Program-made: the position numbers and the translations under genes
Source: Archangium lipolyticum
GTDB taxonomy: Bacteria; Myxococcota; Myxococcia; Myxococcales; Myxococcaceae
DNA length: 64,000 nt
Assembly (NCBI RefSeq): GCF_024623785.1
Contig: NZ_JANKBZ010000030.1
Span: 1-64,000, forward strand
Direction of reading: 5' to 3'
Notes under the pieces: model-generated
The model's input: only the letters and a program-made list of their open reading frames with translations
Databases searched by the model: none
What the model was told of the DNA's origin: nothing
Shown here: piece by piece, positions 1-64,000 of the stretch
Layout: each line of letters opens with the position of its first letter
Numbering within the stretch: position 1 is the first letter of the stretch

Positions 1-1
1 C

Positions 2-181
2 GCCGGGCGCCAACGGCTCGTCCGCTTACTTGTCGAGCGGGTCATCGTGCTGGGGGAGGACGTCACCATCGAGCATGCCGTGCCCCTCTCCGGTCGTTTT
101 TGTCGTTTGCGTCCTGATGATCGACGTGTTCGCCTGTCTGCGGTGTGGAGGCAGGCTCACTCAGGGGATGGCCCGAGATGA
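2..181 (+). CDS. C-terminal fragment of a large serine recombinase (partial, runs off the left edge)
   Basis: An open frame enters from the left edge and stops at TGA 179-181. It reads RQRLVRLLVERVIVLGEDV and ends in an Arg-rich tail containing PLSGRFCRLRPDD. From memory this pattern, a hydrophobic helix LVRLLVERV followed by a short beta segment and a basic tail, is the usual C terminus of large serine (resolvase-type) recombinases in myxobacteria. The catalytic resolvase domain would lie left of the window and cannot be checked. It sits next to the 3' end of the tmRNA gene, a classic insertion locus, so the region to the left may be an integrated element. The family call is probable, not certain. 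Confidence 0.55.
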   Translation, partial: AGRQRLVRLLVERVIVLGEDVTIEHAVPLSGRFCRLRPDDRRVRLSAVWRQAHSGDGPR

Positions 182-345
182 TGGGCCGCTCACCGACGCC
201 CGAAGACCTCGTGGTCCCCATGCCCCGGCCGACCAACCGAGGCCCCCGCGTGGAGTTCGGCGGAATGCGGACGGACCACCACTCCTACAAGCGGCTGGTG
301 AAGGACATGGAGGCGCTCGGCCCGCGGCACCGGCGGGGGGCATGA
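178..345 (+). CDS. Small hypothetical protein translationally coupled to the recombinase
   Basis: ATG at 178 overlaps the recombinase stop (ATGA), with a second ATG at 181. The frame encodes 55 residues and stops just before the tmRNA terminator. The protein is basic and Pro-rich at the start (SPTPEDLVVPMPRPTNRGPR), and its C-terminal part could form a short helix (SYKRLVKDMEAL). I recognise no family. The overlap with the recombinase stop is the main argument that it is real. A small accessory factor of an integrative element is possible but unsupported beyond position. Confidence 0.4.
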   Translation: MMGRSPTPEDLVVPMPRPTNRGPRVEFGGMRTDHHSYKRLVKDMEALGPRHRRGA

Positions 346-358
346 CCTGCGCCGACAA

Positions 359-395
359 AGAAAAAGGCCCCAGGTTCCAGAGAACCTGAGGCCCT
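359..395 (-). terminator. Rho-independent terminator of the tmRNA gene
   Basis: Read on the minus strand, just past the mature tmRNA 3' end, a GC-rich stem (GCCTCAGGTTC paired with GAACCTGGGGC, loop about 4 nt) is followed directly by a run of five T residues. This is a textbook intrinsic terminator for a minus-strand transcript. Confidence 0.85.
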
Positions 396-401
396 GAAGA
401 G

Positions 402-761
402 TGGAGGCGGCGGGAATCGAACCCGCGTCCGAAAGCCTTCCGTCCTTTGACCCTACGTGCGTAGTCCGCGGTTTGTTACGTCCCGCAGGCTCCCACGGAC
501 GGGATCCTACGAGCCGGTCCTGGTTGATCTCACCGCCGAGAGTCCAGGCACCCTCGACGGCCAGCCCGCATTATGACGGTCCTACCCCACCCCACGGGCC
601 GAGAGCGGGAGGACCGCGCACTAGGAACTGTTGTTAGGCAGCCAGCGCGAGCTCAACGTTGTCGTTGGCTTTTGTGTCTTTGTCGGTGGTTTTACGAGCG
701 AACCAACAAGCTCGGCACGCGTCTCGAACTTCCATGCCCCCGTCGAAACCAGGTCGCCCCC
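402..761 (-). ncRNA. ssrA: tmRNA (transfer-messenger RNA), one-piece
   Basis: tmRNA rescues stalled ribosomes with SmpB. It acts first as an alanyl-tRNA and then as an mRNA that appends a degradation tag. On the minus strand the 5' end GGGGGC (761-756) pairs with GCCUCC (408-403) to form a six-pair acceptor stem whose third pair is G-U, the alanine identity element. The T arm GGTTCGATTCC lies just before the 3' side, and the 5' domain carries the conserved TGGTTTCGAC. CCA is not encoded: the discriminator A at 402 is followed by C then T, so CCA must be added enzymatically. The length is about 360 nt in one piece, not permuted. Its partner gene smpB lies at 40934-41416. The recombinase fragment just beyond the 3' end suggests the locus has served as an insertion site. 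Confidence 0.96.
634..669 (-). other. tmRNA tag-peptide reading frame (ANDNVELALAA, stop)
   Basis: Within ssrA, read on the minus strand from 669, the resume codon GCC opens a frame of 11 codons, ANDNVELALAA, closed by TAA at 636-634. With the alanine donated by the charged tmRNA the full tag would be AANDNVELALAA. The terminal LAA is the ClpX recognition signal. The N-terminal AANDN resembles the segment that SspB contacts in characterised tags. An sspB-like gene is present at 40367-40903. Confidence 0.93.
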
Positions 762-803
762 TTCGGGCACTTCAACTTCGCTCACTTCCTCGTTGCTCCA
801 TTC

Positions 804-831
804 ACCTTAACCGCTGACGGCACCGGGTCAA
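804..831 (-). promoter_or_regulatory. Putative sigma-70-type promoter of ssrA
   Basis: On the minus strand upstream of the tmRNA 5' end there is a -35-like TTGACC (831-826), a 16-nt spacer and a -10-like TAAGGT (809-804). A start near 795 would give a leader of roughly 35 nt, to be removed by RNase P. Found by eye only. Confidence 0.4.
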
Positions 832-950
832 TCCTTCTGACGACCCCCGGTGTCGTTCTCCAACACCCACTTCCCACGCACGCCCGCCCGTGGGAATAGC
901 AACCAGGCTGCTACGTTCTCCGGCCCCCACCTCGTGGGTGCTTCAGCGAC

Positions 951-2321
951 ATGAGAACGCGCATGACCCAACGCCTCCTTCCCCTCCTGCTCCTCTTGCT
1001 GGGAGTCGCCCTCCCGGCCGCAGCCGAGCAGGTCCCCGCTTCCCCCTTCTTCCCCTACCCCATGCAGGTCGACCGCCTCCCCAACGGGCTCACGGTCGTC
1101 CGCGTGCCCTTCAAGTCGCCCGGCCTCATCGCCTACCAGACCGTGGTGCGCGTGGGCTCTCGCAACGAGGTCGAGCCCGGCCGCACCGGCTTCGCCCACT
1201 TCTTCGAGCACATGATGTTCAAGGGCACGAAGAACTTCCCCGAGGGCGAGCGCGAGAAGGTCATCAGCACCTACGGCTTCGATGACAACGCCTTCACCTC
1301 CGACGACATCACCGTCTACCACTCGTACGGCCCCACCGCCGGCCTCGAGAAGCTCGTGGAGATCGAGGCCGACCGCTTCCGCAACCTCGAGTACTCCGAG
1401 CCCTCCTTCCAGACCGAGGCCCTCGCAGTGCTCGGCGAGTACCACAAGAACGCCGCCCAGCCCTACCTGAAGATCGAGGAGGAGCTCGGCCGCACCGCCT
1501 TCACCAAGCACACCTACGGGCACACCACGCTCGGCTACTACGAAGACGTCAAGGCCATGCCCCAGGCCTACCAGTACAGCCGCACCTTCTTCGAGCGCTG
1601 GTACACCCCGGACAACGTCCTCCTCTTCGTCGTCGGCGACTTCGATGACGACAAGCTCATGCAGGCCGTGCGCAAGCACTACGGCCCGTGGGATCGCAAG
1701 GTCGCCTCCGTCAACGTGCCCACCGAGCCGCCCCAGACCAAGGAGCGCTCCGTCCACATCGACTGGCCCCAGAGCACCCAGCCCCGCCACTTCCATGCCT
1801 GGCGCACCCCCGCGGCCCGGCTCGACACCGCCAACGCCGCCATCCAGGCCGTGCTCGCCGACTACCTCGTGGGCTCCACCAGCCCCCTCTACAAGGAGCT
1901 CGTGCTGGACAAGCAGCTCGCCCAGGACATCGGCAGCGACTTCGGCCTCCACCGCGACCCGCACCTCTTCAGTGTCGTCGCCGTCCTCCAGAAGGAAGAG
2001 AACCGCGCCGCCGTGGCCAGCGCCTTCAACGCCGCGGTGAAGGAGCTCGCCACCGGCAAGGTGGATGCCTCCCGCGTCGAGGCCATCAAGAGCAACACCC
2101 GCTATGGCCTCCTCATGGGCATGGAGACGGCCAAGTCCGTGGCCACCCAGCTCTCCGTGTACGCCGGCATCTACGGCACGCCCGACGCGCTCGCCCGCCA
2201 CTACCAGAGGGTCTCCGAGGTGAAGCCCTCCGACCTCGTCACCTTCGCCAAGAAGTACCTCACCGCCGCCAACCGCACCGTGCTCACCCTCACCCCCAAG
2301 ACGGCCGGAGGTCAGAAGTGA
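951..2321 (+). CDS. M16 family zinc metallopeptidase, catalytic partner, secreted
   Basis: 456 residues. It begins with a signal peptide (LLPLLLLLLGVALPAAA, residues 9-25), so it is exported to the periplasm or beyond. The inverted zinc motif HFFEH is at residues 83-87 (H83, E86, H87), and a downstream acidic residue in the VLGEYHKN segment is the likely third ligand, as in M16B pitrilysin-like processing peptidases. The length fits a two-domain M16B subunit. ATG 951 is used; ATG 963 (MTQRLL) is an equally good start. The stop overlaps the ATG of the next gene (TGATG), so the two are co-translated. In many bacteria such tandem pairs form one active and one inactive subunit, as seems to be the case here. 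Confidence 0.9.
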   Translation: MRTRMTQRLLPLLLLLLGVALPAAAEQVPASPFFPYPMQVDRLPNGLTVVRVPFKSPGLIAYQTVVRVGSRNEVEPGRTGFAHFFEHMMFKGTKNFPEGEREKVISTYGFDDNAFTSDDITVYHSYGPTAGLEKLVEIEADRFRNLEYSEPSFQTEALAVLGEYHKNAAQPYLKIEEELGRTAFTKHTYGHTTLGYYEDVKAMPQAYQYSRTFFERWYTPDNVLLFVVGDFDDDKLMQAVRKHYGPWDRKVASVNVPTEPPQTKERSVHIDWPQSTQPRHFHAWRTPAARLDTANAAIQAVLADYLVGSTSPLYKELVLDKQLAQDIGSDFGLHRDPHLFSVVAVLQKEENRAAVASAFNAAVKELATGKVDASRVEAIKSNTRYGLLMGMETAKSVATQLSVYAGIYGTPDALARHYQRVSEVKPSDLVTFAKKYLTAANRTVLTLTPKTAGGQK

Positions 2322-3937
2322 TGCGTTCCCTCATGTCCCGCTCCCTCTTCCTCTCCGCCGCGCTGAGCCTCGGCGGCTGCGCCACCACCTCCCAGACCTC
2401 TCCCCCGCCCGAGGCCCCCGCGCCCCAGGCCACGCAGCAGGAGCAGGCACAGGCCCCCGCCGAGCCCCAGGTTCCGGCCACCGTGCCCTCGGTGCCCCTC
2501 CACCGGCCCGCGCCCATGCAGCTCGTCGTGCAGGCCAATCCCGCCAGCCCCATCGTCAGCTTCCGGCTCGTCTTCCACTCGGGCTCGGTGGATGACCCGA
2601 AGGGCAAGGAGGGCCTCACCGCCCTCACCGCCGACGTTCTCTCCGAAGGTGGCACGCGCAGCCTCACCTCCGCCCAGCTCCTCGAGGCCCTCTTCCCCAT
2701 GGCCGCCGAGCTGAACGCCTCCACCGACAAGGAGCTCACCGTCTTCTCCGGCCGCGTCCACAAGGACCACCTGGCCCGCTTCCTCGACATCTTCACCGAC
2801 GTGCTCCTCGCGCCCCGTTTCTCCCCGCAGGAGTTCGAGCGGCTCCGCGCCCGCGCCCTCAGCGACGTGCGCAACGGGCTGCGCAGCGAGAACGACGAGA
2901 TGCTCGGCAAGGTGGCCCTCGATGCCCTCCTCTACCAGGGCCACCCCTACGCGCACTTCGTGGGCGGCACCGAGAAGGGTCTGGAGTCCATCACCCTCGA
3001 CGACGTGAAGGCCCATGCCGCCCGCGTCTTCACCCAGGACCGGCTCGTCATCGGACTCGCCGGCCCCGTGGACGAGGCGCTCCAGAAGACCGTCGTCTCG
3101 CGCCTGTCCGCCCTCCCGGCCACCGGCGCGCCCCGCGTGGAGCTGCCGCCCGTGCCCACCACCGCCGGCCGCGCCATCGTGGTGCAGAAGCCCACCCTCT
3201 CCACCGCCGTCTCCCTGGGCTACGTCACCCCCATGCGCCGCGGGGATCCGGACTTCTTCCCCGTGTCCTTCGCCCTCTCGTACCTCGGTGAGCACCGCCA
3301 GTCCTCCGGCGTCCTCTTCAGCGAGCTGCGTGAGAAGCGCGGCCTCAACTACGGCGACTACGCCTACGCCGAGCACTTCATCGAGCACCCCGGCACCACC
3401 TACAACCGCACCAACATCGCGCGCACCCAGCAGGACGTCACCGTGTGGATCCGCCCGGTGGTGCCCGGCAATGGAATGTTCGCCACACGCGGCGCCCTCT
3501 ACTTCCTCGACCGGCTGGTGAAGCAGGGCATCCCCCAGGACCAGTTCGAGCTCCGCCGCGGCTTCCTCCTCGGCTACACCCGCCTGTGGGAGCAGACCGA
3601 TCAGCGCCGGCTCGGGTACGCCATCGACTCGCTCTTCTACGGCACGCCGGACTTCCTGGAGCAGTACCGCGCCGCGCTCGCGAAGATGACTCCCGAGTCC
3701 GTCCAGGCCGCCGTCCGCCGGCAGATCCGCCCCGAGTCCCTCAACTTCGCCTTCGTCACCCAGGACGCCGACGGGCTCGCGAAGCTGTTGAAGGAGCAGC
3801 CTCCCTCTCCCATCTCCTATGCCTCGCCCAAGCCGCCCGAGCTCCTCAACGAGGACAAGGCCATCATCGCCCTGCCCCTTCCCATCCGGGCCGATGCCGT
3901 CCAGGTCGTGCCCGCGCAGACCTTCATGGAGAAGTAG
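2321..3937 (+). CDS. M16 family peptidase-like lipoprotein lacking the zinc motif (non-catalytic partner)
   Basis: 538 residues. The N terminus is a lipoprotein signal with lipobox LGGC followed by a Pro/Ala/Gln-rich linker of about 50 residues, so it should be membrane-anchored. The M16 fold is recognisable (FRLVFHSGSVDDPKGKEG; SELREKRGLNYGDYAY), but the position of the HxxEH motif reads LTALTADVLSEGG, with no zinc ligands. The second half keeps the Arg/Tyr pair typical of the substrate-binding C-terminal domain of inactive subunits. Its start overlaps the stop of the upstream catalytic M16 gene, which supports a heterodimeric periplasmic peptidase tethered by this subunit. Substrate unknown. 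Confidence 0.87.
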   Translation: MRSLMSRSLFLSAALSLGGCATTSQTSPPPEAPAPQATQQEQAQAPAEPQVPATVPSVPLHRPAPMQLVVQANPASPIVSFRLVFHSGSVDDPKGKEGLTALTADVLSEGGTRSLTSAQLLEALFPMAAELNASTDKELTVFSGRVHKDHLARFLDIFTDVLLAPRFSPQEFERLRARALSDVRNGLRSENDEMLGKVALDALLYQGHPYAHFVGGTEKGLESITLDDVKAHAARVFTQDRLVIGLAGPVDEALQKTVVSRLSALPATGAPRVELPPVPTTAGRAIVVQKPTLSTAVSLGYVTPMRRGDPDFFPVSFALSYLGEHRQSSGVLFSELREKRGLNYGDYAYAEHFIEHPGTTYNRTNIARTQQDVTVWIRPVVPGNGMFATRGALYFLDRLVKQGIPQDQFELRRGFLLGYTRLWEQTDQRRLGYAIDSLFYGTPDFLEQYRAALAKMTPESVQAAVRRQIRPESLNFAFVTQDADGLAKLLKEQPPSPISYASPKPPELLNEDKAIIALPLPIRADAVQVVPAQTFMEK

Positions 3938-3960
3938 CGCACGGCTGTAGTGCTTCCGGA

Positions 3961-3997
3961 CACTCCCGAGGGGGTTTTCTTCCGCCCCCCGGGAGTG
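3961..3997 (+). terminator. Strong hairpin after the M16 gene pair
   Basis: CACTCCCG at 3961-3968 is perfectly complementary to CGGGAGTG at the right end, with further G/C pairing inside and a T-rich loop. There is no T tract after the stem, so it may be a weak terminator or mRNA-stabilising stem-loop rather than a classic intrinsic terminator. Confidence 0.45.
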
Positions 3998-4055
3998 GGT
4001 GGTATGAGCCGCCACGACAGGCCCGAATTTCCGGGCCTCTCCCTGGGAGCGGTCC

Positions 4056-5819
4056 TTGCGAAGCGCAGCAACCCGACTCGCAGTGGTGTGCCTGCTGCTG
4101 GCCGGTATGGCCGCGCGGGCGGACCATGATCCCTTCGCGCGCGGCTTCGACGCCGTGCCGCTGAAGGCCACCCCTGCCCAGAGGAGTGGCATCGCCCTCG
4201 AAGGCGCCGCGGCCGACCCCGCCGGCAGCTTCCGGGGTGCCCTCCTCTTCGACTACAACCGCGGCATCCTCGCCCTCAAGCTGGGCGACGAGAAGCTGGG
4301 AGATCTCCTCCCCTACCGGCTCGACGCGCACGCGCTCTTCGCCTGGCAGCTCCACCGCCGGCTGGAGATCGCCGCGGACGTGCCCTTCACCCTCACCCAG
4401 GGTGACCGCTTCCAGTTGCTGCGCGATGCCCTCAACGCCCAGGACTTCCCCGGCGCCGCCGGCGTGAACACGTACGGCTTCGGCGACGTGCGGCTCCAGC
4501 CCCGCGCCTTCCTCCTGCTGCCCGAGGACTTCCCCGTGGGCGTCGCGCTCTCCGCCGAGGTGCGCCTGCCCACCGGGAATGGCGACAGCTTCCTCGGTGA
4601 GCGCAGCGTCCTGGTGGCCCCGCGGCTCGCCGTGGAGCGCGCCTTCGGCCCCGTGCGCGTGCTCGGCAACCTGGGCCTGCGCCTGCGCCCCCAGCATGCC
4701 CAGTACCTCAACCTCTACGTCGGCAACGAGGTGACCTTCGGCGCTGGCGCCATCGTGGACCTGCCCGACGTCGGCCCCCTCTTCAACGTGCAGGCCATCG
4801 CCGAGATGCACCTCGCCACGCCCACCTCCGCCCCCTTCAACTTCCGCCAGGCCGACTCCCTCAAGACGCCCTGGGAGGTGCTCGGCGGCGTGCGCGCCCA
4901 CCTCTACCAGGGCTGGGGCCTGGAGCTGGACGTGGGCCGCGGCGTGACGCTCGGCAGCGGCTACGGCCGCGAGGAGCTGCGCGTCATCTTCGCCCTCCGC
5001 TACGACGAGACGTTCCTCGACTCCGACGGAGATGGCGTCCGCGACTCGTTCGACAAGTGCCCCAACGAGCTCGAGGACACCGACGGCTTCCAGGACAACG
5101 ACGGCTGCCCGGAGCCGGACAACGATGGCGATGGCGTCGTCGACGGCCAGGACCAGTGCCCGGATTCCGCCGGCGACCCGGCCCAGGGTGGTTGTGGTGA
5201 CGCCGATGGGGATGGTGTGCCCGACGGCCAGGATCTCTGCCCCGACAAGGCCGGCCCCAAGGGCTATGACGGCTGCCCCGACGCCGATGGCGACGAGGTG
5301 CCCGACAACGTCGACGAGTGCCCCGACCAGTCCGGCACTCCCGAGGCCGATGGCTGCCCCATCGACAACCCGCCGCTCGTGGTCGTCGAGTCCGACCGCA
5401 TCCGCATCAAGGGCAACATCCTCTTCGAGACGGGCTCCGCCACCATCCAGAAGCAGTCGCTCAAGCTGCTCGACGAGGTGGCCATCGTGCTCGCACGCAA
5501 CCCCGAGCTCGGGCCCGTCCTCATCGAGGGTCACACCGACAACGTCGGCTCCGACACCCTCAACCTGAACCTGTCCCAGCGGCGCGCCCAGTCCGTCATG
5601 AACTACCTCATCTCCAAGGACATCGACGCCGAGCGCCTGCGCGCCAAGGGCTTCGGTGAGTCCAGGCCCATCGCCACCAATGGCACGTCGCTCGGCCGCG
5701 CCAAGAACCGCCGCGTCGAGTTCCGTCTCATCAAGTCCGAGGTGGAGACGCCCGCGCGCACCGTGCCCGCGGAGAAGAAGGGCACGGGCAACGACAAGGG
5801 CAACGGCGGAAAGCAGTAG
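4056..5819 (+). CDS. OmpA-family outer membrane protein with thrombospondin type 3 repeats
   Basis: 587 residues from a TTG start with an upstream GGGAG. A signal peptide (LAVVCLLLAGMAARA) is followed by a beta-rich region of about 290 residues with alternating hydrophobic/aromatic strands, probably an outer-membrane barrel. Residues about 322-445 contain repeated calcium-binding DxDxDG segments (SDGDGVRDSFDKCPNE, DNDGDGVVDGQDQCP, DADGDGVPDGQDLCP, DADGDEVPDNVDECP), typical of thrombospondin type 3 repeats. The C terminus is an OmpA peptidoglycan-binding domain (ILFETGSATI; IEGHTDNVGS; LSQRRAQSV; KNRRVEF). The protein would link outer membrane and cell wall. No clear operon partner; it follows the hairpin at 3961-3997. 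Confidence 0.9.
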   Translation: MRSAATRLAVVCLLLAGMAARADHDPFARGFDAVPLKATPAQRSGIALEGAAADPAGSFRGALLFDYNRGILALKLGDEKLGDLLPYRLDAHALFAWQLHRRLEIAADVPFTLTQGDRFQLLRDALNAQDFPGAAGVNTYGFGDVRLQPRAFLLLPEDFPVGVALSAEVRLPTGNGDSFLGERSVLVAPRLAVERAFGPVRVLGNLGLRLRPQHAQYLNLYVGNEVTFGAGAIVDLPDVGPLFNVQAIAEMHLATPTSAPFNFRQADSLKTPWEVLGGVRAHLYQGWGLELDVGRGVTLGSGYGREELRVIFALRYDETFLDSDGDGVRDSFDKCPNELEDTDGFQDNDGCPEPDNDGDGVVDGQDQCPDSAGDPAQGGCGDADGDGVPDGQDLCPDKAGPKGYDGCPDADGDEVPDNVDECPDQSGTPEADGCPIDNPPLVVVESDRIRIKGNILFETGSATIQKQSLKLLDEVAIVLARNPELGPVLIEGHTDNVGSDTLNLNLSQRRAQSVMNYLISKDIDAERLRAKGFGESRPIATNGTSLGRAKNRRVEFRLIKSEVETPARTVPAEKKGTGNDKGNGGKQ

Positions 5820-5925
5820 AGGGGCTCGCCCGGGGAGGTACCAGCGGGTGGAGGGGTGGGCAATCCCAGCCCCCTCCCCCCTATAGTGCGGGAAACCACC
5901 CCGCTTCCCCACTCCCGGAGTCGAG

Positions 5926-7248
5926 ATGTCGAAGAGTCCCCGCCTGGCGTCCCAGGGTCTGAGTCACCAGGATGTGCTCTCGCGGATGCGCGAGATGCGC
6001 ACCGAGGATGCCCGTTGGCAGGAGGGGCGGACCTGGAGCCTCGTCTACAACGCGGGCGAGGATCTCCGCCGTCTGGCCGCCGAGGCGTACACCGAGTTCA
6101 TGTCCGAGAACGGCCTCAGCCCCCTGGCCTTCCCCAGCCTGAGGCGCTTCGAAGCCGAGGTGCTCACCATCGCGGCGGAGCTCTTCCACGGCGAGACCGC
6201 CGCGGGGACCATGACGTCCGGAGGCACCGAGTCCATCCTCATGGCCGTCAAGACGGCCCGGGACTTCGCTCGCGCCGAGCGCGGCATCTCCGAGCCGGAG
6301 ATGGTGCTGCCCGCCACCGTCCACCCCGCCTTCCAGAAGGCCGCCCACTACTTCGGGGTGAAGGCCATCAACGTCCCCGTGGGGCCCGACTTCCGCGCGG
6401 ACGTGGCCGCCATGCGCGCCGCCATCGGCCCTCGCACCGTGCTCGTCGTCGGCTCCGCTCCCGCCTACCCGCACGGGGTGATCGATCCCATCTCCGAGCT
6501 CGCCGCCCTGGCCCAGGAGAAGGGTGTCCTCTGCCACGTGGATGCCTGCCTCGGCGGCTTCCTCCTGCCCTTCGCCAGGCGGCTCGGCCACGCCATTCCC
6601 GACTTCGACTTCGCCGTGCCCGGCGTCACCAGCCTCTCGGCGGACCTGCACAAGTACGGCTACGCCGCCAAGGGCGCCTCCATCGTCCTCTACCGCACCC
6701 CCGAGCTGCGCCGGCACCAGTTCTTCACCTTCGCCAACTGGAGCGGCGGCATCTACGCCTCGCCCTCCATGGCCGGCACCCGCCCCGGTGGTGCCATCGC
6801 CGCCGCCTGGGCCGTCCTCAAGTACCTCGGCGAGGAGGGCTACCTGCGACTGGCCGGCACGGTGCTCGACACCTCGAGGGCCCTGCGCGAGGGCATCGCC
6901 GCCATCCCCGGGCTGAAGCTGCTGGGAGACCCCCGGCTCAGCGTCTTCGCCTTCTCCTCGGACTCCCTGGACGTGTACGCGCTGGGCGATGCCATGGAGG
7001 CCCGCGGCTGGAAGCTGGACCGGCAGATGATGCCCCCCGCGCTGCACCTCATGGTGACGCCCGCCCATGCCGCCGTGGTCGAGCCCTTCCTCGCGGACCT
7101 GCGCGCGTGCGCCGCCAGCCTCGCCTCCGGTGAGCCCGCTCCGGACGGCAGTGCCGCCATGTACGGCATGCTGGGCGCCATCCCCGACAAGAGCGAGGCC
7201 GAGGGCTTCATCCTCCAGTTCATGGACGCGCTGTACGCCAACGAGTGA
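5926..7248 (+). CDS. PLP-dependent sphingosine-1-phosphate-lyase-like enzyme
   Basis: 440 residues, group II decarboxylase/aminotransferase fold. The PLP lysine is K243 in DLHKYGYAAKG, matching the S1P-lyase version (DTHKYGYAPKG in animal enzymes). Other family-specific stretches line up from memory: GTMTSGGTESILMAVK (cofactor phosphate site), GGIYASPSMAGTRPGG, and the C-terminal MYGMLGAIPD and FMDALY. The expected reaction splits phosphorylated long-chain bases into phosphoethanolamine and a fatty aldehyde. Unlike eukaryotic enzymes there is no N-terminal membrane anchor. Myxobacteria are known to contain sphingolipids, which makes the activity plausible. Alternative: a generic amino-acid decarboxylase, less likely given the motif matches. 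The next gene begins 22 nt downstream, so the barrel protein may be co-transcribed. Confidence 0.85.
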   Translation: MSKSPRLASQGLSHQDVLSRMREMRTEDARWQEGRTWSLVYNAGEDLRRLAAEAYTEFMSENGLSPLAFPSLRRFEAEVLTIAAELFHGETAAGTMTSGGTESILMAVKTARDFARAERGISEPEMVLPATVHPAFQKAAHYFGVKAINVPVGPDFRADVAAMRAAIGPRTVLVVGSAPAYPHGVIDPISELAALAQEKGVLCHVDACLGGFLLPFARRLGHAIPDFDFAVPGVTSLSADLHKYGYAAKGASIVLYRTPELRRHQFFTFANWSGGIYASPSMAGTRPGGAIAAAWAVLKYLGEEGYLRLAGTVLDTSRALREGIAAIPGLKLLGDPRLSVFAFSSDSLDVYALGDAMEARGWKLDRQMMPPALHLMVTPAHAAVVEPFLADLRACAASLASGEPAPDGSAAMYGMLGAIPDKSEAEGFILQFMDALYANE

Positions 7249-7270
7249 TGGAACAGGCCGGGGGGCCACC

Positions 7271-8623
7271 ATGCATCCGACGCCGACGACGTGGGGAGTG
7301 GTGCTGTGCGCCGTGATGTTCGCGCTTCCGGTGGGGGCGGAGGAGCCCTCGCCGGAGGCACTGGAGGCTCCCGGAACCGGGGTGGAGGCGGCGCCCGCCG
7401 AGCCTCCCCGGACGGGGTGGCACGTGCTGGGCCTGCCGCTCGTCAGCTTCAACAGCGACGAGGGCTTCGGCTACGGCGCGCGGCTGATGCTGGTGGACTC
7501 GGGCGACGGCAGCCAGCGGCCCTACCGCTACTCCGTGGTGGCGCAGTTCTTCCAGTCCACGCGCGGCATCGCCCAGCACCGCCTCATGCTGGATGCGCCC
7601 AGCTTCCTCTCGTCGTCCTGGCGGCTGGGCGTGAGCCTGAGCATGCTCAATGACCGCTTCTCTCCGTACTTCGGCCTGGGCGGCGGAGCGGCCTACGTGC
7701 CGGCCTTCGAAGCGTGCGAGGACCGGAAGGCGCTGGAGTCGGACCCGAATGTCTGCCCGGGCAACCCGGACTTCCGCGGCCTGCGGTACTACAACTTCGA
7801 GCAGCGCACCCTCCCGAGCGTGGTGCTGAACGCGCGCCGGCCCCTGAGCGGTCCCTGGCAGGTGGCGCTGGGCTACCGCTTCCGCCTCACCACGGTGCGC
7901 ACGCGCTACGGCGCGGAGGACCTCGGACAGGCCCGGGACTCGCGGGTGGTGGAGGACGCCCGCGCGGGGCTGCTCTCGGGGCTCGATGGCGTCGAGGACG
8001 GGGAGGCCGTCTCCCGCACGGCCGAGGTGACGGCGAGCCTGCTCCTGGACACGCGCGACAACGAGCCCGCCCCGGTGCGCGGCATGTTCCACGAGCTCGC
8101 GCTGCGCGGGGCCTCCACCGTCACGGGGAGTGGTTCGAATTACTGGGGGGCCACGGCCAACCTGCGCTTCTACCACCCCTTGGTGAGCGACCGGCTCGTG
8201 GCCGCCCTGCGGCTCTTCGTCGATGTGATGGGCGGTGACGTGCCCTTCTACCACCTGTCCTCGTTCGGCGGCGTGGAGTGGCTCGACGGTTGGGGCGGCA
8301 TCGGCGGCGTGTACACCGCGCGCGGCATCCTGAAGAACCGGCTGCAGGGGCAGGCGAAGGCGCTCGCCAACGGGGAGCTGCGCTGGAACTTCCTCTCGGT
8401 GTCACCCTGGCAGCAGCGCCTGGACTTCACCCTCATCGCCTTCTTCGACGCGGGGCAGGCCTGGACGGATCTCCGCTTCGCCGATGGCGGCCTCCCCCGC
8501 TATGGCGGCGGCGGCGGCCTGCGCATCGCCTGGCAGAACGACTTCATCCTCCGCGTGGACTACGGCATCAGCCCTCGCGACGGCACCACGGGCTTCTACC
8601 TGGACTTCGGCCACATGTTCTGA
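7271..8623 (+). CDS. BamA/TamA-family (D15-type) outer membrane barrel protein, short
   Basis: 450 residues. ATG 7271 was chosen because it gives an immediate signal peptide (VVLCAVMFALPVGA); the frame is open further upstream but inside the preceding gene. After an acidic/Pro-rich linker the protein opens with GLPLVSFNSDEGFGYGARL, the usual first strand of an Omp85-superfamily barrel. It ends with FILRVDYGISPRD and a terminal aromatic (GHMF), as expected for outer-membrane insertion. There is no room for POTRA repeats, so it is a barrel-only relative of BamA/TamA (surface antigen D15 domain), not an assembly factor proper. It lies 22 nt after the S1P-lyase-like gene; a role in lipid or protein export is guesswork. 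Confidence 0.8.
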   Translation: MHPTPTTWGVVLCAVMFALPVGAEEPSPEALEAPGTGVEAAPAEPPRTGWHVLGLPLVSFNSDEGFGYGARLMLVDSGDGSQRPYRYSVVAQFFQSTRGIAQHRLMLDAPSFLSSSWRLGVSLSMLNDRFSPYFGLGGGAAYVPAFEACEDRKALESDPNVCPGNPDFRGLRYYNFEQRTLPSVVLNARRPLSGPWQVALGYRFRLTTVRTRYGAEDLGQARDSRVVEDARAGLLSGLDGVEDGEAVSRTAEVTASLLLDTRDNEPAPVRGMFHELALRGASTVTGSGSNYWGATANLRFYHPLVSDRLVAALRLFVDVMGGDVPFYHLSSFGGVEWLDGWGGIGGVYTARGILKNRLQGQAKALANGELRWNFLSVSPWQQRLDFTLIAFFDAGQAWTDLRFADGGLPRYGGGGGLRIAWQNDFILRVDYGISPRDGTTGFYLDFGHMF

Positions 8624-8636
8624 GCCCGGCGCGGCA

Positions 8637-9446
8637 TCACCGCTTCTCCAGGACGACGGCGTAGAACTCGATGCCGACGCCCTCGTGGTCCTCCTCCGTG
8701 ATGTGCTCGGGCGGCAGGCCCAGGAACTCCCGGACCGTCAGCACCCCCATGGCATCCGGCTTCCAGGGCTCGCAGAACTCCAGGTACTCGTCGAGCGAGT
8801 ACAGCTGGAACGACTCCCCCATCCGCTGGAACATGCCCACGAACTGCTCCCACCGGGGCGTCGTCTTGTCCGGGGCCTTCGTCTCGAACGTGGTGAAGAG
8901 CTTCGAGCCCGGTGCCACCTGGTCATAGAGGTCCCGGTAGAACTTCCGGTTCTCCTCGGCCGACAGGAACACGCCGATGCCACTGCCGCCGATGGCGAGC
9001 CGGCGCTCGCCGCCCAGGAACGACTGGACGTCGGGCCGCTGGAGGAGCTCCCCCGCCTTCTTGATGTCGCACTCCAGGTAGCGCACCCGCGGGTTGTCCC
9101 CGAGGAGCGCCCGCCCCTGGGCGATCGTCAGCGGGTTGATGTCGGAATAGAGCACCCGGGCTTGTGGCATCACCGCATGGACGTGATCGCCGGTCGGCAG
9201 CCCCGAGGCGAAGTCCACCCAGTGCGTGAAGCCCTCCGACGACAAGCGCCGGGCCGCAGCCTGCAGGCACGCCCGCAGCATCCGCATCCACTTCCGGGTG
9301 GAGGGCACCAGCGAGTACATGTACTCGGCCGCCTGGCGATCGGCTGGGAAGTTGTGCGACCCTCCCAGGGTGTAGTCGTAGATGCGCGCCGCGTTCGGCA
9401 CCTCCGGGTTCACTCCCGGGATGCGGGCCAGCTCTTCCACGTTCAT
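8637..9446 (-). CDS. SAM-dependent methyltransferase of the DUF574 family
   Basis: 269 residues from ATG 9446, with GGAGG about 6 nt upstream. The segment PNAARIYDYTLGGSHNFPAD near the N terminus is the signature of the DUF574 (S-adenosyl methyltransferase) family common in actinobacteria and myxobacteria. A Rossmann-type region follows (HWVDFASGLPT, VLYSDINPLTI, VRYLECDI). The substrate is unknown. It starts 11 nt after the stop of the TlpA-like gene, so it is the third gene of a minus-strand operon with the CFI-box protein and thioredoxin-like protein. Confidence 0.85.
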   Translation of the reverse strand: MNVEELARIPGVNPEVPNAARIYDYTLGGSHNFPADRQAAEYMYSLVPSTRKWMRMLRACLQAAARRLSSEGFTHWVDFASGLPTGDHVHAVMPQARVLYSDINPLTIAQGRALLGDNPRVRYLECDIKKAGELLQRPDVQSFLGGERRLAIGGSGIGVFLSAEENRKFYRDLYDQVAPGSKLFTTFETKAPDKTTPRWEQFVGMFQRMGESFQLYSLDEYLEFCEPWKPDAMGVLTVREFLGLPPEHITEEDHEGVGIEFYAVVLEKR

Positions 9447-9457
9447 CCGCTCCTCCG

Positions 9458-10072
9458 TCACAAGCCCAGGGCCTGTTCGATGCGCCGGCGCAGCGCGGCC
9501 TCGTCCAGCATGCCCCGCTGCGCGTCCACCACCCGCCCCTCCCTGTCCAGGAAGTAGAGCGTCGGCAACGCCGTCACCTGGAAGGCCGCCGCCATCTCGT
9601 CCGGCGCGTACACCACGTACGGCGCCAGCTCCGGCATCCGGCTCAGGATGAATTCCTGCACGAACATCGGCGCGTCCGGCATCTCGTCCCGGCTCGCCGC
9701 CACGAACACCAGCCCCTTCCCCTCGTACTCCTTGGCCAGCTTCACCAGCGACGGCATCTCCGCCTGACACGGCGGGCACCACGTCGCCCAGAAGTCCAGC
9801 ATCACCACCTTGCCCTTCAAGTCCGCCAGCGACAGCGTCCCGCCCTCGTACCGCTCCAGCTTCATCGTGGGCGCCGCCATGCCGTCCGACGCCAGCCTCG
9901 CCCTCAGCGCCTCCTGCACCCCCAGGTACGCCAGCGCCCCCACCCCGCACAGCCCCGTCACCAACAGTAGCACCCAGCTCCACCCGTGACGTTCCGGCTT
10001 CGGCCCGCTCCCCGTGCCCTCCTGCCCCACTCCGGGCCGCTGCCCGTCGCCTGCGTTTCCCTGCTCCGTCAC
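9458..10072 (-). CDS. TlpA-like membrane-anchored thioredoxin-fold protein
   Basis: 204 residues. GTG at 10072 overlaps the upstream stop by 4 nt (GTGA) and has GAGGAG at good spacing, so this start is preferred. A short cytoplasmic tail is followed by one transmembrane helix (WSWVLLLVTGLCGVGALAYL, residues 31-50) and a thioredoxin-like domain facing the periplasm. The active site WATWCPPC has cysteines at about 99 and 102, followed by the cis-Pro segment VTALPTLYFLD. The AhpC/TSA-TlpA layout suggests a thiol-disulfide reductase in the envelope. It is the middle gene of the three-gene operon. The partner is not evident; the upstream zinc-ribbon protein is Cys-rich and might be a client, which is speculation. 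Confidence 0.85.
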   Translation of the reverse strand: MTEQGNAGDGQRPGVGQEGTGSGPKPERHGWSWVLLLVTGLCGVGALAYLGVQEALRARLASDGMAAPTMKLERYEGGTLSLADLKGKVVMLDFWATWCPPCQAEMPSLVKLAKEYEGKGLVFVAASRDEMPDAPMFVQEFILSRMPELAPYVVYAPDEMAAAFQVTALPTLYFLDREGRVVDAQRGMLDEAALRRRIEQALGL

Positions 10073-11139
10073 GTGCGTCCACTCCTCGTCGTCGTCAATA
10101 CCCGGTGCACCTGCTTCAACACCCGCCGCACTCCTCGCCGCACCCCCGGCCTCGCCACCACCCACTCCGCCAGCCCCGGCCCATACCGGTAGTACACCCG
10201 GATGAATTCCCGCCCCACCCCGTGGCGCCGCAGCACCTCGTCCCGGAACTCCCGGAACGCCACCAGCTCCGGCGCTCCCTCTCCGAACGCCGCCGTCACC
10301 ACGAAGCACGAGCTGGCCGGCGAAATCCACATCAGCCGGTTGTTCGTCAGGTTCACCACCGCCTTCAGCTCGCGCGCCTCGGTGTACAGGAAGACCAGCA
10401 GATCCCTCCGCGCCACCGGGAAGTCCTCGCCGCTCGCCTCCTCGAACTCGATGCGCGAGCCACCCGCGCCCCTCACCTCGTCCACCGTGAAGAAGAAGCG
10501 CTTGGAGCTGCTCTTGTGCTCGATCTCCAGCCCGCGCAGCTCGCCGAAGTACGCCAGGAAGGGCGTGTTGCACGCCGGGCACACGTAGCGGCGCGTCCCC
10601 GGCCCCGGCACGTACCCGTAATCGTTGATGCGCTTGCAGCCCGTGTTGGGGCAGATGAGCTTCACCTGCGCCACCGGCTCCTGCCTCGGGTCGTACCGCG
10701 AGGCCCCCGTCGCCCGGTCGTACACCGGCGCCACCACCGTCTCCTTCGTCCCCAGCGCCCGCGTGGGGTGCGCCACCCGCTCCAGCTCCAGCGCCCGCCG
10801 CCACGCCTCCTCGGCCTGCACCAGCCGCCCGTCCACCGAGTGCACCAGCGCCTCGCCATGCGCCTTCAGCGCCTCGAGGATGCGCTCCGTGCCCTCCCGG
10901 CGCCCCACGTCCCGCTCCACCGCCAGCCCCAGCGCCAGCACCTTCTCCAGCTCCGGCAGCAACCCCTCCGCCGCCTTCCTCGCCGGGTCCTCCAACCGGT
11001 GGTACACCGGGGGCTCCGGCATCCGGGCGAAGAGCGCCAGCGCCTGCGCGCGCAGCTGCTCCTGCGCCTCCTGCGCTCGGGGAATGGACAGTGTCACCGC
11101 CCTCTGCTGGGCGGCCTGGAAGAGCTCGTCGGGCTGCAA
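10069..11139 (-). CDS. Zinc-ribbon protein with a CFI-box-type C-terminal domain
   Basis: 356 residues from TTG 11139; a stop codon lies five codons upstream and no ATG or GTG is in frame between. The N-terminal half is helical and charged. The middle has a zinc ribbon with CPNTGC and CPAC about 23 residues apart. The C-terminal part contains CFVVTAAFGEG, then VAFREFRDEVLRRHGVGREF and YYRYGPGLAEWV. This matches the CFI-box-CTERM domain (usually CFIATAAYG, REFRD, YYRYSP), here with V-V replacing I-A. Function of that domain is unknown to me. First gene of the operon with the TlpA-like and DUF574 genes. Confidence 0.75.
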   Translation of the reverse strand: MQPDELFQAAQQRAVTLSIPRAQEAQEQLRAQALALFARMPEPPVYHRLEDPARKAAEGLLPELEKVLALGLAVERDVGRREGTERILEALKAHGEALVHSVDGRLVQAEEAWRRALELERVAHPTRALGTKETVVAPVYDRATGASRYDPRQEPVAQVKLICPNTGCKRINDYGYVPGPGTRRYVCPACNTPFLAYFGELRGLEIEHKSSSKRFFFTVDEVRGAGGSRIEFEEASGEDFPVARRDLLVFLYTEARELKAVVNLTNNRLMWISPASSCFVVTAAFGEGAPELVAFREFRDEVLRRHGVGREFIRVYYRYGPGLAEWVVARPGVRRGVRRVLKQVHRVLTTTRSGRT

Positions 11140-11253
11140 GGCCGACGCACATTAGAGGGCCCCCCGCCCGCTGTCAGCGCTCTTCCCCTCCCCTCGCCGG
11201 AAACTGGCCACCTCCCCCACCTCGATGTATGAGGTGGTAGGAGGATGTGAACA

Positions 11254-11559
11254 ATGGGCTTCCTGAAGTTCCTGGTGTGGACGGGTTGCGCGGTGGGGCT
11301 CGGAGTCTTCCTGGCGACAGCGGACATCGATGGCCGCTCGCCCCTGGAGTACGTGCAGCGGCAGTGGAAGCGCCACGTGCAGCCGTCCCAGGTGGACCGG
11401 CAGGTGGATCGGGTGAAGGACGGCCTGCGCGAGGCGATCGACGAGGCCAAGGTCACCGTCGACCGGACGACGAAGCAACAGGCCAAGGCGACGCCGCGCG
11501 AGCGCATCACCAACGAGGATCGCGCGGCCATCGATCGGATCATCGCCCAGAAGAAGTAG
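11254..11559 (+). CDS. Small membrane-anchored hypothetical protein
   Basis: 101 residues from ATG 11254 with AGGAGG about 8 nt upstream. One hydrophobic helix (FLKFLVWTGCAVGLGVFLA) at the N terminus is followed by a long charged helix rich in Gln, Arg, Lys and Asp (VDRQVDRVKDGLREAIDEAK). No family recognised. It precedes the HtrA-like protease by 88 nt on the same strand, so it may share its promoter. The clear Shine-Dalgarno and amphipathic pattern support it as a real gene. Confidence 0.7.
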   Translation: MGFLKFLVWTGCAVGLGVFLATADIDGRSPLEYVQRQWKRHVQPSQVDRQVDRVKDGLREAIDEAKVTVDRTTKQQAKATPRERITNEDRAAIDRIIAQKK

Positions 11560-11647
11560 CTTTCCCCACCTTCGCCAGCCGCCCCGCTTCCCCCCGCGTG
11601 CCCCCCTCCCTAGCTTCTCCCGAGGTGGCTGGGGTGGAGGCGGGACG

Positions 11648-12847
11648 ATGGTCGGTGGACGGTGGTGGGTGGGGGTCTCGCTGGCGCTGTTGTGTGGCCT
11701 GGGAACACCGGCCTGGGGCGCCCGGCAGGAGACGAATCGGCGGCTGTGGGTGGAGGCGCAACAGCGCAGCGTCCGCAAGGAGCGCTCCATCCTCAGTCAG
11801 GTAGCGCAGGCGGCCATGCCCGCGGTGGTGTCCATCACCACACGCCAGGCGAGCACCGGCGCCGAGGGGGAGTCGCAGAAGGGCATCGGCTCCGGGCTCA
11901 TCATCCACGAGGACGGGTACATCCTCACGAGCGCCCACGTCATCGAGGGCGCCGAGGACATCACCATCTCCGTCTACTCCGAGCGGGGCTACCCCGAGGA
12001 CTTCCCCGCCGAGCTGGTGGGAGAGGACACGCGCACGGACTTCGCGCTGTTGAAGATCCACGCGCCCCGGAAGCTGCCCGTGCTGAAGCTGTCCTCGGCC
12101 ACGCGGGTGGAGGTGGGAGATCACGTCGTGGTGATCGGCAACCCGTTCGGGCTGGCGCACTCGGTGACGGCGGGCGTGGTGAGCGCCAAGGGCCGCACGG
12201 ACGTGACGCCCAACGGGCGGGACGGCGACTTCGACTACATGCAGGTGGACGCCTCCATCAACCCGGGCAACTCGGGCGGACCGGTGTTGGATCTGAACGG
12301 GGACGTGGTGGCCATCGCCAACGCGGTGAACGTGGCGGGCCAGGGCATCGGCTTCGCCATCCCGGTGGACATCGCCAAGGCGATCATCCCGCACCTGCGC
12401 AAGTACGGGCGGGTGCGCCGCGGGTGGATGGGCGTGTCCGTGCAGGACTGCACCCCCACGGTCGTCGAGGCCTACGGGCTGGTCCACGCCCGGGGCGTGG
12501 TGGTGTCCGAGGTGCAGGATGGAGGCCCCGCCGCGCGCGCCGGGCTTCAGGTGGGAGACGTCATCGAGGGCCTGGACACCGGCCGGGTGGAGCGCGCCCA
12601 CAAGCTGCGCTGGCAGGTGGCGGCCCGGGGGGTGGGCCGGAACGTGGTGCTCCACGTCCGCCGGGGGGAGCGCCCCATGAAGCTGCGGGTGAGGCTCGAG
12701 GACATGCCCGGGGAGGTGGATCAGCTGGCCCCGGCCGTCGCCACGCCGTCGTTCCATGGGCCCGAGGAGGCGCCGGGGACGGGGGGTGGAGGTGCCGAGG
12801 GGCAGGCGAACGGCCGTGCCCCTGGTGGAAAAGCTCCCACCCCGTGA
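11648..12847 (+). CDS. HtrA/DegP-type trypsin-like serine protease with one PDZ domain
   Basis: 399 residues. A signal peptide (VSLALLCGLGTPAWG) directs it to the periplasm. The catalytic triad is visible: His97 in TSAHVIEG, Asp131 in TRTDFALL, and Ser209 in GNSGGP. The substrate-pocket region IGNPFGLAHSVTAGVVSAKGR is typical of HtrA. A single PDZ domain follows (GWMGVSVQD through RAGLQVGDVIEGLDTGRV), then a Pro/Gly-rich tail of about 35 residues. One PDZ domain makes it closer to DegS/HhoB-like proteins than to DegP, which has two. Expected role: envelope protein quality control. GTG 11639-style starts were not needed; ATG 11648 fits the signal peptide. Confidence 0.92.
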   Translation: MVGGRWWVGVSLALLCGLGTPAWGARQETNRRLWVEAQQRSVRKERSILSQVAQAAMPAVVSITTRQASTGAEGESQKGIGSGLIIHEDGYILTSAHVIEGAEDITISVYSERGYPEDFPAELVGEDTRTDFALLKIHAPRKLPVLKLSSATRVEVGDHVVVIGNPFGLAHSVTAGVVSAKGRTDVTPNGRDGDFDYMQVDASINPGNSGGPVLDLNGDVVAIANAVNVAGQGIGFAIPVDIAKAIIPHLRKYGRVRRGWMGVSVQDCTPTVVEAYGLVHARGVVVSEVQDGGPAARAGLQVGDVIEGLDTGRVERAHKLRWQVAARGVGRNVVLHVRRGERPMKLRVRLEDMPGEVDQLAPAVATPSFHGPEEAPGTGGGGAEGQANGRAPGGKAPTP

Positions 12848-12989
12848 GCTGGAAAACGGGGGTTGCGCCCGCATCCCCGCCTGCCTCCTTGCGTTCCGTT
12901 TCGGCCAGCGCTACACGATGCGCCTTTGCAAGCCTCGCGGGTTCTCCGCATGGAGATGCGGGGCAGCGTTTCGCAACAGGAGCATTTCC

Positions 12990-13256
12990 ATGGCTGATGC
13001 ACAGAAGACGACCCTGAAGGCTTGGCCGCGCCAGGCCAAGGGCGGTGGCAAGAAGGCGTGCAGCGTCGAGGGCTGCAAGCGCCCCTACCGCGCCAAGAGC
13101 TACTGCTTCTTCCACTTCAAGAAGTGGCGGCAGGGTGAGCTGCCCCACTCCCGCTACCGCACCTGCTCCAAGCCGGACTGCCGCGTGAAGGTGCTCAAGG
13201 GCGGTCTGTGCGAGAAGCACTACAACGAGACGTACAAGCCGGCCGCCGCGGCCTAG
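12990..13256 (+). CDS. Small protein with two tandem CX4CX9CX2H zinc-binding knuckles
   Basis: 88 residues from ATG 12990 with AGGAG upstream. After a Lys/Gly-rich start come two copies of the same spacing pattern: CSVEGC then CFFH, and CSKPDC then CEKH, both CX4CX9CX2H. The protein is strongly basic, which would suit RNA or DNA binding. I recall nearly identical small proteins annotated as 'vegetative protein' in Myxococcus, but cannot verify this. Its stop overlaps the convergent TrmJ-like gene by 4 nt. Confidence 0.8.
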   Translation: MADAQKTTLKAWPRQAKGGGKKACSVEGCKRPYRAKSYCFFHFKKWRQGELPHSRYRTCSKPDCRVKVLKGGLCEKHYNETYKPAAAA

Positions 13257-14032
13257 CCGTTCCGGTCCGGGCCTCGCGAGGGCGCTCCCTTCCCGGGAGT
13301 GCCCTTGCCCCCGGCCATCGCTCGTCCCAGGTGCTTGAAGGCCGTGAGCCACAGCTCCGCCTCGCGCTGGGTGAGCCTCGCACGCAACAGACTCCGCTCC
13401 AGCTCACGCAGGATGTGATCCGGCGCCTGCGGGTTGAGGAACTGCGCCTCCAGCATCACCTGGCGCATCCGCTCGCTCAGCGCGTGCACCGTCCCCATCT
13501 TCGCGCCCTCCTCCACCGCCGGGGCCGCCTGCTCGGCTGGCTTCCGGCCCTCGCGCGAGCACAGGTAGAGCAGCACCGCCGCCGCCTGCGCCAGGTTCAT
13601 CGAGGGCTGCACCTCGCTGGTGGGGATGACGAGGATGTCGGTGCAGAACGCCAGCTCCTCGTTGGACAGCCCCCGCTGTTCGCCGCCGAGCACCAGCGCC
13701 ACCCTCCCCCGCTGGCTGTGATCCGCCAGCCGGGCCATCGCCTCCTCCGGGGTGAGGGCCGTCCGCCCGTCCAACTGGGTGCGAGAAGTGGTGCCAACCG
13801 CGTACACGCAGTCCTTGAGGGCCTCGGGCAGGTTCCGGGCCACGGACATGGCGTCCAACACCGCGTCACCCTTGACCGCGAGCCGCTCGGCCCCTCGGAA
13901 GGCGTAGGTGGCGGGATCTGAGAGGATGAGACGCGAGAATCCGAAATTGGCCATCACCCGGGCCACCGCCCCGAGGTTCTCGGGTGATCGTGTCTGGTGG
14001 AGGATGACGGTCATGTTGTCGGCCGCGAGCAT
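13253..14032 (-). CDS. SPOUT-class RNA 2'-O-methyltransferase, TrmJ/TrmH-like
   Basis: 259 residues from ATG 14032; ATG 14014 (MTVILHQTR) is an alternative that begins right at the domain. The Shine-Dalgarno-like GGAGG is only 1 nt before the first ATG, so the start is uncertain. The three SpoU motifs are present: NLGAVARVMANFGF (motif 1), LVLGGEQRGLSNEEL (motif 2) and IPTSEVQPSMNLAQAAAV (motif 3). The C-terminal helical extension matches TrmJ, which methylates the ribose of tRNA position 32, better than TrmL. Exact substrate unproved. Convergent with the zinc-knuckle gene. Confidence 0.85.
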   Translation of the reverse strand: MLAADNMTVILHQTRSPENLGAVARVMANFGFSRLILSDPATYAFRGAERLAVKGDAVLDAMSVARNLPEALKDCVYAVGTTSRTQLDGRTALTPEEAMARLADHSQRGRVALVLGGEQRGLSNEELAFCTDILVIPTSEVQPSMNLAQAAAVLLYLCSREGRKPAEQAAPAVEEGAKMGTVHALSERMRQVMLEAQFLNPQAPDHILRELERSLLRARLTQREAELWLTAFKHLGRAMAGGKGTPGKGAPSRGPDRNG

Positions 14033-14084
14033 GCCTCCGAGTTTAGCTTTCCGTGTCAGACCCGCATCGGTATATTCCCGGGTG

Positions 14085-14672
14085 ATGCGTCGCTGGGTCG
14101 CTGGCCTGCTCCTATCTCTCGTTACCCTGACGGGTTGTGGCGTCGGGGGTGCCCCCGTGCGCGCTTCCATCGGTGCGCGGCAGGCACTCACCAGCCCTCC
14201 CGAGATGCTCGAGTTCGAGAGCCCCTCCACCCGCCTGGAGCTGTACCGCGAGGTGGCCCGCCTCTCCGAAATGGAGTCGGGCCAGGCCGCGCAGGCGCTG
14301 GTGCTGTTCCCCATCAGTCAGAGCGGTGAGCTGGTGGCCGCTCCGGGCTTCGAGGCCCGCACGGATCTGCTCCAGTCTCCGGACGCGGGCGCGCCGCTGC
14401 AGCTGAGCTTCGATGGCCGGGCGGGCGAGCGCTGGCCGGAGGATCGCCGCGAGAGCCTGCAGGGTCTCTCCGAACGCGAGGCGGCCGAGCTGGTGGCCCG
14501 GACGCTGCTCGCCCACTGGAAGATCAATCCCGCGGGCGTCGTGCAGGTGGATCGCGCCTCGGGCGCGCCGTACGCGGCGGCGTACGTGGATGGAATCCTG
14601 CGTATCAATCCCGCTTTCCTGTACATGGCGGCGGCCTACGGTCCCGCTTCCCAGGCGGGCGCGGTCCAGTAG
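14085..14672 (+). CDS. Hypothetical lipoprotein
   Basis: 195 residues from ATG 14085 (an in-frame GTG lies just before it). The signal LLLSLVTLTGCGVGG carries lipobox LTGC, so lipidation is expected. The rest is soluble, mildly acidic and has no domain I recognise; a region GLSEREAAELVARTLLAHWKI is helical. It is divergent from the TrmJ-like gene and 48 nt upstream of purC, but the two products have no obvious connection. Confidence 0.75.
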   Translation: MRRWVAGLLLSLVTLTGCGVGGAPVRASIGARQALTSPPEMLEFESPSTRLELYREVARLSEMESGQAAQALVLFPISQSGELVAAPGFEARTDLLQSPDAGAPLQLSFDGRAGERWPEDRRESLQGLSEREAAELVARTLLAHWKINPAGVVQVDRASGAPYAAAYVDGILRINPAFLYMAAAYGPASQAGAVQ

Positions 14673-14720
14673 AGTCGCGCCTCCTTTCGCGCCCCGTGTC
14701 GGGGCCCCGAGGCGCCTCTC

Positions 14721-15677
14721 GTGAACACCTCCGCACTCCACGCGCAGCTTCCGCACACCCTCCGGCAGACGCACCTGTCAGCCCTGGGCCAGCACTACCA
14801 GGGCAAGGTCCGTGACACCTACCGCCAGGGCGACCGGCTCGTCCTGGTCACCTCGGACCGGTTGTCCGCGTTCGACCACGTGCTCACCACCATCCCCTTC
14901 AAGGGCGAGGTGCTCAACCGTCTGGCCACGTTCTGGTTCGAGCGCACGAAGCACATCGTCGCCAACCACGTGCTGGACGTGCCGGACGCGAACGTGACCG
15001 TGGCGCGCGCCTGCGAGCCCTTCGCCGTGGAAGTGGTGGTCCGTGGATACCTGACGGGCAGCCTGTGGCGCGACTACCAGAAGGGCACGCACACGGCTTA
15101 CGGGGTGCCCTTCCCGGACTCGATGCGCAAGGACGAGGCCTTCCCCTCCCCCATCATCACCCCGTCCACCAAGGCGCAGTACGGACAGCATGACGAGCCC
15201 ATCTCCGAGAAGGAGATCCTCGCGAAGAACCTGGCCAGCGCGCGCGACTGGGCCCGCATCACCGAGGCGGCCCGGGGGCTGTTCCTCGAGGGCCAGAAGT
15301 GGGCGCGCACCCGCGGGTTGATCCTCGTGGATACGAAGTACGAGTTCGGCAAGGTGGGCGATGACCTGTACGTCATCGATGAGATCCACACGCCGGACTC
15401 GAGCCGTTACTGGGTGGCCGACGAGTACGAGGCGCGCTTCTCCAAGGGTGAGGACCAGCGGATGCTGGACAAGGAGAACATCCGCCAGTGGCTCATCCGC
15501 GAGCGCGGCTTCCAGGGCCACGGCACGCCGCCGGCGATTCCGGATGAGGTGCGCGTGTCGCTCGCGGAGAAGTACATCGCGGCCTACGAGCGGATTACCG
15601 GCACGACGCTGGAGCTGAACGTGGGGGATGTGCACGCGCGCATCGAGAAGAACCTGAAGGCGCGCGGGTATCTCTAG
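14721..15677 (+). CDS. purC: Phosphoribosylaminoimidazole-succinocarboxamide synthase
   Basis: 318 residues from GTG 14721. It ligates aspartate to CAIR to give SAICAR in purine synthesis. Diagnostic stretches are YQGKVRDTYRQGDRLVLVTSDRLSAFD (split here as GKVRDTY and SDRLSAFD), VVVRGYLTGSLWRDY, LILVDTKYEFG and IDEIHTPDSSRYW. It is the long form of about 310 residues, as in yeast Ade1, rather than the short form of about 240. It converges with purB, the enzyme acting next on SAICAR, so the two successive steps are neighbours although on opposite strands. A REP-like element separates the two 3' ends. Confidence 0.96.
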   Translation: MNTSALHAQLPHTLRQTHLSALGQHYQGKVRDTYRQGDRLVLVTSDRLSAFDHVLTTIPFKGEVLNRLATFWFERTKHIVANHVLDVPDANVTVARACEPFAVEVVVRGYLTGSLWRDYQKGTHTAYGVPFPDSMRKDEAFPSPIITPSTKAQYGQHDEPISEKEILAKNLASARDWARITEAARGLFLEGQKWARTRGLILVDTKYEFGKVGDDLYVIDEIHTPDSSRYWVADEYEARFSKGEDQRMLDKENIRQWLIRERGFQGHGTPPAIPDEVRVSLAEKYIAAYERITGTTLELNVGDVHARIEKNLKARGYL

Positions 15678-15680
15678 AGT

Positions 15681-15808
15681 GAAGACCCTCACCCCAGCCC
15701 TCTCCCAGAGGGAGAGGGGGCATACACGGTGAGGAACCTGGTTGGACCCTCTCCCCCTGGGAGAGGGACGGGGTGAGGGTATGGGGTGGACTCGGGTTCC
15801 ACCCCTCC
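15681..15808. repeat. REP-like palindromic element, copy A
   Basis: Between the convergent stops of purC and purB lies an inverted array. One half begins ACCCTCACCCC followed by CCCTCTCCC, and the other half reads GGGAGAGGGACGGGG followed by TGAGGGT, then TGGACTCGGGTTCCACC. The two halves could form a long stem. The same words recur at 22881-23033 (inverted order) and 56417-56482. Confidence 0.8.
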
Positions 15809-15815
15809 TCCGTCA

Positions 15816-17129
15816 CTACTCGCTCCGCCCGAAGACCCGCTGGAAGATGTCGTCCACGTGCTTGATGTGGTAGCCGGCCGAGAAGCAGTCCTCGATCTCC
15901 GCTGGCGTCATCACCTTCAGCAGATCCTGATCCTCCAGCAGCGCCTTGCGGAAGGACACGCCCTGCTCGTACATGCGCATGGCGTTGCGCTGGACGATGA
16001 CGTACGCCGCCTGGCGATCCATCCCCTTGCGCGCCAGCTCCAGCAGGATGCGCTGTGAGTTCACCACGCCGCCGAGCAGCTCCAGGTTCTTCTGCATCTG
16101 CTCCGGGTAGACGCGCAGGTTCTCCATCAGCCCGGAGAAGCGGTGCAGCATGAAGTCCGCCACGATCGTCGCGTCCGGGCCGATCACCCGCTCCACCGAC
16201 GAGTGCGAGATGTCCCGCTCGTGCCAGAGCGCCACGTCATCCAGCGCGCTCACCGCGTAGCCGCGCAGCAGCCGGGCCAGGCCCGACAGGTTCTCCGAGA
16301 GGATGGGGTTGCGCTTGTGCGGCATCGCGCTCGAGCCCTTCTGGCCCGGGGTGAAGGGCTCCTCGGCCTCGCGCACCTCGGTGCGCTGCAGGTGGCGGAT
16401 CTCCACGGCGAACTTCTCGATGCTCGCGCCCAGCAGCGCCAGCGCGGAGAAGAACTCGGCGTGCCTGTCGCGCTGGACGATCTGACTGGAGGCCGGCGCG
16501 GGCGACAGCCCGAGCTTCTTGCACGCGAACACCTCCACCGCCGGAGGCAGGTGCGCGAACGTGCCCACGGCGCCGGAGATCTTCCCCACGGCGATGACCT
16601 CGCGGGCCCGGAGCAGACGGGCCTCGGCGCGGCGCAGCTCGTCGTACCAGATGGCCAGCTTGTGGCCGAAGGTGATGGGCTCGGCGTGGATGCCGTGGCT
16701 GCGGCCCATCATCACCGTGCGCTTGTGCTCGAAGGCGCGCTTCTCCACCGCGGCCATGGCGCGCCCCACGCCTTGGAGGAGGAGGTCCGCCGCGTCGCGC
16801 AGCGTCATCCCCAGCGAGGTGTCCAGCACGTCCGAGGACGTCATGCCCAGGTGCAGCCAGCGCGCGCTCGGCCCGATGCGCTCCTCCATGAAGGTGAGGA
16901 ACGCGATGACGTCGTGCTTGGTGGTGCGCTCGATCTCCTCGATGCGAGCGACATCCGCCTCGGTGAAGTCACCGGCACGCGAGAGGCAGTCCTGGAGCGC
17001 CTCGCGCGGCGCGATGCCGTGCTCCACCATGCCCTCCAGGGCGGCCAGCTCCACGTCGCGCCAGCGGCGCATGCGGGCCACGTCGGACCAGAGGGAAGAC
17101 ATCTCCTTGCGGCTGTAACGAGGAATCAC
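15816..17129 (-). CDS. purB: Adenylosuccinate lyase
   Basis: 437 residues from GTG 17129. It catalyses cleavage of SAICAR and of adenylosuccinate in purine synthesis. The fumarase-superfamily signature GSSAMPHKRNP is intact, with its mobile catalytic Ser. GMTSSDVLDTSLG and MMGRSHGIHAEPITFGHK (catalytic His region) are also clear. The start overlaps the stop of the upstream ABC-type binding protein gene by 4 nt (GTGA), so it is translated as the last gene of a kinase, binding-protein and purB run. That is an unexpected grouping for a housekeeping enzyme. Length and motifs are standard for the short bacterial form. Confidence 0.96.
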   Translation of the reverse strand: MIPRYSRKEMSSLWSDVARMRRWRDVELAALEGMVEHGIAPREALQDCLSRAGDFTEADVARIEEIERTTKHDVIAFLTFMEERIGPSARWLHLGMTSSDVLDTSLGMTLRDAADLLLQGVGRAMAAVEKRAFEHKRTVMMGRSHGIHAEPITFGHKLAIWYDELRRAEARLLRAREVIAVGKISGAVGTFAHLPPAVEVFACKKLGLSPAPASSQIVQRDRHAEFFSALALLGASIEKFAVEIRHLQRTEVREAEEPFTPGQKGSSAMPHKRNPILSENLSGLARLLRGYAVSALDDVALWHERDISHSSVERVIGPDATIVADFMLHRFSGLMENLRVYPEQMQKNLELLGGVVNSQRILLELARKGMDRQAAYVIVQRNAMRMYEQGVSFRKALLEDQDLLKVMTPAEIEDCFSAGYHIKHVDDIFQRVFGRSE

Positions 17130-18070
17130 TCGAAGACCCTCACGGGGAAGTCCCGCTTCGCCGCGAACCGGAGCAGCTCCAACACCACGTCCTTGGAGCC
17201 GCCCAGCTTCCCGGCGGCGGAGAGGTTGACGGCCAGGTCCAACCCCTCGGGCTGCGATACCGCCAGCGCACCGGGGTCGACCTTCTCGTGGATGATGCGA
17301 TTGGCCAGCCGTCCCGCCTGCTGCCCGATGGCGGTGGGGCTGGGAGCGAGCGCCACCGTGGCACCCTCCCGAACCTGGCTGGGAGTGAGCCCCACCAGCG
17401 GCAGGCGTTGGGCACTGGCGAAGGAGATGAGCTGCTGGACGACGGCGGCGTTGCCCACCGTCTTGTCCGCCACCATCAGCAGCGCATCCACCTTGTCCTT
17501 GGAGCCGGCGAGCACCTTCTCCGCCTTGGCCTGCCCGTCCGCCTCGAGCGGCACGATGGAGAGGCCCAGGGTGCCCGCGGCCGACTGCGCCGCCTCCACC
17601 AGCCCGGCGGAGAAGCGCGGATCATGCAGGATGCCCACCCGCTTCGCCGTGGGGGCCAGGGACTTGAGCGCGGCCAGCTCGGGGCGGAAGTCGCTGGTGA
17701 GGGCGATGCCGGTGATGTTGGGGCCCTCCAGACCGTACTTCTCGTAGTAGGGCACCATGGCGAAGAGCACGGGCACGTCCGGGCCCAACGCGCGGCGGGC
17801 GGTGTTGGCGGCGAGCGGCCCGAGCGCCAGCACCAACGCCGGCTTCTGCGCGGCGATGCGCTGGAAGGCGCGCTCCGCGGCCTGCTTGCTCTCCTCCAGC
17901 GTCACCTCCACCACCTCGGCGTGGACCTCGGCGCCGAAGCCGGCCACCACCGCCGCATAGGGCGCGAGCGCGGCGGACTTCACCACCACCACCCGGGGAC
18001 GCGCCTGCTGCGCGCTGGCCACCAGCGGCAGCACGACCCAGAGCAGGAACAGCCATCCGCACCGTCTCAT
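17126..18070 (-). CDS. Periplasmic ABC-type substrate-binding protein (ABC_sub_bind family)
   Basis: 314 residues from ATG 18070. A signal peptide (LFLLWVVLPLVASA) is followed by a two-lobe fold of the ABC_sub_bind (DUF534/TrpX-like) family. Recognisable stretches are PALVLALGPLAANTARRAL, VPVLFAMVPYYEKYG, ITGIALTSDFRPELAALK, KRVGILHDPRFS and LPLVGLTPSQVREGATVAL. Typical ligands are amino acids or related small molecules, but here no permease or ATPase gene is nearby, so the protein may serve as a sensor input instead. The ATG overlaps the stop of the upstream kinase by 4 nt (ATGA), and its own stop overlaps purB. Confidence 0.85.
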   Translation of the reverse strand: MRRCGWLFLLWVVLPLVASAQQARPRVVVVKSAALAPYAAVVAGFGAEVHAEVVEVTLEESKQAAERAFQRIAAQKPALVLALGPLAANTARRALGPDVPVLFAMVPYYEKYGLEGPNITGIALTSDFRPELAALKSLAPTAKRVGILHDPRFSAGLVEAAQSAAGTLGLSIVPLEADGQAKAEKVLAGSKDKVDALLMVADKTVGNAAVVQQLISFASAQRLPLVGLTPSQVREGATVALAPSPTAIGQQAGRLANRIIHEKVDPGALAVSQPEGLDLAVNLSAAGKLGGSKDVVLELLRFAAKRDFPVRVFE

Positions 18071-20328
18071 CGCGACACCCCCGCGCAGCAACGGAAGCCC
18101 ACCGAATGGGAACGCGCGCTGGGGACACCGTTCTTCCGGGCCGCGCAGCGCGCCGCGTACTCGGGCCGCTCGAAGGAGCCGCCCTTCAGCGTCCGATCCT
18201 GCGTGTCGCCATAGCGCGAATCGGTCCACTCGGCCACGTTGCCGGAGAGGTCCGCGATGCCATAGCCCGAGCGGCATCCCGCGAAGCTCCCCGCGCCCGT
18301 CAGCTCGCGGTACTGCCCGGGGGCAATGGCCGTGTTGCACTTCTCCACGTCGAACGTGGAGCCATACGGGAAGCGCGCGTTGCCGGGGCCCTTGCAGGCC
18401 TTCTCCCACTCGGGCTCGGTGCACAGGCGCTTGCCGAGCGTCTCGCACTCGGCCTTCGCCTCCTCCCACGTCACGCCTACCCGGGGCGGCTCACCCGCCT
18501 TGTTGGGGTACTCGAACTCGTCGATGCAGAAGGAGGCGACCTGCACGGAGGCGAGCGGGAGCTCGTCCATGCCCACCGTCGGAGTGTCGGTGCCCATCTT
18601 GAAGGCCCCACCACTCACCAAGCGCATCCCCTGCGGACACGCCCCCACGGGCGCCACGACCCCCGACGGCTCCGCTCCACCCGGGCCCGCGCCTCCCCCC
18701 TGCACTGCGGCCTCGGAGGGCTGACGGGGCTTCCACAGCAACCCGTACCCCACCGCCACGCCCACTCCGAGCCCCGCGATCGTCAGCAGCACCAGCCCCA
18801 AGGGGAAACGGGAGCGGGGCGCCGCCACGGGAACTGGCGCGGCCCGGGGAGCCGTCCGTGAGGGAGCGGCCTGCGGTGCGGGCCGGGGCTCGGCACGCGG
18901 AGCCGGACGCGGCTTGGGAGCCGGACCCGGCGCGGGCGCGGGCTTGTGGGCGTTACCCATGATCCTCGCGAGCGTCTCCGCGTCGAGCGGCTGCGTGGCG
19001 TCCGGGGGAGGCGGCTCCTCCTCCTGCTCCTTCTCCTTGGACTTCGCGGCGACCCGCTGCGCGATGCTCGCGGCGGACAGCGGCTCGGTGGGCCCACCCG
19101 ACACGGGCATGTCGAGCGTGGGGGCACTCGAGATGGGCGCCTCCAGGGTTTCCCGAGGTGCTTCCAGCGTAGTCGCCCGGGGAGCCTCTCGCGTGGGGCT
19201 GCCCCCCCCCACCACGGGCACCTGGATCGTCGGGGCGGCCAGGGACGGCAGCTCCGTCGTGGGCACGGGCGGGGGCGGCATGTTCGAGCCCAGGTTGGAC
19301 GCCGTCGCCAGCTCGGCCGTGAGGCTGAAGGGAACCGGCTTCGGACGCGGGCGGGGAGGCACCGGGGTCTGCGCCGCCCCCGCGGGCTTCACCGAGCCCG
19401 GCGGCCGCGGACGCGACAGGGCCGCGGAGTACTCCGCGAGGAACTCACCGGCCGTCTTCGGCCGCGCGAGCAGGTTGGCGTTGGTGGCTCGCCGGTAGAG
19501 CGCCTCCAGGCCGGGCGGCAGCTCGGACTCATAGGCCAGCAGCTCCGGCACCTGGCCCTCCTCGGGCGTCTGGCCGGTGAGCAGCTCGCCGACGATGACG
19601 GCCAGCGAGTAGAGGTCCATCCGCGTGTCGAGCTCGCCGCCCTCGGCGTACTCGGGAGCCACGTAGCACGCCGTCCGCCAGCCCTTCTGGGCCTGGATGA
19701 AGGGCAGACGGGGAATCCCCAGCGCCAGCCCGTAGTCCGTCACCTTCAGCATGTCCGGCAGGACGATGATGTTCTCGGGCTTGAGGTCCGAGTGCGGCCC
19801 GTACTTGTGGGCGCTGTCCAGGGCCTCGACGAGCTGCGCGAGGAGCGGCTCCACCTCCTTGGGGGTGAAGCGCTGTCCCTGCGCCGCGCGCTGCTCCATC
19901 ATCCGCCGCAGCGTCATGCCCTCCAGCAGCTGCGTGGTGAAGAAGGGCCGGTTGCGCTCCTCGCCCTCCTCGTAGACGCGCACGTGGTGGGGGTGGGTGA
20001 GCTTCTTGCCCGCGCGCAGCGCCAGCGAGAACTGGGTGCGCTCCTCGGGCATCTGCACCAGACGGGGGTTGATGATCTTGAGCGCGACCTCGACATCCAT
20101 CTCCTGGTCGAGCGCGCGGAAGACGTGACCCACCGGGCCCGGCCCGAGCACCTCGCGGATGGCGTAGCGCTTCGCGAAGACGTCCCCGGGCTTGTAGGGC
20201 GCCTCCACGCTGCCCGGACGGCGGCGAGGGGCCGCGCCGCCCGGCGCCGCTCCCGCGAGCTTCAGCCCGCAGGTGGCGCAGGATTCGCTGTTATCGGGGA
20301 CAGGGCTGCCGCAGCGGTAGCAGAGCAA
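18067..20328 (-). CDS. Zinc-ribbon Ser/Thr kinase-like protein fused to a FGE-sulfatase (formylglycine-generating-like) domain
   Basis: 753 residues from TTG 20328, with GGGAG upstream. An N-terminal zinc ribbon (C3, C6, C17, C20) leads into a Hanks-type kinase domain: glycine loop GPGPVG, Lys84 in VALKII, HSDLKPEN at 179-186 in place of HRDLKPEN, and DYG at 198-200 in place of DFG. Catalytic Asp and Asn are kept, so weak activity is possible. A Pro/Ala-rich linker of about 250 residues contains one transmembrane helix (FPLGLVLLTIAGLGVGVAVG). The periplasmic end is a FGE-sulfatase domain (GGAFKMGTDTP, VTWEEAKAECETLGKRLCTEPEWE, GNVAEWTDSRYG, LKGGSF). This fusion recurs in myxobacterial kinases. 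The FGE part probably binds a ligand. Confidence 0.88.
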   Translation of the reverse strand: MLCYRCGSPVPDNSESCATCGLKLAGAAPGGAAPRRRPGSVEAPYKPGDVFAKRYAIREVLGPGPVGHVFRALDQEMDVEVALKIINPRLVQMPEERTQFSLALRAGKKLTHPHHVRVYEEGEERNRPFFTTQLLEGMTLRRMMEQRAAQGQRFTPKEVEPLLAQLVEALDSAHKYGPHSDLKPENIIVLPDMLKVTDYGLALGIPRLPFIQAQKGWRTACYVAPEYAEGGELDTRMDLYSLAVIVGELLTGQTPEEGQVPELLAYESELPPGLEALYRRATNANLLARPKTAGEFLAEYSAALSRPRPPGSVKPAGAAQTPVPPRPRPKPVPFSLTAELATASNLGSNMPPPPVPTTELPSLAAPTIQVPVVGGGSPTREAPRATTLEAPRETLEAPISSAPTLDMPVSGGPTEPLSAASIAQRVAAKSKEKEQEEEPPPPDATQPLDAETLARIMGNAHKPAPAPGPAPKPRPAPRAEPRPAPQAAPSRTAPRAAPVPVAAPRSRFPLGLVLLTIAGLGVGVAVGYGLLWKPRQPSEAAVQGGGAGPGGAEPSGVVAPVGACPQGMRLVSGGAFKMGTDTPTVGMDELPLASVQVASFCIDEFEYPNKAGEPPRVGVTWEEAKAECETLGKRLCTEPEWEKACKGPGNARFPYGSTFDVEKCNTAIAPGQYRELTGAGSFAGCRSGYGIADLSGNVAEWTDSRYGDTQDRTLKGGSFERPEYAARCAARKNGVPSARSHSVGFRCCAGVSR

Positions 20329-20431
20329 AACGGTCGGACTCCCGGAGGTGGGGGGACGAAACGGGGCCCTCCAGAAGGCACCCGAAACCCTCTTAACCCG
20401 CCGCGCTGACAGTGGGCAAGGAACGCGGGGT

Positions 20432-20887
20432 TCAACGCCCCGTCGAGCCGAAGCCACCCTCCCCTCGCTCGGTGGACTCCAGCACGGCGACCTCCTCGAG
20501 TACCGCCTGGGTCACGGGCGCCACGACCATCTGGGCGATGCGCTCGCCCCGGCGCAGGGTGAAGGGCTCGTTCGAGAGGTTGACGAGCAGGACGTGGACC
20601 TCGCCCCGGTAGTCCGCGTCGACGGTCCCCGGGGGGTTCAACACGGTGAGGCCGTGCTTGAGCGCCAGCCCCGAGCGGGGCCGCACCTGGGCCTCGTAGC
20701 CGGGCGGCAGCGCGAGGGCGAGCCCGGTGGGAACCGCCGCGCGCTCCAGCGGCCCGAGGGTGAGCTCCCCGTCGATGTCCGCGCGCAGGTCCATGCCCGC
20801 GGCGAGGGCGGTCTCGTAGCGAGGCAGAGGCAGCGGCTCGGAGTGGGTGCGCACGCGGCGCACCTTCACGGTGACGGGCGAGGACAT
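20432..20887 (-). CDS. dut: dUTP pyrophosphatase (dUTPase)
   Basis: 151 residues from ATG 20887; a GTG at 20908 is an in-frame alternative. It hydrolyses dUTP to dUMP and keeps uracil out of DNA. The five trimeric-dUTPase motifs are present: [27 protein letters not shown] (with the catalytic Asp), GERIAQMVV, and the C-terminal [10 protein letters not shown] that closes over the active site. Length is normal for the family. Same strand as the M23 peptidase upstream and kinase downstream; no functional link evident. Confidence 0.95.
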
Positions 20888-20930
20888 GCGGCCCGCTGTA
20901 CCACACACGTCACACGGGCGGCGTGGGCAT

Positions 20931-21941
20931 TCAGCGCACCGTCTCGTCCGCCACGGCGTGGCGCCTGGGACGGAAGCGCAGCGGGTCCACTGGCTGCGCG
21001 GCCAGCTCGAGCTGGTAGTGCAGGTGGGGCCCGGTGGAGCGGCCGGTGTTGCCCGAGAGGGAGATGAGCTCGCCCCGCGCCACGCGCTGCCCCCGCCGCA
21101 CCAGCAGCTCCGAGTTGTGGCAATAGGCCGTCGTCACCCCGCGGCCGTGGTCGATGACGAGCACCTTCCCATTCACGTCGTCCTCGCTCGCGCGACGGAC
21201 CACGCCATCCGCCACCACGTGCACCTCGGAGCCCTCGCGGAGGGAGAGGTCCACGCCCGTGTGCAGCTTGCGCACGCCCAGCACGGGGTGGAGGCGGTAG
21301 CCGAAGGGGCTCGATACCGGCGTGTGCTCGGGCACGGGCCACGCGAGCCCGAAGGCCGTGGCCAGCGCGAGCGCCTGGGCGGCCGCCACGGTGGCGTCCT
21401 CGAAGCCTGGGGGCAACTGCCGGGAGAGCCGCTCCAGGCTCGGGGTGCCGCCCTCGGCCGCCACGCGCTCGAGGGCATAGCGCGCCGGGACGCGGCCGGC
21501 GAAGACGGCGGTGAGGCGGGACTCGTCCTGGGGAAAGGACTCGGCGAGGGCCTCGTGGAGCCGACGGGCGGAGGCGGCACCCCGGGCCGCGTCCAGCAGG
21601 GAGGCGGGGGGGATGCCCAGTTCCTGGGCGAGCGCGAGCGCGGGAGCCCGAGCCGCGGGTGAGAGGCCCTTCAGCGCCAGGTGGGTGCCATACGCGAGCG
21701 CCTCCGCGCCGGTGAAGGGCCGGAGGGGCGGCGTGCCGGGCGCGAGCGTGGGCGCGGACACGCCGGTGCCACTGACACCGTCGTAGTAGGCCAGCAGCGG
21801 GCGTGCGGTGCTGCGCCCTCCGAAGGCCCACGCCGAGGCCCGTCGTACCAGGGCACCAGCGGGCGTGTGGTGCCAGGCGGTCCAGAGACACAGGAGGGCC
21901 AGGGAGAAGTCGAGCAGCCCTCGGGCGTTGCGCGAGAACAT
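20931..21941 (-). CDS. M23 family (LytM-type) peptidase
   Basis: 336 residues. An N-terminal hydrophobic segment ([15 protein letters not shown]) is a signal or anchor. The C-terminal third is the peptidase_M23 fold: [21 protein letters not shown] gives the first zinc ligands (H...D in HTGVD), and [14 protein letters not shown] gives the HxH motif. [10 protein letters not shown] and [21 protein letters not shown] complete the domain. All catalytic residues appear intact, so a peptidoglycan endopeptidase is expected. The middle 170 residues are Ala-rich helices of unknown role. Its start is 12 nt after the stop of the upstream membrane protein, suggesting an operon. Confidence 0.9.
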
Positions 21942-21953
21942 GGGGCCTCCTCC

Positions 21954-22742
21954 TCAACGCACGAAGGACAGCAGGGGCGAGGCATCGAGCGCGGCGGCGA
22001 GCGCCAGGGGGGCCACCAGCGCGGAGCCGAGCAGCCCGTATGTGAGGGCCCGGGCGAAGCCACGCGCATGGGCCTCGGAAGCCGCATCGGCGTGCTGGAG
22101 GTTGCGCAGCACCGCGCGCCAACCGAGCCGCCACAGCAGCCCCACCAGGGCCGCGAGCGCGAGGCCCCGAGCCACCCCATCCGCCGCGCCTTCGCCGAGC
22201 AGCTCGCGCCAGGAGAGATACACCGTGCCCTGGACGAGCCGTGCCACGGTACAGGCACCCGCCACGGCCACGAGCGCGGTGGCGAGCGGGCGGATCCACC
22301 GCATCGAGGTGGGTTTGCGCAGGCACCGGGCCAGCATCGCGCGCCAGCCGTGGTGCGGAGCGACGTGGAACGTGCCCCAGGAAGGGCCCCGGGGAGCCGA
22401 CTCCTCGCGGTAACCGAGCGCGGGCAGGGCGAGCACCACGTCCGCCATCAGCTCCCAGGACAGGGCGAGGGCCCGCGCCAGGATGGTGCGGCGCTCCAGG
22501 GAGAGCAGCTCCACGAGGGACTCGGTGAGGGAGTAGCGGCCCACGACGCGGTCGAACGCGGCATCGGCCAGGTCGACCACGGCGAGGAGCCGATCATCGA
22601 GCGTGTCCGCGGCCGCATGGACGCCCACGGCGATGAGCGCCAGCAGGCCAAGCGGCATGAAGGCCCAGCGGAAATGACCGAGGAAGCGCGAGAACGCGTT
22701 GAAAGGGCCCTCGGGCCGGGGGACGGTCGGCGAGCGGTTCAC
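21954..22742 (-). CDS. Multi-span membrane protein of unknown function
   Basis: 262 residues from GTG 22742 with GGAG at good distance. I count about four hydrophobic segments: FMPLGLLALIAVGVHAAA, LATALVAVAGACTVARLV, GLALAALVGLLWRLGW, and GLLGSALVAPLALAAALDA. Between the first and second is a cytoplasmic or periplasmic helical stretch of about 100 residues. No family recognised. It lies 12 nt upstream of the M23 peptidase and may be its membrane partner; that is inference from spacing only. Confidence 0.75.
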   Translation of the reverse strand: MNRSPTVPRPEGPFNAFSRFLGHFRWAFMPLGLLALIAVGVHAAADTLDDRLLAVVDLADAAFDRVVGRYSLTESLVELLSLERRTILARALALSWELMADVVLALPALGYREESAPRGPSWGTFHVAPHHGWRAMLARCLRKPTSMRWIRPLATALVAVAGACTVARLVQGTVYLSWRELLGEGAADGVARGLALAALVGLLWRLGWRAVLRNLQHADAASEAHARGFARALTYGLLGSALVAPLALAAALDASPLLSFVR

Positions 22743-22822
22743 GCGGGGCTCCGGGAGAGGACCCGCGCATCAACGCACGAGCCCGCGGGAAGATCTTTCC
22801 TGGAAGGAGCCCGCAAAGGAAG

Positions 22823-22855
22823 ACGCCCTCCCCCGCCGGAGCGGAGAGAGGGCGT
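22823..22855 (-). terminator. Possible terminator hairpin downstream of pnp
   Basis: ACGCCCTC at 22823-22830 pairs with GAGGGCGT at 22848-22855. On the minus strand the stem is followed by CTTCCTTTGC, a modest pyrimidine-rich stretch. It lies about 190 nt after the pnp stop and before the next minus-strand gene. Confidence 0.35.
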
Positions 22856-22880
22856 GGACCGTGGCCCCCTACCGGAGGCC

Positions 22881-23033
22881 GTGCCTCTCTCCCCTCTCCC
22901 TCTGGGAGAGGGAAAGGGTGAGGGTATCCATCACGGTGTTCAAATCCCTGGGGCACCAGGTACAGGTGGAACCCGAGTCCACCCCTAGACCCTCACCCCG
23001 ACCCTCTCCCAGAGGGAGAGGGAGGAAGGGAGG
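22881..23033. repeat. REP-like palindromic element, copy B
   Basis: This fills most of the 303-base gap between the membrane protein gene and pnp. It contains CTCTCCCTCTGGGAGAGGG with GGGTGAGGGT, then the block GGTGGAACCCGAGTCCACC, then ACCCTCACCCCGACCCTCTC with CCAGAGGGAGAGGG. It is largely copy A (15681-15808) in inverted order, including the shared TGGACTCGGGTTCCACC word. I see no gene in the gap. Confidence 0.8.
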
Positions 23034-23045
23034 GGAGGTAGAACC

Positions 23046-25232
<2,187 letters not shown>

Positions 25233-25628
25233 ATCCGTCTCGCCTTGTAACTGCCTGATGGCCACGCGACGCGTGCCCTGCCTTTTCCAAAAGGTGAGGG
25301 CCCACGCGCCTCATTGCGAGGCCTGTGGGGTGATGCGGTCGCCGGGCCTGGAACAGGCAAAGACGGGCAACCGCGGTCTGACTGCGGAGGGGCGCCTCGG
25401 AAGCGCCGGCAGGGATGAGTCGGAGCTTTGATCCCTGATCGCGCGGGCCGACCCGGCTGCATCGGTCGGCCCGTCCGAACGGAAACCAAAACCTCCGTCC
25501 ACATCACGCCCTTGCTCCCTCCCTCGCCCCGCTCCTACTTCCAAACTGGGGTGCTGCGACTGCGTACCGCGACTGGCTGGAACGACTCGGGGCGCTGACC
25601 TGCGCCAGCGCCCCGATTTGCTGCGGGC
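25233..25628 (-). promoter_or_regulatory. Structured rpsO-pnp intergenic region and pnp leader
   Basis: This 396-base gap holds no gene I can support. It contains a perfect 9-bp stem (GGGCCGACC at 25445-25453 with GGTCGGCCC at 25464-25472, loop CGGCTGCATC) and an 11-bp stem at 25587-25616 directly after rpsO. In enterobacteria the pnp leader folds into an RNase III-cleaved stem through which PNPase represses itself. A similar role for the 25445-25472 stem is an inference. Another GC-rich stem around GGGGCGCCTC at about 25390 is likely. Confidence 0.4.
25587..25616 (-). terminator. Terminator-like hairpin after rpsO
   Basis: Eleven-bp perfect stem (TCGGGGCGCTG with CAGCGCCCCGA, loop about 8 nt) starting 13 nt after the rpsO stop. 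There is no T run behind it, so it may be a partial terminator or a processing/stabilising stem rather than a full stop. Confidence 0.5.
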
Positions 25629-25901
25629 CTACTTGCGGATGCCGAGGCCCTCGATGAGCTTCTTGTAGCGGTTGGCGTCCTTGCTCTTCAGGTAGTCGAG
25701 CAGGCGACGACGCTGACCCACCAGCTTGAGCAGACCGCGACGGGAGTGGTGGTCCTTCTTGTGCGTCTTGAAGTGCTCCGTGAGCATGGTGATGCGCTCG
25801 GAGAGCAGCGCCACCTGGACCTCGGGGGAACCCGTGTCCGTCTCATGGGTGCGGTACTTCGAGACGACCTCTGCCTTGCGGTCCTGATGCAATGCCGACA
25901 T
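25629..25901 (-). CDS. rpsO: 30S ribosomal protein S15
   Basis: 90 residues from ATG 25901, with AGGAAG 6 nt upstream. The frame extends further upstream, but MSALHQDRK is the natural start. S15 binds the central domain of 16S rRNA early in 30S assembly. Family hallmarks are [36 protein letters not shown] and [13 protein letters not shown]. Length is standard. It sits between truB and pnp, the conserved order of this cluster. In other bacteria S15 represses its own mRNA; the 196-base region before it could hold such a site, but I cannot identify one. Confidence 0.98.
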
Positions 25902-26097
25902 GTGCTTCCTGACTCTCTGCCCGCTCCGGGGGGTGGGTACTGCGGTCGCCACGGTCCGCGGAGGGGTACAGACCGGGCTTCCTCCTACTAACGAATCGAC
26001 GGCTTATAAGCATCGCCCGTGCGGGCGGTCAACCTCTAGCGTCTGGCTGGCCGCCTGGAGGCGGACGGGAGAGGCCGAAAGGACACAGAGGCCGGAA

Positions 26098-26967
26098 TCA
26101 GACGAGCACTCGCAGATAACGCAGCCGGCCACGGACCACCTCGGCCACGGCGAGCAGCGTCCCCGAGGGGCCCACCACGCGCACCCGGCCAGGATGGGCG
26201 GGGGCCTCCACCGGCACCCCGTGGGACACGCGCGCCGCGTCCGCCTCGCTCACCCGCACCGCCGGCAGATCCACCAGGGCCTCGGACACGGGCAGCAACC
26301 GCTTCGCCAGGGCCTCGGGCTCCCTGGCCAGGGCGGGCAGGTCCGCCAGCGGCAGCGACTGGGCCAGGGCGAAGGGACCGCTCATGGTGCGCCGCAGCGC
26401 CTCCAGGTGGGCCCCGCAGCCCAGCGCCCGGCCGATGTCATAGGCGAGCGTGCGCACGAAGAAGCCCTTGGAGCAGCGCACCGACAGGCGCAGCTGCGTG
26501 GCGTTGAAGTCGCGCAGCACCAGCTCGTACACCGTGACCTGGCGGCTGGCGCGCTCCACCTCCTCGCCGGCGCGGGCGAGCTCGTACAGACGCTTCCCGC
26601 CCACCTTCACCGCCGAGTACATGGGCGGCACCTGCTCGAAGGTGCCACGGAAGCGCCCCAGCACCTCTTCCAGCAGCGCGGAGGTGAGCGCGGGCACCGG
26701 GGCCTCGGACACCACCTTGCCCTCGGCATCCTGGGTGTCCGTCTCGGCGCCCAGACGCACCACCGCGTCATAGGCCTTGTCGCCCTCGGTGATGAAGCCG
26801 GCCACCTTGGTCGCCTCGCCCAGGCACAGGGGCAACACCCCCGTGGCCATCGGATCGAGCGTCCCGGTGTGGCCCACCTTCTTCACCTTGAGCAGAAACC
26901 GGACCTGCCGCACCACGTCGAACGAGGTGGGCCCGGTGGGTTTGTCGATGACCAGAACGCCGTCCAT
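26098..26967 (-). CDS. truB: tRNA pseudouridine synthase B
   Basis: 289 residues from ATG 26967. It converts U55 of tRNA to pseudouridine. The catalytic Asp is in [17 protein letters not shown]. Other family motifs are [37 protein letters not shown] (split here as QVPPMYSA and [12 protein letters not shown]) and [17 protein letters not shown]-terminal PUA-like segment follows ([16 protein letters not shown]). It starts 5 nt after rbfA ends, as in many bacteria, within the rimP to pnp cluster. Confidence 0.97.
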
Positions 26968-26972
26968 GCTGA

Positions 26973-27332
26973 CTACCAGCCTTCCTTCTCCTTCACCTCG
27001 CGCAGCAACCGCTCGATGCGGTCACCCCGCTCCACTGACTCGTCGAAGGTGAAGAAGACCTCCGGCGACACGCGCAGATTCACCGCCTCGGTGATTTCCC
27101 GGCGGATGTAACCCTTGGCCGCCTCGAGACCTTTCTGGGTCTCCTTGCGCTCCTCCTCGGTGCCCATCATCGAGTAGAAGACGCGCGCCACCTTGAGGTC
27201 CGGCGACACCTTCACGCCGGTGACGGTGATGAAGCCGATGCGCGGGTCCTTCAGCTCGCCCCGGGTCAACATCCTCCCGAGGGCCGCCTGGATCTCCTGC
27301 CCCACACGCTCCGGCCGATTGCTGGTGCTCAT
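26973..27332 (-). CDS. rbfA: Ribosome-binding factor A
   Basis: 119 residues from ATG 27332, which overlaps the stop of the DUF503 gene (ATGA) and has GGGAGAAG upstream. RbfA aids late 16S rRNA maturation. The KH-like fold is shown by [41 protein letters not shown] (two pieces) and [20 protein letters not shown]. The C-terminal helix [14 protein letters not shown] is present. Position between DUF503 and truB is the conserved arrangement. Confidence 0.96.
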
Positions 27333-27946
27333 TTCTTCTCCCAATCCCTCGGGTTGCGCAGGCTCCGGGCACGCGCCCGGGCCTCGTCCAGCGAGACGGC
27401 GCCCGAGCGATCCGTGCCCTTGCCCGCCCGCTCGCCCTCACGCCCATTGTGCCGGCGCTCCCAGTCCCCCATCCCCTCGGCCTCGGCCATGGAGCGATTG
27501 CTCCGGCCCATGCCCGCGATGAGATCCTCCAGGTCCGCTTCCGGCCCGGCCTCCTCGTCGTCCCCGCCCTCCTCGAGCTCCTCCGCGGCCTCGTCGTCCT
27601 CCTCGTCCTCGTCCCGTTCGGCCGCGCGGGGCCGCCCGGGGAGGGTGTAGAGCGTGTCCCCGAAAGCCATGATCTCCGTCTGACGGGAGATGAGAGGGGC
27701 CACGTACATCTCCTCCACGAAGTGGATGATCTTCTCCATCTGCTCGTCGACATGGCGGCGGTCGTTGCCCACCACCGCCAGCGCGAGCGAGGCCTTCTGC
27801 CAGAGATCCTGGTCATCGACCTCGGCCACGGCCACGTTGAACCGGGCCTTCACGCGGTCCGTTATCCGGCGGAGAACCTGCCGCTTGGCCTTGAGGGAGC
27901 CACTCTCCGGAATCTGCAGGGTCAGACGCGCGACACAGACGAACAT
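27329..27946 (-). CDS. DUF503 protein with a long acidic C-terminal extension
   Basis: 205 residues from ATG 27946. The first 95 residues match DUF503 (YlxP/YqfO-like): [21 protein letters not shown] and [20 protein letters not shown], then [14 protein letters not shown]. Family members are usually about 95 residues. Here a second half follows, first very acidic ([20 protein letters not shown]) and then charged and Arg-rich ([21 protein letters not shown]). The gene lies between infB and rbfA, the usual place of DUF503, and overlaps rbfA by 4 nt. A link to translation or ribosome maturation is inferred from context only. Confidence 0.88.
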
Positions 27947-28030
27947 GGCACCAACCCCTCTCCCGGTGACCGCGCCAGGACGGCGGGCCACCGGGTGCGT
28001 TCCGGTGAGGGAGAACAGCGGCCCGAGCGA

Positions 28031-31000
28031 CTAGCTCAGGCTGGGCCGCGTCTCCTCGATCTCATAGGCCTCGATGATGTCGCCGGGCTTGAGATCATTG
28101 TAGTTCTCGATGCCGATACCGCACTCGAAGCCCTGGGCGACTTCCTTCACGTCGTCCTTGAAGCGGCGGAGCGAGGCCATGCGGCCGGAGAACAGCTGCT
28201 TGCTGTCGCGCATCAGCCGGACGAAGGCGCCACGCTTCATCACACCATCGAGCACCGCCGCACCGGCGATGGTGCCCAGCTTCGGCACGTTGAAGGTGTT
28301 GCGCACCTCGGCGCGGCCCAGCTTGCGCTCGGTGCGGATGGGCTCCAGGAGGTCTTCCATGGCCTTGCGCACGCCGTCGATGAGCTCGTAGATGATGCTG
28401 TACGTCTGAAGCGTCACCTCTTGAGCCTTCGCGGCGGCCTCGGTACCGGACTCCGGCTTGACGTTGAAGCCCAGCACCAGACCCTTGGAGGCGGCCGCGC
28501 GCATCACGTCGCCCTCGGTCATGGCGCCCACGCCCGAGTGGATGATCTCCACGCGGACCTTGTGGGTGGAGAGCTTCTTGACGGCCTCGCTGACGGCCTC
28601 GGCCGAGCCCTGCACGTCCGCCTTGATGACGAGCCGCAGCTCCTTGGGACCACCGCCCGCCTTGGTCTTGGCGAACAGCTGCTCGAGCGTCTCGCGGGTG
28701 TCGGCCTTGCCGAGCTCCGCCTCGCGACCCTTCATGGCGCGGTGGGTGGCGATCTCCTTGGCCGCCTTCTCGTCGGCCACCGCGTTGAGGGTGTCACCCG
28801 CCGTGGGGACACCGGACAGACCGATGACCTCGGCGGAGTAGCCCGGGAGCACTTCCTTCACGGCCTCGCCACGGCTGTTGTTCATGGCGCGCACGCGGCC
28901 GAAGTGGGTGCCGGTGACGACGGCATCGCCCACGCGGAGCGTACCCTCCTGCACCAGCACGGTGGCCACGGGACCGCGGCCCTTCTCCAGCTTGGCCTCG
29001 ATGATGGCGCCCACCGCCGGACGGCTCGGGTTGGACGTGAGCTCGAGCACCTCGGCCTGAAGCGCCAGGTTCTCCAGCAGCAGGTCGATGCCCATCTTCT
29101 GCTTGGCGGACACGGGCACCATGATGGTCTCACCGCCCCACTCCTCGGGGGTGAGCTCGTAGTTGGCCAGGTCCTTCTTCACGCGGTCCGGGTTGGCGCC
29201 GGGCACGTCCATCTTGTTGATGGCGACGACGATGGGCACCTCGGCGGCCTTGGCCTGCTTGATGGACTCCACCGTCTGCGGCATCACACCGTCGTCGGCG
29301 GCCACCACCAGCACCACGATGTCCGTCACGTTGGCGCCGCGGGTACGCATGGCCGTGAAGGCCTCGTGGCCCGGGGTATCCAGGAAGGTGATGTCACCGC
29401 GCGACGTCTTCACCGAGTAGGCGCCGATGTGCTGGGTGATGCCACCCGCCTCGCCGGACGCCACGTTGGCGGCCCGGATGGCGTCGAGCAGGCTCGTCTT
29501 GCCGTGGTCGACGTGGCCCATGACGGTGATGACCGGCGGACGCGGACGCTCGTCCTCGGGACGCGCCTCCACCTCGGGCAGGAAGTCCTCGACCTCGAAG
29601 CCGGCCTTCTCCACGCGCCAGCCGTAGTCGGTGGCGAGCAGCTCCGTGGTGTCGGCGTCGATGACCTGGTTGGCCGTGGCCATCTTGCCCAGGCCCATCA
29701 GCTTCTTGATGAGCTCGGCCGTACGCACACCCATGCGCTGGCCCAGGTCGGACACCGAGATGCCCTCCTGGATCTTGATGACCTTCTTCTCCTCGGCCAT
29801 CTGGGTGATCTGCGTCTTGGCGCCCTTCTTGGTGGGCTTCTTCTTCTTGCCGCGCACCGGGATGGTGACGCGACCCCACACCAGGTCGGAGATCTCCTGC
29901 TTGGAAGGACCGCCCTCGGCGGCGGAGGTCCCGCGCTTGCCGCGCCCTGCCTTCTCCTTCTCCTTGTTCTTGGAGACGTCGACGAGCTCACGGCCGCGGC
30001 CCTGATGATCCTGGACGACCTTGTACTCGCGCTTCTCACCGATGGCGCTCTTGCCCGGCGCCATGGGGTACTGCCGGCCCTGGCCCGCGGTGGGCGTCAC
30101 CCGGCGAACCTGGATGAGCGGACGCGAGATGACGACGGCCTGGGTGGCCGTGGGACGCATCGAGCGGCCATCCTGCGCCACCGGCTGGTGCGGCACGCCG
30201 CCGACCATGGTGACCGGCTGGCCCGGCTGGGCCGAGGTGGGAGAGGCGCTGGCCTGCGCACCGGAGCTCATCCCCGAGGGACGCACCGGACCCGTGGAGG
30301 ACGGAGCCCCGCGCTGATACTGGCTGGGACCGCCGGGACGGCCACCCTGACCCCCACCGGGGCCACTGCGCTGATACTGGCCGGGGCCACCGGGACGACC
30401 ACCCTGGCCGGGACCACCGGGACGACCACCCTGGCCGGGACCACCGGGACGACCACCCTGGCCTGGGCCACCAGGACGACCACCCTGGCCGGGACCACCG
30501 GGACGGCCCGAGGCACCCATACCGGGCGCACCCGAAGACGGTGCACGCGAGGCACCGGAAGACGGACCAGCCGAAGGCGTCCGGACAGTGGGGGGGACCG
30601 CCGAAGGCGGGCGGGTAGACAAGCTAGGCGTCTCCTTGGAGATGTGGGACTGCGGCTGCGCGACGGCGGCGGCCGGGGCCTCGGGGGCCTTCGGCTGCTC
30701 GACAGCCCGCGGCGCCTCGACGGCGGCGGCGGGAGGCTGCGCGACGGGGCGGGACGGCTGCTCCGCGGCGGCAGGGGTCTGGGCCGCGGCGGCCGGGGTC
30801 TCCGGAGCGGCGGCGGGGGCGGGCTGAGCAGCGGCCCGCGGTTCCTCGGTGGCGGCCACGGGCTGAGCCGGGGCGGCTGGTGCCTCGGCGGCCGGCTGAG
30901 CGGCGGCGGCAGGGGCGCGCGTCTCCTCGGCGGCCGGCTGAGCGGCAGTGACAGGGGCAGGAGCGCGCGTCTCCTCGGCGGCCGGCTGAGCGGCGGCCGG

Positions 31001-31336
31001 CTGAGCGGCGGCGCGTGGCTCCTCGACGGCACGCGGCTCCTCGGCGGCCGGAGCCTCCTCACCCGCCGACATATCGGCCGACGAAGGAGCGCTCGTCGGG
31101 GCCTTGCGGCGCACCACGAAGCCCTTGGCTGTCACCGGAGGGGCGGCCTGCTTCGGCTTGCGCTTGTCCAGGATCTTCTGGACAGCGGCTGTGGCCTGGT
31201 CGTCCTCGAGTGAGGACGAGTGGCTCTTGACGTCGTAGCCGAGCCCAACAAGCTCGGTCACGACCTCTTTGTTGTCGAGCTCGACCCCGTGGTCCTTGAG
31301 CTCCTTGGCAATTTCGTGAACGCGCTTCTTCGACAT
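28031..31336 (-). CDS. infB: Translation initiation factor IF-2 with long Ala/Pro/Gly-rich N terminus
   Basis: 1101 residues from ATG 31336. IF-2 is the GTPase that delivers initiator tRNA and promotes subunit joining. The N terminus starts with an IF2_N helical domain ([20 protein letters not shown]), then about 430 residues rich in Ala, Pro, Glu and Gln. These include five tandem GRPGGPGQG nonapeptides near residues 275-320. The G domain has G1 GHVDHGKTS (about residue 607-615), G3 DTPGHEAF, G4 NKMD and G5 SAK. Domains II-IV follow to [10 protein letters not shown]. Most bacterial IF-2 proteins are about 750-900 residues; myxobacteria are known for an enlarged N terminus. Second IF2_N domain: [20 protein letters not shown]. 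Confidence 0.98.
30378..30510 (-). repeat. Tandem 27-nt repeat coding for GRPGGPGQG inside infB
   Basis: About five near-identical 27-nt units (plus-strand core CCACCCTGGCCGGGACCACC) encode consecutive GRPGGPGQG nonapeptides. Individual units differ by only one or two silent or near-silent changes, suggesting recent expansion by slippage or unequal exchange. Confidence 0.85.
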
Positions 31337-31438
31337 ACCTTGCTTGGCCTTTTGCTCCGCCGGCTACCGGGCGCAGCACCCTAATCCAAAAATGTGTGCG
31401 AGTGGTGCTAACACCCACTCCCCCCCGGCCGCTCCTTA

Positions 31439-31753
31439 CTACCGCACCGGGCCCGACTCCAACGCTTGTCCGAGCACCGACGGATCGACCGGACCCGCCC
31501 TCCCCCGGAAGGCCCTGCCAAAGGCCTTCCGCTTCACCGCCGCCGCCAGACACCCGACACCGCAAAGGTAGGCCCCCCGCCCGGGGAGCCGCCTCTGCCT
31601 GTCCACCACCACGCCGCCCTCAGGGCCCACCACCAACCGGGTGAGCTCCTCCTGGACCCGCCTCGCGCCGCAACCGATGCAGCATCGCACCGGTCCGGCG
31701 TTCGCCGGGAGTTCTTCTTTTCTTTTACTACCGGAACGAGCCTTCAGGCGCAT
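31439..31753 (-). CDS. YlxR/DUF448 family RNA-binding protein
   Basis: 104 residues from ATG 31753. DUF448 proteins are small basic proteins between nusA and infB; the B. subtilis member YlxR (RnpM) binds nucleic acid and has been linked to RNase P. Signature here: PVRCCIGCGARR near the start, then RRLPGRGAYLC with the conserved GRGAY(L)C. The extra cysteines (CCIGC and CGVGC) could bind a metal. Standard length, 37 nt after nusA. Confidence 0.9.
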   Translation of the reverse strand: MRLKARSGSKRKEELPANAGPVRCCIGCGARRVQEELTRLVVGPEGGVVVDRQRRLPGRGAYLCGVGCLAAAVKRKAFGRAFRGRAGPVDPSVLGQALESGPVR

Positions 31754-31790
31754 CCCCCCTGGCGTCCGAGCGAGCTAAAGGCCTTGCCCC

Positions 31791-33476
<1,686 letters not shown>

Positions 33477-33536
33477 CATCTTCTCCAAAGGTTCCACGGG
33501 CGCGCTCGCGCGAGAGCGCACCCTGTATGTGGACTG

Positions 33537-34019
33537 CTAGAACTCGAACTCCAGATTGGCCTTGGCGATGTCCTTGAAGGAGATGCGGAAGCTGCCCGCA
33601 CCCTCCACGTCCACGGTGATGGCGTCGGCCGCCACCTCGGTGAGCGTTCCGGTGAAGTTCTTGCGCGGCGGCTCCCCGATGGGCCCGAAGGTCTTCACCT
33701 TGACCTTCTGCCCCTTCACCCGCTCGTAGTGGACGGGCTTCTTCAGGGGACGGTTCACCCCGGGGCTGGACACTTCCAGGTTGTATTCGTGGGGGACGAT
33801 GTCCTCCACGTCCAGCACCGTATCCACCGCGCGCGATACCTGCGTGCACTCGTCCAGGCCCACCCGTCCACCGGGCTTGTCGATGAACAGGCGCAGGACC
33901 CAGCCCTCGTGCTCGCGGACGAACTCCACCTCGAGGAGCTCCAACCCCTCGCCCGCAACGATGGGCTCGAGCAGTTGCTGCGCCCTTGCTTCCACCGTTT
34001 GCTTGATGTTCTCCGCCAT
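33537..34019 (-). CDS. rimP: Ribosome maturation factor RimP
   Basis: 160 residues from ATG 34019. The frame is open further upstream, but MAENIKQTVEARAQ is the natural beginning. RimP assists 30S assembly around S12/S19. Family stretches: LELLEVEFVREHEGWVLRLF, IDKPGGRVGLDECTQVSRAV and YNLEVSSPGVNRPLKKPVHY. It heads the rimP-nusA-ylxR-infB cluster, so the promoter should lie in the 34020-34233 gap shared with the divergent nitrilase gene. Confidence 0.96.
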   Translation of the reverse strand: MAENIKQTVEARAQQLLEPIVAGEGLELLEVEFVREHEGWVLRLFIDKPGGRVGLDECTQVSRAVDTVLDVEDIVPHEYNLEVSSPGVNRPLKKPVHYERVKGQKVKVKTFGPIGEPPRKNFTGTLTEVAADAITVDVEGAGSFRISFKDIAKANLEFEF

Positions 34020-34233
34020 AGGCCGCTTGGAAGACTCCGGACTCCAAAAACACGAAAAGCGGGCACGACGGCCCACTTTTCGAGGAACTGCGTCGAAAAA
34101 TGTCGGCGGCGTCCGTAACACACGCCACCTCGGGGTGTAAAGGATGACGCACCCCTTGTCCTGCCATCCAACAGTCCTCCCAGGGGTAGGGATTCCCGGG
34201 GTTTCCGTGGACGGGAATCGTTATAACGCCCCC

Positions 34234-35037
34234 ATGCACCTGCTCGCCGCAGCCCAGATGGTGTCCACCGCGGACAAGGCCCACAACCTCGACTCGGCCA
34301 CCCGGCTCGTCCGGCGGGCCGCCGACCTGGGGGCGCGCCTGGTGGGGCTCCCCGAGAACTTCAGCTGGATGGGACCGGAGTCGGAGCGCTCTGACGCCGC
34401 GGAGACACTCGATGGGCCGACGCTCTCGCGCATGGCCGAGCTGGCGCGCGAGCGGAAGGTGACGCTCCTGGCCGGCTCCATCCTGGAGACGGGCGCGCCC
34501 GGAGGCCGCCTCTACAACACCACCGTCCTCTTCGGGCCGGATGGCTCGCGGCTGGCGGTGTACCGGAAGATCCACCTCTTCGACGTGGACGTGGGCGACG
34601 GCACGCCCTACCGCGAGTCGGCGGCGGTGGCGCCGGGCACCGACGTGGTGGTGGCGGACACCCAGCTGGGCCGGCTGGGCCTCTCCATCTGCTACGACCT
34701 GCGCTTCCCCGAGCTGTACCGGCGCCTGGCGCACCAGGGCGCCACGTTGCTGGCCGTCCCAGCCGCCTTCACGCTGATGACGGGCAAGGACCATTGGGAG
34801 GTGCTGCTGCGGGCGCGCGCCATCGAGAACCAGTGCTACCTCTTCGCTCCGGCGCAGGGCGGACGGCACTCGCCCCAGCGCGTCACCTGGGGCCACGCCA
34901 TGGTGGTGGACCCCTGGGGACTGGTGACGGCCCGCGCCTCCGAGGGCGAGGGTCTGGCCATCGCTCCGGTGGACCCCGAGCTGCTCACACGCATCCGCAG
35001 GAATCTGCCCTGCCTGCAACATCGACGACTGGACTGA
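34234..35037 (+). CDS. Carbon-nitrogen hydrolase (nitrilase superfamily, Nit1-like)
   Basis: 267 residues from ATG 34234. The nitrilase triad is present: Glu41 in LPENFSW, Lys112 in YRKIHLF and Cys153 in SICYDLRFPELYR. The RKIHLFDVD and SICYDLRFPE wording resembles the Nit1/Nit2 branch, whose members hydrolyse deaminated glutathione or omega-amides such as ketoglutaramate. The exact substrate cannot be set from sequence. Divergent from rimP; 76 nt separate it from the FecR lipoprotein gene downstream. Confidence 0.9.
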   Translation: MHLLAAAQMVSTADKAHNLDSATRLVRRAADLGARLVGLPENFSWMGPESERSDAAETLDGPTLSRMAELARERKVTLLAGSILETGAPGGRLYNTTVLFGPDGSRLAVYRKIHLFDVDVGDGTPYRESAAVAPGTDVVVADTQLGRLGLSICYDLRFPELYRRLAHQGATLLAVPAAFTLMTGKDHWEVLLRARAIENQCYLFAPAQGGRHSPQRVTWGHAMVVDPWGLVTARASEGEGLAIAPVDPELLTRIRRNLPCLQHRRLD

Positions 35038-35113
35038 ACCAGCCGAGCGCATGTGACCAGCCCCCTGGGTGCCGGGTCCAATCCCCGGTACACTGAGGAC
35101 TGGAACTCATCTC

Positions 35114-35584
35114 GTGAACAGTCGCTGGTCCTATAGTGTGTTCGTCCTCGTGCTCGCGGCACTGTCGGTGGGCTGTCCCGCCGACGAGAAGCCCGCGGCC
35201 GCGGTGCATGCGCCGGCCGTGCCGCCTCCCGTGAGGCGCGCCCAACTCAAGGGGTTGCAAGGGGACGTGAAAGTGAAACGCGCGGCGGGAGACGAGTGGC
35301 TCCCCGCCCAGGAGGGCATGCCCCTCTTCGAGAACGACAAGGTGCGGACCGTGGCGGGCGCGGGAGCTCAAATCGTCTTCGCCAACGGCAGCGTGGTGAA
35401 CCTGGGTCAGGATGCGCTGATCGGCATCGCCGAGACACGCTCGAAGCCCGGGCAGGTCCGTACGGACCTGACCGTTCTCCGTGGACGGGTGGACGCCGAG
35501 CTCGAGGATCCGGCACGCCAGTCGCTCTCGGTCACCACTCCAGCGGCCACCGTTCGGGCCGGAAGGGAGATCGTGTTCCAATGA
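35114..35584 (+). CDS. FecR-domain lipoprotein
   Basis: 156 residues from GTG 35114 with GGAA upstream. A lipoprotein signal (VFVLVLAALSVGC) ends in lipobox SVGC. The remainder is a FecR domain: GDVKVKRAAGDEWLPAQEG, LFENDKVRTVAGAGAQIVFA, and LSVTTPAATVRAGREIVF. In general FecR domains act in the periplasm in signalling or polymer binding. There is no TonB receptor or ECF sigma gene here, so a classic iron-type FecR circuit is unlikely. The stop overlaps the next start (ATGA), coupling it to a LysM protein. Confidence 0.85.
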   Translation: MNSRWSYSVFVLVLAALSVGCPADEKPAAAVHAPAVPPPVRRAQLKGLQGDVKVKRAAGDEWLPAQEGMPLFENDKVRTVAGAGAQIVFANGSVVNLGQDALIGIAETRSKPGQVRTDLTVLRGRVDAELEDPARQSLSVTTPAATVRAGREIVFQ

Positions 35585-36468
35585 AGAGTTCCCTCCTGCT
35601 GGCCTTGCTCACGCTGGCGCCCGCCGAGGTGGTGGTGCGTGATGGTGAGTCGCTCGCCCAGGTGGCCCAGCGCACACTGGGAGACCGCGGTGGCGCCAGT
35701 GAGCTCAAGGCGCTCAATGGATTGAAGGATGACGCGGTCGCTCCGGGCACGAAGCTGAAGCTGCCGGGGCCGGACCGTGCGCGGGCGCAGAACGTGCTGG
35801 AGACGGCGCGCAACGCGGTGAAGCACGCGGACTCCAAGGTGACGCGGCGCGAGGAGGCGGCGGCCAAGCTGAAGGAAGCCGAGGCCCACTTCCAGAGCGC
35901 GCGCTACGAGGACGCCGCCCAGGCCGCGGACGGCGCGTGGAAGCTGTTGTCGGCGAGCGCGTCGCAGCCCACCGCCTTCACGGTGGCGGTGGACGACAAG
36001 GGCGCCACCACGGTGGAGTCCCGCTCCGGCCAGCCCGTGCGCGTGGAGGCCGAGGGCGTCACCCGGCCCGTCTACGTGGGCGAGAGCGTGCGCGTGGAGA
36101 AGGGCCAGCCGCCCCCGCCGTCCCGGCCCTCGCTGGGCACGCCCCACCCCACCCAGCCGGCCGACAAGCTCAAGCTGAGCGTGCAGTTCGCCAAGGGCGG
36201 CCTGGGCTCCGTCCTCCTCGCCTGGCAGGCGGTGGAGGGCGCCGAGGGCTACGAGGTGGAGCTGGTGCCCGCCCGGGGTGAGAAGCGGGTGCTGACGGCC
36301 TCCGCGCCCCAGCTGAAGGCGTCGCTGCCCCCGGGCAGCTACCGCTGGAGCGTGCGCGCCGTGGCCCGCGACGTCCGCTCCGAGGCCTCCGCCGAGCAGC
36401 TCTTCGAGCTCCTGGAGGCACCGGGCAGGCCCATCAATCTTCAGGTGCAGCACCCGAAGTGGAAGTAG
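35581..36468 (+). CDS. Exported LysM-domain protein with fibronectin-like C terminus
   Basis: 295 residues from ATG 35581, overlapping the FecR gene by 4 nt. A short signal peptide (SLLLALLTLAPA) precedes a LysM domain (VVVRDGESLAQVAQRTLG to PGTKLKLPG), which binds peptidoglycan. A charged coiled-coil-like helix follows (DSKVTRREEAAAKLKEAEAH). The C-terminal 90 residues look like an Ig/FN3-type beta domain (VLLAWQAVEGAEGYEVELV, SYRWSVRAVARD). With the FecR lipoprotein it probably forms a periplasmic pair feeding the HD-GYP sensor 15 nt downstream; this is inference from gene order. FecR-LysM pairing is known in other bacterial families. Confidence 0.85.
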   Translation: MKSSLLLALLTLAPAEVVVRDGESLAQVAQRTLGDRGGASELKALNGLKDDAVAPGTKLKLPGPDRARAQNVLETARNAVKHADSKVTRREEAAAKLKEAEAHFQSARYEDAAQAADGAWKLLSASASQPTAFTVAVDDKGATTVESRSGQPVRVEAEGVTRPVYVGESVRVEKGQPPPPSRPSLGTPHPTQPADKLKLSVQFAKGGLGSVLLAWQAVEGAEGYEVELVPARGEKRVLTASAPQLKASLPPGSYRWSVRAVARDVRSEASAEQLFELLEAPGRPINLQVQHPKWK

Positions 36469-36483
36469 CACGGGAGATCTCCC

Positions 36484-38184
36484 ATGCGGCTCTTCAAGAC
36501 CATCCTCCTGCTGATGCTCGTGGCCAGCCTCGTGCCCACGGTGATGGTGGGCTGGCTGTCCGTCTCCGACACGCGCGAGCTGCTGGTGCGCGATGCCCAG
36601 GAGCTGGCGCAGGAGCGCGTCAAGCAGCTCAAGCAGAAGACGGAAGGCTTCCTGGCGGAGCCCACGCGCGCGGTGCTGAGCATGGCGCGCGTGCCCAACT
36701 TCTTCGCCCTGCCGCTGGAGCAGCAGCAGACGTACCTGAGCGCGGTGCTCAACCAGAGCCGCGAGGTGCAGGCCATCACCCTCTTCGGGCCGGATGGCAA
36801 GCGGCTGCCGAAGCTGCAGGCCTTCGCCGTGAGCGACGTGCCGCCCACCGCGCTGGCCGAGCACGAGGCGCGCGCCGTGGCGCAGCTGGAGGGCCTGGGT
36901 GACCTGCGCTACGCCGACACGGTGTGGCGCCCCAGCGGCGAGGCGGTGGTGACGTTCCTCTTCCCCGTGGGCGAGCCCGTGAAGGGCTACGTCGCCGCGG
37001 ACATCTCCCTGGCGGGGCTGCAGGCCATGCTCGCCCAGGAGCGCGTGGGGAGCACCGGCTTCGTCTACCTCGCCGACGCCAAGGGCCGGGTGCTCGCCGG
37101 TGGCGGCGGACTGGTGGCCAACCAGGACGTGGCCCAGCGGCCCGTGGTGGCGCACCTGCTCCAGGGTCTGGCACGCAGCCCGGACACGGACATCCTCCAC
37201 GTGGGCAACTTCGGCGAGGGCGACGAGGCCGTCGTCGCCGCCTACGCCACCCTGAGCGACCCGCACTGGGCCATCGTCTCCGAGCAGCCGGTGGCGCTCG
37301 CCTACAAGCAGGTGGAGACGATGGAGCGGCGGCTGCTGCTCACCGTGCTGGCCGCCACCCTGGTGGCCCTGGCGCTCGCCGCCTTCTTCTCGCGCAGCGT
37401 CACCCGCCCCCTCAAGGGCTTCATCCAGGGCGCCCTGCAGCTGGCCCAGGGCAAGTTCGGCCTCGAGGTCAACGTCCCCCAGAAGAACGAGCTGGGCGAG
37501 CTGGCCCGGACGTTCAACTACATGAGCAAGCAGCTGCTCGCGTACGACCACGAGAACCGCGGCCTCTACGAGAGCCTCGAGCAGGGCTACCTGGAGACCA
37601 TCGTCGCCCTGGCCAACTCCATCGACTCCAAGGACTCCTACACCCGCGGCCACAGCCAGCGCGTGGGGGACGTGGCCGTGGAGATCGGCCGCGAGCTGGC
37701 CCTCTCCGAGCGCGAGCTCAAGCAGCTCCAGTTCGGCGGCATCCTCCACGACATCGGGAAGATCGGCATCGTCGAGTCCATCCTCTGCAAGCAGTCGCGC
37801 CTCACCGACGAGGAGATGACCATCATGCGCGAGCACCCGGCCATCGGCGACACCATCATCAAGCCCATCAGCTTCCTGCAGGCCATGCGCTCCTGCGTGC
37901 GCAGCCACCACGAGCGCTGGGACGGCACCGGCTACCCGGACGGCCTCAAGGGCGAGGAGATTCCGCTGCTGGCCCGCATCGTCGGCTGCGCGGACACCTT
38001 CGACGCCTGCACCTCCACCCGCCCCTACCAGAAGGCCATGCCCCTGGAGAAGGCGATGGAGATCCTCGACAACCTCAGCGGCAAGCAGCTCGACCCGGCC
38101 GTGGTGGCCGCCCTGCGCCGCGTGCTGGAGAAGAAGGGCGTGCGCGTGGAGGGCCACCGCCTGCCCGTCAAGCTGGCCTCGTGA
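36484..38184 (+). CDS. Membrane sensor HD-GYP phosphodiesterase (dCache-like, HAMP, HD-GYP)
   Basis: 566 residues. N-terminal transmembrane helix (KTILLLMLVASLVPTVMVGW), a periplasmic sensor of about 250 residues resembling a Cache domain (FVYLADAKGRVLAGG), and a second helix (LLLTVLAATLVALALAAFF). A HAMP domain follows (RSVTRPLKGFIQGALQLAQG). The catalytic HD-GYP domain has HDIGK at about 421 and HHERWDGTGYPDGL at about 475, so it should hydrolyse cyclic di-GMP (or a related cyclic dinucleotide). It starts 15 nt after the LysM gene, so the three genes form an operon coupling envelope proteins to second-messenger turnover. Confidence 0.92.
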   Translation: MRLFKTILLLMLVASLVPTVMVGWLSVSDTRELLVRDAQELAQERVKQLKQKTEGFLAEPTRAVLSMARVPNFFALPLEQQQTYLSAVLNQSREVQAITLFGPDGKRLPKLQAFAVSDVPPTALAEHEARAVAQLEGLGDLRYADTVWRPSGEAVVTFLFPVGEPVKGYVAADISLAGLQAMLAQERVGSTGFVYLADAKGRVLAGGGGLVANQDVAQRPVVAHLLQGLARSPDTDILHVGNFGEGDEAVVAAYATLSDPHWAIVSEQPVALAYKQVETMERRLLLTVLAATLVALALAAFFSRSVTRPLKGFIQGALQLAQGKFGLEVNVPQKNELGELARTFNYMSKQLLAYDHENRGLYESLEQGYLETIVALANSIDSKDSYTRGHSQRVGDVAVEIGRELALSERELKQLQFGGILHDIGKIGIVESILCKQSRLTDEEMTIMREHPAIGDTIIKPISFLQAMRSCVRSHHERWDGTGYPDGLKGEEIPLLARIVGCADTFDACTSTRPYQKAMPLEKAMEILDNLSGKQLDPAVVAALRRVLEKKGVRVEGHRLPVKLAS

Positions 38185-38271
38185 GGTCCTCGCCGGCTTC
38201 CCCTCCCCCATTCCCCATGCCGGGATGGTAAGCAGGGGCCACTGTCGTTCTGGCCCTGAAAGGGGAGACTC

Positions 38272-38610
38272 TTGAGCTTCTGGGATCGCATCAAGCCCAC
38301 CACGCGCCCCGTGTCCGCCACCGAGGTGGATCTCTCACCGGACAAGACCCGGCTGAACCTCACCTGGGAGGACGGGGTGAAGACGGACGCCACCGCGCAG
38401 CACCTGCGCCAGCAGTGCCCCTGCGCCGGGTGCGTGGACGAGTGGACCAACAAGCGCACGCTGGATCCGTCCAGGGTTCCCGCGGACGTGCGCATCACCC
38501 AGGTGCAGCCGGTGGGCAACTACGCGCTCACCTTCGTCTTCAGCGACGGGCACGGCACCGGCATCTACCCCTGGAAGCTGCTGCGCGACATCACCCAGCC
38601 CCAGGGCTGA
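38272..38610 (+). CDS. DUF971 family protein (gamma-butyrobetaine hydroxylase N-terminal-like)
   Basis: 112 residues from TTG 38272 with AGGGGAG 4 nt upstream. DUF971 is found alone in bacteria and as the N-terminal domain of animal BBOX1-type enzymes, where its cysteines bind zinc. Here LNLTWEDGVKTDATAQHLRQ precedes CPCAGCVDEWT, and VGNYALTFVFSDGHGTGIYP ends with the conserved YPW. The cysteine cluster is intact. In some bacteria the domain sits with Mrp/ApbC-type Fe-S carriers, but none is nearby. The kinase gene starts 18 nt later. Confidence 0.85.
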   Translation: MSFWDRIKPTTRPVSATEVDLSPDKTRLNLTWEDGVKTDATAQHLRQQCPCAGCVDEWTNKRTLDPSRVPADVRITQVQPVGNYALTFVFSDGHGTGIYPWKLLRDITQPQG

Positions 38611-38628
38611 AGTGCACTGGAGAAACGC

Positions 38629-40347
38629 GTGAACGAGTCCCGGTACCGGCTGGTCCGCCCCCTCGCCACGGGAGGCATGGCGGAGCTGTTCCTCGGCGTG
38701 GCTCGTGGCGCGGAGGGCTTCGAGAAGCCCGTGGCCATCAAGCGCATCCTCCCGCACCTCGCGAGCGAGCCCACCATCGCGCAGATGTTCCTCGCCGAGG
38801 CCCGGCTGTCCACCCACCTGCACCACCAGAACATCGCCAGCGTCTACGACGTGGGCAACGGCCCCAATGGCCTCTTCCTGGTGATGGAGCTGGTGAACGG
38901 GTGGGACCTGGGCGTCCTCCTGCGGCACGCCGCCCGGCGCGTCCAGCGCTTCCCCCCGCACCTGGTGGCCCTCATCGGCGCCCAGGTGCTGGCGGGCCTC
39001 ATCCACGCCTACCGCCGCGTGCACGCCGGCCAGCCCGTGCTGACCGCCCACCGGGACATCTCCCCCTCCAACATCCTCGTCTCGCGCGAGGGCGAGGTGA
39101 AGGTGACCGACTTCGGCATCGCCCGCCTCGAGGGCATGTCCATGGGCACCCAGCCCGGCACCTTCAAGGGCAAGCTCCCCTATGCCTCGCCGGAGACGCT
39201 CCAGGGCCAGCCCGCCACCGCCCTGAGCGATCAATTCGCCCTCGGCATCGTCCTCTACGAGCTGCTCGCCGGACAGCACCCCTTCTTCACCCATAACGGC
39301 GCGGACCCCATGGCCTTCGCCATGGCCATCAGCCAGCGCGAGCCTCCACCCCTCACGGGTGTCCCCGCGCCGCTCGCCGCGATCATCGCGCGCGCCATGG
39401 CCAAGGCCCCCGAGGCCCGCTTCCCCCGCCCCGAGGACATGGCCGAGGCGCTGGCCCGTTACCTGGCCCAGACCGGCGAGCCCGCCAACTCCCAGGCCCT
39501 GGCCGCGTTCATCAACGACCTCAACCCTCCCCCGACCCTCCTCGAGCTGGGCGACACCACCGACCATCTGGGCGAGCTGGACACGACCACCCGGCGCCCG
39601 ACGCTGGCCACCCGGGCCGTGGAGTCCCCCTCGTTCGATCTCCAACCCGCGGACGACTGGAACGAGCTGCCCGGAGGGGCCGCGCTCAGCTCGAGCGGCC
39701 GGCTCATCCAACCCATCGCCCCCCCCACCCAGCCCCGCGAGTTCCGCTGCTCCCGGTGCAACGCGCCCCTGCCCTCGGCCCACGCGCCGTGCGACCGCTG
39801 CGCCCGGGAGCTCGCCCCGGGCCTCTCCATGCTCGCCGAGGACGTCTCCGGGCCCGCGCCCCAGCAGCAATACGAGGCCACCTTCGCCGCCCCACCCCGC
39901 TCGGTGATGGACATGCCCGCGGAGGAGCTGCAGATGGCCGAGCGGGTCCGTCCGGAGAGCGACTTCCCGCCGCTCGATGAGCCCGGCCCGAGATCCGCCG
40001 GAAGCGGCTTCCGGTGGGGCCCCCTCGTGGCGACCGCGGCGGTGCTGCTGCTCGTGCTGGGCGGAGCCGTGGTGGCCTGGCCGAACCTGAAGCCCCTGCT
40101 CGACCAGCTCCGCTACAAGATGATGGCGGACAGACCCGCGTCCACGCTCTTCATCTCGAGCCAGCCCGAGGGCGCCACCGTGACCATCGACGGGACGGTG
40201 ATGGGCACCACGCCCCTGGCCCTCGACAACACCTACCCGCCCCAGGACATCCCGGTGCAGGTGACGCACAAGGGATACAAGCCCTGGAAGGGCACCTTCA
40301 CCGGAAGCCAGCCGGCGTCCCTGGAAGTGAAGCTGCTCAAGCGCTGA
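38629..40347 (+). CDS. Ser/Thr protein kinase with zinc ribbon, transmembrane helix and PEGA domain
   Basis: 572 residues from GTG 38629. The kinase domain is complete: glycine-rich LATGGMAELFLG, Lys38 in VAIKRI, catalytic HRDISPSN at 141-148 and DFG at 161-163, with SPE in the activation segment. A linker holds a zinc ribbon (CSRCNAPLP and CDRCAREL), then one transmembrane helix (GPLVATAAVLLLVLGGAVVAW). The exposed end is a PEGA domain (SSQPEGATVTIDGTVMGTTP). PEGA-type extracellular parts are common in myxobacterial kinases. Unlike the kinase at 18067 the catalytic motifs are canonical. It lies 18 nt after DUF971. Confidence 0.93.
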   Translation: MNESRYRLVRPLATGGMAELFLGVARGAEGFEKPVAIKRILPHLASEPTIAQMFLAEARLSTHLHHQNIASVYDVGNGPNGLFLVMELVNGWDLGVLLRHAARRVQRFPPHLVALIGAQVLAGLIHAYRRVHAGQPVLTAHRDISPSNILVSREGEVKVTDFGIARLEGMSMGTQPGTFKGKLPYASPETLQGQPATALSDQFALGIVLYELLAGQHPFFTHNGADPMAFAMAISQREPPPLTGVPAPLAAIIARAMAKAPEARFPRPEDMAEALARYLAQTGEPANSQALAAFINDLNPPPTLLELGDTTDHLGELDTTTRRPTLATRAVESPSFDLQPADDWNELPGGAALSSSGRLIQPIAPPTQPREFRCSRCNAPLPSAHAPCDRCARELAPGLSMLAEDVSGPAPQQQYEATFAAPPRSVMDMPAEELQMAERVRPESDFPPLDEPGPRSAGSGFRWGPLVATAAVLLLVLGGAVVAWPNLKPLLDQLRYKMMADRPASTLFISSQPEGATVTIDGTVMGTTPLALDNTYPPQDIPVQVTHKGYKPWKGTFTGSQPASLEVKLLKR

Positions 40348-40366
40348 GGGCGCGCGAGAGCCGCCC

Positions 40367-40903
40367 TCACTTCACCAGACGCAGGTGACCGCGCCGCGGC
40401 GGAGGCGGATCGTCCTTGGGCCCCTCGGACTCGGCGGCGGCCGGCGCGACGGCGGGCTCCGGAGCCTCCTGCCGCACCACCTCCCGGAGGATGGCCCGGG
40501 GACGGTCCACCGGCGAGGGCGGCTGCTCCGACACCGGCTCCGGCTCGGACACCGGCACCTTGGACGTCACCATCGTCTGCTGGATGAGCTCGGCCGGCAT
40601 GTCGTCCGGGTACATCCAGAACTCCTTCGTCACGTGACTGGTGATGGCGAAGAGCGCCGACCAGGGCACCGCCACCATGAAGCGGCTCCCCGAGAAGCTC
40701 AGGGTGCAGCGGATGCCCCACTCACCCACCGAGAGGTCCGGTGGCTCGAACCGGTAGGAGAGGTTGAGGCGCAGGTGCGCCTCGTTGCGCAACGAGGAAG
40801 GCACGAGGACCCCCGGACGGCGCGCGTCCAGGTGGATCATCACCATGCCCTTGTCGAGCGCGGCCAGCAGCCGCGCCTTCTTCTCAGGACCCTTCTTGTC
40901 CAT
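40367..40903 (-). CDS. sspB: SspB-like ClpXP adaptor protein
   Basis: 178 residues from ATG 40903. SspB binds the N-terminal part of the ssrA tag and tethers substrates to ClpX. The folded domain reads MVMIHLDARRPGVLVPSSL and LNLSYRFEPPDLSVGEWGIR, followed by SFSGSRFMVAVPWSALFAIT, all typical of SspB. After a Pro/Glu-rich flexible linker of about 70 residues, the protein ends in PPPPRRGHLRLVK. This closely resembles the C-terminal ClpX-binding module (LRVVK) of the E. coli protein. It lies 30 nt downstream of smpB on the same strand, and the tmRNA whose tag it should recognise is at 402-761. Family is confident; direct binding is untested. Confidence 0.9.
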   Translation of the reverse strand: MDKKGPEKKARLLAALDKGMVMIHLDARRPGVLVPSSLRNEAHLRLNLSYRFEPPDLSVGEWGIRCTLSFSGSRFMVAVPWSALFAITSHVTKEFWMYPDDMPAELIQQTMVTSKVPVSEPEPVSEQPPSPVDRPRAILREVVRQEAPEPAVAPAAAESEGPKDDPPPPRRGHLRLVK

Positions 40904-40933
40904 CGACGTGCGCCGGCGAGAGGTGGGGGCGTT

Positions 40934-41416
40934 TCAGCGACGGCGCATCGCCCGGTCCATCTCCCGCTTGGTCTCCCGTTCCTTGATGTCCTGCCGTCGA
41001 TCCTCGTGCGTCTTGCCCTTGCACAACCCCAACTCCACCTTCGCCCGCCCGTTCTTGAAATACAGCAGGAGCGGGATGATGGAATAGCCTCGCTCCCGCA
41101 CCTTCGTGAGCCAGCGGTCGATTTCCTCACGGTGCATCAACAACTTGCGGCCCCGCAGGGGCTCGTGGGTGAAGAAGCTGGAGGGGTTGTAGACGCCGAT
41201 GTGGGCGTTGAGCAGATACAGCTCACTCCCCTTGGGAAGGGCGTAGGCGTCCGAGAGGTTGGCCGTCCCGGCCCGCAGCGCCTTCACCTCACTGCCCGAG
41301 AGCTGGAGGCCCGCCTCCACCTTCTCGTCCACGGTGTAGGCGGCCCGCGCCTTGCGGTTCTCCGCGATGATCTTGATGCCGGGATCCGACCCGCCCTTGC
41401 CCTTTCCACCCGCCAT
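40934..41416 (-). CDS. smpB: SsrA-binding protein SmpB
   Basis: 160 residues from ATG 41416. SmpB binds the tRNA-like domain of tmRNA and is essential for trans-translation. Recognisable stretches are IKIIAENRKARAAYTVDEKV, GLQLSGSEVKALRAGTANLS, DAYALPKGSELYLLNAHIG and RGYSIIPLLLYFKNGRAKVE. The basic C-terminal tail (KERETKREMDRAMRRR) enters the mRNA channel in known structures. It is 12 nt after panC and 30 nt before sspB, so all three share an operon. Confidence 0.97.
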   Translation of the reverse strand: MAGGKGKGGSDPGIKIIAENRKARAAYTVDEKVEAGLQLSGSEVKALRAGTANLSDAYALPKGSELYLLNAHIGVYNPSSFFTHEPLRGRKLLMHREEIDRWLTKVRERGYSIIPLLLYFKNGRAKVELGLCKGKTHEDRRQDIKERETKREMDRAMRRR

Positions 41417-41428
41417 ACGCTCGCGCCT

Positions 41429-42283
41429 CTAGCCTCCGATGGGCTGGTTGTCGATCAGCCGCGTGGTACCGACGAAGGCCGCCACCAGCAGACGCGCTGG
41501 CTGGCCCGGAGTCACGACGGACAGGGGGGTCAGCGAGGTGGCATCCACCAGCTCCACATAATCCTCCCGCAGACCCGCTGCCTCCAATTCACGCCGCACC
41601 GCCCCCACCAGGGCCGGGACCTCGCGGGTTCCATTCCGGCAGAGGGACTGGGCCGCGGACAGCCCGCGCGACAGAGCGAGCGCCCGTTGCCTGTCCTCCT
41701 GGGAGAGGTACGCATTGCGGGAGCTCATGGCCAGCCCGTCCGGCTCGCGCACGGTGGGCATGCCGACGATCTCCACGCCCAGGTTCAGGTCGCGCTCGAG
41801 GGCGCGGATGACCTGGAGCTGCTGGTAGTCCTTCTCGCCGAAGAGGGCCAGGTGGGGCCGGAAGAGGCACAAGAGCTTCGTCACCACCGTGGCCACGCCC
41901 CGGAAGTGGCCGGGCCGGCGCGCGCCGCACAGGCCCTGGCTCACCTGCTCCACCTCCACGTACGTCTGATACCCCGGGGGGTACACCTCGGCGGGCATGG
42001 GGGCGAAGATGGCCTCTACCCCCGCGCTGGCGCACTTGGACAGGTCCCCCTCCATGTCTCGCGGGTAGCGCGACAGGTCCTCGGTGGGACCGAACTGGGT
42101 GGGGTTGACGAAGATGGAGGACGCCACGACGTCCGCGCGCCGCAGCCCCTCCCGCATCAGCGAGAGGTGCCCCTCATGGAGAAACCCCATGGTGGGAACC
42201 AGGGCCAGCCGACGGCCCGAGCGGCGGATGGACTCCGCCCAGGCGGCGGTCTCGGCAACGGTGCGCAGGACGAGTGGCCGCAT
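41429..42283 (-). CDS. panC: Pantothenate synthetase (pantoate-beta-alanine ligase)
   Basis: 284 residues from ATG 42283, 3 nt after panB. It condenses pantoate with beta-alanine using ATP. Signature: LVPTMGFLHEGHLSLMREG (HxGH-type nucleotide site), SIFVNPTQFGPTEDLSRYPR, and GEKDYQQLQVIRALERDL. The KMSKS-like MSSRNAYLS is intact. Length is standard. Together with panB it supplies coenzyme A precursors. Confidence 0.97.
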   Translation of the reverse strand: MRPLVLRTVAETAAWAESIRRSGRRLALVPTMGFLHEGHLSLMREGLRRADVVASSIFVNPTQFGPTEDLSRYPRDMEGDLSKCASAGVEAIFAPMPAEVYPPGYQTYVEVEQVSQGLCGARRPGHFRGVATVVTKLLCLFRPHLALFGEKDYQQLQVIRALERDLNLGVEIVGMPTVREPDGLAMSSRNAYLSQEDRQRALALSRGLSAAQSLCRNGTREVPALVGAVRRELEAAGLREDYVELVDATSLTPLSVVTPGQPARLLVAAFVGTTRLIDNQPIGG

Positions 42284-42286
42284 GGA

Positions 42287-43186
42287 CTAGACCGGAGCTC
42301 CGTACACGGGGCCCATCTTCTCCGCGCCCTCGGCGGTGGTGGGCTCGCCCTCGGGGTTGGAGGGGACGAGGCGGATGGGCTTGGACTTGAAGGAGTGCTC
42401 CTCGTCCGGGAAGGAGCCCGCGCGCACCTCGGAGAAGAAGGTGCCCACGGCCTCCGTCATGGAGCCGTGGAGGTTGGCGTAGCGCTTGACGAACTTGGGC
42501 TTGAAGTCCGGGTTCATCCCCAGCAGGTCGTAGCAGACGAGCACCTGCCCGTCGCAGTACTTTCCCGCGCCGATGCCGATGGTGGGGATGGTGAGGCGCT
42601 GCGAGATGGTGCGCGCCAGCTCCAGCGGCACGCCCTCGAGCACCAGCGAGAAGCAGCCGGCGCGCTCCAGCGCGATGGCGTCCTCGAGAATCTGCCGCGC
42701 GGCGTCCTCGTCACGCCCCTGCACCACATAGCCGCCCATCTTGTGCACCGACTGCGGCGTGAGGCCCAGGTGGCCCATGACGGGGACACTGGCGCGGACG
42801 ATGGCGGAGATGACGTTGGCGAACTCGGCACCGCCCTCCAGCTTCACCGCGCCGACCTTGCCCTCGGCCACCATGCGGCCGGCGTTGCGCACCGCTTCCT
42901 CCACCGAGACCTGGTAGCTCATGAAGGGCAGGTCGCCCACCACGAGCGCCCGCTTCGTCCCGCGGACCACCGCGGCCGAGTGGTAGACCATCTGGTCCAT
43001 CGTGACCGGGAGGGTCGAGTCATGCCCCTGGACGACCATGCCCAGGGAGTCCCCCACGAGCAGCACGTCCGCTCCGGCTTCATCGAAGACCCGGGCGAAG
43101 GTGGCATCGTAGGCGGTGACCATGCAGATCTTCTGACCGCTCTGCTTCAGGCGCTTCAGCGTATGGATGGTGACCTTGTCCTTCAC
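42287..43186 (-). CDS. panB: 3-methyl-2-oxobutanoate hydroxymethyltransferase
   Basis: 299 residues from GTG 43186, with a near-perfect AGGAGGTGA ahead of it. It makes ketopantoate from alpha-ketoisovalerate in pantothenate synthesis. Family stretches: [60 protein letters not shown] and [18 protein letters not shown]. It leads the panB-panC-smpB-sspB run; the dNK gene lies 166 nt upstream. Confidence 0.97.
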
Positions 43187-43352
43187 GGTTCACCTCCTCT
43201 GAGAGTGAGAGTTCAACGTCCCGCGGTGAATCGACGGACACCCCTCGCAGTCCCCATGGGGGATCGACGGGAGCGGCCGTCCAGGACACTCTAACGCGCT
43301 CCGGCGCGCCGCGGGGACTTCTCGTGAAGGCGGGCGGGCAGCCGGGCGTCAC

Positions 43353-43997
43353 TCAGGGCTGCTTGCCGCCCGTGGGAAGGTAGTGCTGGGTCCCCTGACG
43401 CGCCCGGTCAATGGCGCCCAACAGCCCCTTGAGGTCTCCCTCGTTGTGGACGAAGTCGATGTCCGACGTGTCCACCACCAGCAGGGGTGTTTCCGTGTAG
43501 TGGGAGAAGAACTCGTTGTAGGCGTGGACGAGTTCCTCCAGGTAGCCGGCGTCGAACTGACGCTCGAACTCCCGGCCGCGCTTCTTGATGCGGTAGAGCA
43601 GCACGTCCAGCCGGGCCTGCAGGTAGATGACGAGGTCGGGCTTCGTCACGCGAGGGGTGAGCGCCTCGAAGACGCGGTCGTAGAGGCCCAGCTCGTGCGA
43701 GTCCAGCGTCAGGCACGCGAAGATGCGGTCCTTGGCGAACAGGTAGTCGCTCACCGTCACCGAGTTGAAGAGATCCTGCTGGACCAGTTCCTCCTGCTGC
43801 CGGAAGCGCGAGAGCAGGAAGAAGAGCTGCGTCTGGAAGGCGTACTTCTGCCGGTCCGCGTAGAAGTTGGCGAGGAAGGGGTTCTCCTCGACGATCTCGA
43901 AGATACGCCGGGCCCCGAAGCGCTCGGCGAGGATGTTGGAGAGGCTCGTCTTGCCGACGCCGATGGGCCCCTCGACCACGATGTAGCGGTTGTCCAT
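43353..43997 (-). CDS. Deoxynucleoside kinase
   Basis: 214 residues from ATG 43997, with GGAGG upstream. The frame is open for 79 codons before this, but those sequences are not domain-like. P-loop GPIGVGKTS is at residues 10-18, followed by the substrate segments EENPFLANFYADRQKYAFQT and SDYLFAKDRIFA. The LID region is KKRGREFERQFD. This is the dNK/dGK-dAK family that salvages deoxynucleosides. The specific base preference cannot be read from sequence alone. Confidence 0.9.
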   Translation of the reverse strand: MDNRYIVVEGPIGVGKTSLSNILAERFGARRIFEIVEENPFLANFYADRQKYAFQTQLFFLLSRFRQQEELVQQDLFNSVTVSDYLFAKDRIFACLTLDSHELGLYDRVFEALTPRVTKPDLVIYLQARLDVLLYRIKKRGREFERQFDAGYLEELVHAYNEFFSHYTETPLLVVDTSDIDFVHNEGDLKGLLGAIDRARQGTQHYLPTGGKQP

Positions 43998-44172
43998 CCG
44001 CTTCGAGACCTCCACCTCGCGAGAAACGGGGCGCGGAATAGAACACGGGAGTGGCGACCGGGCAATGATCCGGCTCGCCAGCCCATCACCACCCTTGACG
44101 CATGAGTGGGCGTCCACTACCAGGGACCCACGCGCGGTGCGGGACAGGTGGACCGTGCGGGGACCGAGGGAG

Positions 44173-44454
44173 ATGAATCGAAGGCAGCGGGCGAAGACGG
44201 TCATCGAGCTGGAACCACGCCGCACGGCGTCCACCGAAACGACGAAGGCCCCCGAGCGGGAGTTGGAACCCGACCCGCTCTATGGCGTGGCCCTCCTCAA
44301 GACGGCCCTGGAGCTCAAGCGTCGCAAGGACGGCACCCCGGAGGAGATCCTCCGCGGCGTGCTCGCGCGCATGCGGCTGTCCGAGGAAGACTTCCGCGCC
44401 TGGCTGTCCCAGCAGGGCGGGCTGTTGAAGGTGCTCGGCGGCGAGGAGTCCTGA
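44173..44454 (+). CDS. Small hypothetical protein
   Basis: 93 residues from ATG 44173; a GAGGGAG lies right at the ATG, so a slightly different start is possible. The C-terminal half is a compact helical region (LLKTALELKRRKDGTPEEIL and RMRLSEEDFRAWLSQQGG). I recognise no family. It lies alone on the plus strand, convergent with the next minus-strand gene (4-nt gap). Codon-position GC pattern and the clean helix suggest a real product. Confidence 0.6.
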   Translation: MNRRQRAKTVIELEPRRTASTETTKAPERELEPDPLYGVALLKTALELKRRKDGTPEEILRGVLARMRLSEEDFRAWLSQQGGLLKVLGGEES

Positions 44455-44458
44455 ACCC

Positions 44459-44857
44459 CTAACGGGCGGCCACCCAGGCCTGCAGCGCACTGTCCACCGC
44501 GTTGCCGAGCGACTTGCAGAAGGCATACTCGGTGCGCAGCCGCTCCACGGGCGTGGCCGCCTCGAAGCGCCGCGTCTCGAAGAAGAGCGCGTACACCACC
44601 TGGTCGGCCACCTTCGAGCGGATGCCCAGGTACTCGCCCTGCACGTCCATCTGCGGCAGCAACATCCGCTCCAGCGAGCGGTAGACGCGGGCCATGTCCC
44701 GGGTGGCCCCGACGAAGGCGTTCTCGTCGAGGATGGGAATCGGACTCGCGTCACCCCAACGCAGCAGCACCTCCCCACTGGGGCGGGCGAACACCGCGTA
44801 CAGCACGCTGAACCGGTGCAGCACCGGCTCCAGGGCCTCCAGGGGCAGGGGTCTCAT
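44459..44857 (-). CDS. Hypothetical protein
   Basis: 132 residues. Two ATGs in tandem (44860 and 44857) follow GGAGAGG; the second gives better spacing. The sequence FSVLYAVFARPSGEVLLRWGD followed by helices vaguely recalls Roadblock/LC7-type small regulators, but the match is too weak to call. It follows rsmA by 57 nt on the same strand. Confidence 0.7.
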   Translation of the reverse strand: MRPLPLEALEPVLHRFSVLYAVFARPSGEVLLRWGDASPIPILDENAFVGATRDMARVYRSLERMLLPQMDVQGEYLGIRSKVADQVVYALFFETRRFEAATPVERLRTEYAFCKSLGNAVDSALQAWVAAR

Positions 44858-44914
44858 CATCCTCTCCAACGCCCCTCTCGTTAGCACCAGGGACCGAGGG
44901 ACGCCAGATTGGCG

Positions 44915-45745
44915 CTACTTCGCCACTGGCCCCAGCGCGCGCTCGATGGCGGCGAACTCCTCGGGAGAGAGCGTCTCCGCGCGCCGCGTCGGATCGATGC
45001 CCGCCGTCTCGAGAGCCTTCTGCACCTGCTCCGTCGTGCCCAGCGACTTGTCCGACTTGAGCGAGTTGAAGAGCGTCTTGCGCCGCTGCGCGAAGCCCGC
45101 CTTCACCAGGCGGATGTAGCGCGCGCCGTCCACCACCTGCGCCAGCGGCGCGGGCCGCCGCGTCAGCCGCAGCACCGCCGAGTCCACCTTGGGCGGCGGG
45201 TGGAAGCGCCGGGCGTCGATGTCGAAGAGGTGCTCGGACTCGAAGTACAGGCCGAGGATGGCGGTGAGCAGGCCGTACTCGCGCCCGCCCGGCTCGGCCG
45301 AGAGGCGATCCACCACTTCCTTCTGAAGGGTGAAGACGGCGCGCGTCACGTGCTCGCGCTGCTCCAGCACCTGGAAGAGGATGGAGCTCGTCAGGTGGTA
45401 CGGGAGGTTGCCCGCCACCTTCAGCTCGGGGACACCCGCCACCTCGGCGAAGTCCACCGTGGCCGCGTTGCCGGACACCACGCGCACCCCGGGGATGGCC
45501 TCCTTCTCCAGCACCGCCACCATGTCGCGGTCCTTCTCCACCGCGGTGACGCGCGCCCCGGTGGCCGCGAGAAAGCGCGTGAGGTGCCCCAGGCCCGGGC
45601 CCAGTTCCACCACCGGCTCGCCCTCGCGCAGCTCCAGCGCGTCGGCGATGGCCTCCAATATCTGCGGATCTCCGAGGAAGTTCTGCCCCCAGCTGTGCTT
45701 GGCCCTCAGGCCATGGCGCTGGAGGATGTCACGTGGCGTATCCAC
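44915..45745 (-). CDS. rsmA: 16S rRNA dimethyladenosine transferase (KsgA)
   Basis: 276 residues from GTG 45745. It dimethylates the two adjacent adenines of the 16S rRNA 3' hairpin. The SAM motif VVELGPGLGHLTRFL and catalytic NLPYHLTSSILF are clear, as is KHSWGQNFLGDPQILE at the start. The C-terminal helical domain GARYIRLVKAGFAQRRKTLF is also present. It lies 18 nt downstream of tsaD; the two are co-transcribed. Confidence 0.97.
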   Translation of the reverse strand: MDTPRDILQRHGLRAKHSWGQNFLGDPQILEAIADALELREGEPVVELGPGLGHLTRFLAATGARVTAVEKDRDMVAVLEKEAIPGVRVVSGNAATVDFAEVAGVPELKVAGNLPYHLTSSILFQVLEQREHVTRAVFTLQKEVVDRLSAEPGGREYGLLTAILGLYFESEHLFDIDARRFHPPPKVDSAVLRLTRRPAPLAQVVDGARYIRLVKAGFAQRRKTLFNSLKSDKSLGTTEQVQKALETAGIDPTRRAETLSPEEFAAIERALGPVAK

Positions 45746-45763
45746 TCGCGGCTCCCTTCACCT

Positions 45764-46762
45764 TCACATGCGCCAGGCCGGGTCCGCGGACAGACTGAAG
45801 TCGCCGCGCAGGCCCCTGCGCCAGGCCTCGTAACCCGCCACGGCGATCATCGCGCCATTGTCCGTGCACAACCGCACCGGCGGGAGGTACAGCTTCAGGT
45901 TGCGGTCCTCGGCGCGCTCCAGGCTCAGCGAGCGCAGGCGCGAGTTGGCCGCCACGCCCCCGCACACCACCAGGCGATTCAAGCCCAGCCGGCGCGCGGC
46001 GGCGACGAACTTCTTCGACAGCGCGTCCGCCACGGCCTCCTGGAAGGAGGCGCACAGGTCCGCCAGTTCCTGCCCCTGGGGCACGCCGTGCTTGCGCACG
46101 TGATGGAGCACCGCCGTCTTCAGCCCGGAGAAGGACCAGTCGAAGTTGTCCGAGCCGGGCAGCGCGCGGGGGAAGCGGATGGCCTCGGGGTTGCCCTTTT
46201 GCGCGAGCTGGTCGATGGGCAGCCCGCCCGGGTACGGCAGGCCGAGGATGCGCGCCGTCTTGTCGTAGGCCTCGCCCGCGGCATCGTCCCGGGTGCTGCC
46301 CACCAGCCGGTAGTGGCCGTAGTCCCGCACCTCGTAGAGGCTGGTGTGGCCGCCGGAGACGACGAGCCCGAGGAACGGAGGCTCCGGGGCATCCTCCAGC
46401 AGGCGGCTGGCGAGCAGGTGCCCCTCGAGGTGGTTGGCCCCGACGAAGGGCTTGCCGGTGGCGAGGCTCAGCGACTTGGCCACCTGCACGCCCACCAGGA
46501 GCGCGCCGATGAGGCCGGGCCCGGAGGTGACGGCGATGAGGTCCACGTCATCGAGCGTCTTGCCGGCCCGGGAGAGGGCCTCGTGCAGGACGGGCATGAC
46601 CTGGACGACGTGGTTGCGGCTGGCGAGCTCCGGCACCACGCCACCCCAGCGGCGGTGGATGTCCACCTGGGTGGAGACGACGTCGGAGAGCGCGCGCCGG
46701 CCGTCCTCCACGACGGCGGCGGCGGTCTCATCACAGGAGGTTTCGAGTCCGAGTACGAGCAA
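45764..46762 (-). CDS. tsaD: tRNA threonylcarbamoyladenosine synthase subunit TsaD
   Basis: 332 residues from TTG 46762 with AGAGG upstream; no ATG or GTG is at the domain edge, and longer starts would enter the upstream gene. It is the catalytic subunit for t6A37 of ANN-decoding tRNAs. Motifs: LGLETSCDETAAAVVEDG, the metal-binding HLEGH (near residue 110), LVVSGGHTSLYEV, and VVCGGVAANSRLR. The usual length is about 337, consistent with this start. Confidence 0.95.
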   Translation of the reverse strand: MLVLGLETSCDETAAAVVEDGRRALSDVVSTQVDIHRRWGGVVPELASRNHVVQVMPVLHEALSRAGKTLDDVDLIAVTSGPGLIGALLVGVQVAKSLSLATGKPFVGANHLEGHLLASRLLEDAPEPPFLGLVVSGGHTSLYEVRDYGHYRLVGSTRDDAAGEAYDKTARILGLPYPGGLPIDQLAQKGNPEAIRFPRALPGSDNFDWSFSGLKTAVLHHVRKHGVPQGQELADLCASFQEAVADALSKKFVAAARRLGLNRLVVCGGVAANSRLRSLSLERAEDRNLKLYLPPVRLCTDNGAMIAVAGYEAWRRGLRGDFSLSADPAWRM

Positions 46763-46796
46763 GGGCTGCCTCTCTACCAGGAGCCCAGCCGCCCGA

Positions 46797-49529
46797 CTAC
46801 TGGCCGAGCTGCTTGAGCGCGGCACGAACCTCGGAAGCGGACGACCCAGAGGGCTCCAGCAGGAGATACTGCTTGTAGGCGTCGATCGCCTTCTTTTCCT
46901 GATTGGTGAACTGGCGGGCCATGCCCAGGTGCACCCAGGCCTGGGCATTCCGGGGCTGGGCCTTCACCACCTCCTCCAGCAACTTGGAGGCGTCGCGGTA
47001 GCCCGCGCTGCTGGTGGTGTCGCCACGAACCAGGGAGATGCCCAGACCGGCCTTGGCCTCGGCCGAGTCCGGCTTGAGGGCGAGCGCCTTGCGGTAGGTG
47101 AGGGCCGCCGTCTTGTAGCGGTTGGCCGCCATGAGCTTCTTGGCCCGGCGCGCCAGCTCCGCGTACTGAGCCTCGGGGCTCAGCTTCTGCGCCTCGACCT
47201 GCTCCGGCTCGTCGTCCTTCTCCTCCTCCTCGGCGGGCGGAGGAGTCGTCGTGGCGACGGTGGGCTGCTCGGTGGGCTTGGGAGCCTCCGGCGCCCCAGC
47301 CGCGGTAGCCGGCTGGGCCGGCGGGGTCTCGGGCGGCTTGCTCTCGGGAGGCTTCGCCTCGGGGGCCTTCGCCTCGGGCGCCTTGTTCTCGGGCTCCGGC
47401 ACCTTCGCCTGCTCGGTGGGAGCGGGCCTGGCCTCCTGGGGCGGAGGCGTGGGCTGCTCCGAGCCACCGCCCCGGCTGAACACCACCGCGACGCCCACGG
47501 CGATCGCCGCGACCGCGAGTCCGACGAAGAGGCCGGTGCGCTTCGGCTTCGGCAGTTGCACGTCCTCGTCATCGACCGCCGGGGACTTCTTCTGGGGCTG
47601 CGCGGGCGTGGCCCTGGGCTGCGACACCGGGCGCGGCCTGGGCTCCTCCGCGGGCGCGGGCTTGCTGACGGCCTGCGGAGCCGGCTGGGGCTCGGGCTTG
47701 GGCTCCTCGGCGGGCTTGGACGCGACGGGCTCGGGGGCCACGGGCGCGCCATGGCCCGGGTACGGCGGGAGCGCGAGCTGTTGGGGCTTCTCGGCCGGAG
47801 CAGCCTCCACGGGCGGCTGGACCGCGACGGGCGCGGGGGCGGGCGCGGGCTCCTGGACCGGGGCGACGGGCTTCAGACCCGACACCAACGTCACCTCCTC
47901 GGCCGGAGTCGCGGGCTCGGGAGGAGGAACGGGCGGGAACGGATTGGGGCCCACGGCGGCCCCGCCGAAGATGGGGCCCCGCGGCGAGGACGCCGGAGGC
48001 TCCACGGGCGCCACGGGAGCGGGCGTGGACGCGGGCTCGTCGAAGGCCGCGAGCGCGCTGGAGGCCGTGGACACGGTGGAGGGCGCGGGGGCACCGGGGT
48101 TCGCCGGTGCGCGGGGAGCCGGAGACCAACCCGGACCCCAACCTCCCGCCGAGCCGATGCCGTCCACGTCCACCCGGTTCCAGTCGAGCAGCAGGCTGCG
48201 CCGCTCCAGTTCCTTCGCACGGTGGGCCGGCGCGGGATCCACGAGGAACGCCGAGCCCTCGGCCGTCCGCGGAGGAGCGATGATGTCCTCCTCGGCGAGG
48301 TTGTTCTGCGCGCGCCGCCGGGGCTCGAAGACGACGACGTTGGCGGGCTGCGGCGGCACCTCGGCCTGGGCCTGCACCTGCGGCTCCGGCATGGCCACGG
48401 GGGCCACCACGGGCGCCATGGGCTGCGCGGGCTGGGCCACCACCGGCGCTACCTGGGGCACGGGCTCCGGCGCGATCACGGGCGCCACGGGCTCCGGCGC
48501 GGGCTCGGCGGGAGCGCTCGGCGCCGGCGCGTTGTGGAGCCACTCCTCGATGCCGGGCTTGCCGCTCTGCACGGGCTCCTGCGAGACACTGCCCAGCTCG
48601 CGGATGAGGCCCTCGAAGTACAGCTTGCTGATGATGCCCAGCGCGGCCAGGTCGTCGAAGTCCGAGTCCTCCACCACCCGGCTCAAGTTGCGCTTGCCGT
48701 CGAAGAGGCGCAGCAGCCCGTTGACCTCGTCCGGAATCTCCGAGAGGCGCTCGGCGAGCTGGTGGTAGTCGATCTCGAACACCGTCTCCAGCGGGGGCAG
48801 CTGCTCGAGCATGCGGCCCCACTCGTCCAGCCGGCGCATGCCCTCCATGAGCAGGCCCTGGGTGGAGACCTCGATGCGCTCGGGGCGGTCCAGCGCGGTG
48901 AACTGGACCTCGAACTCACCCTCGGTGGCGTTGAGCAGACGGTAGAAGGCGTTCTCGCCCTTGAGCCGCCCCATCTCCGCGTCGATGACGCGGCCTTCCT
49001 TGAAGTAGATGGTGGCGACCCGGTCTCCCTTGATGGAGATGGTGCCCGTCTTGCGGCCGATCTCGAACGTCTGGACCAGGTCCACCACGCCCATGTCGGC
49101 CAGGTTGCCGGCGAACCCGCCCTTCGTCGTCTCGCGCCGCTCGATCCTCTCCTTGTCCACCTTCTGGAGGATCATCGTCAGGCGGGTGACGATCTCTTTG
49201 ATGTAGATGGGCTTGGTCAGGTAGTCGTCGCCACCGAGCTCCAGGCCCTTCACCTTCGCCTCGACCGCCTTCTGGTTGGTGAGGAAGACGAAGGGGATGT
49301 GCTTGTAGCGCTCGTCGGACTTGAGCGTCTTGCACAGCTCGAAGCCGTCCATCTCCGGCATCTTCGTGTCGGCGAGCACGAGATCCGGCGGGCTGATCTG
49401 CACCTTCTCGAGCGCATCCTTGCCGTGGACGGCGGTCGTGACGGAGAAGCCGGCCTTCTTCAGGCTGACTTCCATCACACGGAGACTCTTCGGGTCACCA
49501 TCGACCAGGAGCAGGTGCTGCTTGGCCAC
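46797..49529 (-). CDS. Response regulator with DUF4388 (PATAN) domain, long linker, transmembrane helix and TPRs
   Basis: 910 residues from GTG 49529, AAAGG upstream. Receiver domain at the N terminus: [15 protein letters not shown], phospho-acceptor Asp in [16 protein letters not shown], and KPIYIKEIV with the conserved Lys. A DUF4388/PATAN domain follows ([40 protein letters not shown]). About 350 residues of Pro/Ala-rich linker follow, then a helix ([19 protein letters not shown]) and TPR-like repeats ([40 protein letters not shown]). A receiver on the same chain as a membrane span is unusual; the TPRs would lie across the membrane from the receiver. Neighbour 49763 shares PATAN-like and TPR parts. 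Confidence 0.9.
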
Positions 49530-49762
49530 GTTCGATTGCCTTTCGCTGCGGGCAGCTGATTGAAAGCGCCCGGCGCGGAGAAGGTTCGGATGATCATGCC
49601 CGCTCTCCGGGCATGTCAATGGCGGAAGGACGGGGGGACTCGTTCGGTGTCCAGGTGAACGAGCATGCACCGCCACTCACCCCGGACCCCTCGCCCGAGG
49701 CCCTGCCAGCCAGGCGATGCGCCTGGTGACCCCCTCCCCTCCGCGCCAATGGAAACGGAGGG

Positions 49763-52700
49763 TTAGCCGAAGAGACCGCCGCCCTTCTTGGGGGGCGGAT
49801 TCTTCTTGCGCATCTCGATGAGGCGCAGCTCCTGGTTGGCCTCGAGGTGCTTGGGGTTGGCGCGCACCGCCTCGCGGAAGTGACGCTCGGCGCGGAGCAT
49901 GTCGCCCTCGACGCGCGAGATCACCCCGAGCTGGTAGTGGGCCCGATCACAGTTGGGATCCCGCTTGAGCGCCTCGGCCATCATCTGCTTCGCCTTGGGG
50001 ATGTCGGCCTTGCGCTGGGGGTCCATGTAGATGGCCCACGCGCGAGCGGCGAGGTACACGGCCTTGGGCTCGACGTTGTAGGCGCGCTCGAAGTGGTCGG
50101 CCGCGGACGCGAAGTCCCGCTTGCGGAAGAAGACCTCTCCCATCTTGAAGAGATCGCTGGCTTCCCCGCCACCAGCGGGCTTCGCCGCCTGCGCCGAGGC
50201 CATGGAGCGCAGCTCCTGGAGGTAGGCCGCGCGCTTCGTGTCGTCGTAGAGGACCTCGTAGGCACCGCGGATGGAGTCGAAGACGGCGGTCATCTTGGGC
50301 GCCAGGGAGGAGAGCGCCGGAGGCAGACGATCCGGGTGGAAGCGCTTGGCGAGCCCGAGGAACGCGGTCTTCACCTGCTCGCGCTTCACATCCGGACCGA
50401 TGGGGAGGCCGAGCATCGTGAAGTGGTCGCGATGGGCCTGCACGTCGGCGTAGCGCTTCTCGATCTGCTGGGCGAGCAGCTGCTCGTCACTGAGCGGAGC
50501 CGGCGCACCGGGAGCCGGCGCACCGGGAGCTGGCGGAGCGGCCGCGGGGCGGGACCCGATCTCCATGGCACGCTGGAGCAGGCGCTGGCGGCGGACCTTC
50601 GCCGCCTCGTCGGACACATCCTCCGCCAGGTCGTTCTCATCGAGGGACAGGTCGTCCCACGAATCGGGCATGTCGAAGTCGACCGTCGGAACCGAGGAGG
50701 CCGTGGTGACGGCCGGAGGCGGCATGGGCGCGGCGGGGGCCGGGGGCGCGGCGGGCGCCGGAGACACCGGAGGCTGGGGAGCGGGCTCGATGGGAGCCGG
50801 GGACTGGGGGACCTCCGCGCGGACGAGCGATTCCAGGTGGGCATCGACCTGCTGCAGCGCGGCCTCGAACGAGGCGTTGATGTCGCCAGGGGCCTCACCA
50901 CCGGCGTTGTCGAAGGTGACGATGCGCCAGAGGTCCTCGTCACCCGAGGAGCGAGGTGCATCCGGCCCCAGCCGGAGCGGCTGAGCGGGAGCAGCGGGCG
51001 CACTGTTGCGAGCCCAGAGGTTGGGGGGAACGGAGCCCGCGGGGGCGGCCGTGTTGGCGGCGGGAGAACGCAGGCCCGGGGGAACGGGAGCGGCCGGAGC
51101 CTGCGTGCTGGCGGCGGGGGAACGAAGCCCCGGGGGAACGGCGGCCCGAGGCGGTGCCGCGGGCGGTGGCGGGCGCGCGGCCGGAGGCGGCATCGCGGGC
51201 GCCATGACGACGGGCGCGGGCACGACAGGGGCGGGCGGCTGGGACTCGGGGCCCGAGAGATCCGCCCAGAAGTTCAGATCGGCACCTGACTCGTTCGCCG
51301 ATTCCTGGGGAGCGGAAGCCGCGGGCATGGCAGGCGCGATGGGTCGAGCGGGCTCGTCGACGAGCCATGACTCTGGAGGAGCGGACCCGGCGCGCCGCTG
51401 GGCCTCCTGCATGTCCCGGAGCGACGCGGCATTGGCCTGCTCGCGCGCCAGACGGAGCGCGTTCGTGTCCTCCTGCGCGGGCAACTCCGCGTCACCCGGG
51501 AACGCGTCGAACCACGCCTCGGGGGTGGACATGACTTCGGAGAGGGAGTTCTCGGCTCCGGTAACGGGCTGTGTGCTCGCCTCGGCGGGAGCGGAGCCGA
51601 GGATCAATTCTCCGTCCTGCAGTTCGGCCGCCTCGGCGATGCGAGCCACGTCCGACAACTGGGAGACCTCGGCGAGACGCCGCTGCTCGATGAGGCGTGA
51701 CGCCTCTACGCGGCGAGCCTCTTCCGCGAGGCGCGCGGCCTCGGCCCTGCGAGCCTCTTCGGCATGTCGAGCCGCTTCCGCACGGCGGCGCTCCTCGGCG
51801 AGACGAGCTGCCTCGGCCCGACGAACCTCTTCCGCGCGGCGAGCCTCTTCGGCCAGCCGGGCTTCCTCGGCGACCCGAGCCTCTTCCGCCAGCCGCGCCT
51901 CTTCCGCCAGCCGCGCCTCTTCCGCCAGCCGCGCCTCTTCCGCCAGCCGCGCCTCTTCCGCCAGCCGCGCCTCTTCCGCCAGCCGCGCCTCTTCCACCAG
52001 CCGCGCCTCTTCCGCCAGCCGCGCCTCTTCCGCCAGCCGCGCCTCTTCCGCCAGTCGCGCCGCCTCGGCCCGTCGAGCCTCCTCCTCGGCTCGGAGCCGG
52101 GCCTCCTCCGCCAGCCGCGCCGCTTCCGCACGGCGACGCTCCTCAGCGAGACGAGCTGCCTCGGCCCGACGAGCCTCTTCCACGCGGCGAGCCTCTTCCA
52201 CGCGGCGAGCCTCTTCGGCCAGCCGGGCCTCCTCGGCGAGACGCGCCTCTTCCGCAAGACGCGCCTCCTCCTCAGCTCGGAGCCGGGCCTCCTCGGCCAG
52301 TCGCGCCTCTTCGGCCAAGCGGGCTTCCTCGGCCAGTCGCGCCTCCTCTTCGGCACGGAGCCGGGCCTCCTCCGCCAGCCGCGATTCCTCAGCGAGACGC
52401 GCCTCCTCCTCGGCTCGGAGCCGGGCCTCCTCGGCGAGACGTGCCTCCTCCTCGGCTCGGAGCCGGGCCTCCTCGGCGAGACGTGCCTCTTCGGCCAGCC
52501 GCGCTTCCTCAGCGAGACGCGCCTCCTCCTCGGCTCGAAGCCGGGCCTCCTCCGCTAGCTGTGCCTCTTCGGCCAGCCGCGCATCCTCGGCGAGTCGCGC
52601 CTCCTCCTCGGCTCGGAGCCGCACCTCCTCCGCCAGCCGCGCCTCTTCCGCGCGACGGGCTTCCTCGACCTGTCGGGCTTCTTCCTCGGCTCGGAGCCGC

Positions 52701-54589
52701 GCCTCCTCGGCGAGTCGCGCCTCCTCGGCGAGTCGCGCCTCCTCTTCAGCGGCAAGACGCGCCTCTTCCGCGCGACGGGCCTCCTCGGCCAACCGCGCTT
52801 CCTCCTCGGCTCGGAGTCGAGCCTCCTCGGCCAGCCGCGCCTCTTCCGCGCGACGGGCCTCCTCCACCAGCCGCGCCTCCTCGGCCAACCGAATCTCTTC
52901 AGCCAGCCGGGCCGCCTCCTCCTCGGCACGACGAGCCTCTTCGGCGAGGCGGGCCTCTTCGGCCAGTCGCGCCTCTTCCGCACGGCGTGCCTCTTCCGCA
53001 CGGCGTGCTTCTTCCGCACGGCGTGCTTCTTCTTCCGCAGCTCGACGCGCCTCCTCGGCCAACCGAGCCTCTTCCTCGGCAGCCCGACGCGCTTCTTCCT
53101 CGGCGAGCCGTGCCTCTTCGGCGAGTCTGGCTTCCTCAGCACGGCGGGCCTCTTCGGCTAGCCGTGCCTCCTCCGCCAGCCGTTCCTCTTCGGCACGTCG
53201 GGCCTCCTCCGCCAGGCGTGCTTCCTCCTCCGCACGGAGCCGGGCCTCTTCGGCCAGTCGCGCCTCTTCGGCCAGTCGCGCCTCTTCGGCCAACCGAGCC
53301 TCTTCGGCCAACCGAGCCTCTTCAGCGAGTCTGGCTTCTTCCGCGAGGCGAGCCTCCTCGGCCAGCCGCGCCTCTTCCGCGCGGCGTGCCTCTTCTTCCG
53401 CACGGAGCCTGGCCTCCTCGGCCAGCCGCGCCTCTTCCGCGCGGCGTGCCTCTTCTTCCGCACGGAGCCTGGCCTCTTCGGCCAGTCGCGCCTCTTCCGC
53501 GCGGCGAGCCTCCTCGGCCAACCGGGCCTCTTCGGCCAGCCGCGCCTCCTCGGCCAGCCGCGCCTCCTCGGCCAACCGCGCCTCTTCTTCCGCGCGGCGC
53601 CGGGCCTCTTCCGCGCGGCGAGCCTCCTCGGCCAACCGCGCCTCTTCCTCGGCAGCCCGACGCGCTTCTTCCTCGGCGAGCCGTGCCTCTTCGGCGAGTC
53701 TGGCTTCTTCCGCGAGGCGAGCCTCCTCAGCCAACCGCGCCTCTTCCGCCAGTCGTGCCTCTTCCGCCAGTCGTGCCTCTTCCGCCAGCCGCGCCTCTTC
53801 CGCCAGCCGCGCCTCTTCCGCCAGCCGCGCCTCTTCCGCCAGCCGCGCCTCTTCTTCCGCGCGGCGCCGGGCCTCTTCGGCCAACCGGGCTTCCTCGGCG
53901 CGCCGGGCCTCTTCTTCCGCCTGTCGCCGGGCCTCCTCCTCGCGCCGGTCCCGCTCGCGGGCCTCCCACGCCTCGATGGACAGCGACTCGACGAGCCCCT
54001 CACGCTCGAGAACGTGGAACAGCACTTCCTGGGCGGGCGTCAGCCCCTCCAACCGTTGGAAGTCCGCCAGCCTCAGGAGCAGCGCCATCTCCTCCGCACT
54101 GGCCACCCACGGGGTGCACGCCCCCGCGTTCTCACAGCGGTACATGCGAGGCTCGGGGGCCTCGGCGCCCGCGGGCTCCAGGGCGGCACGGACGACGCGC
54201 GTCCCCGCGATGGGGCGGAACATCTCCTCCACCCCTCCCTCCTCGAAGGCGGCGCGCTCGGCGAGCTGACTCAGCCGCCGCACCTCGGCGAGCACCTGGT
54301 GCTCGGCCACCGCCTCCGGCGCCAGCCCGAGCTCCTCCAACAGGTCCTCATCGGGAGTCCCCGCGCTCTCACGGGCCCACAGCGCATCCAGCATCTCGGG
54401 GCGGATGCGCCCGGCCTGAAGCAGAGCCTGCACGGGCGTCTGGTACCCGAAGCCGAGCTGCGTCCCCACCAGGTCTCCGGATTGGAGGAAGAGGAGCGCC
54501 TGGCGCCCTCCGGCGTGCAGCGTGAGCCGGCCGGTGGCACGGGACTTGTGGGCGGAGTACAGCGTTTCGGCGACCTGCGAGGGGGGCAT
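49763..54589 (-). CDS. Very large hexad-repeat (AEEARL) protein with PATAN-like N terminus, J domain and TPRs
   Basis: 1608 residues from ATG 54589. Residues 1-200 resemble a DUF4388/PATAN start ([20 protein letters not shown]). Residues about 210-963 are nearly pure six-residue repeats of [12 protein letters not shown] type, rich in Glu and Arg with hexad rather than heptad spacing. This is characteristic of a single stable alpha-helix (ER/K type), not a coiled coil. Then come about 350 residues of Pro/Ala linker and a J domain ([20 protein letters not shown]) with HPD at 1418-1420. Three or so TPRs end the protein ([20 protein letters not shown]), with [11 protein letters not shown] at the tail. 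The J domain should recruit a DnaK-type Hsp70. No signal peptide. Confidence 0.88.
51700..53960 (-). repeat. Long degenerate 18-nt tandem repeat coding for the AEEARL hexads
   Basis: About 2.26 kb of imperfect 18-nt units (plus-strand core GCCTCTTCCGCCAGCCGC) with scattered 3-nt insertions (an extra Glu, giving AEEEAR). There are local runs of identical units, for example 51885-52050 and 53750-53850. Because units contain no stop in most frames, several frames on both strands stay open here. Confidence 0.95.
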
Positions 54590-54622
54590 GCGAGCCGCAG
54601 TGTAGTCCGTCCTTCCCTCCTC

Positions 54623-55126
54623 TCAACTCGGCGTGCCTGCCCGCCCGCCCGCCGGGGCGAATTGGACCTGCCGGAGGGCCTCGTAGGCGGCGATGCCCAC
54701 GGAGGTGGACAGGTTGAGGCTGCGGCGCTCGGGCAGCATGGGGATGGTGACGGGGGTCCCCGAGCCCCCGGCGAGGATGTCCCCGGGCAGCCCCTGCGTC
54801 TCCGAGCCGAAGACGAGGTGGTCCCCCTCCTCGAAGCGGGCGGCGTACAGGGATGTAGCGGCGCGGGCGGAAAACATCCAGCGCCTGGCGGCAGGCCACT
54901 CGGCCAGGTAGGCGTCGAAGTCCGGGTAGAGCTTCAGGAAGACCTTGTCCCAGTAGTCCAGGCCGGCGCGCTTGAGGTGGCGGTCGTCGATGGAGAAGCC
55001 CAGGGGCTCCACGAGGATGAGCCGGCAGCCGGTGACGGCGCACAGCCGGGCGACGTTGCCGGTATTGGGGGGAATCTGGGGGGAGACGAGGACGAGGTGG
55101 AAGGGACGCGCCAGGGGCTGGAGCAT
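54623..55126 (-). CDS. trmL: tRNA (cytidine/uridine-2'-O)-methyltransferase, TrmL/YibK type
   Basis: 167 residues from ATG 55126; the frame continues upstream antisense to the DUF192 gene, but MLQPLARPFHLVLVSPQIPP is the family start. It methylates the ribose of the wobble nucleotide of certain leucine tRNAs. Motifs: SPQIPPNTGNVARLCAVTG, LVFGSETQGLPGDIL and IPMLPERRSLNLSTSVGIA (knot region). Minimal SPOUT length, about 160 residues, matches TrmL rather than the longer TrmJ at 13253. Confidence 0.92.
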   Translation of the reverse strand: MLQPLARPFHLVLVSPQIPPNTGNVARLCAVTGCRLILVEPLGFSIDDRHLKRAGLDYWDKVFLKLYPDFDAYLAEWPAARRWMFSARAATSLYAARFEEGDHLVFGSETQGLPGDILAGGSGTPVTIPMLPERRSLNLSTSVGIAAYEALRQVQFAPAGGRAGTPS

Positions 55127-55144
55127 TGAGGTAGAACGCGCGAC

Positions 55145-55501
55145 ATGCGCCTGAGGGTGAACAATGTGACACGAGACCGCCTGCTGGCGGACCGCGCGGA
55201 GCGGGCCACGTCGTTCGTGGAGCGCTTCGTGGGGTTGATGGGCCGGAGGTCGCTGGCCTTCGGGGAGGGGCTGCACATCGTACCCTGCAACTCCATCCAC
55301 ACCTTCTTCATGCGCATTCCCATCGACGTGGCCTTCCTCGACCCGGAGGGGACGATCGTCAAGCAATTCGTGGCCCTGCCGCCCTGGCGGGCGACCTCGA
55401 TGTACTTCCAGGCGAAGTCGGTGCTGGAGCTGCCCGCCGGGACGCTCCAGGCGAGCGGCACCCAGGAAGGGGACCGGCTTGCATTCGAAGCTGTCCCTTG
55501 A
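55145..55501 (+). CDS. DUF192 family protein
   Basis: 118 residues from ATG 55145. DUF192 proteins are small beta-barrel-like proteins, often periplasmic; here no signal peptide is seen. Hallmarks: RFVGLMGRRSLAFGEGLHIV, CNSIHTFFMRIPIDVAFLD and KSVLELPAGT. The conserved motif around the IHTFFM segment is intact. Divergent from trmL with an 18-nt gap between start codons, so the two promoters must overlap the coding sequences. Function unknown. Confidence 0.92.
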   Translation: MRLRVNNVTRDRLLADRAERATSFVERFVGLMGRRSLAFGEGLHIVPCNSIHTFFMRIPIDVAFLDPEGTIVKQFVALPPWRATSMYFQAKSVLELPAGTLQASGTQEGDRLAFEAVP

Positions 55502-55625
55502 CCCCCCCATGGCCGTAAAGAGGCCAACCTTCCGGGCTCCTGGGGTTTTGACCCCTTTCGCGACGCTTTGTTAACCTGCCCCTCTCGTCCAAGGGACATC
55601 CTGGACACGTTGGAGACTCCGCAGC

Positions 55626-56390
55626 ATGCGCATCGAGGTTGCTGGCACCACCCACGTCGGGATGAAGCGGAACCACAATGAGGACAACTACCTCATTCTG
55701 TCCGACGAGAACCTGTGCTGTGTCGCCGACGGAATGGGCGGCCATTCGTCCGGGGAGATTGCCTCGAAGATCGCCGTGGACGAGCTGGCCGAGTTCTTCC
55801 GGATGACGGCGCGCGACCAGGACGTGACCTGGCCGTTCAAGATGGACAAGGCGCGCAACTACGACGAGAACCGGCTGGCCACGGGCATCAAGCTGGCCAA
55901 CAAGAGCATCTACGAGAAGGCGTGTACGGACACGAAGTACAAGGGCATGGGGACGACGATCGTCTCGCTGCACTTCATCAACGACACGGCGTACGTGGGG
56001 CACGTGGGTGACAGCCGGGTGTACTTCTTCAGGCAGGGCGTGCTGAAGCAGGTGACGGAGGACCACTCGCTGCTCAACGACTACCTCAAGGCGAAGAAGC
56101 TCTCGCCGGAGGAGATCGAGAACTTCCCGCACAAGAACGTCATCGTCCGGGCACTGGGGATGAAGGAGACGGTGCAGGTGGACGTGGCGAAGGTGGAGCC
56201 GCAGGAAGGGGACGTGTTCCTGCTGTGCTCGGACGGGCTGTCGGGCATGGTGACGGACCCGCAGATGCAGGAGATCCTGGCGCGCACGATGGAGCTGGAC
56301 AAGGCGTGCTCGCAGCTGATCGACCTGGCGAACGCGGCGGGCGGCAACGACAACGTCACCTGCGTGCTGGCGCGCTACCACGCCAACTGA
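55626..56390 (+). CDS. PP2C-type (PPM) Ser/Thr protein phosphatase
   Basis: 254 residues from ATG 55626. Metal-binding aspartates are visible in RNHNEDNYLI, VADGMGGHSSGEIAS and LCSDGLSGMVTD, and the final GGNDNVTCVLAR. TAYVGHVGDSRVYFF is also typical. It is a soluble stand-alone phosphatase and the natural antagonist of the Hanks kinases in this window. M. xanthus has a PP2C phosphatase (Pph1) of similar size; whether this is its ortholog I cannot tell. The gene is followed by a REP-like element. Confidence 0.95.
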   Translation: MRIEVAGTTHVGMKRNHNEDNYLILSDENLCCVADGMGGHSSGEIASKIAVDELAEFFRMTARDQDVTWPFKMDKARNYDENRLATGIKLANKSIYEKACTDTKYKGMGTTIVSLHFINDTAYVGHVGDSRVYFFRQGVLKQVTEDHSLLNDYLKAKKLSPEEIENFPHKNVIVRALGMKETVQVDVAKVEPQEGDVFLLCSDGLSGMVTDPQMQEILARTMELDKACSQLIDLANAAGGNDNVTCVLARYHAN

Positions 56391-56416
56391 GAACTACCGC
56401 CGTGAGGTGACCCGGG

Positions 56417-56482
56417 TCTGCCCCTCTCCCTTTGGGAGAGGGACGGGGTGAGGGTATTGGACCCAAGAGGGTTCCTCACGTT
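56417..56482. repeat. REP-like element, copy C (half unit)
   Basis: After the PP2C stop: CCCCTCTCCCTTTGGGAGAG then GGACGGGGTGAGGGTA and TTGGACCCAAGAGGGTTCCTC. It matches one half of copies A and B. It opens the 400-base gap (56391-56790) whose other content is the left 66-bp palindrome unit. Confidence 0.75.
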
Positions 56483-56515
56483 CGCAGGCCCATCGACCAA
56501 GACAGGGCCACGATT

Positions 56516-56581
56516 TGATGTAGTTGACTACATCGAACGTAGGCTTTCATGCCACACAAAATGTAGTCGACTACATCGAAT
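56516..56581. repeat. Left 66-bp paired-palindrome unit
   Basis: Two palindromes: GATGTAGTTGACTACATC (56517-56534, arms of 8 bp perfect) and ATGTAGTCGACTACAT (56561-56576, perfect). Their centres are 43 bp apart. A close copy in the same orientation lies at 63067-63132, about 55 of 66 positions identical by hand alignment. It lies 210 bases upstream of the gene at 56791. Confidence 0.9.
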
Positions 56582-56790
56582 CGTCTCATGACAGGCGCTG
56601 TTCATCTCGCCTGCTGGACGGTCCCGTCTCTCACGTGGATGTCTCTCGCGCGAGCCCGATTCACAACCTCTTGAAACGAATGCTGTCTGTCTTTGGTCCG
56701 CCGAGTGCACTGCGACTGTTGGCCGCAATGCAGTTCCAGCGGTGGAAACACAGACACAACCACACTCTTGGATTCAAGAGGGGGACAGCA

Positions 56791-57486
56791 ATGAACAAGA
56801 CGATGACGACCGTTGGCATTGACCTGACGCTCGATCAAATCCGCGACACCCTGAATGCGCTGGCGAAGCAGGGCAGCACCAGCGCACACCAGATCGGTAC
56901 GCTCTACAACCACGTCATGGACAAGCGGATGGCCGAGTCCGCCGGGTACAGGAGCGCGCAGGAGTACTTCAGCCAACACGTGAAGGCCATTTCGAAGGCC
57001 ACGATGAGCAACTACGGCACCGTGGCCCGCAGCTTCACGGAGGCCATCTGCACGCAGTACGGCATGAGCAACCTGCGGGAGCTCCTCCGCTACGTGGAGG
57101 TGACCAACACGCTGCTGCCGGCGGACCCGGGCGCCCTGAGCATCGACGTGCCGCAGGATGACGGCAAGGTGGTGGCGAAGCCCTTCTCCGACTGCAGCGT
57201 GGACGAGCTGGAGCGGGCCACGCGCGCCAAGCGGAACCCGCCCCCGGTGCGGGTGCCCGTGGCGGACCAGGCGCGTCTGCTCTTCTTCGCTGACAGCATC
57301 ACCCGCAGCTTCGAGGGCGTGGCCGACGTGCGCTTCAGCTCGCGCAGCAAGGGCGGCAAGACGCTCGTCAGCCTGCAGGACGTGCCGATGACGGAGGTGG
57401 AGCGCCTCATCCAGGCGCTCCAGGACGGAATGAACGCCGAGCCTACCCTGGCGGCGGAGCAAGCAACACCGCTCCCACTGACGTGA
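56791..57486 (+). CDS. Conserved-looking protein of unknown function, possible DNA-binding
   Basis: 231 residues from ATG 56791, with GAGGGGG about 5 nt upstream; the frame continues upstream but has no good start signal. The N-terminal 130 residues are helical: DLTLDQIRDTLNALAKQGST, HVMDKRMAESAGYRSAQEYF and ISKATMSNYGTVARSF, which could include a helix-turn-helix. The C-terminal part is beta-containing (EGVADVRFSSRSKGGKTLVS). No family I can name. It is the first gene after the left paired-palindrome unit, which suggests it may bind or be regulated by that site. Confidence 0.8.
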   Translation: MNKTMTTVGIDLTLDQIRDTLNALAKQGSTSAHQIGTLYNHVMDKRMAESAGYRSAQEYFSQHVKAISKATMSNYGTVARSFTEAICTQYGMSNLRELLRYVEVTNTLLPADPGALSIDVPQDDGKVVAKPFSDCSVDELERATRAKRNPPPVRVPVADQARLLFFADSITRSFEGVADVRFSSRSKGGKTLVSLQDVPMTEVERLIQALQDGMNAEPTLAAEQATPLPLT

Positions 57487-57687
57487 GGTGAGCGCGGGGA
57501 GGGGGGCGCCGTGCCCCATCTGGACGGGGCACGGCGGACTCTTACAGCGAAGAGACCACCCCTGAGCATCGTTGACGAGCCGCTCATCATCGGCCGGAAC
57601 GGCTGCTCGGCTTGAGCTGGAACGAGTGCTCACCTTGGCTGGAATACGCAGTCGCGGATTCACAACCTTTGCGGTAGACCCGTGTGC

Positions 57688-58059
57688 ATGGACGAAAAGC
57701 TGCAACGGCTCATGGGGGCGGCGGCCCGGGCCGCCCGGCTGCGGTTGGGTCTCACGCAGGCGGAAGTGGCTGCCAAGGTGGGCCTGCGCTCGAGCGTCTA
57801 CGGCCGGGTGGAACGCGGCCACATGACGCCCAGCGTGCCCACGTTGCGGCGCTTGTGTGAGACGCTCGGCATCTCCTCGGACGCGCTGCTGTCCCTGGCT
57901 CCCCGTGAACCGGCACAAGCATCTGGCACTGCCGCGCGCACGGATGGTGAGCACCCGGAGCTGAGCCGTATCATCCACCTGCTGAGTGGCTGGACCCCGG
58001 AGAGGTTGGTGCTGCTGCGCAAGCTGTTGGAGACGGCCGACTCCCACCTCACGACGTGA
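57688..58059 (+). CDS. XRE-family helix-turn-helix regulator
   Basis: 123 residues from ATG 57688 (GTG 57682 possible). The HTH is RLGLTQAEVAAKVGLRSSVY followed by VERGHMTPSVPTLRRLC, a standard HTH_XRE (Cro/C1) domain at residues about 15-70. The C-terminal 50 residues end in LSGWTPERLVLLRKLLETA, a short helical effector or dimer region. It converges with a second XRE gene, overlapping by 11 nt at the stops. The two share the HTH pattern, so they look like paralogues. Confidence 0.88.
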   Translation: MDEKLQRLMGAAARAARLRLGLTQAEVAAKVGLRSSVYGRVERGHMTPSVPTLRRLCETLGISSDALLSLAPREPAQASGTAARTDGEHPELSRIIHLLSGWTPERLVLLRKLLETADSHLTT

Positions 58060-58510
58060 ACGGTCGGGACTCGCGCCCCTCTTCGCCAGCGGAGGGCTGG
58101 CTCCCGGAAGGGAGCTTCTCCAGGGCGAGCACCAGGTTGTGGACCACGGCGAGCCGCGGCTCGTCCAGGTGACGCAGGTGGCGCAGCAGCCGGCGCATCA
58201 GGGGAGGGTTCTCCTGAGTGGGCGCGGCGTCCGCCAACCAGGCCGCCATGTCATGGCCAGCCAGATCGAGGGCGTGGTTCGCATCCAGCCGGAGGATCCC
58301 GCACAGCCGCCGCAGGGTGGGCACGCTGGGAAGCATCAGCCCGCGCTCCGTCCGCCCGTACACCTCAGTGGCGATGCCCACACGCTCGGCCACGTCTGCC
58401 TGGGTCAGGCCCCTGGCCCGCCGGGCCTCGCTCAGCACCTCCCCCAAGTGGACGAGAAGCCGCGTCCTCTCCACTGTCTCCTTCGCCTCGTGTCTCTTTG
58501 GGGTCGTCAT
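58049..58510 (-). CDS. XRE-family helix-turn-helix regulator, paralogue of the preceding gene
   Basis: 153 residues from ATG 58510. HTH: RARGLTQADVAERVGIATEV then TERGLMLPSVPTLRRLC, residues about 30-85. The C terminus carries LMRRLLRHLRHLDEPRLAVV, comparable with the partner's C-terminal helix. It starts 8 nt after the pseudokinase stop, so the two form an operon. Similar layout to the plus-strand XRE indicates gene duplication with inversion. Confidence 0.88.
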   Translation of the reverse strand: MTTPKRHEAKETVERTRLLVHLGEVLSEARRARGLTQADVAERVGIATEVYGRTERGLMLPSVPTLRRLCGILRLDANHALDLAGHDMAAWLADAAPTQENPPLMRRLLRHLRHLDEPRLAVVHNLVLALEKLPSGSQPSAGEEGRESRPFTS

Positions 58511-58518
58511 GGTGGCCG

Positions 58519-59679
58519 CTAGTGCAGGGGCTTCTTCTTCCAACCCGCCATCTCCTCCGGTGTGGGCACGACGCCCTTTTCGGAGGGAAATGCGAGTGTC
58601 TCGTCGGGGGAGGGGTTCTTGCGCAGAATGGACGCCAGCTCCGTCGCCGCCTCGGAGGGCCCGAAGGGACCGTCCAGGCGCAGGTACGCTCTCAGGTCAT
58701 CGCGCAGCTCGGCGCCCGTCTGATAGCGGTCCTCCGGTCTGGCGCGTAGCGCCTTGTGGAGGATGCGCTTGAGCTGCCCCGGAACCCCCTGGGCCATACG
58801 CTCCACGTCCTCCGGGCCGAAGCGCAGGATGCGGTCGGCCAGTGCCCCCACGCTGGCCCAGCTGGTGCGCTCGGTGCGTACGTGGGCGTTGTAGCGAGCC
58901 ACCTCCAGGGACTCATCCGGGGGCAGAGCCACGTCCGGCGGGTCCAACGGGTACTGGCCCGAGAGCATCTCCAGCAGCACCATGCCCAGGGAGTAGAGGT
59001 CCGCCCGCCCATCCGGCGGCTGAAAGCGCACCACCTCCGGGGCGGCGTAGGCGACGTCCGCCCGCAGCACGCGGGGAGCGGTGTGGACGCGTCCGGTCAT
59101 CCGCGACCAGGCCACACCGAAGTCGGTGAGTTTGACCTGCCCCTTGCGGCTCAGCCGGATTGCCATGGGACTGACGGCCCGGTGAACGACGTGCAGTGAC
59201 TGGCCGTCCTCACCCTCGAGGCTCCAGGCGTAATGGAGTGCATCGGCCACGGCGGCGGCGATGTAACAGGCGAAGGCCGGGGACAGCGGGTGGCCCAGTC
59301 GCTCGAGCGAGGTGCTCTCCGCCGTGTCGAGGAAGCAGCCCGGCATGAATTCCGTCACCAGGAAGGGTCGGCCCTGGTGCTCCTCCAACCCGTGGACCCG
59401 GGCGATGTGGGGGTGGCGCAGGTGCACGGCGAGCCGCGCCTCCTCCAAGGCCCGCTGACGCCGCTCCGACCGGGGTGGCATCACCACGTGCCGCAGGAGG
59501 ACGGTGCGGGCGGGGCCGCTCCCCGTCAGCGGCTTTCGCCGGGCAAGCACCAGCGGGCTGTAGTCCACGTGGTTCAGCAGCCGACGCAGAAACTCGTAAC
59601 GGTACTCGGGACCCTCGAAGAGCAGGGAGCCAGGGCTCGGGACGCGGAGGGTGGAGTCTGAGCTGGGCGGCGTATTCAT
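58519..59679 (-). CDS. Hanks-type pseudokinase (catalytic residues lost)
   Basis: 386 residues from ATG 59679. The kinase fold is clear: EEARLAVHLRHPHIARVHGL, FLVTEFMPG, LTDFGVAWSR (DFG 186-188), AYAAPEVVRF and DLYSLGMVLLEMLSG. But the usual HRDLKPxN reads HRAVSPMA, so the catalytic Asp is Ala168 and the metal-binding Asn is Ala173. The ATP-binding Lys is Arg63 (TVLLRHVV), and no glycine loop is visible. It should be inactive in phosphotransfer and act as a scaffold or allosteric partner. No transmembrane segment, unlike the kinase at 60972. It is followed at 8 nt by an XRE gene. Confidence 0.9.
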   Translation of the reverse strand: MNTPPSSDSTLRVPSPGSLLFEGPEYRYEFLRRLLNHVDYSPLVLARRKPLTGSGPARTVLLRHVVMPPRSERRQRALEEARLAVHLRHPHIARVHGLEEHQGRPFLVTEFMPGCFLDTAESTSLERLGHPLSPAFACYIAAAVADALHYAWSLEGEDGQSLHVVHRAVSPMAIRLSRKGQVKLTDFGVAWSRMTGRVHTAPRVLRADVAYAAPEVVRFQPPDGRADLYSLGMVLLEMLSGQYPLDPPDVALPPDESLEVARYNAHVRTERTSWASVGALADRILRFGPEDVERMAQGVPGQLKRILHKALRARPEDRYQTGAELRDDLRAYLRLDGPFGPSEAATELASILRKNPSPDETLAFPSEKGVVPTPEEMAGWKKKPLH

Positions 59680-59890
59680 GGCTCACTCCCGAGAAGGGGG
59701 CTACCGGGCGGAGATGTTGGGGACATGTCCAGCCTTGAAATCCCCATGTACCCGGAAAGGTATCCTGACAAAAACCAAGGCCCCATTCAGGTAACACGAT
59801 GGGGTGCGGAATGGAAGTCCCGGCTGACCGTCCAGGTTGGCGTGCGGATTCAACCTCTCAGAACAGAACAACTCCTGGAGTCAGGCAGAG

Positions 59891-59920
59891 CCGTCACGCC
59901 CACGCCGTGACGTGTGACGG
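59891..59920 (-). terminator. Hairpin after the DUF2381 gene
   Basis: CCGTCAC at 59891-59897 pairs with GTGACGG at 59914-59920, immediately after the DUF2381 stop on the minus strand. There is no T run, so the call is weak. Confidence 0.3.
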
Positions 59921-59921
59921 C

Positions 59922-60863
59922 CTACGGGAAGGTCACACCATCGAAGAGCTCGATCCGGGCTGCGTCTTCCTGGCCCCACATCTCGAGGGTGAAGGCGCCC
60001 CGTGCCTCGCTCTCCGGCGCCTCCACCTCCACCACGACCTGGCGCATCAGCCCCGGCGGAATGGACTCCCCTGGCCAGACGTTGAGCGCCTTCCATTTCG
60101 TGCGCCTGAATCCCACCAGCGCAGCACCAGCGGGCGTCCAGGGCCTCTTACCGGTATTTATCAATGCCTGCGCCACGGCGAGCCGCACCACGCCGGTTTT
60201 CTCGCCCTCGCGGTAGGTGTCGGAGCGGTAGCTGCTCGCGTGCATGCTGGTGACGGTGTTGCCCGAACGTGAAGTGACTTCGTGACCGAGGTCCTTATAG
60301 GCGACGCCCCCTTTGCCCATGCGCTCCTGGGCGATGAGGCCCGTGAGCCCCACCTGCCCGCTGCACTCGGCCTGGAGGCGTGCCTTGTCCTCCCGGCACT
60401 GTTGAGATTCCGCCCGCGCCTGCTGCTCGCCCTGCCGGTAGGAGGCCAACGTCCGCGGGTGGCGCGTCACCTCCACCTGCCGTTCGGCCTCGGAGGGATG
60501 CACCACCAGTTGGAAGGTGACGCTCGCCGGGGCCGCGCCGTCCTGGAAGTGGACTGTCACCGGCACGCGCTCCCCATCGTGAAGCGATTCCGAGGGAACG
60601 AGCGTGAGGCCGAAGTCCCCCTCTATCACCCGGAACCGCTCCCGCGCGGCCAGTTCCACACGTGCCAGCTTCGAGTCGAAGAACAGGTTGGTGGACAGCT
60701 GCGGGTGGATGCACACCTCCGAGGGGATGTCAGGAGCATCCGCTTCCAGTTCGATGTGACGGGTGCCCGTCTCGCAGGTGGGGAATGGGGTCCGCTCGGC
60801 GGCACCAGCGGGTGCGGCGAGCAAGACGAGACCCAGGAGGGCGGCGGAGGACGGGGCGAACAC
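59922..60863 (-). CDS. Secreted DUF2381 (TIGR02268-like) protein
   Basis: 313 residues from GTG 60863, with GGAGG about 10 nt upstream; this gives a signal peptide (AALLGLVLLAAPAGAA). Further upstream the frame is open but not domain-like. The protein has the layout of the DUF2381 family, a myxobacterial paralogous family: a beta N-terminal part (CETGTRHIELEADAPDIPSE), a helical middle with coiled-coil features (ARAESQQCREDKARLQAECSG), and a C-terminal beta domain (KALNVWPGESIPPGLMRQVV, ARIELFDGV). These genes commonly sit next to kinases. Here it follows the kinase gene by 108 nt, same strand. Role unknown; probably periplasmic or surface ligand or substrate of the kinase's external part. 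Confidence 0.82.
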   Translation of the reverse strand: MFAPSSAALLGLVLLAAPAGAAERTPFPTCETGTRHIELEADAPDIPSEVCIHPQLSTNLFFDSKLARVELAARERFRVIEGDFGLTLVPSESLHDGERVPVTVHFQDGAAPASVTFQLVVHPSEAERQVEVTRHPRTLASYRQGEQQARAESQQCREDKARLQAECSGQVGLTGLIAQERMGKGGVAYKDLGHEVTSRSGNTVTSMHASSYRSDTYREGEKTGVVRLAVAQALINTGKRPWTPAGAALVGFRRTKWKALNVWPGESIPPGLMRQVVVEVEAPESEARGAFTLEMWGQEDAARIELFDGVTFP

Positions 60864-60971
60864 AGGGCAGGAACCTCCAGGGACGTGGATGAGACCGCAA
60901 AAGTGGGCCTCTACCACACTTCCCACCCGGTAGTGCATGGCAGCTCGCTCGGGACAGCGGCCCCGCCAACT

Positions 60972-62939
60972 CTATTCTTCGAAGTGGTCCACGACCTGCA
61001 CGGCCGCAACAGGAGCGACCACCATGTTCTCAGGCGTGCTGCCGGGGTCGAAGGGCAAGCCAGGCCCGCCTTGCCATTCGTACAGTCGTATGCAGACCTT
61101 GTACGTCTCTCCAGTAGGCGTGCGAGCCTCGGTGAAGAGGCCGTACACGCGCTTCTCCCCGAGGTAGAGCCGCCCGTAGAGGACGGTCTTGTGGGGCAGC
61201 TTCTCCCCCAAGGCACCGCCCAATCGGAGCGGGGTATCCTCACGCACGGAAACGGCTCTGCCCCGCACATCGGACCAGTCGGCGACGTGGACCTGGCCGA
61301 TGCGCAGGCCGAGCGTGCGGGTCATGGTCTCCACGGCCCCGGCGGGGCACTCCAGGCGTGGAGGCTCCCGGCGCACCGGTGGCACCTGCTGCTGCGCACT
61401 GAGACAGGCCTGCAGGGCGGCTCCCGTGAGGCCCAGGCACGCGTTGCGCGCGGCGGCCCCCGCGCTCCTGGACTGTGTTTCCCGCTGGGGGCTGTTCGTC
61501 TTCTGCCGCTGCTGCTTCTTCACGGGGGCTGTGTCCTTTCCGGACGCCGCGGGCGAAGCGGCGGCCGCGGGGGTCGACTCCACCAGTGGAGCCGCGGCTC
61601 CGTCAGCTTCCGGCCGCTTCCAAGGGGGCGCCACTTCGCCGCCAGACCCGGCCATCCAGGAGGGGACCTCCCAGGGAAACCCTACAGGTGGGCGGAACGC
61701 AGGCCCCGGCAGGCCGGGAGGCGTGATGGGTGGCGCGGGAGGCGCTGGACTCAGGCGCCGCATGAGCTCCTCCACCCCCAGGCCCGCCAGCAGCAACACG
61801 CCCAGCAGCACGGCCGCCTTCAGCGAGGACGCCAGCACATCCATCCAGCGAACGGCGGCCAGGGGCCAGAGCATGCCCGGAGCGGACACCGTCACCGGAG
61901 TGGCCGGCGGGAGGACGAGCTCCGGGCGCTTGCCCCGCCGAGGCTTCTCCCCTACCCATCTGCGCATCCAGGGCACGAGCGACTTGTCCACCAGTTCCGG
62001 CTCCTGCTCGGTGCTGGCCCCGTTCGCGTCCCAGCCGTAGCACAGCGGCACGTCCCAACTCGCATCCCCTCTCGCTTCCTTCAGCGCCGCCTCCAGGGCC
62101 TCGGCCAGAACCCCGGCGGTGCGCGGGCGCGCCTCCGGCTCCTTCTCCAGCAGCCGCATGCAGAGGGCGCTGAGCGCTCGCGGCACCCGGCCGTTCATCT
62201 CGTGCGGCTCCGTGGGTCTGCGCGAGACAATCTCCCCCAACATCACCTGGTCATCCCCATCAATGGGGTAGCTGGCGGTGAGCAGTGCGTAGAAGATGAC
62301 GCCCAGCGCATACAGTTCGTCCGCTGGCGAGTAGAGGTAGCATTCCTCCGGCCTTCGCTCCTGGCTGAGGAAGAAGGCAACGGACTCGGGGCTGCGAAAG
62401 CGCAGGTCGCCCGGAGCCAGGACGCCGCGCGTGACGCGCGGGGCGCCGGACATGGCTCCTGCGCCAAAGTCCACCAGCACCGGCTCCCCGTCCCCCTGAC
62501 GCACCAGCACGTTGTCGTCCTTGAGGTCGCGGTGCAGCACCCCGGCGGCGTGCACCTTGTCGAGCACGCGGGCCAGCGTCAGCATCTTGCCGGCGATGTC
62601 CCGAGCGCACGGATTCTCCTCCTGGGCCCACTGGCTCAGGGTACGGCCCGGCACGTACTCCATGACGAGCACCAGGTACTCGGTTGCTTCCTCTGGCCAC
62701 TGAAAGTGGCTCAGCAGCCTCACCACGTTGGGCCAGTGGTGACGCATGAGGATGAGCAGTTCGCGCCAGCCCCATTCCCCCACGCGCTCCAGGTGGATGA
62801 ACTTGAGCGCGAAGAGGCGCCCATCCCGCCGCGCCAGGTACACCTTGCCGAAGCCCCCACTGCCCAACTTGCTGTCGATGCGGTACCCGCCCACCAGCGC
62901 GCCAGGTCGTACCACTTCCTTCCCGGGTCCGGACCTCAC
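60972..62939 (-). CDS. Transmembrane Ser/Thr protein kinase with intact catalytic motifs
   Basis: 655 residues from GTG 62939, chosen for an excellent GGAGGAG; a TTG at 63065 lies inside the palindrome repeat and is unlikely. Kinase motifs: GSGGFG (26-31), Lys46 in FALKFI, HRDLKDDN (136-143), DFG (157-159). One transmembrane helix (LKAAVLLGVLLLAGLGV) divides it from an outer part that contains the Pro-rich stretch, NACLGLTGAALQACLSAQQQ, and a C-terminal beta domain (VLYGRLYLGEKRVYGLFTEA). It is the first gene on the right of the cassette, about 130 bases from the right paired-palindrome unit, and is followed by DUF2381. Confidence 0.92.
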   Translation of the reverse strand: MRSGPGKEVVRPGALVGGYRIDSKLGSGGFGKVYLARRDGRLFALKFIHLERVGEWGWRELLILMRHHWPNVVRLLSHFQWPEEATEYLVLVMEYVPGRTLSQWAQEENPCARDIAGKMLTLARVLDKVHAAGVLHRDLKDDNVLVRQGDGEPVLVDFGAGAMSGAPRVTRGVLAPGDLRFRSPESVAFFLSQERRPEECYLYSPADELYALGVIFYALLTASYPIDGDDQVMLGEIVSRRPTEPHEMNGRVPRALSALCMRLLEKEPEARPRTAGVLAEALEAALKEARGDASWDVPLCYGWDANGASTEQEPELVDKSLVPWMRRWVGEKPRRGKRPELVLPPATPVTVSAPGMLWPLAAVRWMDVLASSLKAAVLLGVLLLAGLGVEELMRRLSPAPPAPPITPPGLPGPAFRPPVGFPWEVPSWMAGSGGEVAPPWKRPEADGAAAPLVESTPAAAASPAASGKDTAPVKKQQRQKTNSPQRETQSRSAGAAARNACLGLTGAALQACLSAQQQVPPVRREPPRLECPAGAVETMTRTLGLRIGQVHVADWSDVRGRAVSVREDTPLRLGGALGEKLPHKTVLYGRLYLGEKRVYGLFTEARTPTGETYKVCIRLYEWQGGPGLPFDPGSTPENMVVAPVAAVQVVDHFEE

Positions 62940-63066
62940 GAGGCTCCTCCAGCGACGGCGGCGGGCAGTAACGAAAGAAGTCCGGTCATGGCGTTGAACC
63001 TCCGGAGTGGGGAGGCTAACAGACCGGAGTCCACGGCTCGGCGAGATGGGTGCCCAGCAGGCCAAT

Positions 63067-63132
63067 TGATGTAGTCGACCACATCAAATGTAGGTTTCAA
63101 TACCACACTCGATGTAGTCGACTACATCGAAT
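63067..63132. repeat. Right 66-bp paired-palindrome unit
   Basis: GATGTAGTCGACCACATC (63068-63085, one arm mismatch) and GATGTAGTCGACTACATC (63111-63128, perfect 18-bp palindrome), centres 43 bp apart. Direct copy of the unit at 56516-56581 with the same spacer words GTAGG and CCACAC. It sits in the 304-base gap 62940-63243, in which I see no gene; the rest of that gap is unremarkable. Confidence 0.9.
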
Positions 63133-63243
63133 CCCCATGTCCTCGGCCACGAGGCCGAGGCACTCACGGGTACCGGCTGGGAATGCAGGTACCCAAGGGT
63201 GCGTGCTCAGCAGAAGCCTCGCTCTCGTAGAGGCCTGGGAGTG

Positions 63244-64000
63244 CTACGCGTTGAGCGGAGCGGGCACGCGATGTGCCCCCCAGGCCACCACGTCGACCAG
63301 CTCCTCGCCGGGAGCGATCTCTGTCCCCTCGAGCACGGCGCAGCGCTCCAACCGGGCCCCCGCGCCCACCCGGACCTGAGCGCCCACGTACACCGAAGCG
63401 CCCACGCGGACCCCATCGGCCAGGGAGCAACCCGCGTCGAAGTAGGCCGGGCCCGTCACCTGGGCGCCGCCCACCTGGGCCGAAGCATGAGCCCAGTAAT
63501 TCCCCTGCGCACGAGGAGCCGGGGCGAACGGTGAATCCGCCCCGAGCCCCTCCAGCGGCACCTGTCCGGACAACACATCCCGCACGGTCGCCAGGTAGCG
63601 CGAGGGCATGCCCAGGTCAGACCAGTACGCGCGCACCACCTCACCGCGCACGGTGAGGCCCGCCTCCATCATCCGCACGTAGACGTCGCGGTTGATGTCC
63701 TCGGGGCCCTCGGGAGTCATGAAGTCGAAGGCGCGCGGCGAGATGACGTGCACGCCGGTGAAGTGCCAGGGAGTGAGCCCCTCGCCTCCAGGCCCGAACC
63801 TGGCGATCCGGCGCACGCTCTGCCGCGAGTCCATCTCCACGGCGGCGTACTTCTCGCTCTCGGGCATGGGCATCAACACCATGGTGGCCGCCGCGCCCGA
63901 GGCCCGGTGCGCGGCCACCACGGGCCGCAGGTCCACCGGGAAGAGGATGTCGCCGTTGAAGACGATGAAGTCATCCCCCGAGAGGAAGTCCCGCAGGCCG
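63244..64000 (-). CDS. Nucleotidyltransferase of the sugar-nucleotide type (partial, 5' end beyond window)
   Basis: About 252 residues visible; the N-terminal glycine-rich nucleotide loop lies beyond the right edge. Visible parts: FIVFNGDILFP (metal-binding Asp), VLMPMPESEKYAAVEMD, WHFTGVHVISPRAFDFM and DINRDVYVRMMEAG, which fit the NTP_transferase fold of mannose-1-phosphate guanylyltransferases or glucose-1-phosphate thymidylyltransferases. The C-terminal 80 residues form a left-handed beta-helix (hexapeptide repeats: VGASVYVGAQVRVGAGARLE). The sugar and nucleotide cannot be decided. It converges with nothing in the window; the last neighbour is the cassette. Confidence 0.8.
   Translation of the reverse strand, partial: GLRDFLSGDDFIVFNGDILFPVDLRPVVAAHRASGAAATMVLMPMPESEKYAAVEMDSRQSVRRIARFGPGGEGLTPWHFTGVHVISPRAFDFMTPEGPEDINRDVYVRMMEAGLTVRGEVVRAYWSDLGMPSRYLATVRDVLSGQVPLEGLGADSPFAPAPRAQGNYWAHASAQVGGAQVTGPAYFDAGCSLADGVRVGASVYVGAQVRVGAGARLERCAVLEGTEIAPGEELVDVVAWGAHRVPAPLNA

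Follow-up and report, generated by a model that had tools for sequence, protein, structure and literature searches.

Paired palindromes around a six-gene kinase module of Archangium lipolyticum: candidate binding sites of a ParB-like protein encoded within the module

In Archangium lipolyticum, two copies of one palindrome-rich repeat enclose six genes, which raises the question of what these repeats do and whether a protein encoded between them could read them. We addressed this in a 64,000-nt stretch of one contig (hereafter the window). A sequence-only reading had listed the six genes as an unknown protein (hereafter UNK), two convergent XRE regulators, a pseudokinase, a secreted DUF2381 protein and a transmembrane kinase, a description that our annotation matches:

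56492..63243, no strand: presence/absence module, a 6.75-kb stretch missing in relative G003
56515..56582, +: unit 1 (pair of palindromes), upstream of the UNK gene; palindromes at 56517-56534 (one mismatched pair) and 56561-56576 (perfect)
56694..56709, +: sigma54-type -24/-12 promoter match TGGTCCG-N4-GTGCA ahead of UNK, score 9.4 of 11.6
56791..57486, +: UNK, 231 aa, ParB-like, without CTPase domain
57682..58059, +: XRE-family HTH regulator 1
58049..58543, -: XRE-family HTH regulator 2, ATG start at 58510; convergent and overlapping with regulator 1
58519..59679, -: pseudokinase, HRA replacing HRD
59922..60938, -: DUF2381 protein
60972..62939, -: Ser/Thr kinase with HRD and DFG motifs and a GTG start, heading the minus-strand operon
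62936..62989, -: 17-codon leader ORF overlapping the kinase start
63066..63133, +: unit 2 (pair of palindromes), upstream of the kinase operon; palindromes at 63068-63085 (one mismatched pair) and 63109-63130 (perfect)

The direct repeat, claimed at 66 bp, is real and measures 68 bp, with both units on a common strand and 57 of 68 bases equal (84% identity over 68 nt); after unit 2, the sequence closest to unit 1 on that strand of the window has 34/68 bases equal. Each unit comprises two palindromes of 16-22 bp, 43 bp centre to centre, one perfect and one with a mismatched pair, and the window holds eight perfect palindromes of at least 16 bp, two of them in the units. Genome-wide (12.6 Mb), the palindrome core ATGTAGTCGACTACAT has six matches with up to 2 mismatches (reversed-pattern control: 0), all of them paired inside three units, i.e., two on contig C30 and one, unit 3, on contig C17 (163633-163698). 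Unit 1 lies 208 bp from the UNK gene and unit 2 lies 76 bp from the leader ORF, units 2 and 3 both sitting in the 5' gaps of operons. A blastn search of 58 other genomes found no unit.

The module is gained or lost as a block. The gap at its place in G004 (56392-63245) is wider than that in G003, and among five congeneric genomes the module site is a bare junction in two and holds other genes in three, with a unit in none. Two places in G005 (A. violaceum) carry comparable, partly decayed UNK-kinase-DUF2381 sets, flanked by palindromes that are matched to each other but spelled differently. The bare sites and the G005 sets bear out the earlier proposal of a discrete inherited module. Its companion proposal, attachment or excision at the units, is not supported: the bare sites lack a unit, the module borders relative to G003 fall outside the units, by 23 and 110 bp (so that the units are not its exact ends), no target duplication was seen, and no recombinase domain was found in the six module proteins. 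Likewise, no empty site with one unit was found, as would be sought for an att-site integrative element. DUF2381 matches number 53, 64, 29, 53, 31 and 67 in G000 to G005, respectively, and of the 15 UNK loci in this set 3 have one within 10 kb, vs. ~1.3 expected by chance; proximity alone is thus not significant, and the kinase/DUF2381 association was dropped as a stand-alone signal. A defence-system reading was also discarded, since the PADLOC kinase models matching the kinases and the generic HTH models matching the XREs are not specific; UNK and DUF2381 had no PADLOC match.

UNK is a member of an unnamed family present in 17 of 96 family genomes (family built from stop-to-stop ORFs, with genes in relatives called by a custom script), for which we found no description in the open-licence PMC literature. 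It has no significant Pfam, NCBIfam or PDB-sequence family and no PHROGs family, and the absence of relatives in both a plasmid collection and a viral search led us to reject a plasmid or viral origin. Its predicted model comprises an HTH region (about 26-150), ahead of which the models show nothing but helices, and a C-terminal helix-strand-strand-helix (157-215). The N-terminal CTPase domain (for a survey of the ParB-CTPase fold, see PMC12704722) is missing, as judged from the length of 231 aa and from Pfam matches of 18 members, which include no ParB family. The UNK profile is nevertheless colinear with the DNA-binding and C-terminal domains of ParB over 153 columns (hhalign score 35.6, probability 50%; trimmed ParB profile, 19 of 30 ParB proteins entered), the controls reaching 14.1 (reversed), 20.0 (59 column shuffles) and 28.4 (60 block shuffles); against full-length ParB, the probability was 1% and the C-terminal domain alone aligned. 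With a first UNK model, the three best structural matches were ParB chains (VIA Z 6.6-7.5), and with a second, better model P1 ParB was the sole ParB among the best 50 (Z 4.2-4.3). Neither Foldseek nor a viral fold search returned a match at E 0.001, and the top Foldseek match, TIGR-Tas (TasH), was rejected (E 0.05, TM 0.15, rmsd 17). Moderate evidence thus points to UNK as a ParB relative reduced to DNA-binding and dimerisation domains, the kinship being weak.

The sequence-only reading held that no gene in the module explains its marked boundaries, which has to be revised: in the UNK family, most members are preceded by palindromes of their own. Of 71 members, 47 have a palindrome of score at least 8 in the 420 bp upstream, vs. 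35 of 410 other genes (a control that includes trans-array loci) and 5 of 71 downstream sides; these are 71 of the 74 members, those with a match starting after profile position 20 or short upstream DNA being dropped, except that L153 was kept despite the profile-position filter. Under a stricter control, which leaves out UNK upstream regions and trans-array loci (69 of 74 members used), the counts are 44/69 vs. 10/181, and 29/69 vs. 3/181 for two or more like palindromes. The 24 of 71 members without an upstream palindrome of score 8 count against reading the palindromes as UNK sites. Where a palindrome is usable (44 of 74 members), it diverges with the protein: the mean difference between 9-bp half-sites is 0.43 at protein identities of at least 85%, 1.10 at 70-85%, 3.50 at 55-70% and 5.2-5.6 below 55% (Mantel, 0/2000). 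Joint inheritance of a gene and its upstream DNA from a common ancestor would give such co-divergence as well.

With members of late match start or short upstream DNA again dropped, sigma54-type matches scoring at least 8.5 precede 69 of 71 UNK members vs. 113 of 419 other genes (medians 10.4 and 7.9), with assumed scoring weights and a control lowered by the operon-internal genes it includes; toward the kinase and VKOR genes (260 bp), the best matches of 8.7 and 8.5 are at chance level. By eye, a second, GTCCGCG-like element near -145 is common to the UNK paralogs of G084 and G086. Since sigma54-type promoters are this frequent and the palindromes lie at enhancer distance, the latter could be enhancers bound by a sigma54 activator whose gene lies elsewhere, with UNK no more than its target gene. 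We regard this as improbable, because each paralog has private palindromes that diverge together with its UNK protein, which would call for a separate activator per paralog; in addition, no GAFTGA-motif protein is marked among the UNK-locus genes listed, and a shared activator would more plausibly act through the GTCCGCG-like element.

Counts of a CACTT-type palindrome pattern speak for a tie to the UNK gene. The pattern has 26 matches in G001 (control 10), 17 in G002 (4), 17 in G003 (6), 17 in G005 (2) and 9 in G008 (2), and none in G004 (1), which is without a UNK gene; UNK-bearing G000 and G018, whose palindromes are spelled otherwise, have no excess (4 vs. 3 and 4 vs. 5), which counts against it. 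Away from UNK, 17 loci in species other than A. lipolyticum hold palindromes as solo arrays, seven between convergent genes (three of these being one lexA site) and others just past a stop codon. Promoter control makes no sense at convergent-gene arrays, which counts against UNK sites, and these positions, like the long self-complementary repeats themselves, would suit RNA or cruciform hairpins (terminators or REP-like) rather than protein sites. That the palindromes are hairpins is nonetheless very improbable, considering that arrays also lie upstream of UNK, between divergent genes in loci L044, L050, L052, L054 and L056, that 55500-64000 has no Rfam family at gathering score, and that palindrome divergence is correlated with the UNK protein.

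Alternatively, the units could mark the (sub)termini of a mobile module, handled by UNK and a host or lost recombinase, with solo arrays as its non-autonomous offshoots, much as REPINs depend on RAYTs. Such an element would account for the bare sites, for gain and loss of the module, UNK genes and solo arrays, for comparable sets at different places, and for patchy numbers (between 1 and 22 matches in each positive genome, counting fragments). It would also fit the like palindromes on either side of UNK in the window, L046, L051, L053 and L055, whose spelling differs among the window, L046, L051/L053 (orthologous and alike) and L055, as a transposon and its ends would likewise show matched private sites. 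Moreover, at 9 of 17 loci (4 distinct sites) the solo array has a YACTTTT motif 10-27 bp from one of its ends, vs. 7 of 5000 random positions, as if that end were defined. We nevertheless consider a mobile element unlikely: besides the unit-free bare sites, the outlying borders and the lack of a target duplication, no recombinase or transposase family was matched in UNK or the module (18 UNK members have no tyrosine transposase domain in Pfam/NCBIfam at E up to 1, and the structural matches listed for the UNK models include no integrase or transposase), only three units exist in the A. lipolyticum genome, and most loci of other UNK subfamilies show palindromes within 20 kb on just one flank.

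We thus favor, as the probable explanation, that the units are binding sites through which UNK controls its own gene, the kinase operon and, as a third target, a peptide-type operon, which agrees with the earlier suggestion of operators. This reading draws on the palindromes upstream of UNK family members, their divergence in step with the protein, the ParB-like profile and first-model structure, the CACTT-type counts, the resemblance of palindromes on the two sides of UNK and the positions of units 2 and 3 ahead of operons; against it stand the chance-level sigma54 matches toward the kinase and VKOR genes, the G000 and G018 counts and the weakness of the ParB kinship. Each unit would be a pair of parS-like palindromes cognate to the UNK encoded beside unit 1, with a UNK dimer binding each palindrome. 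UNK would be transcribed from its sigma54-type promoter, with its own sites ~110 bp upstream, and would control its own gene from unit 1, the kinase-DUF2381-pseudokinase-XRE operon from unit 2 and, from unit 3, a peptide-modification (VKOR/ATP-grasp) operon located far away. We infer both the binding and the resulting regulation of these operons, and can only guess that UNK represses rather than activates its own gene. The module comes and goes as a block and its palindromes change together with the UNK protein, so that related modules would use different private sites.

The closest known architecture appears to be that of ParT from Streptomyces plasmid SCP2 (PMC12260392), described as having, as in the UNK model, a middle HTH and a C-terminal dimerisation domain but no CTPase domain, and as loading at an 18-bp parS site, with homologs mostly in Actinomycetota and Cyanobacteriota. 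In that description ParT adjoins ParA, whereas no KGGxGKT motif occurs in 292 called genes of 19 UNK loci, and UNK differs further in being multi-copy and behind sigma54-type promoters. A comparison of UNK with 11 ParT proteins detected no sequence kinship (hhalign score 16.6, shuffles up to 22.8), a test that also fails for ParB vs. ParT. KorB, with KorA of RK2, offers a ParB-type protein acting as a transcription regulator at operators, as proposed here for UNK, but is presented as a CTPase clamp (PMC11790492), and UNK is too short for a CTPase domain. The ParB of pMF1 from Myxococcus fulvus is myxobacterial, self-repressing and reported to bind repeated sites at its own genes and elsewhere, but it is plasmid-borne with ParA (PMC3235114); as a counterpart of UNK it was rejected for its length (86 aa by the annotated gene vs. 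231 aa). REPIN/RAYT systems resemble the units in their palindromic, often doublet repeats tied to one gene with copies elsewhere, but RAYTs are characterized as tyrosine transposases (PMC3116915), whereas UNK has no such domain and very few unit copies.

More tentatively, myxobacteria may possess an undescribed, fast-diversifying family of CTPase-less ParB proteins whose private palindromes serve as insulated addresses, spreading between genomes, capturing cargo operons such as the kinase module and seeding palindromic arrays at other sites. If true, the up to ~20 paralogs per genome, with their matched and differently spelled sites, would amount to a naturally occurring set of orthogonal ParB-like DNA binders that lack a nucleotide switch, and the family would show how ParB-like proteins and their sites co-diverge. 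UNK would also be a concrete candidate regulator for myxobacterial kinase operons.

The gene set at the end of the window is flanked by two direct units of 68 bp, equal at 57 of 68 bases, which bears out the sequence-only reading of a same-orientation palindrome-pair repeat at both ends. Units 1 and 2 each include two palindromes with core ATGTAGTCGACTACAT (one perfect, one with a mismatched pair), placed 43 bp apart centre to centre around a spacer largely common to both. Searching the core with up to two mismatches across the whole Archangium lipolyticum genome (12.6 Mb, 75 contigs) returned six matches, all within these units and a third copy on another contig, and the reversed-pattern control returned none. 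No unit was found by blastn in 58 other genomes. The features are as follows (window positions unless stated):

56515-56582, unit 1
63066-63133, unit 2
G000 (own genome), contig C17, 163633-163698 (extracted locus L042, 9934-9999), unit 3, 66 bp, 77% alike
56694-56709, sigma54-type promoter match of the window UNK gene, TGGTCCG-N4-GTGCA
62936-62989, minus strand, 17-codon leader ORF between unit 2 and the kinase gene, with a GGAGG ribosome site

Unit 1 precedes the plus-strand gene of a 231-aa protein (UNK), which begins 208 bp after it, unit 2 precedes a minus-strand operon (kinase, DUF2381, pseudokinase, XRE), and unit 3 sits 67 bp ahead of a minus-strand operon encoding a VKOR/C39/thioredoxin protein, a RimK-type ATP-grasp enzyme and a 60-aa peptide; all three units are thus located in operon 5' gaps. 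The stop codon of the leader ORF overlaps the kinase start codon, a GTG (overlap sequence GTGA), a possible translational coupling. By our own reading, the 60-aa peptide has a predicted double-glycine-like leader, and with a C39 ABC transporter gene found nearby the unit-3 operon may form a RiPP cluster. Elsewhere in the window (49763-54589, minus strand), a 1608-aa protein consists largely of repeats, with a C-terminal part that looks J-domain-like by eye.

UNK has no significant family match in Pfam, NCBIfam, PHROGs or PDB sequences. Relatives were present in 10 of 59 genomes in a mixed search; a profile search of the bacterial family detected them in 17 of 96 genomes (5 of 26 genera), with 1 to 22 matches per positive genome, fragments counted; none was found in plasmids or viral contigs. 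Loci named from one scan belong to Archangium lansinium, A. violaceum, an Archangium MAG and Hyalangium versicolor. The family set comprises 74 ORFs in 72 loci; members from genus g23 (L160-L166) are longer by ~90-180 residues, with the extra length apparently C-terminal.

Palindromes (score at least 8, up to 420 bp upstream) precede 47 of 71 family members vs. 35/410 other genes and 5/71 downstream sides. With UNK upstream regions and palindrome arrays away from any UNK gene (trans arrays) left out of the control, the counts were 44/69 vs. 10/181, and 29/69 vs. 3/181 for two or more like palindromes. Many arrays are regularly spaced: the interval is 41 bp in L047 (six copies), L054 and L059 (four each), L052 and L056 (three each) and L048 and L145 (two each), 48-49 bp in L162, and 50-51 bp in both L160 and L164. 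Palindrome spelling differs among paralogs and diverges alongside the protein: the mean 9-bp half-site difference was 0.43 at ≥85% protein identity (7 pairs), 1.10 at 70-85% (21 pairs), 3.50 at 55-70% (84 pairs), and 5.41, 5.21 and 5.58 in lower classes (Mantel, 0/2000 permutations). Common descent of the gene and its upstream DNA contributes to this co-divergence, which alone therefore does not prove binding.

A sigma54-type -24/-12 match (score at least 8.5, up to 170 bp upstream) was detected for 69 of 71 members vs. 113/419 other genes and 285/1480 shuffles. Between unit 2 or unit 3 and the gene that follows it, the best matches (8.7 and 8.5 in 260 bp) are at chance level. Upstream regions of paralogs L169, L177-L180 and L183 (genomes G084 and G086) also share a second palindrome near -145 to -199, of the type CGTCCGCG..CGCGGACG, a candidate target of one sigma54 activator common to them.

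Structurally, ParB chains took the three best places among the matches of a first model (pLDDT 84.3), with Z 6.6-7.5 and rmsd 3.0-3.5 over 97-99 residues. A second model, by AlphaFold2 from 62 sequences (mean pLDDT 90.6), consists of a helical HTH-like part followed by two strands and a C-terminal helix-strand-strand-helix, and P1 ParB was the only ParB among its 50 matches listed (Z 4.2-4.3); Foldseek with the models gave nothing at E 0.001. Against the DNA-binding and C-terminal part of ParB (a profile built on the ParB proteins of 19 relatives), that of UNK gave 35.6 in hhalign, colinear across 153 columns, vs. 14.1 for the reversed control and up to 20.0 and 28.4 for 59 column-shuffled and 60 block-shuffled ones; with full-length ParB, the C-terminal domain alone aligned (E 0.057, probability 1%). 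We consider UNK, with moderate confidence, to be related to ParB but to lack its CTPase domain. Its modelled architecture would be the same as that of ParT of plasmid SCP2 (PMC12260392); no sequence kinship with 11 ParT proteins could be detected, by a test that also fails to connect ParB with ParT.

The module, i.e., the stretch with units 1 and 2 and six genes (UNK, two XRE, pseudokinase, DUF2381, kinase), varies among five congeneric genomes. The closest of these, G003 (left flank 95.8% identical), has 12 bp in place of window 56492-63243, and G004 has 4 bp in place of 56392-63245; G001, G002 and G005 hold 1.9, 3.2 and 2.2 kb of other sequence with no blastn match to the module. Its gain or loss has thus been that of a whole block. 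Empty sites with a single unit, which the sequence-only reading had proposed as a sign of mobility, did not appear: by blastn none of the five genomes retains a unit there, the bare sites of G003 and G004 included. The discrete inherited module suggested by that reading holds as a block, but the units are not its exact ends: the borders vs. G003 lie beyond the units, by 23 bp at unit 1 and by 110 bp at unit 2, and no target duplication was seen there. The surrounding PP2C/NTP-transferase gap (window 56391-63243; L198-L202) is a hotspot of gene turnover: two species have it bare, and three others carry different inserts.

In G005, UNK is flanked by like palindromes together with kinase and DUF2381 genes at two places:

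L055, pseudokinase fragment, XRE ORFs, kinase (called frame begins at the HRD motif), DUF2381, UNK fragment; palindrome CACTCGTTGACGTCAACGAGTG
L053, DUF2381 and kinase fragments, UNK, adjoining a tRNA-Cys gene; palindrome CACTTCTACGTACGTGGAAGTG

L046 and L051 have UNK flanked by like palindromes without a kinase; L051 (G002) corresponds to L053, being located at the same tRNA-Cys, and the palindromes of the two differ by one base. Counts of 29-67 per genome make DUF2381 genes common, so that finding them close to UNK is not significant by number; it is the matched palindromes that tie these sets together.

Many palindromes also occur away from UNK genes in G001, G002, G003 and G005. Among 17 such loci read, seven are between convergent genes, including three at lexA, and some others stand directly after a stop codon. 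The lexA gap carries palindromes in G001, G002 and G005, and the sbcD gap in these and G003, vs. neither gap in G000 and G004; their spelling varies by species. A YACTTTT motif stands 10-27 bp beyond one array end at 9/17 loci (four distinct sites) vs. 7/5000 random positions. These solo arrays of Archangium relatives, spaced at 41 bp and located behind stop codons or between convergent genes (L078-L096, e.g., L082 8485-8757 and L085 8889-8956), show presence/absence between species. What a simple operator reading mainly leaves unexplained is these trans arrays.

Overall, the units are best read as private binding sites of UNK, a probable CTPase-less ParB-like protein, i.e., palindromes with a spelling specific to this paralog. 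The sites, their tie to the UNK family, the co-divergence and the presence or absence of the module are observed; binding by UNK and its regulatory effect are inferred. The module is gained and lost as a block, and UNK would bind the units and thereby control both the kinase operon and the distant peptide operon.
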